Shown: one piece after another, positions 1 through 29,939 of the stretch | How the letters are laid out: each line of letters opens with the position of its first letter | How positions within the stretch are numbered: position 1 is the first letter of the stretch | Source of the DNA: a virus | Length of the DNA stretch: 29,939 bases | Direction: 5' to 3' (one strand) | IMG/VR virus record: IMGVR_UViG_3300031974_000601 | Location: 1-29,939 of that record | Notes under the pieces: generated by a model | Told to the model about the DNA's origin: nothing | The model's database searches: none | What the model saw: the letters and a program-made list of their open reading frames with translations, nothing else | Made by a program: the position numbers and the translations under genes

Positions 1-2
1 AC

Positions 3-176
3 TCATCGTAATCTACAAATTAATTCGTTCAAAATTTCATCGGTTTCATTGCTATTCTCATAATAGCTTACACGCACATACATATCATTAGTGATATTCG
101 GTTCATAGTAAATATCACCCCAAAATGTATCTGATGTTTCACCCCACCAGCTTCTATGGTATATTTCGTTAGCCAT
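3..176 (-). CDS. Small conserved phage protein, 57 aa
   Basis: I translated this short frame by hand: it starts MANEIYHRSWWG and ends ELICRLR, followed by TGA. The NEIYHRSWWG opening is a pattern I associate with small hypothetical proteins next to the head-tail connector genes of flavobacterial phages, which is recall and not a search. It is rich in Tyr and Trp and has no signal peptide or membrane segment. It starts seven bases before the end of the preceding membrane-protein gene. Its own stop overlaps an ATG at base 6 (ATGA overlap), so another gene begins there and leaves the window. Function unknown. Confidence 0.75.
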   Translation of the reverse strand: MANEIYHRSWWGETSDTFWGDIYYEPNITNDMYVRVSYYENSNETDEILNELICRLR

Positions 177-330
177 TTCTTTTTTCTTTTATCATTAACC
201 ACCATTTAGTCAAAGTGTAACCAATGGCTACAATAGTTAAAATAATCTTTAAGCCTAATTCTATATTAGTAAAATTTAACGCTAATGCTATTGTGTTAAT
301 GGCGTATATTTTTATATCGGTTAAATTCAT
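169..330 (-). CDS. Small one-pass or two-pass membrane protein, 53 aa
   Basis: The frame begins MNLTDIKIYAINTIALALNF and has a hydrophobic stretch at about residues 28-45 (LKIILTIVAIGYTLTKWW) ending in a basic tail (KEKRNG). That is the layout of a small inner-membrane protein. Its start overlaps the stop of the 27-aa gene upstream as ATGA, which suggests translational coupling. Similar short membrane proteins follow the connector genes in flavobacterial phages and are sometimes called holin-like. With the lysis region lying at 25.7-27.3 kb, a holin role here is only a possibility. Confidence 0.75.
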   Translation of the reverse strand: MNLTDIKIYAINTIALALNFTNIELGLKIILTIVAIGYTLTKWWLMIKEKRNG

Positions 331-410
331 TTCTTTTTTTTCTTTAAGTATTCAGCCAATTTCTTTAAATTGATCGGTTTTACTTTATATCTTACTTTCA
401 CAGCACCCAT
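327..410 (-). CDS. Basic mini-protein, 27 aa
   Basis: This hand-found frame, opening MGAVKVRYKVKPINLKKLAE, ends in a run of lysines. It starts inside the last codons of the connector gene and ends in an ATGA overlap with the next gene, so it is tightly packed in a chain of coupled genes. The high Lys content suggests nucleic-acid or membrane contact, but there is no recognisable domain. It is short enough that its reality rests mainly on the packing. Confidence 0.5.
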   Translation of the reverse strand: MGAVKVRYKVKPINLKKLAEYLKKKKK

Positions 411-898
411 CCTACAAAATTAGCGTCTTTATCGGGATCCATATCCTCATTTGTGTTGGTGTTGTATTCTGGAAACATATTTTGGTTAAAAGACATATAA
501 TCAATAAATCTTCTTGTATAAAAATCTGCAAAGTTTCTATGCTTTTGTGTCAAAAAGTCTACTTCCTCTTTTGTAGGATTATCAGCATTTTCCGAGCGAT
601 GTCTAAACAAACCACCGTTTCTTAATTCGTAACTTGCAAATGGTAAATAATCGACCATAGCAAAATGTATAAGCATAGGTTGTATATAGTCATTGACTAA
701 TGTCAAATAATCACCCGTTAAAGTTCCTGCTATAATATCAGCACTTATTCTATTATAAAGGTCAGTACCTAAATAGTTTTGAATGTGCATTTGTTGTGCA
801 ATCTTGATAAACTGAATAAATTTATCAGTATCTACATTACCATCAATAATGCTATTTCTTACTAAATCTTCCCTTTTTATAAATAACGCAGTAGCCAT
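398..898 (-). CDS. Head-tail connector-type protein (DUF6712-like)
   Basis: This 166-aa, mostly helical protein opens MATALFIKREDLVRNS and has the segment QMHIQNYLGTDLYNRI at about residues 36-51. This pattern is typical of the DUF6712 proteins that follow the portal gene in Bacteroidota phages. Proteins in this position are generally connector or adaptor components that bridge the portal to the tail. The gene lies three bases after the portal stop codon. The family call is from recall of sequence pattern plus position; the connector role is inferred. Confidence 0.7.
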   Translation of the reverse strand: MATALFIKREDLVRNSIIDGNVDTDKFIQFIKIAQQMHIQNYLGTDLYNRISADIIAGTLTGDYLTLVNDYIQPMLIHFAMVDYLPFASYELRNGGLFRHRSENADNPTKEEVDFLTQKHRNFADFYTRRFIDYMSFNQNMFPEYNTNTNEDMDPDKDANFVGWVL

Positions 899-901
899 AT
901 C

Positions 902-2680
902 TTATTTCTTGTAATTAGGGTGATGTCCGTTATTGGGCATATCCTTTGGTGCAACTTTAGCCGTTTCGTATTCTCCACCTTTAGGAATGTAGCTTTTTGG
1001 TATTTCTTTTACTTCTTCACTACTTGCTAAAGATTTATCTTCATAGTAAGAACCATCGGTTTTTTTCTTTAGTCTATAAAGATTCTCATTCCAATAATGC
1101 CCACAATTTACACCGCCTTTATATTTGAAAAGCGAATAGTTTTGTCCTTTATGCCCAAAGGAATTATTTACACCTTGAAAACTTGCTTGATCAATATCTT
1201 CTTTGCGATAAACCACACCCCTACCCGTTCTTGCCATCATTCTACGACAAAATGTTCTTGAATTATTACTTGAATATTTTTCAGCATATTCATAACGAAC
1301 CTTATAATATGACTTATCTAAAAAACTTGGATCGCTTGGCTTAGATTTGATAAGGTCGGCTAACTTTTGTAATCCTGTTTTCTTTTCCTTAATCAATTTG
1401 TTTGCCCAATCTTCAACAGATTCGTTTTCTTCTGAATATTCTCTTTTGTCTACAAGTTCCCATTCATCATTAATTACTTCGCCTTGCAAATCTTCTTCTA
1501 ACGCTTCAAATTCTTCATCCGTTAAGTCGTTTAATTCGCTACTTAACTTTTGACCAGTTTCTTCTTCTACTTGCTCTTTAGTTAAAGCATTTTCCAAGTC
1601 TACAAATTCAAGCGGTTGTAAGGTCTTAAAATATAGATTTAAGGCAGCGTTATTAAAAGCAAGTACTTTGTCAAAGGCAGTTATTAAAAGGTCTTGAAAT
1701 GGCTTAATAACGGTGTTATCAAATAAGATAGAAGCAGTCTTTAGTTCGTCTGCGTTATTTCCTAATCCCGTATTGTCTTTGATGCCTAATAACATTGGCG
1801 AAATAATCCTATGCGCTACCATAATTTTACGCATTGATTCATCACTCAAGAACTGATATTGATTATGTGCGTCTGATAGTTGTACCGTTTCCATTGTAGC
1901 TTGACTATCTGCATTATCCGAGAAACTAAGAATGAATTTACCTGCGTTGCTTGTTCCGCTAAACTTCTGCTGAATCTTTCTTTCTATAATTTCTTGTGTT
2001 TCTTCATCTGGCACTCCGTTATTAAAGGAAATCATCATAGATGGCGCAAGACCATTCTTGATGTTGTTGAGGTGATAGTTAGATATTTCTTCTTCTAATT
2101 CTGCATACTGTAAACCACCTTGATAATCAACGGGCGAATAATAATAAAAACCTGCACGATAAGGCTTAACACAAAGTATTTCTATTTCGTCTTTAGAAGT
2201 GCCGAACGCACTAAATCGCATTGGTTTGTCGCTTGGCTTAATTTTAGACCAATCATTAAAATAATAGTAAGCATCTATTTCTCCTTCTTCATTTGCCTTA
2301 CCTACTCTTAATGTTTCAATAGGAAAGTGTGCAACTTCTATAATTCTTTTGTGTGGCTTGTCGTAAACTACTTGCATAGCACATTGCCCCATTAATTTTA
2401 AATCATAGGAAAGTTTTCTTACGCAATTATCGTGAAACAAAGCCTTCATCATTGCATATTCTTCTAACTTCTTTGAAGAATCAGTAGCGTCTAAACCTCT
2501 ACCAAAAATCATTTGACTGATTCCGTTTATTGCAGCGTTATTAGTAGGTGATGCGTTATATAAATCAATCAAATACTGATAGTAATTATTGTCATCACCA
2601 TAAGAAACCCATTCATCTCTTTTGTTTTCGGTAATCTTTGGCGCAGTATAAGATGCTAATTCAACTATTTTAATGCTCAT
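902..2680 (-). CDS. Portal protein with C-terminal extension
   Basis: This 592-aa protein carries a portal-type core at about residues 1-345. The start (WVSYGDDNNYYQYLIDLYNA) and the following NNAAINGISQMIFGRGL segment are characteristic of Bacteroidota phage portals, which form the dodecameric DNA channel of the head. Residues 350-430 are a Glu-rich linker. About residues 440-592 form an additional segment with KVRYEYAEKYSSNNSRTFCR and a Cys/His pair (NCGHYW). I associate that segment with an accessory domain that some phages attach to portal or head-morphogenesis proteins. The start overlaps the end of the preceding 110-aa gene by four bases. The portal call is strong; the role of the C-terminal part is unknown. 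Confidence 0.88.
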   Translation of the reverse strand: MSIKIVELASYTAPKITENKRDEWVSYGDDNNYYQYLIDLYNASPTNNAAINGISQMIFGRGLDATDSSKKLEEYAMMKALFHDNCVRKLSYDLKLMGQCAMQVVYDKPHKRIIEVAHFPIETLRVGKANEEGEIDAYYYFNDWSKIKPSDKPMRFSAFGTSKDEIEILCVKPYRAGFYYYSPVDYQGGLQYAELEEEISNYHLNNIKNGLAPSMMISFNNGVPDEETQEIIERKIQQKFSGTSNAGKFILSFSDNADSQATMETVQLSDAHNQYQFLSDESMRKIMVAHRIISPMLLGIKDNTGLGNNADELKTASILFDNTVIKPFQDLLITAFDKVLAFNNAALNLYFKTLQPLEFVDLENALTKEQVEEETGQKLSSELNDLTDEEFEALEEDLQGEVINDEWELVDKREYSEENESVEDWANKLIKEKKTGLQKLADLIKSKPSDPSFLDKSYYKVRYEYAEKYSSNNSRTFCRRMMARTGRGVVYRKEDIDQASFQGVNNSFGHKGQNYSLFKYKGGVNCGHYWNENLYRLKKKTDGSYYEDKSLASSEEVKEIPKSYIPKGGEYETAKVAPKDMPNNGHHPNYKK

Positions 2681-3009
2681 AATATGATATAATCGTTATC
2701 GTATGAATTTTCAGTAGTGTATTGATTTTCGTTTACGGTGTAATCAGCTATCACTTGGTCAGTACAGAAGATTTTATCCTTATAAATAACATCACTACCA
2801 AATTTACAAGTCATATCGTAAAATCTGTTTTCTACTAACGCCAAAGTTAAGTCAAAAGTCATATAATCACCACTTGTAGAAGTAGAAACTGCATAAGTTG
2901 TGCTTGTATTCGTGCTATTATCTCTTAAAATAACATCAATGTTACTTTGATAATCTCTTGGAATAATTTTAAGCGATTGAGCAGAAGTGCTTGTCGTTAG
3001 AATCTTCAT
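2677..3009 (-). CDS. Virion-associated small protein, 110 aa
   Basis: This Thr/Ser-rich, beta-type protein opens MKILTTSTSAQSLKIIPRDY and ends ENSYDNDYIIL, with a KIFCTDQV segment near residue 80. Such proteins sit between the major tail protein and the portal in several flavobacterial phages, so a structural or connector role is inferred from position and composition. It follows a terminator and has the recurrent ATAAA-TCG-TTTTAT-type element four bases before its ATG, so it may begin a separate transcription or translation unit. It overlaps the portal gene by four bases. No specific function is recognised. Confidence 0.65.
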   Translation of the reverse strand: MKILTTSTSAQSLKIIPRDYQSNIDVILRDNSTNTSTTYAVSTSTSGDYMTFDLTLALVENRFYDMTCKFGSDVIYKDKIFCTDQVIADYTVNENQYTTENSYDNDYIIL

Positions 3010-3013
3010 ACTT

Positions 3014-3038
3014 ATAAAACGAATTTATTTTGAATTTG
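3014..3038 (-). promoter_or_regulatory. Start-proximal repeated motif, copy 1
   Basis: Minus-strand reading gives CAAATTCAAAATAAATTCG followed by TTTTAT and, after four bases, the ATG at 3009. It shares the TTCGTTTTAT core and the AT-rich left arm with copies at 6.86 and 14.08 kb. The role could be promoter, operator or translation enhancer. Confidence 0.5.
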
Positions 3039-3042
3039 GGGT

Positions 3043-3073
3043 AAAAAAAAAGCCACCTAATTAAAGATGGCTT
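3043..3073 (-). terminator. Intrinsic terminator after the major tail protein gene
   Basis: On the minus strand AAGCCATC and GGTGGCTT form an 8-bp stem with one G-U pair around an 8-base loop, followed by nine T residues. It lies just downstream of the 174-aa tail protein gene and upstream of the 110-aa gene. Confidence 0.85.
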
Positions 3074-3091
3074 CAATTTAATTTAAATTAC

Positions 3092-3616
3092 TTATGGTGC
3101 TATTTGAGTAGCACTTGCATTACCAGTTACAATCGAAGCAGTAACAAAATAAGCGGGAAGTGTTTCTTGTGCAGTAAATACTAAAGTAAATCCTGACAAA
3201 TCACCCATAGCAGCACCAGTTACAATAGTTCCACCAGAAATGTCCGCACCGTGAGCAGCACCTACCAAGAAATAGTTTCCATTGTAATCCTCAACGAACA
3301 CGTGTGGTCTTGCTTTGGCAATAGTTACAATTTCTTCTTGTGTTGCTAAATCTAATTTAGTCAAAGTTAAGTTCAAAGTTTGCTCATAAAAAGTAGTTCC
3401 GTTTTCACGGCTACTTGTAATCGCTTGTTCAAGGCTTGAATTACCCTTTACATCGAATTGGAAAAGTGTTGGTGCAACGGCACTAATAGCAGTTACTTCA
3501 CCAGAGGTTACAGTCAATGTTCCTAAAGAACCATAATCTGCTAAATAAACCGCTTTAATGCCACCAACCGAATCCTTACAAGGTAATTCACGACCAGTTG
3601 TTAATGTACACGCCAT
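3092..3616 (-). CDS. Major tail (tube) protein candidate
   Basis: This 174-aa, beta-rich protein opens MACTLTTGRELPCKDSVGGI and ends NASATQIAP. The opening with GRELPCKDSVGGI is a pattern I associate with the abundant tail-tube subunit of Bacteroidota siphophages. Its position directly after the capsid gene, and its placement between two strong terminators, fit a highly expressed virion protein. It probably polymerises into the tube around the tape measure protein. Spectrum identification of virions would be the direct test; a minor head protein is the alternative. Confidence 0.72.
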   Translation of the reverse strand: MACTLTTGRELPCKDSVGGIKAVYLADYGSLGTLTVTSGEVTAISAVAPTLFQFDVKGNSSLEQAITSSRENGTTFYEQTLNLTLTKLDLATQEEIVTIAKARPHVFVEDYNGNYFLVGAAHGADISGGTIVTGAAMGDLSGFTLVFTAQETLPAYFVTASIVTGNASATQIAP

Positions 3617-3632
3617 ATTTTATGTTTTAAAT

Positions 3633-3660
3633 AAAAAAGGGTGGGCAGTTGCGCCCACCC
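3633..3660 (-). terminator. Intrinsic terminator after the capsid gene
   Basis: Minus-strand GGGTGGGC and GCCCACCC form a perfect 8-bp GC-rich stem around a 6-base loop, followed by six T residues. It separates the major capsid gene from the major tail gene, so much of the capsid message should end here. Confidence 0.92.
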
Positions 3661-3685
3661 CTTCTCAAGATTAATAAATATTTAA

Positions 3686-4624
3686 TTAAGAGTAAAGAAC
3701 GATGTCTGAACCGATTCCGTACTGAACACCACTTGTAAAGCGCATAATTGCTCTAACATTCTGGCTTCCATCCAAGTCACCCATATCCAACAATTTAACT
3801 TCGTTGTGGTCAGAAAGTAGACCAGTACCAAAGTAAAGGTTAGATTTTTGAGCAGCCATCATTTTGTTGTCAGCAAGTCCGTTAGCAACAAACAAAGAAA
3901 CACCATCAAAAGACAATGCTTGTCCGTTAAACCAAGTTGTACCTTGATTGCCAAGACCATTGTTTGAAGTAGCAGCTACGCTAAATCCACCTAAAGCACG
4001 AACATAAGCACGAGCAACATTCTGTGGCACATAGATAAATAAATCTTCTTTTCCGTAAAGTGCAGATGGGATAGCATCTACAACTTTTCCAAGTTCAGCG
4101 ATAACATTCGCAGAAGTTACAGTAGTACCAACTACATCAACCACATCAGCATCAGCAGTAGCCAAAGTAACAAAACCATCAAATTCACCTGCAGTAGCAT
4201 TGACACCACCCCAAATTGTTTGTTCAGTTTTTTCAGCAACTTTAGCAGCTACATAAGAAATTAGATAATCAGAGAAAGAAGGTGGTAGGTTGTCAAAAGC
4301 ACCAACACCCATCTCCATTGCTTCCCAGTCAGAACGGAAATCTTTTTTACAAAGAGTAAGATTAACTTGGAATTCTTCTGGTTGTAGGATACGCTCAGTC
4401 AATGTAATTACATCGTCAGAAGATGAGAAATCACAAGTAGCATTAGCCACAATAGAATCCAAAGCCATTTTCTTAATGACTTCTTTGTATTTAACATTAG
4501 GTTTTACGGTAATACCACCATTATCGATAGTATTTGCACTCAACAAAGCTGCAGCGATATACTCACCCGCAAACTCTCCAGCGTATGTTGTAGTAATTGA
4601 AGTTACACTTCCACTTGTTGCCAT
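3686..4624 (-). CDS. Major capsid protein
   Basis: This 312-aa protein follows the scaffold-like gene and precedes a strong terminator, as expected for the main head subunit. Features include the Ala/Thr-rich N-terminus (MATSGSVTSITTTYAGEFAG), a LTERILQPEEFQVNLTLCKK stretch, the FRSDWEAMEMG helix region and a C-terminal end VQYGIGSDIVLYS. Many flavobacterial phage capsids look like this and are distant HK97-fold proteins; the fold is inferred, not visible. The 21 bases to the upstream gene contain no Shine-Dalgarno, only A/T-rich sequence. Confidence 0.85.
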   Translation of the reverse strand: MATSGSVTSITTTYAGEFAGEYIAAALLSANTIDNGGITVKPNVKYKEVIKKMALDSIVANATCDFSSSDDVITLTERILQPEEFQVNLTLCKKDFRSDWEAMEMGVGAFDNLPPSFSDYLISYVAAKVAEKTEQTIWGGVNATAGEFDGFVTLATADADVVDVVGTTVTSANVIAELGKVVDAIPSALYGKEDLFIYVPQNVARAYVRALGGFSVAATSNNGLGNQGTTWFNGQALSFDGVSLFVANGLADNKMMAAQKSNLYFGTGLLSDHNEVKLLDMGDLDGSQNVRAIMRFTSGVQYGIGSDIVLYS

Positions 4625-4645
4625 TTTTTTATTGTTTTAAATTAA

Positions 4646-5305
4646 TTACTTATTTGAAATTTTAGATAATACTCTATCAAAGGTTGTTAATGTTCTATTT
4701 TTAGAGAATTGAATTTTTTTCTTTTCGCTTTGAACTTCTGGTGTATGTTTAAAGGCTTTAGATAATTCCTGTTTTGGTTCTTCAACCTCAACTTCTTGAT
4801 CAGCTTGAACTTCTACTTCTTCTACTTCCTCAACAGATTCTTGAGATAGTTTAGCTTCAAGTTCGTTTACTTTGTTTTGTAATTCCTCAATCAAAGGATT
4901 TACACTTGATAAAATAGCTTCGACAAGTTCGCTTTTTTGTTCTTCGGAAAAATGCGTTTCTACAACGGTGCTTTCTACAACCTTTTTAGGTTCTTTAGCT
5001 TCGTTGCTCATTTCTTCTTCAACCTTAGCTTCTTCTTCCACTACTTCTTCTTCCTCTGCTTCATCAGCAGCTTTGATAGCAGCAATCACGCCTTCTTCTT
5101 CTACAACAAGCATTGAACCATCTTCCATCATATACTCTCCGATAGGCATAGGTATACGCTCATCTTCGGTAACGATAAATACTGGCTGCCCTTCTGCAAA
5201 TTCATCAGCAAAAATAACAGTACCATTATCTAACTTGCGGTCTTCAAGTTCAACACGAGTGTTAAGAAGCGTTTGAATGCGCTTTAACATTTCTGTTGTT
5301 TTCAT
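4646..5305 (-). CDS. Capsid scaffolding-like protein
   Basis: This 219-aa protein is extremely acidic in the middle (Glu/Val-rich blocks at about residues 75-105 and 155-180), with a predicted coiled-coil at about 120-155 and a basic C-terminus (SEKKKIQFSKNRTL, then FDRVLSKISNK). Scaffold proteins that line the inside of the procapsid typically combine an acidic helical body and a basic capsid-binding tail. The gene sits immediately before the major capsid gene, the usual place. The N-terminal part (residues 25-75) is beta-like and unexplained. Function is inferred from composition and context. Confidence 0.68.
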   Translation of the reverse strand: MKTTEMLKRIQTLLNTRVELEDRKLDNGTVIFADEFAEGQPVFIVTEDERIPMPIGEYMMEDGSMLVVEEEGVIAAIKAADEAEEEEVVEEEAKVEEEMSNEAKEPKKVVESTVVETHFSEEQKSELVEAILSSVNPLIEELQNKVNELEAKLSQESVEEVEEVEVQADQEVEVEEPKQELSKAFKHTPEVQSEKKKIQFSKNRTLTTFDRVLSKISNK

Positions 5306-5326
5306 AGATTTACTTATTTAATATTA

Positions 5327-5341
5327 ATAAAACGATTATAA
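5327..5341 (-). promoter_or_regulatory. Start-proximal repeated motif, copy 2 (displaced)
   Basis: The core ATAATCGTTTTAT is present on the minus strand, but 21 bases before the ATG at 5305 rather than four as in the other copies. It opens the scaffold-capsid unit. The displacement argues that the motif is not purely a ribosome-positioning element. Confidence 0.45.
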
Positions 5342-5357
5342 AAATTAATTGGTATTT

Positions 5358-5807
5358 TTAGGCTTTTTTCTGAATGATAAACCACTCACTACCATCAGAC
5401 CAAATTTTAATTCCTTCGTAAACTTTGTTAATTTCGTAGTAGGCAGTTGATCCATCAAGAGTATCACCGCCCGTAGGTGTTAAATATACTCTTGTGTTTG
5501 TGTTAAAACCACCATTACTAATAAATCTTAATGCTCGGTTTGGTATAGCAGATGCACTTGGTAGGTTAAGTGTCATATTTCCTGCTACGCCTGACCAAGT
5601 TAATTTTACAAGCATAGCTTCGTCAAATATTGAACCGCTTAAATTGACAGTTTGACCAGCTTGTACGGTTAAATTATAAGGTACTAATGTATTTTTAATT
5701 TTATTAACCGTAGTTTGCTTTGTTACTCCGCTTTGTACTGTTACTAAAAGTTCCGTACCCAGTAATGCGGTTGCTGTACTTAATTGTGATATTTTTTTAT
5801 CTGCCAT
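5358..5807 (-). CDS. Virion surface or fibre-like protein, 149 aa
   Basis: The N-terminus MADKKISQLSTATALLGTEL, followed by VTKQTTVNKIKNTL, is a pattern frequently seen at the start of phage fibre, spike or decoration proteins (an ISQL...GTEL...T.VNKI segment). The rest is beta-rich (MTLNLPSASAIPNRALRFIS and GSEWFIIQKKA at the end) and resembles small trimeric surface modules. It sits between the prohead protease group and the scaffold gene, so a head decoration or head fibre is plausible; a tail fibre is the alternative. It begins two bases after the stop of the 55-aa Cys-rich gene. Confidence 0.6.
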   Translation of the reverse strand: MADKKISQLSTATALLGTELLVTVQSGVTKQTTVNKIKNTLVPYNLTVQAGQTVNLSGSIFDEAMLVKLTWSGVAGNMTLNLPSASAIPNRALRFISNGGFNTNTRVYLTPTGGDTLDGSTAYYEINKVYEGIKIWSDGSEWFIIQKKA

Positions 5808-5809
5808 AA

Positions 5810-5977
5810 CTATAAGATTATTCTGCTGTTATCTTCTTGTAAGATTAAATCAATATTTTCTTGTCTTAAATAAAACTCACTTTTTCTTATTACGCCAATA
5901 CCTTGCGCCCATAAACTACCATCACAACAATCTATGGAATAAGTGTTTCTGTCTTTGCAATAACAAGCCCTACTCAT
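5810..5977 (-). CDS. Cys-rich small conserved phage protein, 55 aa
   Basis: This hand-found frame opens MSRACYCKDRNTYSIDCCDG and continues SLWAQGIGVI. The C.C...(T/S)Y..DCCDGSLWAQGIG pattern is one I recall from small structural-region proteins of Bacteroidota phages. Four cysteines in the first 20 residues suggest a metal site or disulfides. It overlaps the end of the protease gene by eight bases and is followed after two bases by the 149-aa gene, so it is part of a coupled series. Function unknown. Confidence 0.72.
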   Translation of the reverse strand: MSRACYCKDRNTYSIDCCDGSLWAQGIGVIRKSEFYLRQENIDLILQEDNSRIIL

Positions 5978-6857
5978 TATCTATTTGTTTTAGTTTTCTT
6001 TGCGCCCATTCAATGCCTTCACGGCCACCCCAAGCCAAAATCATAAGTTTAGCACAACCATCCCCTAATTTCTTGTCATCATATTGTAAATGCCTTGCAA
6101 AAGCAGCCATCCTAGCAATGGTATCTCTTGTAATGTTTCTGCCTTTAGCTAATTGATTTGCTCTTTGTTTACCTACGGGTGTTCCGCAACTACCCCAACC
6201 ATTTTTCTCAGCGTATTTTAACGCCCTTTTAGCGTTGTTCTGCGCAGCTTTAGGGTAGTCGTTATATGATTCAAATTCGTATCTTAAAATCGCTTCTTTT
6301 ATCTCTAACAATTTAAGACCTGCTTCAATTTCCCTTTTTTCTTCTTGTTCTTTTTCTGCAAAAAATCCTTCAATAGAAAAACCTTTAACAACACCAGTCT
6401 TAACATAATCTTGCCAAACTTCATCATTTTCTACTTTAACACTCCCCATCCAAGTACCTACGGGTACATCTAAATCATATAATGCTGACTTGTCTTTTTC
6501 TTTATCTTCTACGATCCAACTTTCTACCAAAGTAAGTCCATCAATTTTATATAGATGCTCAAAGGTAGAATTATGCTGATTGCCTTTTTGTAAGAAAAGT
6601 TCCGAAGCCTTACGGATTGTTTTTTTAGTAAAATAAATATAGTAATCTTCTTTTTCGTCTTTTCTATATATCGCTTTGTTAGGCACAAGCAATGCACCCA
6701 TTAAGATTCTCTTTTCTTTATCTACTTCTTGAAATTTGTATTCTTTCTTTTTGTTTAAGGCTATAAAATTTTCTTCTATGGCAGGATGTTCAACAATACT
6801 AATGGCATCAATACCATTTTCTTGTTCTTCATCTATAATTAGTTCGATAATTTTCAT
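5970..6857 (-). CDS. Prohead protease (XkdF-like) with C-terminal domain
   Basis: This 295-aa protein has an XkdF-type serine protease region at about residues 40-170. ILMGALLVPNKAIYR (51-65) is followed by the QHNSTFEH segment with candidate catalytic His101, then GFSIEGFF with candidate Ser161. Such enzymes mature the head by cleaving scaffold and capsid. Residues 195-295 form a second module (YPKAAQNNAKRALKYAEKNG, CGTPVG, RMAAFARH, AWGGREGIEWAQRKL). This is a known phage-associated helical segment often fused to portal or protease proteins; its role is unclear. A recurrent upstream motif lies four bases before the start. Confidence 0.82.
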   Translation of the reverse strand: MKIIELIIDEEQENGIDAISIVEHPAIEENFIALNKKKEYKFQEVDKEKRILMGALLVPNKAIYRKDEKEDYYIYFTKKTIRKASELFLQKGNQHNSTFEHLYKIDGLTLVESWIVEDKEKDKSALYDLDVPVGTWMGSVKVENDEVWQDYVKTGVVKGFSIEGFFAEKEQEEKREIEAGLKLLEIKEAILRYEFESYNDYPKAAQNNAKRALKYAEKNGWGSCGTPVGKQRANQLAKGRNITRDTIARMAAFARHLQYDDKKLGDGCAKLMILAWGGREGIEWAQRKLKQIDNE

Positions 6858-6861
6858 ATCT

Positions 6862-6885
6862 ATAAAACGATTTTAATTTTAATTT
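6862..6885 (-). promoter_or_regulatory. Start-proximal repeated motif, copy 3
   Basis: Minus-strand CAAATTAAAATTAAAATCG then TTTTAT ends four bases before the ATG at 6857. It matches copies 1 and 4 over about 25 bases including the palindromic core AAAA-TCG-TTTT. Confidence 0.55.
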
Positions 6886-6890
6886 GTGTT

Positions 6891-8723
6891 TTATCCTAAA
6901 GTCGCACTTTCCACAATATTTCTATCCAAACTTTGTGCAGAACTTACTTCATTACTTACCACATACGCCTTAACTGGCTTTTGTGAATCTTCCGCTAACA
7001 ATCCTGCTAACTGATTAGTAGCACCTGCACCTAAAACATTAAATTGTGGTGCTTGTGTAGCAGCAGCAGCAAACCCTGATGCCGATGGCGTAGCAGCACC
7101 ACCCTCAGCACCCCGACCTTTAGGAACTTTAACAGATTTAATTGCTTGTATTTGTTTAAAACCAGATGCAACCGCAACCGCTGCAGCAGCAGCACCTAAT
7201 GCAGGACCAACGATAGGAATACCTGCTAAAGATTTATAACTATCTGTTGCCGATTGATAAGTAGATATTAAAGTACCTGCTATCGCAGCAGCTTTACCTG
7301 CACTTGTTTGTTCACCTGCCAATGAAGCAAAATTCATAAGTAAACCACCGACTTTTGCTAAATTTTGTTTTTTGGCTTCCGCTTCGGCATCATCTATTTT
7401 TTTACTTGCTTCTGCGTCTTTTTCTTGTGCATCAAGTTTTTGTTCGGCATAATATGCTCTGATAGCTTCCTTTTCTTGTTCAGTAGCATTTAACCTATCT
7501 AATTCTGCTAACTTTCTTTGTTCCTCTAATTGTACTTTTTGTAAAAAAGATTCTGCTTCTTTATTTTCTGCCGCAGTAATTATTTCATCAAATATTTTAC
7601 CCCTCGCTAGTGCATCATCAATGCGTTTTTTATCAGCTTCGGCATTTTTCGCTTCTTGCTCTTTTCGCAACCTATCCGCTTCCGCAGCATCTTCACGCCT
7701 TGCAGTTGTTAATTCTGCGGTTAATGCTTTTTGTAACTTTAACCTTGCAGTTTGTTTTGATATTACATCGGCTTCTAATTGTGCTTGTTCGTCTAAATCT
7801 TCTTTTGTAGATTTTGATAAGGCGTTTTCTGTTTTCTTTGCTTCAAATCTTAATTGGGCAATAGCTATTTCTTTGTTTGCTAAATCTTCGCTTATCTTTC
7901 CTGCTTCTTCAAGGAATTCAATTCGCTCGGCTGCGGTAAATCTTTCTTTATCTGCTGACTGTTCCCTTAATTGTGCAATTTGTCTTTCTGCTTCTGCCCT
8001 TTCTACTAATAATCGTCTTGACCTCCTATCTATTTCTGCCCTTTGATCTGCAATTTTAGCAGCAGCGTTAGCGTCATCTTCTATTTCTTTAGCAAAGTCT
8101 TTTATTGATTCAGTTGCGGATGCGACTTTATCCGTAAAATCTTCTACACCAAGAACAACTTTTGCTGCTGCATTTGCCGCCACTTCTCCTGCTTCTGCAA
8201 ATTCACCACTAAATAATAACTTAACCGCTTTACCAAGTTGGGGGATAAGTTCAAGCATCCCCTCAAAACGATTCGTAATGTTTTCTACAATTAAATCCTT
8301 AAAATCTATAATGGCTTGTTTAGGATTCTCAAAAACCTCAATAATTTTTTCTCCTAAATCTGCTAATAAGTCTACAAGGTTACCTGTAATACTACCAAGA
8401 ACACCTAATATCTTTTGGAATTTATTTTGCCCTTCTTCACTTGCAGTAAAAGCAGCAGTCAAAGCACCAACCGCAACAATAAGAGCACCAATACCAGTAC
8501 TAATGATTGCTACCCGTAAAGATTTAAAACCACCCGTAACACCCTTTAAAGTACCTTTAAACGCATTGAATTTAGTGATTGCACCACCAGTCATTTTATT
8601 TAGCGAACCAGTTAATTCACCACTTACTTGTTGCGTTTCTTTTATTTCGCTATTAACACCCTGCAAACTTTGTTCAGCTTGTTTGGTGTTTGCTTTTACA
8701 TTAATTACTACTTCTTGCGCCAT
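6891..8723 (-). CDS. Tape measure protein
   Basis: This 610-aa protein sets tail length and is carried inside the tube. The N-terminal part (residues 1-60) is helical and polar. Residues 66-92 are hydrophobic (LRVAIISTGIGALIVAVGAL). A long, highly charged Ala/Glu/Lys/Arg coiled-coil spans about 200-450. A Gly/Ala-rich hydrophobic C-terminus (GIPIVGPALGAAAAAVAVAS) is typical of tape measure proteins. By the usual rule of about 1.5 angstroms per residue the tail would be near 90 nm (inference). It overlaps the 45-aa gene upstream by 16 bases. It is unusual in being separated from both the chaperone and tail tube genes. Confidence 0.88.
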   Translation of the reverse strand: MAQEVVINVKANTKQAEQSLQGVNSEIKETQQVSGELTGSLNKMTGGAITKFNAFKGTLKGVTGGFKSLRVAIISTGIGALIVAVGALTAAFTASEEGQNKFQKILGVLGSITGNLVDLLADLGEKIIEVFENPKQAIIDFKDLIVENITNRFEGMLELIPQLGKAVKLLFSGEFAEAGEVAANAAAKVVLGVEDFTDKVASATESIKDFAKEIEDDANAAAKIADQRAEIDRRSRRLLVERAEAERQIAQLREQSADKERFTAAERIEFLEEAGKISEDLANKEIAIAQLRFEAKKTENALSKSTKEDLDEQAQLEADVISKQTARLKLQKALTAELTTARREDAAEADRLRKEQEAKNAEADKKRIDDALARGKIFDEIITAAENKEAESFLQKVQLEEQRKLAELDRLNATEQEKEAIRAYYAEQKLDAQEKDAEASKKIDDAEAEAKKQNLAKVGGLLMNFASLAGEQTSAGKAAAIAGTLISTYQSATDSYKSLAGIPIVGPALGAAAAAVAVASGFKQIQAIKSVKVPKGRGAEGGAATPSASGFAAAATQAPQFNVLGAGATNQLAGLLAEDSQKPVKAYVVSNEVSSAQSLDRNIVESATLG

Positions 8724-8845
8724 TCTTTTCTAATTGTGGTTATTGCTTCCTTTAAGGTTTCTTCTAACTTATACTTACCTTTGGCGATGTCTATATATTC
8801 ACCGCTTACATCGTATTTTAAACCTTCTAATATTGTCTTTAACAT
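8708..8845 (-). CDS. Small tail-region protein, 45 aa
   Basis: This hand-found frame opens MLKTILEGLKYDVSGEYIDI and ends RKEWRKK. It overlaps the end of the 824-aa tail gene by seven bases and the tape measure start by 16 bases, which makes translational coupling likely. The GLKYDVSGEYIDIAKGKY pattern resembles other short proteins that precede tape measure genes in flavobacterial phages (recall). It could be a tape measure companion or tail completion factor; no domain is visible. Confidence 0.7.
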   Translation of the reverse strand: MLKTILEGLKYDVSGEYIDIAKGKYKLEETLKEAITTIRKEWRKK

Positions 8846-11313
8846 AAGTTTAGTTCTCTTAAAAGTTCTATTGTTTCTGGTTCGTTCTCGTAAACTTGTG
8901 TTCTTGCTTGTAATTCCTCAAGATTTGTTGTAAATGTTATTGCATCACTCACAACACTTACAATAATAGATGCCAAACCACTTAACGCCCCTACCGTACC
9001 ATAATATGCCTGAACACCTAACACATTTACATCTTCTATGTCTAAACCAGTATATTCATAATCTTCAATCAATGCCCCCGAAGGAATTATAGAATCGTGG
9101 TATCTACCGTTTAAATAAAGTAAATACTCAGTAGCACCACTTACAAATTTCCATTGGATCTTTCTATATTTTGAACTTGTTGGCGTAACTAATTCTACAT
9201 TTTCAGGTTTAGCAAGATCTGTTTTTTGGTTTATATTTTCAGGTAGGTTTACATTTACCGCAGGGGGTAAGTCGTTATATAAAACAAGTTTACTTTCCTC
9301 ATTTAGTAAGTTAGTGTTTACCGATTCGATCTTATAAGTGTTTTGCCCTATTCTAAATCTGTCATTTAATTTATAAGACAACAAAAGACCTAAAGGCAAA
9401 TAAGCCTTGTATGTAATTTTTCTTGCTGCTTGTTGAAATACCGAAGTAATAGAATCAAAGTAAAATCTATTATATAAACTTTCGTCTTGTTGGACTGCGC
9501 TATATTCATCAATTTGTGCGCCCCAATGTATTGAATTACCATTAGCATCAATGTTAGTAGGTGCGTTAAATTTATCTAAAGGGAAAACAGTACCATCACC
9601 ATTATGCCATCTTAAATAAGGCGTAGTCGTATCTCTTAATACAATACAATGAATCAAAGGCATTCCAACAATAGGTTCTAAATCTTGGTCTATCATTACC
9701 CCGTATTGCACCGTGCTTGGCGTACCACCCGAAGATAAAATCCTCTCAAAGTACATATGCTCAAAATCTAAAGCAACGGAATAATTACCGCCATCCATAT
9801 CTTCTGTTCCCGCGTTCCAATTCAAATCGCCAAACTTATTATTAGGATATGCTTGGTCATAAGCCATTATAGCAGCACTCTTTCTTCCCTTGTAACTAAA
9901 GTTTATTTCCTTATACGGTATTAATCTATCTACTTGTGTTGAAGTTACATCTACGTTTTCTGTAATGTCGTGTGTAACACCCGTTGATTGATAATCTTGC
10001 AACGGAAGTACATTTACTGTTTCATCTCCGTTTAGTTCTTTGTCAATAGATGCGGTCAGTTGGTGCATCTTAAACAAATTAATTACAAAATCATATACCT
10101 TCATTTCAGGCATTTGGTCTGGCACATCTAAATTACTTGCAACTGCAATAGCACTTGCGTTATAAACTGATGTTCCTGCATCTACCCAATTATCGGTATA
10201 ATTTGTTTTTGTGTGTTTCTTTATTTGTATTTCTTGAGTAGGACTAAATAAAGATTGACTTGTTATAATAAATTCTAAAAAGTAAGTTTGTGCAGAACCT
10301 TGTAATTCTTGGTTTATATTAAATGTATTTGAACCAGTTGCACTTGAATTATATAAAGGCGAACCGCTATCAGTTATTGCAAAATCATATGATAATGCAC
10401 CTGCAAAGGTTACATCATAAGTAAGTATTTCGTACTTAACATAATCAAAGTTTGGGTATGGTTCGTTAAACACAAATAAACCACCTTCGGCATTTCTAAA
10501 ATCTGTACCGCTTGTTAATGTCCAAGTTGAGGTGTCGGAAAAATAAGTTTTTAATTCGTTTTGTTCTGTGGTCTGCGTCATTACCCCTGCTTCTTTGTGC
10601 AGCCACATATATAAATTCTTGAAGTAGGTTGTATTAAAGAAGTCTTGACTAAATGTTAAATCATATTTTTCTTCAATAGCATCTACAATAGCTTTTAGTT
10701 TTAAAGATGGTTTTAAATCTGTCAATCCTAAAAAATAATTAGGAGATGTTTCACCATTATAATCAGATACAATATCTGTACCCGTATATCTAAAAGGTCT
10801 TGAATGTGAAATGAAGCTATATTTAATATTTCCGCTATGTATTTGTGTGCGATTATTAAAACTATGTCTAATGGTTAGATTGTTATATAAATGATTATAA
10901 TTATTTAAACCATAACTACCACCCGTAAGCATTGATAAAGTATCTTCACCAAATAAGTCTTTTAAGGCTACCGCATTACCAAAGAAAGTGACTTGATATG
11001 ATTCAGGTGAATTGTCTTTTAGTTTAACACCGCTTAACCTTAACTTACCATCTTTGTATCTTATTCCGTTGACATTTAAGTAAGCATCGACCTTATACCG
11101 TGCGTCAAATGTATTTCCTACAATGTTAAAATTATAATAGTGCTTAAATATTCTGTTATTTGTAGGTGAAGCAGGAAGTGTAAATTGTCTTGAGTATGCA
11201 GTATAGATTTTAGATATATCTTTGACATTAGCAATACTATCTGAAATAGTAATGCTTTCATCTTTAAACATATCTACTTGTTCACCATCTACAAAAAGTT
11301 GTACTATCTGCAT
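8839..11313 (-). CDS. Large tail structural protein, 824 aa
   Basis: The N-terminus (MQIVQLFVDGEQVDMFKDES, then TAYSRQFTLPASPTNNRIFK) is a recognisable beginning of large tail or baseplate proteins of Bacteroidota phages. The body is beta-rich. Residues about 690-790 (WKFVSGATEYLLYLNGRY, then VQAYYGTVGALSG) look like a fibronectin type III domain, a common adhesion or spacing module in tails. It starts directly after the stop of the 345-aa gene (TAGATG). A distal tail or baseplate hub role upstream of the tape measure is inferred; the exact position in the virion is unknown. Confidence 0.72.
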   Translation of the reverse strand: MQIVQLFVDGEQVDMFKDESITISDSIANVKDISKIYTAYSRQFTLPASPTNNRIFKHYYNFNIVGNTFDARYKVDAYLNVNGIRYKDGKLRLSGVKLKDNSPESYQVTFFGNAVALKDLFGEDTLSMLTGGSYGLNNYNHLYNNLTIRHSFNNRTQIHSGNIKYSFISHSRPFRYTGTDIVSDYNGETSPNYFLGLTDLKPSLKLKAIVDAIEEKYDLTFSQDFFNTTYFKNLYMWLHKEAGVMTQTTEQNELKTYFSDTSTWTLTSGTDFRNAEGGLFVFNEPYPNFDYVKYEILTYDVTFAGALSYDFAITDSGSPLYNSSATGSNTFNINQELQGSAQTYFLEFIITSQSLFSPTQEIQIKKHTKTNYTDNWVDAGTSVYNASAIAVASNLDVPDQMPEMKVYDFVINLFKMHQLTASIDKELNGDETVNVLPLQDYQSTGVTHDITENVDVTSTQVDRLIPYKEINFSYKGRKSAAIMAYDQAYPNNKFGDLNWNAGTEDMDGGNYSVALDFEHMYFERILSSGGTPSTVQYGVMIDQDLEPIVGMPLIHCIVLRDTTTPYLRWHNGDGTVFPLDKFNAPTNIDANGNSIHWGAQIDEYSAVQQDESLYNRFYFDSITSVFQQAARKITYKAYLPLGLLLSYKLNDRFRIGQNTYKIESVNTNLLNEESKLVLYNDLPPAVNVNLPENINQKTDLAKPENVELVTPTSSKYRKIQWKFVSGATEYLLYLNGRYHDSIIPSGALIEDYEYTGLDIEDVNVLGVQAYYGTVGALSGLASIIVSVVSDAITFTTNLEELQARTQVYENEPETIELLRELNLC

Positions 11314-12351
11314 CTATCGGATGTTTTGTACTACATCATTAGCAAATTCAATATCTAAAGTGTAGTTAATCAGTTTATCGTTTCGGCTTGTCTTGTAACT
11401 AATAGAACTTGATGAAATATTACAAGGTAATTCTTGACTATCGTAATAAATCCATACGTTCTCGCTTAATAGCAGTTCTTTAAATACGTCATTATTGTTC
11501 TCTGGGTAAAAACCACTATTCAAAGTCAAAGATTCATTAGCGTTCTTTAAAACGATTGATTTCTGTGCTACTGTTAGATTATAATTACCGTTACTTACAA
11601 TATTCTTTTTATAATAAGTTACATTAGTGTTCATATTCCTTACAGACTTCTTAAAAAATGTTTGGCTTTGTAATGCACCATATTTATTTACAAATGTTAG
11701 TCTATAAGGTGTATCTAAACATTCTTCTACGTTTTCTACGGTGTAAGTATAAATATCAGCACCCAATCTAACCTCTACTTCATCTACATTTGCAGTTCCA
11801 CCAGTATTTGAAAAATATTGTACTTGGTCATAGCTATTTGAAGTACTTACAATAGTTTCTGAATTTACTAATACATTATCTTTTAAAAATCTAATAATAG
11901 CACCGTTATAAGAATTATCTACTGGGAATCTTAATAAATGGTCTTTACTTTTTACTATATGTGTATTTGATAATAAAGCTATTTTATCTAATTGCGGATT
12001 AACATCTTCTTCAAAATATCCATACCCATCAAATCCTCTTAACTGCACCATTGTTTGTACTGATGAACTGTTAATAAAATACCTTGTTACTTGATAATCT
12101 ACCCAAACATTATTTTTGATGGCAGTATTATTTACAAAGTTTAAGGTCATTTCAATATAATCCTTTACCAAGTCTGCTATTTCAAAATCCACCCTTGCAC
12201 TTACTGCATTAGAACTTAAAGTATAAGTAGGATCAGCAGGTCTATCAGTAGTTTGTACCCCCGTATAAATATATACATCAATAGAAGCCGATACCATCCC
12301 AGCTTGAGTAGTGCTTACATAATATGGACTTCTTACATTAATCTTAGCCAT
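11314..12351 (-). CDS. Tail structural protein, 345 aa
   Basis: This beta-rich protein opens MAKINVRSPYYVSTTQAGMV and has long stretches of alternating hydrophobic and polar residues typical of phage tail proteins. It overlaps the end of the gp10-like gene by eight bases and joins the 824-aa tail gene without a gap, so these are probably co-translated partners. The opening SPYYVSTTQAGM resembles other flavobacterial phage tail proteins. I see no enzymatic motif. A distal tail or baseplate component is the likely role. Confidence 0.65.
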   Translation of the reverse strand: MAKINVRSPYYVSTTQAGMVSASIDVYIYTGVQTTDRPADPTYTLSSNAVSARVDFEIADLVKDYIEMTLNFVNNTAIKNNVWVDYQVTRYFINSSSVQTMVQLRGFDGYGYFEEDVNPQLDKIALLSNTHIVKSKDHLLRFPVDNSYNGAIIRFLKDNVLVNSETIVSTSNSYDQVQYFSNTGGTANVDEVEVRLGADIYTYTVENVEECLDTPYRLTFVNKYGALQSQTFFKKSVRNMNTNVTYYKKNIVSNGNYNLTVAQKSIVLKNANESLTLNSGFYPENNNDVFKELLLSENVWIYYDSQELPCNISSSSISYKTSRNDKLINYTLDIEFANDVVQNIR

Positions 12352-12859
12352 CTAATTGTTGTTTTGTTACGAATTGTAAAAATGCTTCTGTATCTAAAGC
12401 AAAAGCAGATTCTAATTCTTTAGGTAAATCTTTTGAATATTTTAAAAATGGTTTTGTAAAAAATAAACTTGGTTTTATTCCGTTAAAAAATATGCTTCTT
12501 GCTATTAAAAAATTTAAACTTGTTCTTTTTATAAATCTGCCTTGTTCATCTCTCGGTGCTATCCCCTTTTTTACTGTCCACTTATCTAACTTACTTGGCG
12601 GTGGCATTTTATCTCTATAAGAGTAAGGCGTATTGTATTTCTTATTAATACCGCTTACCCCCTTGTCTTGAAATGTACCGTATTCAGCCATTTCAATATT
12701 GAACTGTAAACTTCTTTCCGTTACCTTTACTTCACCACCCTTAATGCTTCTTTCTAAATTCCCACCACCTTTGTTATCTTTACGCAGGTTCTTTTTAGAT
12801 TCTTGTACAACCTTATCCCTAAATACTTCTAATGCCTTTTTAAAGTTGTCTAGTTGCAT
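12344..12859 (-). CDS. HK97 gp10-like / tail completion protein
   Basis: This 171-aa protein starts with a helix rich in Lys (FKKALEVFRDKVVQESKKNLR), then LERSIKGGEVKVTERSLQFN and AEYGTFQDKGVSG. The pattern of helix, 'R.sI...' and 'aeYG.f.d.G' is characteristic of HK97 gp10-type neck and tail-completion proteins. It is basic overall. It overlaps the preceding 157-aa gene by ten bases and the next gene by eight. The role would be in the joint between head and tail. The call relies on motif order plus neighbourhood. Confidence 0.65.
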   Translation of the reverse strand: MQLDNFKKALEVFRDKVVQESKKNLRKDNKGGGNLERSIKGGEVKVTERSLQFNIEMAEYGTFQDKGVSGINKKYNTPYSYRDKMPPPSKLDKWTVKKGIAPRDEQGRFIKRTSLNFLIARSIFFNGIKPSLFFTKPFLKYSKDLPKELESAFALDTEAFLQFVTKQQLDG

Positions 12860-13323
12860 ATATCAATGTTGTTCATAGTAACTACATCAAACGTACTTAC
12901 CCATCCAGCCAATTCATTTTCAAACCTATCGTAAAACGCTTCAAGACTTGCGCTGCCTTCTAAATGATATCCATCTTGGTGTGGTGTACCCTTTCTTAAT
13001 TTTTGTTGCAATCTGTTCAATACCGACAACTGAGTATTTAATACATCTTGCCTATTATCATTTCCAACAAATATATCAGTCGTTTCGTCTTTACTTGTAT
13101 CCACCAAGTCCATAGCCATAACCGAAAGATTATACGATAAAGTTTGTCCATTGTCCGTTACGTTGTTTATCATTATATGTGATAAAGGAAAGATAGTTTG
13201 TTTGTTTAAGTCTACTTCGGTAATATCACCAAAGGTTACTGTATTGACGTTTTCATCTGCTTGTAAGATGTCTTTTATCTTTGTGGTTAAATCGTAGAAT
13301 GATTGAATCCCCCTGTATGTCAT
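12850..13323 (-). CDS. Tail terminator-like protein, 157 aa
   Basis: This protein opens MTYRGIQSFYDLTTKIKDIL and contains SHIMINNVTDNGQTLSYNLS and VMAMDLVD. Mixed alpha/beta proteins of about 150 residues next to gp10-like proteins are usually tail terminators that cap the tube. The segment LNRLQQKLRKG followed by a C-terminal beta region fits that family type. It overlaps the chaperone frame by four bases. Assigned from length, order and general pattern only. Confidence 0.5.
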   Translation of the reverse strand: MTYRGIQSFYDLTTKIKDILQADENVNTVTFGDITEVDLNKQTIFPLSHIMINNVTDNGQTLSYNLSVMAMDLVDTSKDETTDIFVGNDNRQDVLNTQLSVLNRLQQKLRKGTPHQDGYHLEGSASLEAFYDRFENELAGWVSTFDVVTMNNIDICN

Positions 13324-13574
13324 CGCATTTTTCTTTTAAGTTCTTGTGCTTCTATGTCAGCTTTTTCTTTTTTAAACATCAACATCAATAAGCAAGTATT
13401 TACGTTTAATTCTGTTATTTCGTCAAACTTTGAAACGTCACCATCGGCAAGTGCATAAACTGATTGATACCATCCCCACTTAGCACCGAAATTTGCTCTG
13501 GCGTCAAGTCCTCCTTGTGTTCCTCCTGTAAATAAGCTATCATAGCTTTCGACAATTCGATTCCTAAATTCCAA
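13320..13574 (-). CDS. Tail chaperone frameshift extension (T-like frame)
   Basis: The frame lies in the -1 register relative to the 218-aa gene and overlaps it by 160 bases. It has no good independent start: TTG at 13574 lies within the T-run. It encodes 84 residues including NFGAKWGWYQSVYALADGDV and ends ELKRKMR, a pattern I recognise from C-terminal extensions of tail assembly chaperones. Most likely it is expressed only as a fusion with the first 166 residues of the upstream frame, giving a product of about 250 aa (13320-14071). Use of the TTG start is the alternative. Confidence 0.7.
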   Translation of the reverse strand: MEFRNRIVESYDSLFTGGTQGGLDARANFGAKWGWYQSVYALADGDVSKFDEITELNVNTCLLMLMFKKEKADIEAQELKRKMR

Positions 13575-14071
13575 AAAAAAAGCATAGAACTAACAACTGC
13601 ATCCATCGGTGTATGTAACATTGCTTGATGGTAATTATCCCCTCTGTAATCTTCTATTAAATACTTTTCTTTTATTTTTTGTTTTATTGGTCGGTATAAT
13701 ACCGCCATTGCTTTGTGTAGGTTTTTAATATCACCTATTGAATTGTCTAAATCGATATATTCGCCAAAGGTCATATCTTCTAACTTTGGTATAAAACCAA
13801 ATTCTGTATCACCTATTGTAAAGTTTCGTACTAAGTCAGGTTTTTGCTCAAGTGTTTTAGTTATCATTTCGGTTACGTTGTCAATGTCAGACTTACGATA
13901 TTTAAGCGCATCACTCAAAGGCAAATCACAAAATATTTGCAGCATCTTTTCTTGTATAAACAAGTCGTTAGCATCTGCATCTTTATTTACTTCTAATACC
14001 TTGTGAAATTCTTGGTATTTGTATAAAGGTATATCTGATAAATCAGTAGGTACTTTTATCTTTACTTCCAT
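13415..14071 (-). CDS. Tail assembly chaperone (G-like)
   Basis: This 218-aa protein opens MEVKIKVPTDLSDIPLYKYQ and is largely helical with no enzymatic motif. Its identity is suggested by an overlapping -1 frame and a run of nine T residues on the coding strand at codons 163-167 (M-L-F-F-W). This is the classic arrangement of lambda G and GT chaperones, which bind the tape measure and recruit tail-tube subunits. A repeated upstream motif lies four bases before ATG. Unusually it directly follows the large terminase rather than sitting between tail tube and tape measure genes. Confidence 0.7.
   Translation of the reverse strand: MEVKIKVPTDLSDIPLYKYQEFHKVLEVNKDADANDLFIQEKMLQIFCDLPLSDALKYRKSDIDNVTEMITKTLEQKPDLVRNFTIGDTEFGFIPKLEDMTFGEYIDLDNSIGDIKNLHKAMAVLYRPIKQKIKEKYLIEDYRGDNYHQAMLHTPMDAVVSSMLFFWNLGIELSKAMIAYLQEEHKEDLTPEQISVLSGDGINQFMHLPMVTFQSLTK
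13574..13580 (-). other. -1 ribosomal frameshift slippery site
   Basis: On the coding strand the sequence is CTT TTT TTT TGG in the upstream frame. It contains a canonical X-XXY-YYZ heptamer T-TTT-TTT ending at Phe166. Slipping back one base continues as TTG GAA TTT in the overlapping frame, which stays open to 13320. I could not confirm a stimulatory stem-loop or pseudoknot by eye. Confidence 0.65.
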
Positions 14072-14075
14072 ATAT

Positions 14076-14098
14076 ATAAAACGATTTTATTTTAAATT
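14076..14098 (-). promoter_or_regulatory. Start-proximal repeated motif, copy 4
   Basis: Minus-strand AAAATTTAAAATAAAATCG then TTTTAT ends four bases before the ATG at 14071. The ATAAAA-TCG-TTTTAT core is a clear inverted repeat with 6-bp arms. It lies in the 30-base gap after the large terminase gene. Confidence 0.55.
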
Positions 14099-14101
14099 TT
14101 T

Positions 14102-15265
14102 TTATCTAACTGCGTATTTTCCGTAGTTCGGCTTAGATAACATATTGTAGGTAGCGTAACGCAAACTATCAATCGTGTGATTATTTGCGTCTCGTGGAAC
14201 ATTTGTTAATTTTCCGCTTTTATCTTCTATCCATTTATAGTTTCTAAATTCTTGTATCATATTTTCAGAACTAGATAGAATGTGTAATTTATAACGCTTT
14301 AATAAATCAATACCAGCATTAACAGAATCTTTACCCTTTATGGTTGGTCTTGTATTTAAACCCATTCTTCTTAATTCATCTATCAATCTTGGTTCAGCAC
14401 TATCACAAAAAACCGTATCACGATTAACGCCAATTTCCCGCAGCTTTGAATAAATATCATTAGCGGTCATTTTGGTTTGATAGAAATGTTCTTGGCAATA
14501 TAAATTATAGTCTTTTTGATAAACAGAAACTAAGACAGTCGGATCATTAACATAACCAAAGTCCATACCATATGAAATAAACTGGGCATCTTCTGGTATT
14601 TTATTTACTTCTGTGTATTGGAATATTGTGCTTTTACTTATTCCTCTTTCACCAAGTCCATAGATCTGCCAGTAGGTTTCGTCAGTTTCCCTTAATAATT
14701 CTATTTCACTTACTATACTTTCATCTAAAAAAGGATTGTCTAAATATGTGGTCCTATAAAATTCTGCATCTTCTCTTGGTATTACATTATCATATATCCA
14801 AGAATATTCATCAGATGGGTTATAATCTAATATGATTTTTTCAGATGTTCGAAATACTAACTGCTGCCAATCTTCAAAAAAAAGTTCGTTAGCTTCGTTT
14901 ATAAATAGTACATCTCTTTTTCTCCCTCTTACTTTTTGTGGCTGATCTAATGAAATAAACTCAACAAGGTTACCAAATAGTTCGTATTCGCTATTTGATT
15001 TGTTGTGATATTCCTCTGAGTAAATTTTGTATTGCTTAAGAATATCTAAGAAATCACGCATAACAGACGCTCTAACACTTGGAAATGTTTTGCGACAGAT
15101 TGTTATGGTTTTTCCCTTAAACTTTGTGCAGTAGTCAAAAATAAGCCAGAGCAATATGTTATAGGTTTTACCGCTTCGTGTTCCCCCTTGCTCTATTGTT
15201 ATTTTTTTGTTTGACCTTTGTAAATGTTTAAATATTACATTAGTCTCTATCAGTTGTTTTGTCAA
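14102..15265 (-). CDS. terL: Terminase large subunit
   Basis: This 387-aa DNA packaging motor protein carries both activities. The ATPase has Walker A GGTRSGKT (27-34), Walker B VLFINEA (119-125) and motif III ILDYNPS (145-151). The RNase H-like nuclease has Asp235 (GMDFGY), Asp288 (CDSAEP) and Asp366 (HTIDSLRY). The length and motif spacing fit the PBSX-type (Terminase_3/6) subunits. The start is TTG at 15265, overlapping the small subunit by 26 bases. I see no in-frame ATG before the Walker A region, so an unusual start codon is likely real. Confidence 0.95.
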   Translation of the reverse strand: MTKQLIETNVIFKHLQRSNKKITIEQGGTRSGKTYNILLWLIFDYCTKFKGKTITICRKTFPSVRASVMRDFLDILKQYKIYSEEYHNKSNSEYELFGNLVEFISLDQPQKVRGRKRDVLFINEANELFFEDWQQLVFRTSEKIILDYNPSDEYSWIYDNVIPREDAEFYRTTYLDNPFLDESIVSEIELLRETDETYWQIYGLGERGISKSTIFQYTEVNKIPEDAQFISYGMDFGYVNDPTVLVSVYQKDYNLYCQEHFYQTKMTANDIYSKLREIGVNRDTVFCDSAEPRLIDELRRMGLNTRPTIKGKDSVNAGIDLLKRYKLHILSSSENMIQEFRNYKWIEDKSGKLTNVPRDANNHTIDSLRYATYNMLSKPNYGKYAVR

Positions 15266-15596
15266 TGATATCTATTTGAAAGTTTGTAGGCATTCCATCT
15301 GCGCCAGTTATTTCTTGGCGCTCTATATATCCTCGTTTCTTGCCTTTTGTCTTTAAATAAAATATTGTTGCGGTTGTGTTACCGTCTTTGATTTGTTTGT
15401 GTAGTTGGCTTTCTGCAAAGTCTAAAGTAATATTTTGAATATCGTCTACTTCCTTTGCAAATTCTTCATCGTCTTTAAGCCATTGGTAAAATTGTGTTCT
15501 ACCAATACCAACAGTTTTGCAAGCAGTTGTAACCACGCCTAAAGACTTCTCTAATGCTTCTATAATTGCTTTTTTATGTTGTTCGGTTTTGTTCAT
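15240..15596 (-). CDS. terS: Terminase small subunit
   Basis: This 118-aa protein has an N-terminal helix-turn-helix (residues about 5-40: AIIEALEKSLGVVTTACKTV, then GIGRTQFYQWLKDD), as used by small terminase subunits to bind the packaging site. A helical oligomerisation region with HKQIKDGNTTATIFYLKTKG follows, a hallmark of this phage HTH family. It overlaps the dioxygenase gene by four bases and the large subunit by 26. Position and motif agree. Confidence 0.88.
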   Translation of the reverse strand: MNKTEQHKKAIIEALEKSLGVVTTACKTVGIGRTQFYQWLKDDEEFAKEVDDIQNITLDFAESQLHKQIKDGNTTATIFYLKTKGKKRGYIERQEITGADGMPTNFQIDIIDKTTDRD

Positions 15597-16396
15597 ATTC
15601 CTTTAAATGCTTTTAACGGATAAAAAATCAAGCTATTACGGTAGCCACCTTCGGCAGTTGGAATGATTGGTGTTACTCCGTGTACATTTCTCCAAGCAGG
15701 GTAAACTAACATTGAGTTGTCGGCTTGTTCAAAAGTTGCGCCATAATCTGGAACATTTAACGCACCGCCCTTACTATTGTTTCTTTTGGTTATAATTACA
15801 TTAACTGCACCTTGTATATTTCCAGTATCCCTGTGAAATGGTGCGGGTATGTTGAAATTAGATATACTGCTTGTAAACATATTTCCGAAACGCCATTGTT
15901 TAGGAACATCTTCAAATAATTTTATTTGTTGATTATATATGTTTGGCGTTAATTCTTTTATTATTTTTTCACTTTCAATTGCTGAGGCTAACATCGCTTT
16001 AATAAATATTTGCGCACTTTTTTCTTTATGTACACTACTCATCGTGGGATATGGTCTGCGCATCATTGGTCTTGGGGCAACACTACCTAAAATTGTAGAA
16101 TATTGCTCTACTAAATTTTCTGTTCCTCTGCGACCATACTTTTCATAACCATCCATAATCGCACTTGCTCTTGTCATTAATGACTTTGGCACATTATTGC
16201 TTCTAAACTCTTTGTTAGCAATTGAAATTAATTTAGACAGTTTAGGGTTATAATCTGATATATTAGAAATATAAAATCCAATTATCTCACCATCTGATTC
16301 AAGCAAACAATCTTCCGTAACATTAGGTTCGTAATACGGGCAATCAGTTCCTATTTTGGTTTCGTGTTGTTTTTCTTTTAATTGTATTGTTTTCAT
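15593..16396 (-). CDS. TET/JBP-type 2-oxoglutarate/Fe(II) dioxygenase
   Basis: This 267-aa protein carries the double-stranded beta-helix signature in its C-terminal half. HRD gives iron ligands His188 and Asp190, followed by N-x-G-x-x-N, then SKGGALNVPDYG (about 208-219), VHGVTP with the third iron ligand His239, and GYRNS with Arg253 for 2-oxoglutarate. The order HRDxGN, GG.L..P.YG, VHG.TP, RYS-like is that of phage TET/JBP oxygenases, which oxidise methyl groups of pyrimidines in DNA. The N-terminal 110 residues are less defined. The gene follows a glycosyltransferase with a four-base overlap, so 5-hydroxymethylpyrimidine formation followed by glycosylation is the inferred pathway. The substrate (5mC or T) is not known. 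Confidence 0.85.
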   Translation of the reverse strand: MKTIQLKEKQHETKIGTDCPYYEPNVTEDCLLESDGEIIGFYISNISDYNPKLSKLISIANKEFRSNNVPKSLMTRASAIMDGYEKYGRRGTENLVEQYSTILGSVAPRPMMRRPYPTMSSVHKEKSAQIFIKAMLASAIESEKIIKELTPNIYNQQIKLFEDVPKQWRFGNMFTSSISNFNIPAPFHRDTGNIQGAVNVIITKRNNSKGGALNVPDYGATFEQADNSMLVYPAWRNVHGVTPIIPTAEGGYRNSLIFYPLKAFKGI

Positions 16397-17118
16397 CTTA
16401 CTTCTTTATTTAAAGACTTTGCATACCCCTTTATATCTATTTTTGCATCTATTCTGTTTTTCTTATTAACAAGTTTAGCAAACGGATGCCAAGATTTAAC
16501 TATGTTCTTTGCCCAATCTATGTCTTTTTTACTTTGGTATAAATCAAATAAACCGCCTTCATTGCTTCCTACATTTGGGCAGCTAAACCAATAATGATTA
16601 AATCTTAAAACACCATATCCGTTCTTAATTGTTTGTAATTGAAAGTCTCTATCTTCTTTTGTGTTTGGATTGTATTGCCAATTTATTTTTTTTACATTCA
16701 TTAAAACACAAACCTCCGCAAACTTGCTATTTATAGAATATGCTTTCTTTTCGTGCCAAGCGTGTTGTGTGTAATTGATTCCTATAAGTTCAAAAGGTAA
16801 TTTTTTTGCCCTTTCTAATATTTCAAACCATATATTGGCGGTTTTTTTTATTGTCTTACCATTATAAATACCAAAAGAAACTACATCATCATCACAAAAT
16901 ATTACCCATTCAAAATTGTTTTCTTTAGCGTAATTCAACATAAAATTACGGACATAAGTAACACCTTGATTATTTCGTTGAATATTTATTTTATTTGGGA
17001 CATTATATAAATCATACTCTTGTGGTTCTACAAAATGGTAAACTGGTATGTTAGCTTCTTCAAATAATTTATAGGTTTTTGTTTTTAGCCTACCTTTTGT
17101 TGGAATAAAACAAATCAT
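16393..17118 (-). CDS. Glycosyltransferase, TET-associated type
   Basis: This 241-aa GT-A-like protein starts with FIPTKGR (4-10), has R57-N58 before the donor-binding WVIFCDDDVV segment (Asp76-78, the DxD-type motif), and a candidate catalytic EDRDFQ at 155-160, then NEGGL near 186-190. This architecture matches the phage glycosyltransferases linked to TET/JBP enzymes, which share a domain with animal GREB1 proteins. It would attach a sugar to hydroxymethylated bases. It overlaps the ParB-like and dioxygenase genes by four bases on each side, a tight three-gene unit. The family name is from recall; the sugar and base are not predictable. Confidence 0.78.
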   Translation of the reverse strand: MICFIPTKGRLKTKTYKLFEEANIPVYHFVEPQEYDLYNVPNKINIQRNNQGVTYVRNFMLNYAKENNFEWVIFCDDDVVSFGIYNGKTIKKTANIWFEILERAKKLPFELIGINYTQHAWHEKKAYSINSKFAEVCVLMNVKKINWQYNPNTKEDRDFQLQTIKNGYGVLRFNHYWFSCPNVGSNEGGLFDLYQSKKDIDWAKNIVKSWHPFAKLVNKKNRIDAKIDIKGYAKSLNKEVR

Positions 17119-17693
17119 AGTTCACTTGACTTTTCTTTAAGGTACATTAAAATAATACCTCCAATGTAGGCTCCCGCACTTCTAAATTTTGATACCAGTT
17201 CTTTTGCTTCTTCGTAATCCTCAGATTCAAATTCAATTTGTATGGCAGTTTTGACATTCTTTTGCATATCGCCGACCATATTATCTAAATCTAAATCATC
17301 TAAAGCAGAATAATCAACTTCTTCTTCGGGTTGCCAAACATCCAAACCCCATTCGCCTAATTGAGTGTTATCCCATTCATTCGCTAAGAGATCCCAATCC
17401 CATTCACCAAAGCCCACATTATCCTTAATAATAAATTCTCTTTGTTGTGATTCGGTTAGGTCTTTGGCTTGTATTATGTGTACTTCCTTTAATCCAGCTT
17501 CTTGACAAGCCTTTAAGCGCATATTACCCCCAAGCACTATATTATCTTCGTTTACCACGATTGGGCGCAGTTCTAACATCTGTGGAAAGTCCTTGATGCT
17601 TTGTACTAGTTTTTTAAACTTATAATCCTTAATTATTCTTGGATTATCTTGGTTAGGCTTAACCTTACTTATTGATACTAATTGTGTTTGCAT
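17115..17693 (-). CDS. ParB/Srx-fold protein
   Basis: In this 192-aa protein residues 1-95 form a ParB N-terminal domain: SKVKPNQDNPR (9-19), VVNEDNIVLGGNMRLKAC (46-63, with GGNMR as the nucleotide-binding box), then REFIIKDN. The C-terminal part (residues about 145-190) contains IQIEFESEDYEEAKELVSKF and a GAYIGGIILMYL segment that recurs in Bacteroidota phage ParB proteins. There is no DNA-binding HTH or methyltransferase domain. ParB-fold proteins occur in many base-modification operons, where a nuclease, NTPase or kinase role has been proposed. A repeated upstream motif sits four bases before the ATG. Confidence 0.82.
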   Translation of the reverse strand: MQTQLVSISKVKPNQDNPRIIKDYKFKKLVQSIKDFPQMLELRPIVVNEDNIVLGGNMRLKACQEAGLKEVHIIQAKDLTESQQREFIIKDNVGFGEWDWDLLANEWDNTQLGEWGLDVWQPEEEVDYSALDDLDLDNMVGDMQKNVKTAIQIEFESEDYEEAKELVSKFRSAGAYIGGIILMYLKEKSSEL

Positions 17694-17697
17694 ATTT

Positions 17698-17720
17698 ATA
17701 AAACGATTTATTTATTGTTT
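17698..17720 (-). promoter_or_regulatory. Start-proximal repeated motif, copy 5
   Basis: Minus-strand AACAATAAATAAATCG then TTTTAT ends four bases before the ATG at 17693, at the head of the ParB-glycosyltransferase-dioxygenase-terminase run. This is the farthest upstream copy I found and probably marks the start of the late region. Confidence 0.55.
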
Positions 17721-17819
17721 TTATGATGTAATTATAGCGACAAAAAGTACTATAATACCTATAATCATACCATAAAATACTGCTTTTGCCGAATATTCGT
17801 ATTGTTTATTTGTTCTCAT
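17721..17819 (-). CDS. Single-pass membrane mini-protein, 32 aa
   Basis: This hand-found frame opens MRTNKQYEYSAKAVFYGMII and ends in a hydrophobic segment (residues 14-31) with almost no C-terminal tail. It is a tail-anchored type membrane peptide. It overlaps the end of the DnaA-like gene by 14 bases. The function is unknown; superinfection exclusion or lysis timing are possible but unsupported. Confidence 0.55.
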   Translation of the reverse strand: MRTNKQYEYSAKAVFYGMIIGIIVLFVAIITS

Positions 17820-18321
17820 AATTTAATTTTAAGTATGGTTTAAGTCTTGTTGCTATAAATTCTTCCAACAAGTCATCTGACATTATATCGAAATCTTTAT
17901 ACCTGTCGGTAGGTCTTTGTGTTTTAAGTTCTTCTATTTGTTTGTTTTTATCTATTAGTGCGTTTGATAGATTAATTATTCTTTCCTCCAAACTTTCTAA
18001 ATAAGATATTTCCTTTATGTTTTGTGTGGCTACTATGTCTTTGTTTATAATAACAGATGCTCTTTTATAAAGATTGATGTATTGATTATCGTTCTTTAAA
18101 TGATTGTCTATCATCTTAAACATATGAATTATAGTAGCGTGATTCCTGTTAATTGGCTTGGCTATTTTATGTAAAGATAAATAAGGGAATATGTCTTTAC
18201 ATAGTTTAGCATATACTGCCCTAGCGGTTACGTTTTCTCTTTTTCTGTTCTTTGTGGTAATCTTTGCATTGTGTAGTCTTTCAATTACTCCAATGATTTG
18301 TTCTTGTATTTCTTTTTCCAT
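17806..18321 (-). CDS. DnaA domain IV-like DNA-binding protein
   Basis: In this 171-aa protein residues about 28-75 match the DnaA C-terminal helix-turn-helix that reads DnaA boxes. RENVTARAVYAKLCKDIFPY is followed by SLHKIAKPINRNHATIIHMF, equivalent to the GRDHSTVIHA signature. There is no AAA+ ATPase. Residues about 105-140 form a coiled-coil and the C-terminus is helical. It may bind the phage origin, recruit the host replication machinery or act as a regulator. It starts immediately after the stop of the 37-aa gene. Confidence 0.78.
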   Translation of the reverse strand: MEKEIQEQIIGVIERLHNAKITTKNRKRENVTARAVYAKLCKDIFPYLSLHKIAKPINRNHATIIHMFKMIDNHLKNDNQYINLYKRASVIINKDIVATQNIKEISYLESLEERIINLSNALIDKNKQIEELKTQRPTDRYKDFDIMSDDLLEEFIATRLKPYLKLNYENK

Positions 18322-18435
18322 TTAATGTTGTGTTATCATTGTGATAGGATTTATTGGTCTGCGCCAAAATACCCTAAAATTATTTTCCGTTACTTCTACT
18401 TCTTGACCTTGATAGTTTTTCTGAATCGTTGCCAT
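18322..18435 (-). CDS. Hypothetical mini-protein, 37 aa
   Basis: The frame MATIQKNYQGQEVEVTENNF, continuing RVFWRRPINPITMITQH, fits exactly between its neighbours: its TAA is directly followed by the ATG of the DnaA-like gene. An alternative overlapping frame (18380-18472, 30 aa, MDEEWEFWEHNYNG...) has an ATG overlapping the stop of the upstream gene but becomes a low-complexity Ser/Arg run. I prefer the 37-aa frame because its composition is protein-like and it is packed against the next gene. Both may be translated. Confidence 0.5.
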   Translation of the reverse strand: MATIQKNYQGQEVEVTENNFRVFWRRPINPITMITQH

Positions 18436-18464
18436 TATAGTTGTGTTCCCAAAATTCCCATTCT

Positions 18465-18695
18465 TCATCCATTCAATTGTTTTTGTGCTTTATGTAAATA
18501 TAATGCCATATCCATTGCTTCTTCTTTAGCGTGTTGTAACCACTTGTAAAGGCTTAAATTATTACCTTCTAAAGTTGTTCCGTATTTAGCTATTCCCTTG
18601 AGTGATCTAAACCTATATTCTTGTATAAGGCTTTCTACTATTGCATCTGAATATGTTTCTTCTTCTAATTCAGCTAATTTCTTGCGTGTGTCCAT
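18465..18695 (-). CDS. MazG-like / all-alpha phage protein, 76 aa
   Basis: Residues about 27-72 (RFRSLKGIAKYGTTLEGNNL, then SLYKWLQHAKEEAMDMALYL) have the KYGTT...W..H..EE..D...YL pattern of short all-alpha phage proteins related to MazG-type nucleotide pyrophosphohydrolases, with the EE..D acidic helix. A housecleaning or nucleotide-pool role is suggested but a complete metal site is not evident in 76 residues. Its ATG overlaps the stop of the nuclease gene by one base. Confidence 0.6.
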   Translation of the reverse strand: MDTRKKLAELEEETYSDAIVESLIQEYRFRSLKGIAKYGTTLEGNNLSLYKWLQHAKEEAMDMALYLHKAQKQLNG

Positions 18696-19159
18696 TATAA
18701 TAAATCAAGTTCTAAATGTTTTATGTCTATATATCTTACTTTAACTAATATATCTTTTTTGCCCCATTTTTTTCGGGTGTAAAATTTAAAATAATCAGAT
18801 TTATATGTTGTTTCTTCGTATGTATTATTTTCTACAAATTTTAGCAAGTCTTCGCGATAGTAAATAGAAAAACAATCTAATTCGTGAATATGCATTGCAA
18901 TATATAATGCTTCGCCTCTTAACCAACCCTTGTTCCCATTTACATTAGTATGCTCAAGCCATATGGTTTCAAGATGCCTATTTCCTTTTACATCTACACC
19001 GTAACCATTGACATAACAATCTATATGTTTATACCAATCATCTCGTAAAGTACCTTTCTTGTATTTTAATCCCTTTGCTTTTATTTTTTCTTTAAATAAA
19101 TTTTCAAAGAAATCTCCATCTTTTTTACATCTATCTAATCTTTCTTTGCGAACATTCAT
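18695..19159 (-). CDS. PD-(D/E)XK nuclease candidate, 154 aa
   Basis: The arrangement Glu19 in a first helix (FFENLF), Asp47 (KHIDCYV), then Asp56-Val-Lys58 (GVDVKGNRH) followed by a strand fits the catalytic core of small PD-(D/E)XK enzymes such as very short patch repair or Holliday junction type nucleases. The C-terminal part is Lys/Tyr-rich. It overlaps the exonuclease gene by four bases, so a shared role in recombination, repair or host DNA breakdown is inferred. The motif is clear; the substrate is unknown. Confidence 0.62.
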   Translation of the reverse strand: MNVRKERLDRCKKDGDFFENLFKEKIKAKGLKYKKGTLRDDWYKHIDCYVNGYGVDVKGNRHLETIWLEHTNVNGNKGWLRGEALYIAMHIHELDCFSIYYREDLLKFVENNTYEETTYKSDYFKFYTRKKWGKKDILVKVRYIDIKHLELDLL

Positions 19160-19818
19160 CGATAGCCTAATTTAAGCAAATGATAACATTCTATAAAACG
19201 TTCTCGCCCCTTTGAGCGATAGATTTTTTTAAATAGACCCAAAACCTTCTTTTTGTAGCCAAAGTCCGTAGAAACGCCCTCAAATAACTTTTTAGCGTAT
19301 GCTTTGCCATAACCCTTGCAATAATTGACATTATCTGCAGTATCACCCACTATCATTTGCTCGTAAAAATTATACAAGGCTTGACGCTTATTTAGTTGTA
19401 TTATTTTTCTTTGATTGTAGTTGTATATAGTGCCTTCAAACTGTTTGTAATCTTTGTCAATAGAAATAATAATACAATTTTCGTGTCCTATCTTTTGTTG
19501 AAATATAGCTACTAAGTCATCGGTTTCCATTCCATTAGCTATCTCAGGTTTGTAATAATGTTCAACATATTTACACAACTGATTAAAATATTTTGGTTTT
19601 TCGCTCGTTCTATTAGCTTTATATTTTTTTGTAATGTATTTCCTAAAATTATTTCTTGAAAGCCCAAAAGGAATAACTTCTTCTACCTCCCATAATTCTT
19701 CTAAATCATTTACTGCTTTTTGATAGTTTTCATCAAATTTAAACATAGCCTCCTCAGCAGATTCTATATTATAGCAACTTGAGTAGAGTAAACTATCTAT
19801 GTCAAATAAAAGAATCAT
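19156..19818 (-). CDS. 5'-3' exonuclease / flap endonuclease
   Basis: This 220-aa protein shows the PIN/FEN metal-binding set: Asp6 and Asp8 (LLFDIDSLLY), KANR at 67-70, Glu98-x-Asp100-Asp101 (METDDLVA), Asp121 and Asp123 (SIDKDYKQF) and Asp159/Asp162 (VGDTADN), followed by the H3TH-like CKGYGKAYAKKLFEG. This matches phage T5/T7-type exonucleases that remove RNA primers and process flaps. It overlaps the 43-aa coiled-coil gene by four bases (ATGA). It is shorter than full-length family members but has all key acidic residues. Confidence 0.88.
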   Translation of the reverse strand: MILLFDIDSLLYSSCYNIESAEEAMFKFDENYQKAVNDLEELWEVEEVIPFGLSRNNFRKYITKKYKANRTSEKPKYFNQLCKYVEHYYKPEIANGMETDDLVAIFQQKIGHENCIIISIDKDYKQFEGTIYNYNQRKIIQLNKRQALYNFYEQMIVGDTADNVNYCKGYGKAYAKKLFEGVSTDFGYKKKVLGLFKKIYRSKGRERFIECYHLLKLGYR

Positions 19819-19946
19819 TTTGTTTCAGGGGTTTTTTCCAAATCATCTAATCTTTTTGTTAATTGTTCTAACCTTAACGCCAAGACATAAAGTGATTTTT
19901 CAACATTAGCTATTCTTTGTTGCTGAGTTATTCTTTGCTTCCTCAT
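19815..19946 (-). CDS. Coiled-coil mini-protein, 43 aa
   Basis: This hand-found frame opens MRKQRITQQQRIANVEKSLY and continues VLALRLEQLTKRLDDLEKTP with heptad-like hydrophobics from residue 12 to 38. It starts 41 bases inside the end of the preceding gene and ends in ATGA overlap with the exonuclease gene. It is a likely short helical oligomerisation peptide. The function is unknown. Confidence 0.65.
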   Translation of the reverse strand: MRKQRITQQQRIANVEKSLYVLALRLEQLTKRLDDLEKTPETK

Positions 19947-20160
19947 ATTTTTGTATTTGATTTTTCATTGCTTCAATAAATCTTTCTTCATCTGACTGCC
20001 TTGCTTTAATCGCAAAATGCATTAAGCCATCTAAATCGTGAAATAAAGAATCAGCATTCCACACAATATGATGCGCGTCATTTAGAATATGCACTTCACC
20101 ATATTCTTGCCATAATGTATGTGTTTCGTGAATATAAATTTCTGTTACTTTGTTTCCCAT
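19906..20160 (-). CDS. Hypothetical protein, 84 aa
   Basis: The protein opens MGNKVTEIYIHETHTLWQEY and has a His/Trp-rich N-terminal half (HILNDAHHIVWNADSLFHDL) and an acidic helical C-terminus (DEERFIEAMKNQIQKYEEAK). It overlaps the preceding gene by 16 bases. The short beta start followed by helices does not match a domain I can name. The gene is part of the small accessory cluster driven from the promoter near 21.2 kb. Confidence 0.62.
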   Translation of the reverse strand: MGNKVTEIYIHETHTLWQEYGEVHILNDAHHIVWNADSLFHDLDGLMHFAIKARQSDEERFIEAMKNQIQKYEEAKNNSATKNS

Positions 20161-20393
20161 AATTGATTAAGTTCTTGTTTTAATTCTGTGTGTTTTTCTT
20201 GTAGCAAGTCGAAACTATCTTTGTACAGCTGTCTTTCAAGCTCTATCATATTTGTATGTTCTACAATATACTGAAATGACTTAATCAAGTTTTGTAACTC
20301 TACATTGTTTGGTTTCTTTTCATACCATTTTGTCAAAACATCTAAAGCATAATTTGATGAATTTAAAAATATGTATGAATGTAGGTTATGCAT
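20145..20393 (-). CDS. Hypothetical helical protein, 82 aa
   Basis: The protein opens MHNLHSYIFLNSSNYALDVL, and the remainder is helical and charged (YEKKPNNVELQNLIKSFQYI, then LYKDSFDLLQEKHTELKQEL), with coiled-coil character in the last 40 residues. It overlaps both neighbours (8 and 16 bases), consistent with coupled translation. I do not recognise it. Confidence 0.6.
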   Translation of the reverse strand: MHNLHSYIFLNSSNYALDVLTKWYEKKPNNVELQNLIKSFQYIVEHTNMIELERQLYKDSFDLLQEKHTELKQELNQLWETK

Positions 20394-20610
20394 ATTTTTT
20401 AATTACATCTTGTTCAACGGCATCAAATACATCGTCTGTTAAATATTCTATCAAATTGAAGTGGTTATCAACCCCTATAAAATTAATCTGAACGTCAAAC
20501 GGAACGGGGGCATTAAAATAATCACCCCTATCTTGCGGTCTGTATGTAGCTTTATAGTAAAAGTCCACGTCACCGTTGTAGGTAAAAAAATCTTCTATTG
20601 CTTTCCACAT
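20386..20610 (-). CDS. Hypothetical protein, 74 aa
   Basis: This acidic, aromatic protein opens MWKAIEDFFTYNGDVDFYYK and has a central YRPQDRGDYFNAPVPFDVQI and an acidic C-terminal helix. It lies two bases after the WTNYETW protein gene. Such small acidic proteins in an early cluster often inhibit host functions, but nothing in the sequence shows that here. Confidence 0.6.
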   Translation of the reverse strand: MWKAIEDFFTYNGDVDFYYKATYRPQDRGDYFNAPVPFDVQINFIGVDNHFNLIEYLTDDVFDAVEQDVIKKYA

Positions 20611-20612
20611 AA

Positions 20613-20822
20613 TTAATCTTCTTTTAGTTTGTTAGAAATTTCTCTGTAATCCACTTGTCGAACAAACGCTCTTGCGTAGTCTAAAGCTAGATGTGGAGAT
20701 TGTTCTAAAATTTCTTCAACATAATCTTTACATTTTTCTGCATCCCAATCTTCTTGCATTCCGTCAAAAATTTCTAAGTTGATTCGCCAAGTTTCGTAGT
20801 TAGTCCATCCGTTAAATGACAT
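20613..20822 (-). CDS. WTNYETW-motif phage protein (DUF7249-like)
   Basis: This 69-aa protein has the N-terminal signature NGWTNYETWRINLEI (4-18). It is typical of a widespread family of small phage and plasmid proteins of unknown function, sometimes found with antirestriction genes. The rest is helical and acidic (EDWDAEKCKDYVEEILEQ). The family recognition is by motif; no activity is known to me. Confidence 0.72.
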   Translation of the reverse strand: MSFNGWTNYETWRINLEIFDGMQEDWDAEKCKDYVEEILEQSPHLALDYARAFVRQVDYREISNKLKED

Positions 20823-20827
20823 AATAA

Positions 20828-20938
20828 TTAATTTAAAAGGTTAGATAAAATAGTTCCTAATTGATAACCTATATAAGCAAAGGCAAAGTATAGGAACGCT
20901 GATTGTAGTTTTTTGAATAGTTTTCCAAGTGTTTTCAT
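20828..20938 (-). CDS. Membrane mini-protein, 36 aa
   Basis: This hand-found frame opens MKTLGKLFKKLQSAFLYFAF and continues AYIGYQLGTILSNLLN. A basic amphipathic start is followed by a hydrophobic stretch at about residues 14-33. It fills the gap between the 75-aa and 69-aa genes. It could be a membrane peptide affecting the host envelope; no family is recognised. Confidence 0.6.
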   Translation of the reverse strand: MKTLGKLFKKLQSAFLYFAFAYIGYQLGTILSNLLN

Positions 20939-20940
20939 AA

Positions 20941-21168
20941 TTAACGCAGTTGTTTGCCACACAAAGGATAAAGCCTTGTGTAGTATGATTGACCTTTTTT
21001 AATTTTCTTTTTGTTGTCTAAAATAATATCTTCTGTAGCAACCGCATCAATGCGGCTATAATAGCCTATTTTATCTCTGTCGGCTTCTTTAATTATTTTA
21101 GTTCCGATAAGTTTCGTGTCGATAAGATATTCTACAAAATATCCGATATCTTTAAAAACTGGTTTCAT
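20941..21168 (-). CDS. Hypothetical protein, 75 aa, first gene of promoter unit
   Basis: The protein opens MKPVFKDIGYFVEYLIDTKL and contains an ATEDIILDNKKKIKKGQSYY segment with a small beta-barrel feel (a xxxIxKGxxYYT strand-turn). It is the first gene after the best-matching host-type promoter in the window, 19 bases downstream of the -7 box, so it is probably strongly expressed early in infection. No domain is recognised. Confidence 0.65.
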   Translation of the reverse strand: MKPVFKDIGYFVEYLIDTKLIGTKIIKEADRDKIGYYSRIDAVATEDIILDNKKKIKKGQSYYTRLYPLCGKQLR

Positions 21169-21187
21169 ATTTGATTGGTTTATGTTT

Positions 21188-21221
21188 CAAATATAAAAAA
21201 TAAATTTTAATTACAAACAAA
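21188..21221 (-). promoter_or_regulatory. Bacteroidota-type promoter
   Basis: On the minus strand the -33 element TTTG (within TTTGTTTG) is followed by 18 bases and the -7 element TATATTTG, matching the TTTG-N19-TAnnTTTG consensus of the primary sigma factor of Bacteroidota. It lies 19 bases before the ATG at 21168 in a 66-base gap and should drive the 21.2-17.7 kb genes. Confidence 0.82.
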
Positions 21222-21234
21222 AAAGTTAAAAAAA

Positions 21235-21684
21235 TTAATATTTAAAATCTTCTTCGGTAAGTGTATTATAATCTACAAGAGATGCTAGGCGTTCGGGCAA
21301 CAAGTAAACTTCTTTCTCTTTTCGGTCTTTTGACCACATCGTAGTGGATGGGCATCGAATACTTTTAACGGGTGGTAATTCCATTTGATTTAACCAAAAC
21401 AAATAACTACCCTTATTATCAAAAACATAATAAAGTTTAACCACATCATCGGGTAAGGTCATTAACTTATCGTACTTGTATTTTTCAAGCATCTTTTCTT
21501 TGTAGTACTTTTGGCGTACTTTTATTTCTACCACGCATTTATTTCCGTTAGGACTTAATCCCCTTAAATCATAAAAAGTATTTTCATCGCCTACCCAGTC
21601 CAAATGAAAGTTTAAAAAGCCATTCATCAGTAAGGCAATGGTCTTTTCATATGTTTCTGATTCATCCTTTGTCATAAAGTTCAT
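21235..21684 (-). CDS. PD-(D/E)XK nuclease-like protein, 149 aa
   Basis: Residues 36-58 read as a nuclease core: Asp39 (FYDLRGLSP), 13 residues, then Glu53-Ile-Lys55 (CVVEIKVRQ), followed by a Lys/Tyr-rich helix (YYKEKMLEKYKYDKLM). This matches restriction-like endonuclease folds that use D...ExK. Host DNA breakdown or repair are candidates. It overlaps the end of the preceding gene by 23 bases. Met4 at 21675 is an alternative start. There is no toxin or restriction partner beside it. Confidence 0.58.
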   Translation of the reverse strand: MNFMTKDESETYEKTIALLMNGFLNFHLDWVGDENTFYDLRGLSPNGNKCVVEIKVRQKYYKEKMLEKYKYDKLMTLPDDVVKLYYVFDNKGSYLFWLNQMELPPVKSIRCPSTTMWSKDRKEKEVYLLPERLASLVDYNTLTEEDFKY

Positions 21685-21859
21685 TTATAGCGTTAATTCT
21701 TTGTTGCCAAACTTTACCGCTACACCCACAATTCACAGTTATTCTTTTGTTTAATTCTTCTGCAAATATCTTTACAATTAATTCTCTATCAGCTTTGGTA
21801 AGGTTGTTTGATTCTACTGATCTAAATTCAGTCCAGTAATCATAGTTTTCTTGTTTCAT
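21662..21859 (-). CDS. Small Cys-containing protein, 65 aa
   Basis: The protein opens MKQENYDYWTEFRSVESNNL and has VNCGCSGKVWQQRINAINEL at residues 42-61. The C-G-C-x-G-K-V-W motif recurs in small Bacteroidota phage proteins (recall). Its ATG overlaps the TGA of the 45-aa gene. The two genes, both with CGC motifs, form a coupled pair. The function is unknown. Confidence 0.7.
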   Translation of the reverse strand: MKQENYDYWTEFRSVESNNLTKADRELIVKIFAEELNKRITVNCGCSGKVWQQRINAINELYDKG

Positions 21860-21993
21860 TTTCTAAACACTTTTATATTGTCTAACTTTTCTTTTCTTTC
21901 TTTACAACCGCAGTCATCACCCCATATCTTTTTTACGACCCAAGCAATGCCTGTAAACTTAAATATCTTCTCTAATAGCGTTCCAAGTTTCAT
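21856..21993 (-). CDS. Small CGC-motif protein, 45 aa
   Basis: This hand-found frame opens MKLGTLLEKIFKFTGIAWVV and continues KKIWGDDCGCKERKEKLDNI. An amphipathic N-terminal helix is followed by a D-D-C-G-C-K-x-R cluster, a combination I associate with a conserved flavobacterial phage mini-protein. It overlaps the end of the sigma factor gene by 35 bases and ends in ATGA overlap with the next gene. It might bind metal or peptide; untested. Confidence 0.72.
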   Translation of the reverse strand: MKLGTLLEKIFKFTGIAWVVKKIWGDDCGCKERKEKLDNIKVFRK

Positions 21994-22489
21994 AACTATC
22001 TTTTATTTCGTTTTTAATTATTTTAATTGTATGACGAATAGATTCATATGATAAACATAATTCTCTAGACAATTGCTTCATACTTTTTTTTTCTAGCATT
22101 ACTTCATTAAAAATGGTAGCGTGATAAATATCTTCTAAATCTTCAATGTTTTCATAATTTATTTTTTGTAAAGTATTATCATTAATCCACTTTGTTATGT
22201 ACTGACTTTTTAATGTGTCGGTTTCTATGTATTCTTCTTCTTCTATGTGTGGTATTTCTTCGGTAAAGTGAAACCGCTTTTCTTTTTTCTTTAAATCAAA
22301 TACCATATTCCTTAAAACTAAATAGACGAAATAGAAATTAATCTTTTCGCCTATCATAATGTCTTTTTGATAATTAGACATTTTTAAATAAAACTCTTGC
22401 ACAATGTCTTGCGCTGTATCTATATTTACATTAAATTTTAAAACATAATTAATCCAAAGATTATGATGTTTTGATAATAAATGAAGCAT
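21959..22489 (-). CDS. ECF-like RNA polymerase sigma factor
   Basis: This 176-aa protein has a region 2-like segment (residues 24-40: DTAQDIVQEFYLKMSNY, equivalent to AEDIVQE.F.K) and a region 4 helix-turn-helix (134-163: KKSMKQLSRELCLSYESIRH, then TIKIIKNEIK), linked by an acidic stretch. This is the layout of two-domain sigma-70 family factors. It could redirect host RNA polymerase to middle or late phage promoters. It follows the 47-aa gene with a one-base overlap (TAATG). Activity is inferred, since region 2 is divergent. Confidence 0.75.
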   Translation of the reverse strand: MLHLLSKHHNLWINYVLKFNVNIDTAQDIVQEFYLKMSNYQKDIMIGEKINFYFVYLVLRNMVFDLKKKEKRFHFTEEIPHIEEEEYIETDTLKSQYITKWINDNTLQKINYENIEDLEDIYHATIFNEVMLEKKSMKQLSRELCLSYESIRHTIKIIKNEIKDSYETWNAIREDI

Positions 22490-22632
22490 TATAGGTCAAG
22501 TTCAATAGTCAAAAGTAGTAAATATAATTTAAGTGTTTGATAAGGAAATTCCTCACTAGGATTTAGCACTTCCCACCCTAAACATAATCTTTGATGTGGT
22601 AAGCTAAATATTAATCTTAATTGCCAATCCAT
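22489..22632 (-). CDS. Conserved phage mini-protein, 47 aa
   Basis: This hand-found frame opens MDWQLRLIFSLPHQRLCLGW and continues EVLNPSEEFPYQTLKLYLLL. The (F/L)SLPHQR..LGWE.(L/I)NP.(E/D)E(F/Y)PY.T.K pattern recurs beside sigma or helicase genes in flavobacterial phages (recall). It starts on the base following the helicase stop and overlaps the sigma gene start by one base. It may modulate one of these partners. Confidence 0.75.
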   Translation of the reverse strand: MDWQLRLIFSLPHQRLCLGWEVLNPSEEFPYQTLKLYLLLLTIELDL

Positions 22633-23559
22633 TTATGCTTTTCTTAAAAAGGTTTGTTGCTTTTTGTTTTGTAAGACTGTTTTTAAAATGTTTTGTCCAT
22701 CTATTTCAAAGCCTACGTTATTAATCATAGACTTTAATTTTATTGGTTCGTCTAATGGTGTTGGTCTACCACCGCTTTCGGTTTCTTTAACTTTTCTTAT
22801 GTGTATATGTGTTTGATTCCAATCGCTTGGGTGTTGAGTGTATCTATGTACTACCATAAAATCATCAGCACGATTAACAAACTTTGCCCCACCTTCAACA
22901 TCACCTGCATTTGGGGGTATAGGATAACCTCCATATTCGTGTCCTAAAAAATGTGTCATTCTAATTGCACCTGTATTAGCGTGGGTGTTAAGCCATAAAC
23001 TAATTTCGTTTCGCTTACAAAATTGCCTTAATTCTGTCATTGCTTGGTAATCGTAACTATGCCCGTCAATATTTTTAGACATTTCAGCGTCTTTTATTAA
23101 ACTGTTATACGGATCAATTAACATACCTTGATAATCCCACGCAGCTTTGTACGCCTCTCCCAATTTAATTAAATCTTTATAACTATACAATTTTTCAGGA
23201 CTAATAAATTTAAAATAATTCTTAATAACCTTGACAGCATATTGATAACTGTCATCTCTTAGTTTATTTAAAGGTTCAGATAAAGTATATTCTATTAGTT
23301 TTCTTATAATTGAGTATGGTTCGTTTTCACTACTAAAAACAATCCATTTTATATTATGCCTTAATGAGTATAGCAACATCAAATAAAGTGCTACTGATGT
23401 TTTACCGACATTGGCTTGACCTAATATTACATTAAAGTTTCCTTTCTTAAATCTAAAGTATTCGTCTATTTCGGGTATACCTAATTTATAACCTTCTCGG
23501 ATTTCACCTTTTCTTATTTTTTCAAGGTGTTGTAATTGTTGTAAGTAATCTATTAACAT
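22633..23559 (-). CDS. DnaB/RecA-type replicative helicase
   Basis: In this 308-aa protein residues 24-240 form a RecA-fold ATPase: GIPEIDEYFRFKKGNFNVIL, Walker A GQANVGKT (47-54), a FSSENEP segment, Walker B GMLIDP (145-150), and the LNTHANTG sensor segment near 192-199. It lacks a primase domain and is shorter than bacterial DnaB, as in many phage helicases. It lies between SSB and the sigma factor gene. Only 14 bases separate its ATG from a strong terminator, so expression needs read-through. Confidence 0.85.
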   Translation of the reverse strand: MLIDYLQQLQHLEKIRKGEIREGYKLGIPEIDEYFRFKKGNFNVILGQANVGKTSVALYLMLLYSLRHNIKWIVFSSENEPYSIIRKLIEYTLSEPLNKLRDDSYQYAVKVIKNYFKFISPEKLYSYKDLIKLGEAYKAAWDYQGMLIDPYNSLIKDAEMSKNIDGHSYDYQAMTELRQFCKRNEISLWLNTHANTGAIRMTHFLGHEYGGYPIPPNAGDVEGGAKFVNRADDFMVVHRYTQHPSDWNQTHIHIRKVKETESGGRPTPLDEPIKLKSMINNVGFEIDGQNILKTVLQNKKQQTFLRKA

Positions 23560-23573
23560 TGTTTGGCTAAGTT

Positions 23574-23599
23574 AAAAAAAAAGGGAGGCAAAGCCTCCC
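23574..23599 (-). terminator. Intrinsic terminator after SSB
   Basis: Minus-strand GGGAGGC-TTT-GCCTCCC forms a perfect 7-bp stem followed by nine T residues. It lies directly after the SSB stop codon at 23605. There is no such T-run on the other strand, so it acts in the direction of the genes. Confidence 0.93.
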
Positions 23600-23604
23600 G
23601 TTAG

Positions 23605-23910
23605 TTAAAATGGTAAGTCATCTTCTCTGTCAGGTTGCTGCGCTGCAGCGGTCAATTCTTCTTTTTGTTCTGCAGTAGTTATATTGCCATCTGTCCATAT
23701 AACCCTGCCATTACCAACATAAATACGGTCTTGTTTTGCTTCTCTTTCTTCTCTTGATTGTGAAACAATAACCGAAGCATTTTTGCCATATTGATTTGTT
23801 TGGTCATTGACATTAAGGGACAAATTAATATAAGTACCTTTTTTTCCTTTAATCATTTTTTCTTTTGGTAGCTTAGTTAAGTCTAAACTAAAATTTACAA
23901 TTGCACTCAT
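23605..23910 (-). CDS. ssb: Single-stranded DNA-binding protein
   Basis: This 101-aa OB-fold type protein opens MSAIVNFSLDLTKLPKEKMI and has strand-rich segments (GTYINLSLNVND, NASVIVSQSREE, RVIWTDGNI). It ends with the acidic tip DREDDLPF, equivalent to the DDDIPF tail through which SSB proteins recruit replication enzymes. It is shorter than bacterial SSB. Location before the helicase and a strong terminator at the gene end fit an abundant replication protein. Confidence 0.85.
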   Translation of the reverse strand: MSAIVNFSLDLTKLPKEKMIKGKKGTYINLSLNVNDQTNQYGKNASVIVSQSREEREAKQDRIYVGNGRVIWTDGNITTAEQKEELTAAAQQPDREDDLPF

Positions 23911-23927
23911 TTTAAAATATTTAAAAA

Positions 23928-24041
23928 TTAATCTTCTTCTTTACTAAATGTTGCGTGTTCTTGACAATCGCTGCATCGACCATAAATATCATCTAATTCA
24001 CTATATGGAGATGCGCCACAACAGTTGCTAATATAATTCAT
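23928..24041 (-). CDS. Zinc-ribbon-like mini-protein, 37 aa
   Basis: This hand-found frame opens MNYISNCCGASPYSELDDIY and ends GRCSDCQEHATFSKEED. It has a CCGA...C..C layout, common in very small phage zinc-ribbon proteins (Cys7, Cys8, Cys23, Cys26). Its ATG overlaps the stop of the 47-aa gene (ATGA). It probably binds one zinc ion and assists nucleic-acid transactions; the partner is unknown. Confidence 0.75.
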   Translation of the reverse strand: MNYISNCCGASPYSELDDIYGRCSDCQEHATFSKEED

Positions 24042-24181
24042 TCTTCTAATATATTTAGTTCTTTTAATCTAATCCAAGAATAACAGTCAGAAAGTGTTCC
24101 TATAAATGCGGTTGTTTCAGAACTCTTACACTCGGTAATATAATAACCATTTTTAAAATAACGTACAGTATACTTATCCAT
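24038..24181 (-). CDS. Hypothetical mini-protein, 47 aa
   Basis: This hand-found frame opens MDKYTVRYFKNGYYITECKS and ends WIRLKELNILEE. The two-strand opening and helical end suggest a small alpha/beta fold. The start lies inside the last codons of the 127-aa recombination-type gene and the stop overlaps the zinc-ribbon gene. No family is recognised. Confidence 0.68.
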   Translation of the reverse strand: MDKYTVRYFKNGYYITECKSSETTAFIGTLSDCYSWIRLKELNILEE

Positions 24182-24557
24182 TTTTAAAACTTTCTGATTC
24201 ATCTTCACCAAATACGCCCAACTGATAAAAGCCAGTCATCTTTAATACTGCTCTTGACATTGCTCTTTTTTCTGCCATCTCTGCAATGTACCAACTTTGC
24301 GTATTTCCGTTTTTAAAATCACCGTGTTTAGCAGATCCAAAAGTTTCTAAATAGGCATCGCCTTTTGTTACTGTGGCTTTAAATACTGCATAGTCAGGTT
24401 CACATCTTACAACTTCATACTTAATGTTTAGTTGTTCTTGACCTAATATTTTTTCAATACCTTGTCTTGTGATAATTGTGTAGTGCTGATGCTTAAAAAA
24501 GTCAGCAGGTTGTAAATTGTACTTTTGATAAAGTTCTCTTAATTTAGTTTTGTCCAT
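24174..24557 (-). CDS. Recombination-associated protein candidate, 127 aa
   Basis: The protein opens MDKTKLRELYQKYNLQPADF, has a beta-rich centre (YEVVRCEPDYAVFKATVTKG) and then WYIAEMAEKRAMSRAVLKMT, with an A-E-x-R-A-x-x-R-A helix. That helix resembles the AE.RA..RAL element of phage ssDNA-annealing and ERF/Rad52-type proteins and related phage families. With NinG and SSB as neighbours, a role in annealing or replication-recombination is reasonable. The full family is not certain: it is shorter than typical ERF proteins. Confidence 0.5.
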   Translation of the reverse strand: MDKTKLRELYQKYNLQPADFFKHQHYTIITRQGIEKILGQEQLNIKYEVVRCEPDYAVFKATVTKGDAYLETFGSAKHGDFKNGNTQSWYIAEMAEKRAMSRAVLKMTGFYQLGVFGEDESESFKNG

Positions 24558-24744
24558 TTACTTCTAATTTGGCGGTTAAAAATTCATTTTCTTGTTCTAA
24601 TTCTGTAATGCGTTTAGCCATAGCTTCAATACGAAGCATAGGAAACTTTAGGACATCATTTTTCAGTTCCTTTAGTTCGTTATACATTAAATAGTTTTCG
24701 GTGTGTTTGGCTAGGCCAAGCAGGTAAGTAAATCTTTTTTCCAT
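24544..24744 (-). CDS. Coiled-coil protein, 66 aa
   Basis: The start MEKRFTYLLGLAKHTENYLM is preferred. An in-frame upstream ATG at 24789 would add 15 residues that overlap the -7 promoter-like box, so I reject it. The C-terminal half (RIEAMAKRITELEQENEFLT, then AKLEV) is a coiled-coil. It overlaps the next gene by 14 bases. It is perhaps a partner of the following recombination-type protein. Confidence 0.65.
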   Translation of the reverse strand: MEKRFTYLLGLAKHTENYLMYNELKELKNDVLKFPMLRIEAMAKRITELEQENEFLTAKLEVNGQN

Positions 24745-24767
24745 AATAAAATTAATTGTTAGATATT

Positions 24768-24775
24768 CAAATATA
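24768..24775 (-). promoter_or_regulatory. Possible promoter -7 box
   Basis: TATATTTG on the minus strand matches the Bacteroidota -7 element, 23 bases before the ATG at 24744. No -33 TTTG is found at the right distance, so this is only a candidate. Confidence 0.4.
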
Positions 24776-24807
24776 AAAATTTTTGTCAATAAAAAAAAAT
24801 ATTATAT

Positions 24808-24837
24808 AAAAAAAGAGAGGACATTGCTGCCCTCCCT
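24808..24837 (-). terminator. Intrinsic terminator in the leader of the recombination operon
   Basis: Minus-strand AGGGAGG pairs with CCTCTCT (7 bp with one G-U) around a 10-base loop and is followed by seven T residues. It lies about 45 bases downstream of a promoter and upstream of the 66-aa gene. Confidence 0.82.
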
Positions 24838-24879
24838 AAAACTTCTAACCAATCAAATTAATATGAAAAACTCATTTAA
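24808..24879 (-). ncRNA. Possible short leader RNA of about 70 nt
   Basis: The consensus promoter at 24886-24916 predicts a start near 24879, and the terminator ends at 24808, so the main product of this promoter should be a transcript of about 70 nt with no plausible gene. Its only ATG frame is five codons long (M-S-F-S-Y). It may be an attenuator or small RNA. Confidence 0.4.
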
Positions 24880-24885
24880 TTAGGT

Positions 24886-24916
24886 CAAATATAACTAAAA
24901 CTTTTCTTTTTCCAAA
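24886..24916 (-). promoter_or_regulatory. Bacteroidota-type promoter at the end of ninG
   Basis: Minus-strand TTTG, exactly 19 bases, then TATATTTG, an exact fit to the Bacteroidota primary sigma consensus. The -33 box lies within the last codons of the NinG gene and the -7 box just after its stop. Confidence 0.82.
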
Positions 24917-25299
24917 ACTTTTAATCGATTTGTGTAATCTTCTATCATTTCTTCTATCTCAAAATCTGAAAATTTTACAGTTTCCCTTGATCTATATAAT
25001 AAAACATCTGAATAACCTTCGCCATACTTTTCATCTATAAACTTTGAGAACAAATACTGCTGCCCTTGTTGCATTACATTACACCCATAACATTGGGGAA
25101 ATACATTGTCCTCCGACCATCTAGTCGAGTAATGCTTTCTTGACATAAAATGTCCTGCTTGTATTTTATTGATAGGGTACTTTCGGTTGCAGGTTACACA
25201 TTCAACAAAGTTATCCCTTAAATACTTTGTACGAATATATTTTGAAAATACCCTATCTAATGCTACGATAAGATTCTTACGACTTTTCCTTTTTTTCAA
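24895..25299 (-). CDS. ninG: NinG/Rap-like recombination protein
   Basis: This 134-aa protein opens MKKRKSRKNLIVALDRVFSK, with metal-binding CVTC (34-37), AGHFMSRKHYSTRW (48-61) and QCYGC (69-73). The Cys pair, GH..sR.h..TR...N..pQC..C order is characteristic of lambda NinG (Rap), a structure-specific nuclease that promotes phage recombination. It begins with TTG, overlapping the stop of the 50-aa gene (TTGA), which implies coupled translation. It lies next to SSB and a recombination-type protein. Confidence 0.85.
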   Translation of the reverse strand: MKKRKSRKNLIVALDRVFSKYIRTKYLRDNFVECVTCNRKYPINKIQAGHFMSRKHYSTRWSEDNVFPQCYGCNVMQQGQQYLFSKFIDEKYGEGYSDVLLYRSRETVKFSDFEIEEMIEDYTNRLKVLEKEKF

Positions 25300-25448
25300 G
25301 GGAAGATTGTATTGTCTATTTTACCGATTAGATAACGAAGGTTTTCTTTGTCTACTTTTGTTTCTATGACTTCTTTATAAGTGTATAATTTAATGTCATA
25401 AAATTCATCTGATCCTTCGTGTTGTTTTATTCTGATCTCTAATTTCAT
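25296..25448 (-). CDS. Hypothetical protein, 50 aa
   Basis: This hand-found frame opens MKLEIRIKQHEGSDEFYDIK and ends RYLIGKIDNTIFP. A beta-strand-rich start is followed by a KEVIETKVDKENLRYLIGKI segment. Its TGA overlaps the TTG start of NinG. It opens the replication-recombination gene run after the long gene-free stretch. No family is recognised. Confidence 0.7.
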   Translation of the reverse strand: MKLEIRIKQHEGSDEFYDIKLYTYKEVIETKVDKENLRYLIGKIDNTIFP

Positions 25449-25731
25449 ATCTATACATCAAACCCTTTACCCTGCATACTATATATTTAGGATTTTAGGT
25501 GTATTAAACACATTTTAGCAATTTATATTTCAAACGCATCCCTGCAAGTGCGTATGGCGTATTTATCAAACTTTCGTTCGTGCATTGACCGATTTGTTGG
25601 TTTGTGGAACATTGATCGGATTTACCATTCAATATAAAGAACTGTATTTAGCTACTTAATCTTTTCGCTAATCTTGACATTTGAGTAGGTCAAATCGGAG
25701 TAAACACCTGCTCAAATATAAAAAATAAAAT
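25449..25731 (-). other. Gene-free stretch, 283 bases
   Basis: This is the longest gap in the window. It holds a -7-like box at 25713-25720 and three ATCGG-containing elements near 25590, 25615 and 25697, including an inverted pair CCGAT/ATCGG at 25589-25619. Only frames of about 20 codons are open (for example MHERKFDKYAIRTCRDAFEI at 25523-25585). There is no tRNA or terminator. It could contain regulatory or origin sites. Confidence 0.5.
25713..25720 (-). promoter_or_regulatory. Possible promoter -7 box upstream of the ninG unit
   Basis: Minus-strand TATATTTG just after the 43-aa gene. No TTTG element occurs 17-23 bases upstream, so it is a weak candidate, but it is the only consensus -7 box in the gap before the recombination genes. 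Confidence 0.4.
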
Positions 25732-25863
25732 TTATCTTCCTTGACCTTTGTACTTTTTTTTGTACAATTTAGAAGATTTTATCTTTGAAGATTTGGTTTT
25801 TGCGTGTACGTTAGGTCTTTTAACCTTTTTTTTCTCGATCTTAACGCTTACAATCTTTGCCAC
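25732..25863 (-). CDS. Highly basic conserved phage mini-protein, 43 aa
   Basis: This hand-found frame starts at GTG, opens MAKIVSVKIEKKKVKRPNVH and continues AKTKSSKIKSSKLYKKKYKG, ending QGR. More than a third of the residues are Lys or Arg. The KRP.VHAK.K.S....S..YKK.Y.GQG pattern is one I recall as a conserved mini-protein of flavobacterial phages. It overlaps the 27-aa Cys-rich gene by 23 bases. Nucleic-acid or ribosome binding is a fair guess from composition only. Confidence 0.78.
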   Translation of the reverse strand: MAKIVSVKIEKKKVKRPNVHAKTKSSKIKSSKLYKKKYKGQGR

Positions 25864-25924
25864 AATAACCTAAACACACTTTATCTAAAGTGATGTATTT
25901 AATAAATTTACAAATCAGTTTCAT
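25841..25924 (-). CDS. Cys-rich micro-protein, 27 aa
   Basis: This hand-found frame reads MKLICKFIKYITLDKVCLGY and then CGKDCKR. The VCL.YC.KDC ending recalls tiny phage proteins encoded after holin genes. Its ATG overlaps the TGA of the holin gene and it overlaps the basic mini-protein gene in another frame. It is short, but the packing and motif support it. Confidence 0.55.
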   Translation of the reverse strand: MKLICKFIKYITLDKVCLGYCGKDCKR

Positions 25925-26349
25925 TTCTTATCGCTTGATGTTCCATAATAGTATGCAAAGATATTTGATATTACAACACCCTCTATCATACCCATTAAAT
26001 GCACAAATAAATCATTTTCAATAACCGATGGTACATAAACCACCGCATAAATAGTAAATACAAAAGCAGCTAATCCCGTAATGCCAGTTACAAGCATCAT
26101 CCAATCATCACCACCTGCTTTCTTTATTTCTACTTCTCTTTTTCTTGCACTATCTCGATCCGCTACCTCAAGTTCATATAGTTCTTTTAAGAGCGTTTCT
26201 CTTTCTTCTGAGGACAAACTATCATCTGAATCAATTAAGTTCTTTACAACGCCTAAAACACCCCCTTCTGGTAGTATATCCCCTGCAAGGTTTGGCAGCT
26301 TCTTAAATAAAAACTGACCTACTTTAGTTTCTTTAAACTTTTTACCCAT
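25921..26349 (-). CDS. Holin-like membrane protein (3TM/GTA holin type)
   Basis: This 142-aa protein has a soluble N-terminus with LYELEVADRDSARKREVEIK (about residues 51-70) followed by two hydrophobic segments (about 83-107, WMMLVTGITGLAAFVFTIYA..., and about 116-136, FVHLMGMIEGVVISNIFAYY) and the ending YYGTSSDKK. The charged D..SAR..E helix before the membrane segments and the YYG(T/S)S end are typical of holins of the gene-transfer-release type. It overlaps the endolysin by eight bases. It would form pores to free the endolysin. Confidence 0.75.
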   Translation of the reverse strand: MGKKFKETKVGQFLFKKLPNLAGDILPEGGVLGVVKNLIDSDDSLSSEERETLLKELYELEVADRDSARKREVEIKKAGGDDWMMLVTGITGLAAFVFTIYAVVYVPSVIENDLFVHLMGMIEGVVISNIFAYYYGTSSDKK

Positions 26350-26725
26350 TCCATCGTGCTTTAGTTCCTCTTATGTCGTAGTGTACAAACTTATTCTTTG
26401 AGTAGATTCCAATGCCACCTTCTGACATCTTACCTTCTTCTATAAGTCCTTCGATTACTTTAGCCAGTTCTTTAGGTTTAAGACTTTCTACATAAATATC
26501 CGCAGCTTTACCTACGATATGTTGGCTTGTTTTACTTCCACCTACCAATTGATTGTGTCTTGGTGAACGATAAGCGTTTGTAATGTGTATTGGTTCTTCT
26601 AATTCATCTCGTAAGACTTGAAGATTCTTGGCAAGTTCTTGAATGTTCTTAAATTGATTTTCGGTCATAGCCGTACCATCCTTACACTCAAATTCTTTTC
26701 TACTAAAATTCTTTGTTAGTTTCAT
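26342..26725 (-). CDS. Endolysin, M15-type peptidase
   Basis: This 127-aa single-domain peptidase cuts cell-wall peptides. Zinc ligands fit the M15 pattern: His69 and Asp76 (SQHIVGKAAD) and His115 with Asp117 (VHYDIRG). ITNAYRSPRHNQLVGG (48-63) is the usual substrate-side motif. There is no signal peptide or wall-binding domain, so release depends on a holin. It overlaps the thioredoxin-like gene by four bases and the holin gene by eight. Confidence 0.9.
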   Translation of the reverse strand: MKLTKNFSRKEFECKDGTAMTENQFKNIQELAKNLQVLRDELEEPIHITNAYRSPRHNQLVGGSKTSQHIVGKAADIYVESLKPKELAKVIEGLIEEGKMSEGGIGIYSKNKFVHYDIRGTKARWNG

Positions 26726-27015
26726 TTAATCGTATTTATAAATGCTTGTAATTCTTCTTCCTTTACTTCTAGCTTTAACATTAGATTGGCTTGATATTGT
26801 CTTACTGGTCTACCATCTTTTAAAATGATAATTGTAGGTACACTTTTTATCTTTGCTTGAACTTCTTTAGGTTGGTGTTCCAAAAGCGTATAAGAGTATT
26901 CACAATTTTTAAGATGAAGAATAACATCATTTTGTTTATTCCAAGTAGCATTGATTTGTATAACCTCAACTTGAGAATACATTGTAAACGACAATAAAAA
27001 CACTAACCATTTCAT
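26722..27015 (-). CDS. Exported thioredoxin-like protein without CxxC
   Basis: This 97-aa protein opens MKWLVFLLSFTMYSQ, a short signal peptide. It then has a thioredoxin-like pattern: QINATWNKQN (20-29) where WCxxC would stand, and SVPTIIILKDGRPVRQY (58-74) with the cis-Pro60 of the fold. Only Cys38 remains, so classic redox catalysis is excluded. It overlaps the endolysin and the holin-like genes by four bases each. It may be a periplasmic binding or chaperone-like factor in lysis. The fold assignment is by pattern. Confidence 0.72.
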   Translation of the reverse strand: MKWLVFLLSFTMYSQVEVIQINATWNKQNDVILHLKNCEYSYTLLEHQPKEVQAKIKSVPTIIILKDGRPVRQYQANLMLKLEVKEEELQAFINTIK

Positions 27016-27284
27016 TTGATTTGGTATAAGCGTTCTTCTATCTTGTCTAACTTCTCACCATTTTCTTCCACTTTGTTTTGTGTGTTCATAATGGTTTCTC
27101 GGATCAGTTGATCTTTTAGATCGTATTCTGTCCTTGATACTTCACTTGGTGGAAGTTGTTTAGCTAATTCAATTTCAGATTGCAAAGAATACCACATACC
27201 TATTACAGTCGCAATACCAACCGCCAAAGCACCTAATGTTTCGATGCTTATAGAAAACTTACTATCCTTTGAAAGTTCTTTCAT
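27012..27284 (-). CDS. Holin-like protein with coiled coil, 90 aa
   Basis: One membrane segment lies at about residues 13-31 (ETLGALAVGIATVIGMWY), followed by a charged helical tail with coiled-coil pattern (IMNTQNKVEENGEKLDKIEE, then RLYQIK). This single-pass layout with a soluble helical tail resembles small phage holins or spanin-like factors. It starts one base within the preceding gene stop and overlaps the thioredoxin-like gene by four. With the second holin candidate at 25.9-26.3 kb it may act as partner or antiholin. Confidence 0.6.
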   Translation of the reverse strand: MKELSKDSKFSISIETLGALAVGIATVIGMWYSLQSEIELAKQLPPSEVSRTEYDLKDQLIRETIMNTQNKVEENGEKLDKIEERLYQIK

Positions 27285-27658
27285 TATTCACTAAACTTGT
27301 GGTTATGGTAGTTTAATCCCATAAATGCGTGAACACCATTTGAATCCTCTGGTATGCTTACCGCATAAGACTTCCAACCGTAAGGATGGTCAGCAAGAAC
27401 CAAATCCCCCGATTCAGAAACAGAATCAGACAAATCCCAAAGAACATCAATATGATATTTAGAAGATAATGTTGGTGGCGTGATTTCATTGCCATCTTCA
27501 TCATAACTGCCTTCCTCAAGAACAATATTGCCAAGATGGACAATACTGTGCTTGTGAGTAGGATAAGTATTTCCATTTTCATCAGTTTCCACGCCAAGTG
27601 CTTCTATTTTAGAATCTGCTTGGTCTTTGTTATCAAAAGCGTATTTTGCTATTTTCAT
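27284..27658 (-). CDS. Tail-associated small protein, 124 aa
   Basis: This acidic beta-rich protein opens MKIAKYAFDNKDQADSKIEA and has DVLWDL and HPYGWKSYAVSIPEDSNGVH, ending FMGLNYHNHKFSE. I associate this type with genes following tail fibre genes in flavobacterial phages. It begins two bases after the tail-surface protein gene and overlaps the holin-like gene by one base. It may be a fibre chaperone or tip component; no domain is recognised. Confidence 0.6.
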   Translation of the reverse strand: MKIAKYAFDNKDQADSKIEALGVETDENGNTYPTHKHSIVHLGNIVLEEGSYDEDGNEITPPTLSSKYHIDVLWDLSDSVSESGDLVLADHPYGWKSYAVSIPEDSNGVHAFMGLNYHNHKFSE

Positions 27659-27660
27659 TT

Positions 27661-28869
27661 TTATAAAGTTGTTAATTCTTGAAGTTCTGTATCTGTTAAT
27701 GCGCTTTGATAAAATTTCATATCATATAACTTAAACGCATCATCTGCTATAATTAATTTTTCAATAGTAAAAGCAGTTGGTCTTGTATAATCGCTTCCTA
27801 TTTGACTTCCATCAACAAAAACTTTTAATGTAGCACCATCAATCTTTAAGGCTAATTTTTTTCTTGTTGATGTTCCCATAGAGATAAGACCACCAATATT
27901 CGCAAAAGATGCCTTACCATCTCTAAATCTAATTTGTTCTGCTGGTGCATCAAAATGTAATCTAATTTGTTCTACTGATGATGAATCAGCTAAATAAATT
28001 GCACGACCACTTTCAATACCAGTTCTTTCTAAATCAATAAACCAAACCGCAGTACTACTATCAAAATTATTAGATTCTCCCCCATCAGAAGTATCCGAAT
28101 TTCTCGTTACTGCACTTCCTTCTGTTGGAATGTAGGATGTGGCATAGCTTCCAGCTTCTAATTGTGCGCCATATATGTAAACACCTTTTGAACCATCGCC
28201 AGTATATGATACGTTATTATCAGCATCACAAACATTTATTTTAGCCAAGTAGGATGTGGTATTTGTTGTACCAGTGGATATACATCTGTACCATCCATTA
28301 CCCATATCAACTATACTATTTGTACCAGCCGTAGATGTACCTACTGTACCATTAGAAATATCAAACCAAGTATTTATTTGCCCAGAACCAACACCCGAAT
28401 TTTCTAATCTCAATCTAATAAAATTTCTTCCATTGGCTTTAACAAAAACACTAAAAGTATAATCAATACCACTTGTTAAAGAAATACCATCTTGTATTCT
28501 ATGTTCCCCTAAAGATGTGTTTTCTATAAATGCCGCAGCGTTATCTACGCCTTTAGGCGATTCTGCTGAATTAATTGTAATTGTTGAATTTGTTTTTGCC
28601 CAAGCTGCGTTGCTAAAATCTTCACTATAAGGCAAAGAATTAGTCCTTTGCGGTTCAAGTAATAAAGAACCATCACCAGTAAAGTCTATTCTTGGAACAC
28701 CCGATTGTACTTCTTCAATTAAACCATTACGATTTACCCTTGTCGCAGTTGTTGCCCTTGTAAAGTCAAAAGGAATTGGCTTGTAATTACCATTTTGGTC
28801 ATTGAAACCTAAAAGAGAACCTTCCTTTGTTGCCCAACTTCCACCTAATTTTAAACTTGCTTCTGCCAT
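27661..28869 (-). CDS. Tail surface protein with carbohydrate-binding-like and LamG-like domains
   Basis: This 402-aa protein opens MAEASLKLGGSWATKEGSLL. Residues about 75-215 form a beta-sandwich domain (LLEPQRTNSLPYSEDFSNAA, NGWYRCIS) like phage fibre and CBM-type domains. After a YIPTEGSAVTRNSD linker, residues about 270-400 look LamG/concanavalin-like and end SDTELQELTTL. Such proteins bind host surface glycans. The same domain series occurs in the gene just upstream, so the two are tandem relatives. Confidence 0.78.
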   Translation of the reverse strand: MAEASLKLGGSWATKEGSLLGFNDQNGNYKPIPFDFTRATTATRVNRNGLIEEVQSGVPRIDFTGDGSLLLEPQRTNSLPYSEDFSNAAWAKTNSTITINSAESPKGVDNAAAFIENTSLGEHRIQDGISLTSGIDYTFSVFVKANGRNFIRLRLENSGVGSGQINTWFDISNGTVGTSTAGTNSIVDMGNGWYRCISTGTTNTTSYLAKINVCDADNNVSYTGDGSKGVYIYGAQLEAGSYATSYIPTEGSAVTRNSDTSDGGESNNFDSSTAVWFIDLERTGIESGRAIYLADSSSVEQIRLHFDAPAEQIRFRDGKASFANIGGLISMGTSTRKKLALKIDGATLKVFVDGSQIGSDYTRPTAFTIEKLIIADDAFKLYDMKFYQSALTDTELQELTTL

Positions 28870-28871
28870 CT

Positions 28872-29939
28872 TTACTCTATATTATAATTTTGTGCAGTAG
28901 CCATTCTATTAAAACTACTCCAAGATGTTAAACATTCTAATTCGCTATCTGATAATGCTTCTGTAAAAGTAGATACCATTTTTGTTTTTCCAACGAAGTT
29001 ACCTGCGCCAGCAGCATTATCAAAATTTAATCTATCTAATGTGTTAGCTGAATATGTAGCACCGCTTGTATCTGAATAAACTTCCGTTCCGTTTATCCAT
29101 AAAGCAAAATCATTAGTTTTATATTTTAAGGCTACTTTATTAAAATCAGAAGCTAATTGTGTTGAAATATATGTTGAGGATGTTGCTCCACCTACTAAAA
29201 CAAAATAATAAATATAACCAGTTGTTATTCTTGTTCCAATAAATGTCCTATTATTAGTTGTGCCATCACTAATTGAAATTAATCTATAATCAGCAACATC
29301 TTCATTTTTAAATTCCGCATACAACACACCCTCAGAATCGTTAAACAAATCACTATTACCAGCGTTGTTACAAGTTTCTGCTGCACGAGTAACCGTTGAA
29401 CCATAGGTAGGTATGTAGGATGTTAGATACCCTGCTTCTATTTGTAATCCATAAATTTTTACATCATTACTTGTGGCAAAACTTGCCAATCTTGACATAG
29501 TAGAACTATTGGCTAAAGCAATAAATGGGACTATTGTTGTACTTGCGGTTGCCGTAATTGTTGTGCCTACACGATACCATCCGTTCCCATAATCTTCAAT
29601 AAAAGAATCAACAGAACCAGAACTTGAACCAAGCACACCATTTTCTAAATCATAATTTTGATGAAGTACACCAAAAGCGCCAGAACCAGCAACAAATTGA
29701 ACATAATTTAAAGAACCTTTTTTAGCAAAAAAACTAAAAGTATAACTTGTGCCAGATGTTGCACTTCCATAATTTCTGTAAATATAATGTGAAGTAGATG
29801 CCCCATTACCAGCTAAACTTGCAGCATTATCTACGCCTTCGGGTGATGTTGAATCATTATCTGTTATTGTAGCGTTGCTTTTAGTATAAATATCAAAATA
29901 TTCACTATCTGTTACTAAATTAGTCCTCTGCGGTTCTAA
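28872..29939 (-). CDS. Tail surface protein, 5' end cut by the window
   Basis: The frame is open from the window end (first codons L-E-P-Q-R-T-N) to the TAA at 28872, about 355 residues, so the protein starts outside the window. A GTG at 29636 is in frame but internal: the 101 codons before it continue the same domain as in the neighbour (SEYFDIYTKSNATI, SPEGVDNAASLAGN). Domain order is the same: fibre-type beta domain, YIPTYGSTVTRAAE linker, LamG-like C-terminus ending SDSELECLTSW. It is a related copy of the next gene, separated by two bases. Confidence 0.8.
   Translation of the reverse strand, partial: LEPQRTNLVTDSEYFDIYTKSNATITDNDSTSPEGVDNAASLAGNGASTSHYIYRNYGSATSGTSYTFSFFAKKGSLNYVQFVAGSGAFGVLHQNYDLENGVLGSSSGSVDSFIEDYGNGWYRVGTTITATASTTIVPFIALANSSTMSRLASFATSNDVKIYGLQIEAGYLTSYIPTYGSTVTRAAETCNNAGNSDLFNDSEGVLYAEFKNEDVADYRLISISDGTTNNRTFIGTRITTGYIYYFVLVGGATSSTYISTQLASDFNKVALKYKTNDFALWINGTEVYSDTSGATYSANTLDRLNFDNAAGAGNFVGKTKMVSTFTEALSDSELECLTSWSSFNRMATAQNYNIE

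What the first reader, a model, noticed from the sequence alone, without database searches (positions are those of the whole stretch)
15593..17693. Compact TET/JBP dioxygenase, TET-associated glycosyltransferase and ParB cassette next to the terminase
Seen: three coupled genes overlapping by four bases each. The dioxygenase keeps His188, Asp190, His239 and Arg253; the glycosyltransferase keeps an Asp76-78 donor site and EDRDF; the ParB-like protein keeps GGNMR. Established: phage TET/JBP enzymes oxidise pyrimidine methyl groups in DNA, and associated glycosyltransferases decorate the product; ParB-fold proteins recur in such operons. Inference: virion DNA of this flavobacterial phage carries a glycosylated hydroxymethyl base made just before packaging. 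The sugar, base and the ParB role here are open.
Basis: partly seen in the sequence, partly recalled or inferred. Interest (0 to 1): 0.85.

Follow-up and report, generated by a model that had tools for sequence, protein, structure and literature searches.

The report
Phage DNA-base decorator with swappable slot
A small marine phage carries a three-gene kit that very probably oxidises a base in its DNA (thymine is the best-supported candidate) and hangs a sugar on it; in close relatives the sugar enzyme is cleanly swapped for a kinase, a methyltransferase or a whole amino-acid-attaching pathway, which shows how phages may re-dress their DNA one gene at a time.

Summary
ParB-fold (17115-17693), TAGT glycosyltransferase (16393-17118) and TET/JBP dioxygenase (15593-16396) genes overlap by 4 bases each, and TET overlaps TerS likewise. 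Profile scores pass curated cut-offs. AlphaFold places the 267-aa protein in the TET fold (best hits TET2, CcTet, CMD1, NgTet1), with metal/2OG residues invariant in about 160 relatives. In 179 distinct TET loci the frame ParB-[slot]-TET-TerS-TerL is almost invariant, but the slot is exchangeable: several TAGT subfamilies, an FkbM methyltransferase, a kinase matching the 5-hydroxymethyluracil DNA kinase family, sets with an amino acid:DNA transferase (ADDT), or nothing. TETs 98-99% identical carry different slot genes, DNA homology stopping within about 25 bases of the slot. Eight relatives with redundant-looking ends lack a C5-methyltransferase and a thymidylate hydroxymethylase. With the kinase/ADDT partners this favours thymine over 5mC: the window cassette probably makes a base-J-like glycosyl-5hmU. 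That is inference; no base has been measured. TET-TAGT operons are known and a phage 5hmU glycoside was proposed before; the modular exchange slot appears new. New variant of a known kind.

The parts
17115..17693 (-). ParB N-terminal-domain protein (192 aa), first gene of the cassette, constant in relatives; only the ParB_N domain is detected, no HTH/parS-binding domain
16393..17118 (-). TET-associated glycosyltransferase (TAGT, 241 aa), the occupant of the exchangeable slot; GT-A-like model
15593..16396 (-). TET/JBP-family Fe(II)/2OG dioxygenase (267 aa): His188, Asp190, His239, Arg253
15240..15596 (-). Terminase small subunit candidate (118 aa), overlaps TET by 4 bases; conserved with the cassette better than TerL is
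14102..15265 (-). Terminase large subunit (387 aa), directly downstream

Best explanation
The cassette is a post-replicative DNA hypermodification module. The TET/JBP enzyme oxidises the 5-methyl group of thymine in phage DNA to 5-hydroxymethyluracil (5hmU), a hydroxyl handle; the enzyme in the slot then caps that hydroxyl. In this phage the cap is a sugar added by the TAGT, giving a base-J-like glycosyl-5hmU. The ParB-fold protein probably holds or targets the pair on phage DNA. Expression is coupled to the terminase genes, so the DNA is probably marked late, before or during packaging. In relatives the slot gene is replaced cleanly by other hydroxyl-capping enzymes, so one constant oxidase plus ParB serves many end products, probably under selection by host restriction. 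Shown: families, fold, gene coupling, slot exchange, absence of C5-methyltransferase and thymidylate-synthase-type hydroxymethylase. Inferred: thymine as substrate, sugar transfer to DNA, ParB role, timing, anti-restriction benefit.
For: Families; TET fold, pLDDT 92, best PDB hits TET2/CcTet/CMD1/NgTet1 at 3e-12 to 1e-8; catalytic residues invariant. Frame: ParB upstream in 131 of 132 loci with at least 1.5 kb upstream, terminase downstream in 136 of 143. Slot: GT 83, FkbM 65, lone kinase 14, ADDT plus kinase 3 (3 more have them between TET and TerS), empty 5 of 179. One-gene exchange: TETs 98.1-98.9% identical with TAGT vs kinase, or with two TAGT subfamilies; DNA homology ends and resumes within about 25 bases of the slot edges in the best pairs. 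ParB stays: 48 swapped pairs have median 92% ParB identity. The TET tree needs at least 10 changes of slot chemistry. Thymine: the slot kinase matches phrog_800, the family of phage M6 gp54 (2e-39) and the Tonitrus 5hmU DNA kinase, and aligns to that family beyond the P-loop (GKYD-S-G-D-L); slots in L221, L230, L234 hold Pfam ADDT, with TETs in L221/L226/L234 55-58% identical to the window's and the same motifs. M6, ViI and phiW-14 are thought to use 5hmdU and its DNA kinase (PMC6449724). No C5-MTase (PF00145) in the window or in eight relatives with redundant-looking ends, and no PF00303 in 26 records.
Against: No base has been measured. Experimentally studied phage TETs act on 5mC beside a C5-methyltransferase (Burke 2021, as cited in PMC12730594), and 5 of the 68 records searched do carry a C5-MTase. 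Host-made 5mC cannot be excluded. The kinase/ADDT partners are in relatives, not in the window. The slot kinase is a distant match to the characterised kinase family (about 20 bits). The window has no terminal repeat, so a gene could be missing.
Confidence: 0.66

Rival explanations
1. Cytosine route: a host or undetected phage C5-methyltransferase makes 5mC, the TET oxidises it to 5hmC, and the TAGT glycosylates it (the arrangement reported by Burke et al. 2021).
For: Known for other phage TETs (summarised in PMC12730594). C5-MTase genes occur in five relatives' records, in two of them about 1 kb upstream of ParB. phrog_842, the family label for the TAGT, is 'beta-glucosyl-HMC-alpha-glucosyltransferase'.
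Against: No PF00145 in the window, in eight relatives with redundant-looking ends, or in MED4-184, Tonitrus and P12024L. TETs of C5-MTase records belong to the same family with the same slot classes as the rest. The 5hmU-kinase and ADDT partners have only thymine precedents (from the papers read and own knowledge). At the position aligned with the TET2 histidine of ...FYQH..., Leu261 stands in 158 of 161; that this histidine contacts 5mC is from memory.
Confidence: 0.22
2. The cassette marks phage DNA mainly for packaging (modified DNA recognised by TerS/TerL) rather than to block host restriction.
For: TET overlaps TerS; the frame with terminase is kept in 136 of 143 loci; against several relatives TerS (56-62%) stays conserved with TET and ParB while TerL gives no detectable blastp hit.
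Against: The cap chemistry is exchanged freely with TerS unchanged, so TerS is unlikely to read the cap itself; adjacency may only reflect late co-expression.
Confidence: 0.15
3. The dioxygenase and its partners act on something other than DNA bases (RNA, protein, nucleotides or cell-surface glycans).
For: Generic DSBH and GT-A folds also serve such substrates: Foldseek hits of the TAGT model include protein and lipid glycosyltransferases.
Against: The nearest folds of the TET are DNA base oxidases; partners include ADDT and the 5hmU DNA kinase family; invariant ParB and terminase context.
Confidence: 0.06

Closest known systems
Phage TET/JBP-TAGT operons (Iyer et al. 2013; described in PMC4111573)
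   Same: Same Pfam families, operonic TET and TAGT; a 5hmU glycoside product was already postulated for phages.
   Different: Here the slot between ParB and TET is shown to be exchangeable gene by gene between near-identical cassettes, with non-glycosyl chemistries. I could not read the 2013 paper itself.
Phage TET-C5-methyltransferase-glycosyltransferase systems for cytosine (Burke et al. 2021, via PMC12730594)
   Same: TET oxidation followed by glycosylation in phage DNA.
   Different: The C5-methyltransferase that defines the route is absent here.
Thymidine hypermodification pathways of phages M6/ViI (PMC6449724; M6 record)
   Same: 5hmU DNA kinase and ADDT homologues occur in the relatives' slots.
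   Different: M6 carries a thymidylate-synthase-type gene and its 5hmU is thought to enter through the nucleotide pool; here no PF00303 is found and TET would make 5hmU in the DNA.
Rhodococcus phage Tonitrus 'thymine hypermodification' genes (PMC11955845)
   Same: ParB-like, TET, ADDT/aGPT-PPlase2 and 5hmU kinase near the terminase, no PF00303.
   Different: TET only about 27% identical, genes laid out differently; actinophage; a published prediction without chemistry.
Kinetoplastid base J (JBP1/2 plus glucosyltransferase)
   Same: Predicted to work alike: oxidise thymine in DNA, then glycosylate.
   Different: Phage, compact single-domain TET, unrelated context; sugar unknown; membership not testable here.

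Membership tests
TET/JBP dioxygenase (PF12851) | Profile score above curated cut-off | tested here: met
   44.8 bits vs 34.9
TET/JBP dioxygenase (PF12851) | HxD...H metal triad and 2OG-binding Arg | tested here: met
   H188, D190, H239, R253 invariant; aligned with TET2
TET/JBP dioxygenase (PF12851) | TET-type double-stranded beta-helix fold | tested here: met
   pLDDT 92.1; best PDB hits are TET2, CcTet, CMD1, NgTet1
TET/JBP dioxygenase (PF12851) | Oxidises the methyl group of 5mC or thymine in DNA | not testable with these tools
   needs enzyme assay
TAGT (PF20691) | Profile score above cut-off, GT-A fold, acidic donor site, next to a TET | tested here: met
   53.1 bits vs 27.5; D77 invariant; GT-A-type hits, TM about 0.4-0.5; 4-base overlap
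Chromosome/plasmid ParB (partition protein) | ParB_N domain | tested here: met
   29.4 bits vs 26.3
Chromosome/plasmid ParB (partition protein) | Full partition-protein model | tested here: not met
   TIGR00180 24.7 bits vs cut-off 58.45; only ParB_N found in Pfam. A ParB-fold protein, not a partition ParB; a ParA gene was not searched for
TET-CMT cytosine hypermodification (Burke type) | Phage C5-cytosine methyltransferase | tested here: not met
   No PF00145 in the window or in eight relatives with redundant-looking ends
Thymidine hypermodification (M6/ViI type) | 5hmU DNA kinase and ADDT | tested here: not met
   Absent from the window; present in the same slot of relatives
Thymidine hypermodification (M6/ViI type) | dUMP/thymidylate hydroxymethylase (PF00303) | tested here: not met
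   0 of 26 records including the window

The most novel reading that the evidence does not exclude
A phage TET acting on thymine is a universal hub: it makes 5hmU in finished DNA, and an exchangeable slot beside it lets phages swap the cap (several sugars, phosphate, methyl, amino acids, or none) by single-gene recombination while oxidase, ParB and TerS stay. In this phage the result is a viral counterpart of base J, made as in trypanosomes and without a nucleotide-pool hydroxymethylase.
Probability: 0.5. Interest if true: 0.82.

Novelty: new variant of a known kind. Interest (0 to 1): 0.66.

Why it matters
If right, it gives a direct genetic system for an open question: whether phage TET enzymes can make 5hmU from thymine in DNA, and how DNA hypermodifications diversify. 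Near-identical TET/ParB pairs with different slot enzymes are natural swap experiments: expressing them side by side would show whether one handle serves sugar, phosphate, methyl and amino-acid caps. It would offer new DNA caps and a viral base-J-like pathway. It also corrects misleading labels (5hmU kinases called 'terminase small subunit', TETs called 'queuine tRNA-ribosyltransferase').

Tried and rejected
Single-sequence search of the PDB with TET gave nothing; the profile and fold searches did. A scan of bacterial and archaeal genomes found no relative, so no prophage or host could be named. PADLOC and NCBIfam gave no defence-system identity, only weak or generic hits: the PADLOC 'MTase_II' match of ParB covers its residues 8-139. 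PDB searches with M6 gp54 or the slot-kinase profile gave no informative relative, so the kinase assignment rests on PHROG and profile alignment. Considered and rejected: that slot swaps are assembly chimeras (the same arrangements recur in contigs of different metagenomes with reading frames and overlaps intact); that phrog_800 means the slot gene is a terminase subunit (it holds M6 gp54 and the Tonitrus kinase, and most such loci already have a TerS). Attempts to read Iyer 2013, Burke 2021 and Lee 2022 failed: not held.

Full report
Observation. Pfam assigns Tet_JBP, TAGT and ParB_N, each above its curated cut-off. The named residues are present; His188, Asp190, His239 and Arg253 are invariant in the alignable relatives. 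The record is a 29,939-base virus contig.

Fold. An AlphaFold2 model of the dioxygenase from 49 window/metagenome relatives has mean pLDDT 92.1. Foldseek ranks TET2 (3e-12, TM 0.68), CcTet, CMD1 and NgTet1 ahead of AlkB and FTO. The TAGT model (pLDDT 88.8) matches GT-A nucleotide-sugar enzymes, at modest TM-scores.

The frame and the slot. Four viral-contig scans by TET and one by the slot kinase (82) plus isolate records give 179 distinct TET loci. ParB lies upstream in 131 of 132 loci with enough sequence, the exception being the Nonlabens phage P12024L; terminase lies downstream in 136 of 143. Between ParB and TET sits a variable slot. Occupants: TAGT-type glycosyltransferases in at least eight subfamilies (83 loci); an FkbM-family methyltransferase (65; NCBIfam fkbM_fam 60.7 bits, cut-off 37.7), including the isolates MED4-184, P-HS2 and MED4-117; a 150-160-aa P-loop kinase alone (14); ADDT-containing sets (L221 PLP enzyme plus ADDT fused to kinase; L230 ADDT, FAD oxidoreductase, kinase; L234 glutamine amidotransferase, ADDT, kinase), with L226-L228 carrying ADDT and kinase between TET and TerS; or nothing (L144, L162, L164, L165, L206).

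The exchange is recent and clean. L016 and L019 have TETs 98.9% identical; their DNA is 97% identical up to 21 bases before the ParB stop and again from 24 bases before the TET start, with no similarity between, where two different glycosyltransferase subfamilies lie. L015 (TAGT) and L021 (kinase) have 98.1% identical TETs and matching flanks. Similar pairs include FkbM against TAGT and FkbM against empty. ParB is not exchanged: in 48 non-redundant pairs with TET at least 90% identical and different slots, ParB identity has median 92% and minimum 78%. On the TET tree slot chemistry changes at least 10 times and fine slot class at least 37 times (parsimony minimum on a quick tree).

Which base? 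The slot kinase matches PHROG 800. That family is labelled 'terminase small subunit', but it holds phage M6 gp54 (2e-39) and the Tonitrus kinase; that M6 gp54 is the characterised 5hmdU DNA kinase is from memory, while the existence of a purified M6 5hmdU DNA kinase is in PMC6449724, and Tonitrus is described as carrying a 5-hmU DNA kinase (PMC11955845). Profile alignment covers a GKYD-S-G-D-L motif beyond the P-loop (E-values there are for a tiny search space, about 20 bits). ADDT (PF18724) is also the family of M6 gp51. TETs next to ADDT and kinase in L221, L226 and L234 are 55-58% identical to the window TET with the same motifs, and the TET next to the lone kinase in L021 is 98% identical to one next to a TAGT. 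The simplest reading is one TET product, 5hmU, offered to different capping enzymes. In agreement, no C5-methyltransferase is found in the window or in eight relatives with exact (G007, G016, G033) or approximate (G003, G011, G013, G040, G042) terminal redundancy, and none of 26 records has a thymidylate-synthase-type gene. Five of the 68 records searched for it do carry a C5-methyltransferase. So thymine is favoured, not proven; host-made 5mC remains possible.

Conservation around the cassette. Against relatives of 28-31 kb, TET (64-73%), ParB (56-66%) and TerS (41-63%) are better conserved than capsid, portal and tail genes (about 25-50%), and the window TerL finds no hit in most of them. 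This fits horizontal spread of ParB-slot-TET-TerS as a block, or strong constraint; I did not separate the two.

Mechanism. Shown: families, fold, residues, coupling, slot exchange. Inferred: TET oxidises thymine in DNA; TAGT glycosylates 5hmU; ParB positions the enzymes on DNA; late timing; anti-restriction value. What the sugar is cannot be told.

Known versus new. TET-TAGT operons in phages and a 5hmU-glycoside product were proposed in 2013 (as told in PMC4111573); cytosine systems with a C5-methyltransferase were shown later (as told in PMC12730594); a ParB-TET-ADDT-kinase set is annotated in Tonitrus. I found no report of the exchangeable slot in the papers I could search, but key papers were not held, so the claim of novelty is limited to that.

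Noticed in passing
PHROG 800; L195:21686-22249 (M6 gp54): The family labelled 'terminase small subunit' holds M6 gp54, Tonitrus gp7 and ackermannvirus homologues, that is, the 5hmU DNA kinase family; RefSeq repeats the misleading label.
   Followed up: yes
window 15593-16396; L112:5980-6765: TET homologues are labelled 'queuine tRNA-ribosyltransferase' in PHROGs and RefSeq, and the MED4-184 ParB is labelled 'DNA methylase'.
   Followed up: yes
L144, L145, L162-L165, L206: Slot empty: ParB abuts or overlaps TET directly, suggesting that the bare 5-hydroxymethyl product may be enough for some phages.
   Followed up: partly
L221:4887-6419: A 510-aa fusion of amino acid:DNA transferase and the slot kinase, next to a PLP enzyme and TET.
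   Followed up: partly
L021, L023, L037, L052, L074, L212-L220: Lone kinase in the slot without ADDT; the end product (perhaps a phosphorylated 5hmU) would be new if stable.
   Followed up: partly
window 5970-6857: The C-terminal about 95 aa of the putative prohead protease is 36-55% identical to proteins of haloarchaeal tailed viruses, while the N-terminal part resembles Nonlabens phage P12024L.
   Followed up: no
window 17806-18321: A DnaA C-terminal HTH-type protein (Bac_DnaA_C, 36.7 bits) just upstream of the cassette.
   Followed up: no
window 15240-15596 and 14102-15265: TerS is conserved with the cassette across relatives whose TerL is not detectably similar.
   Followed up: partly
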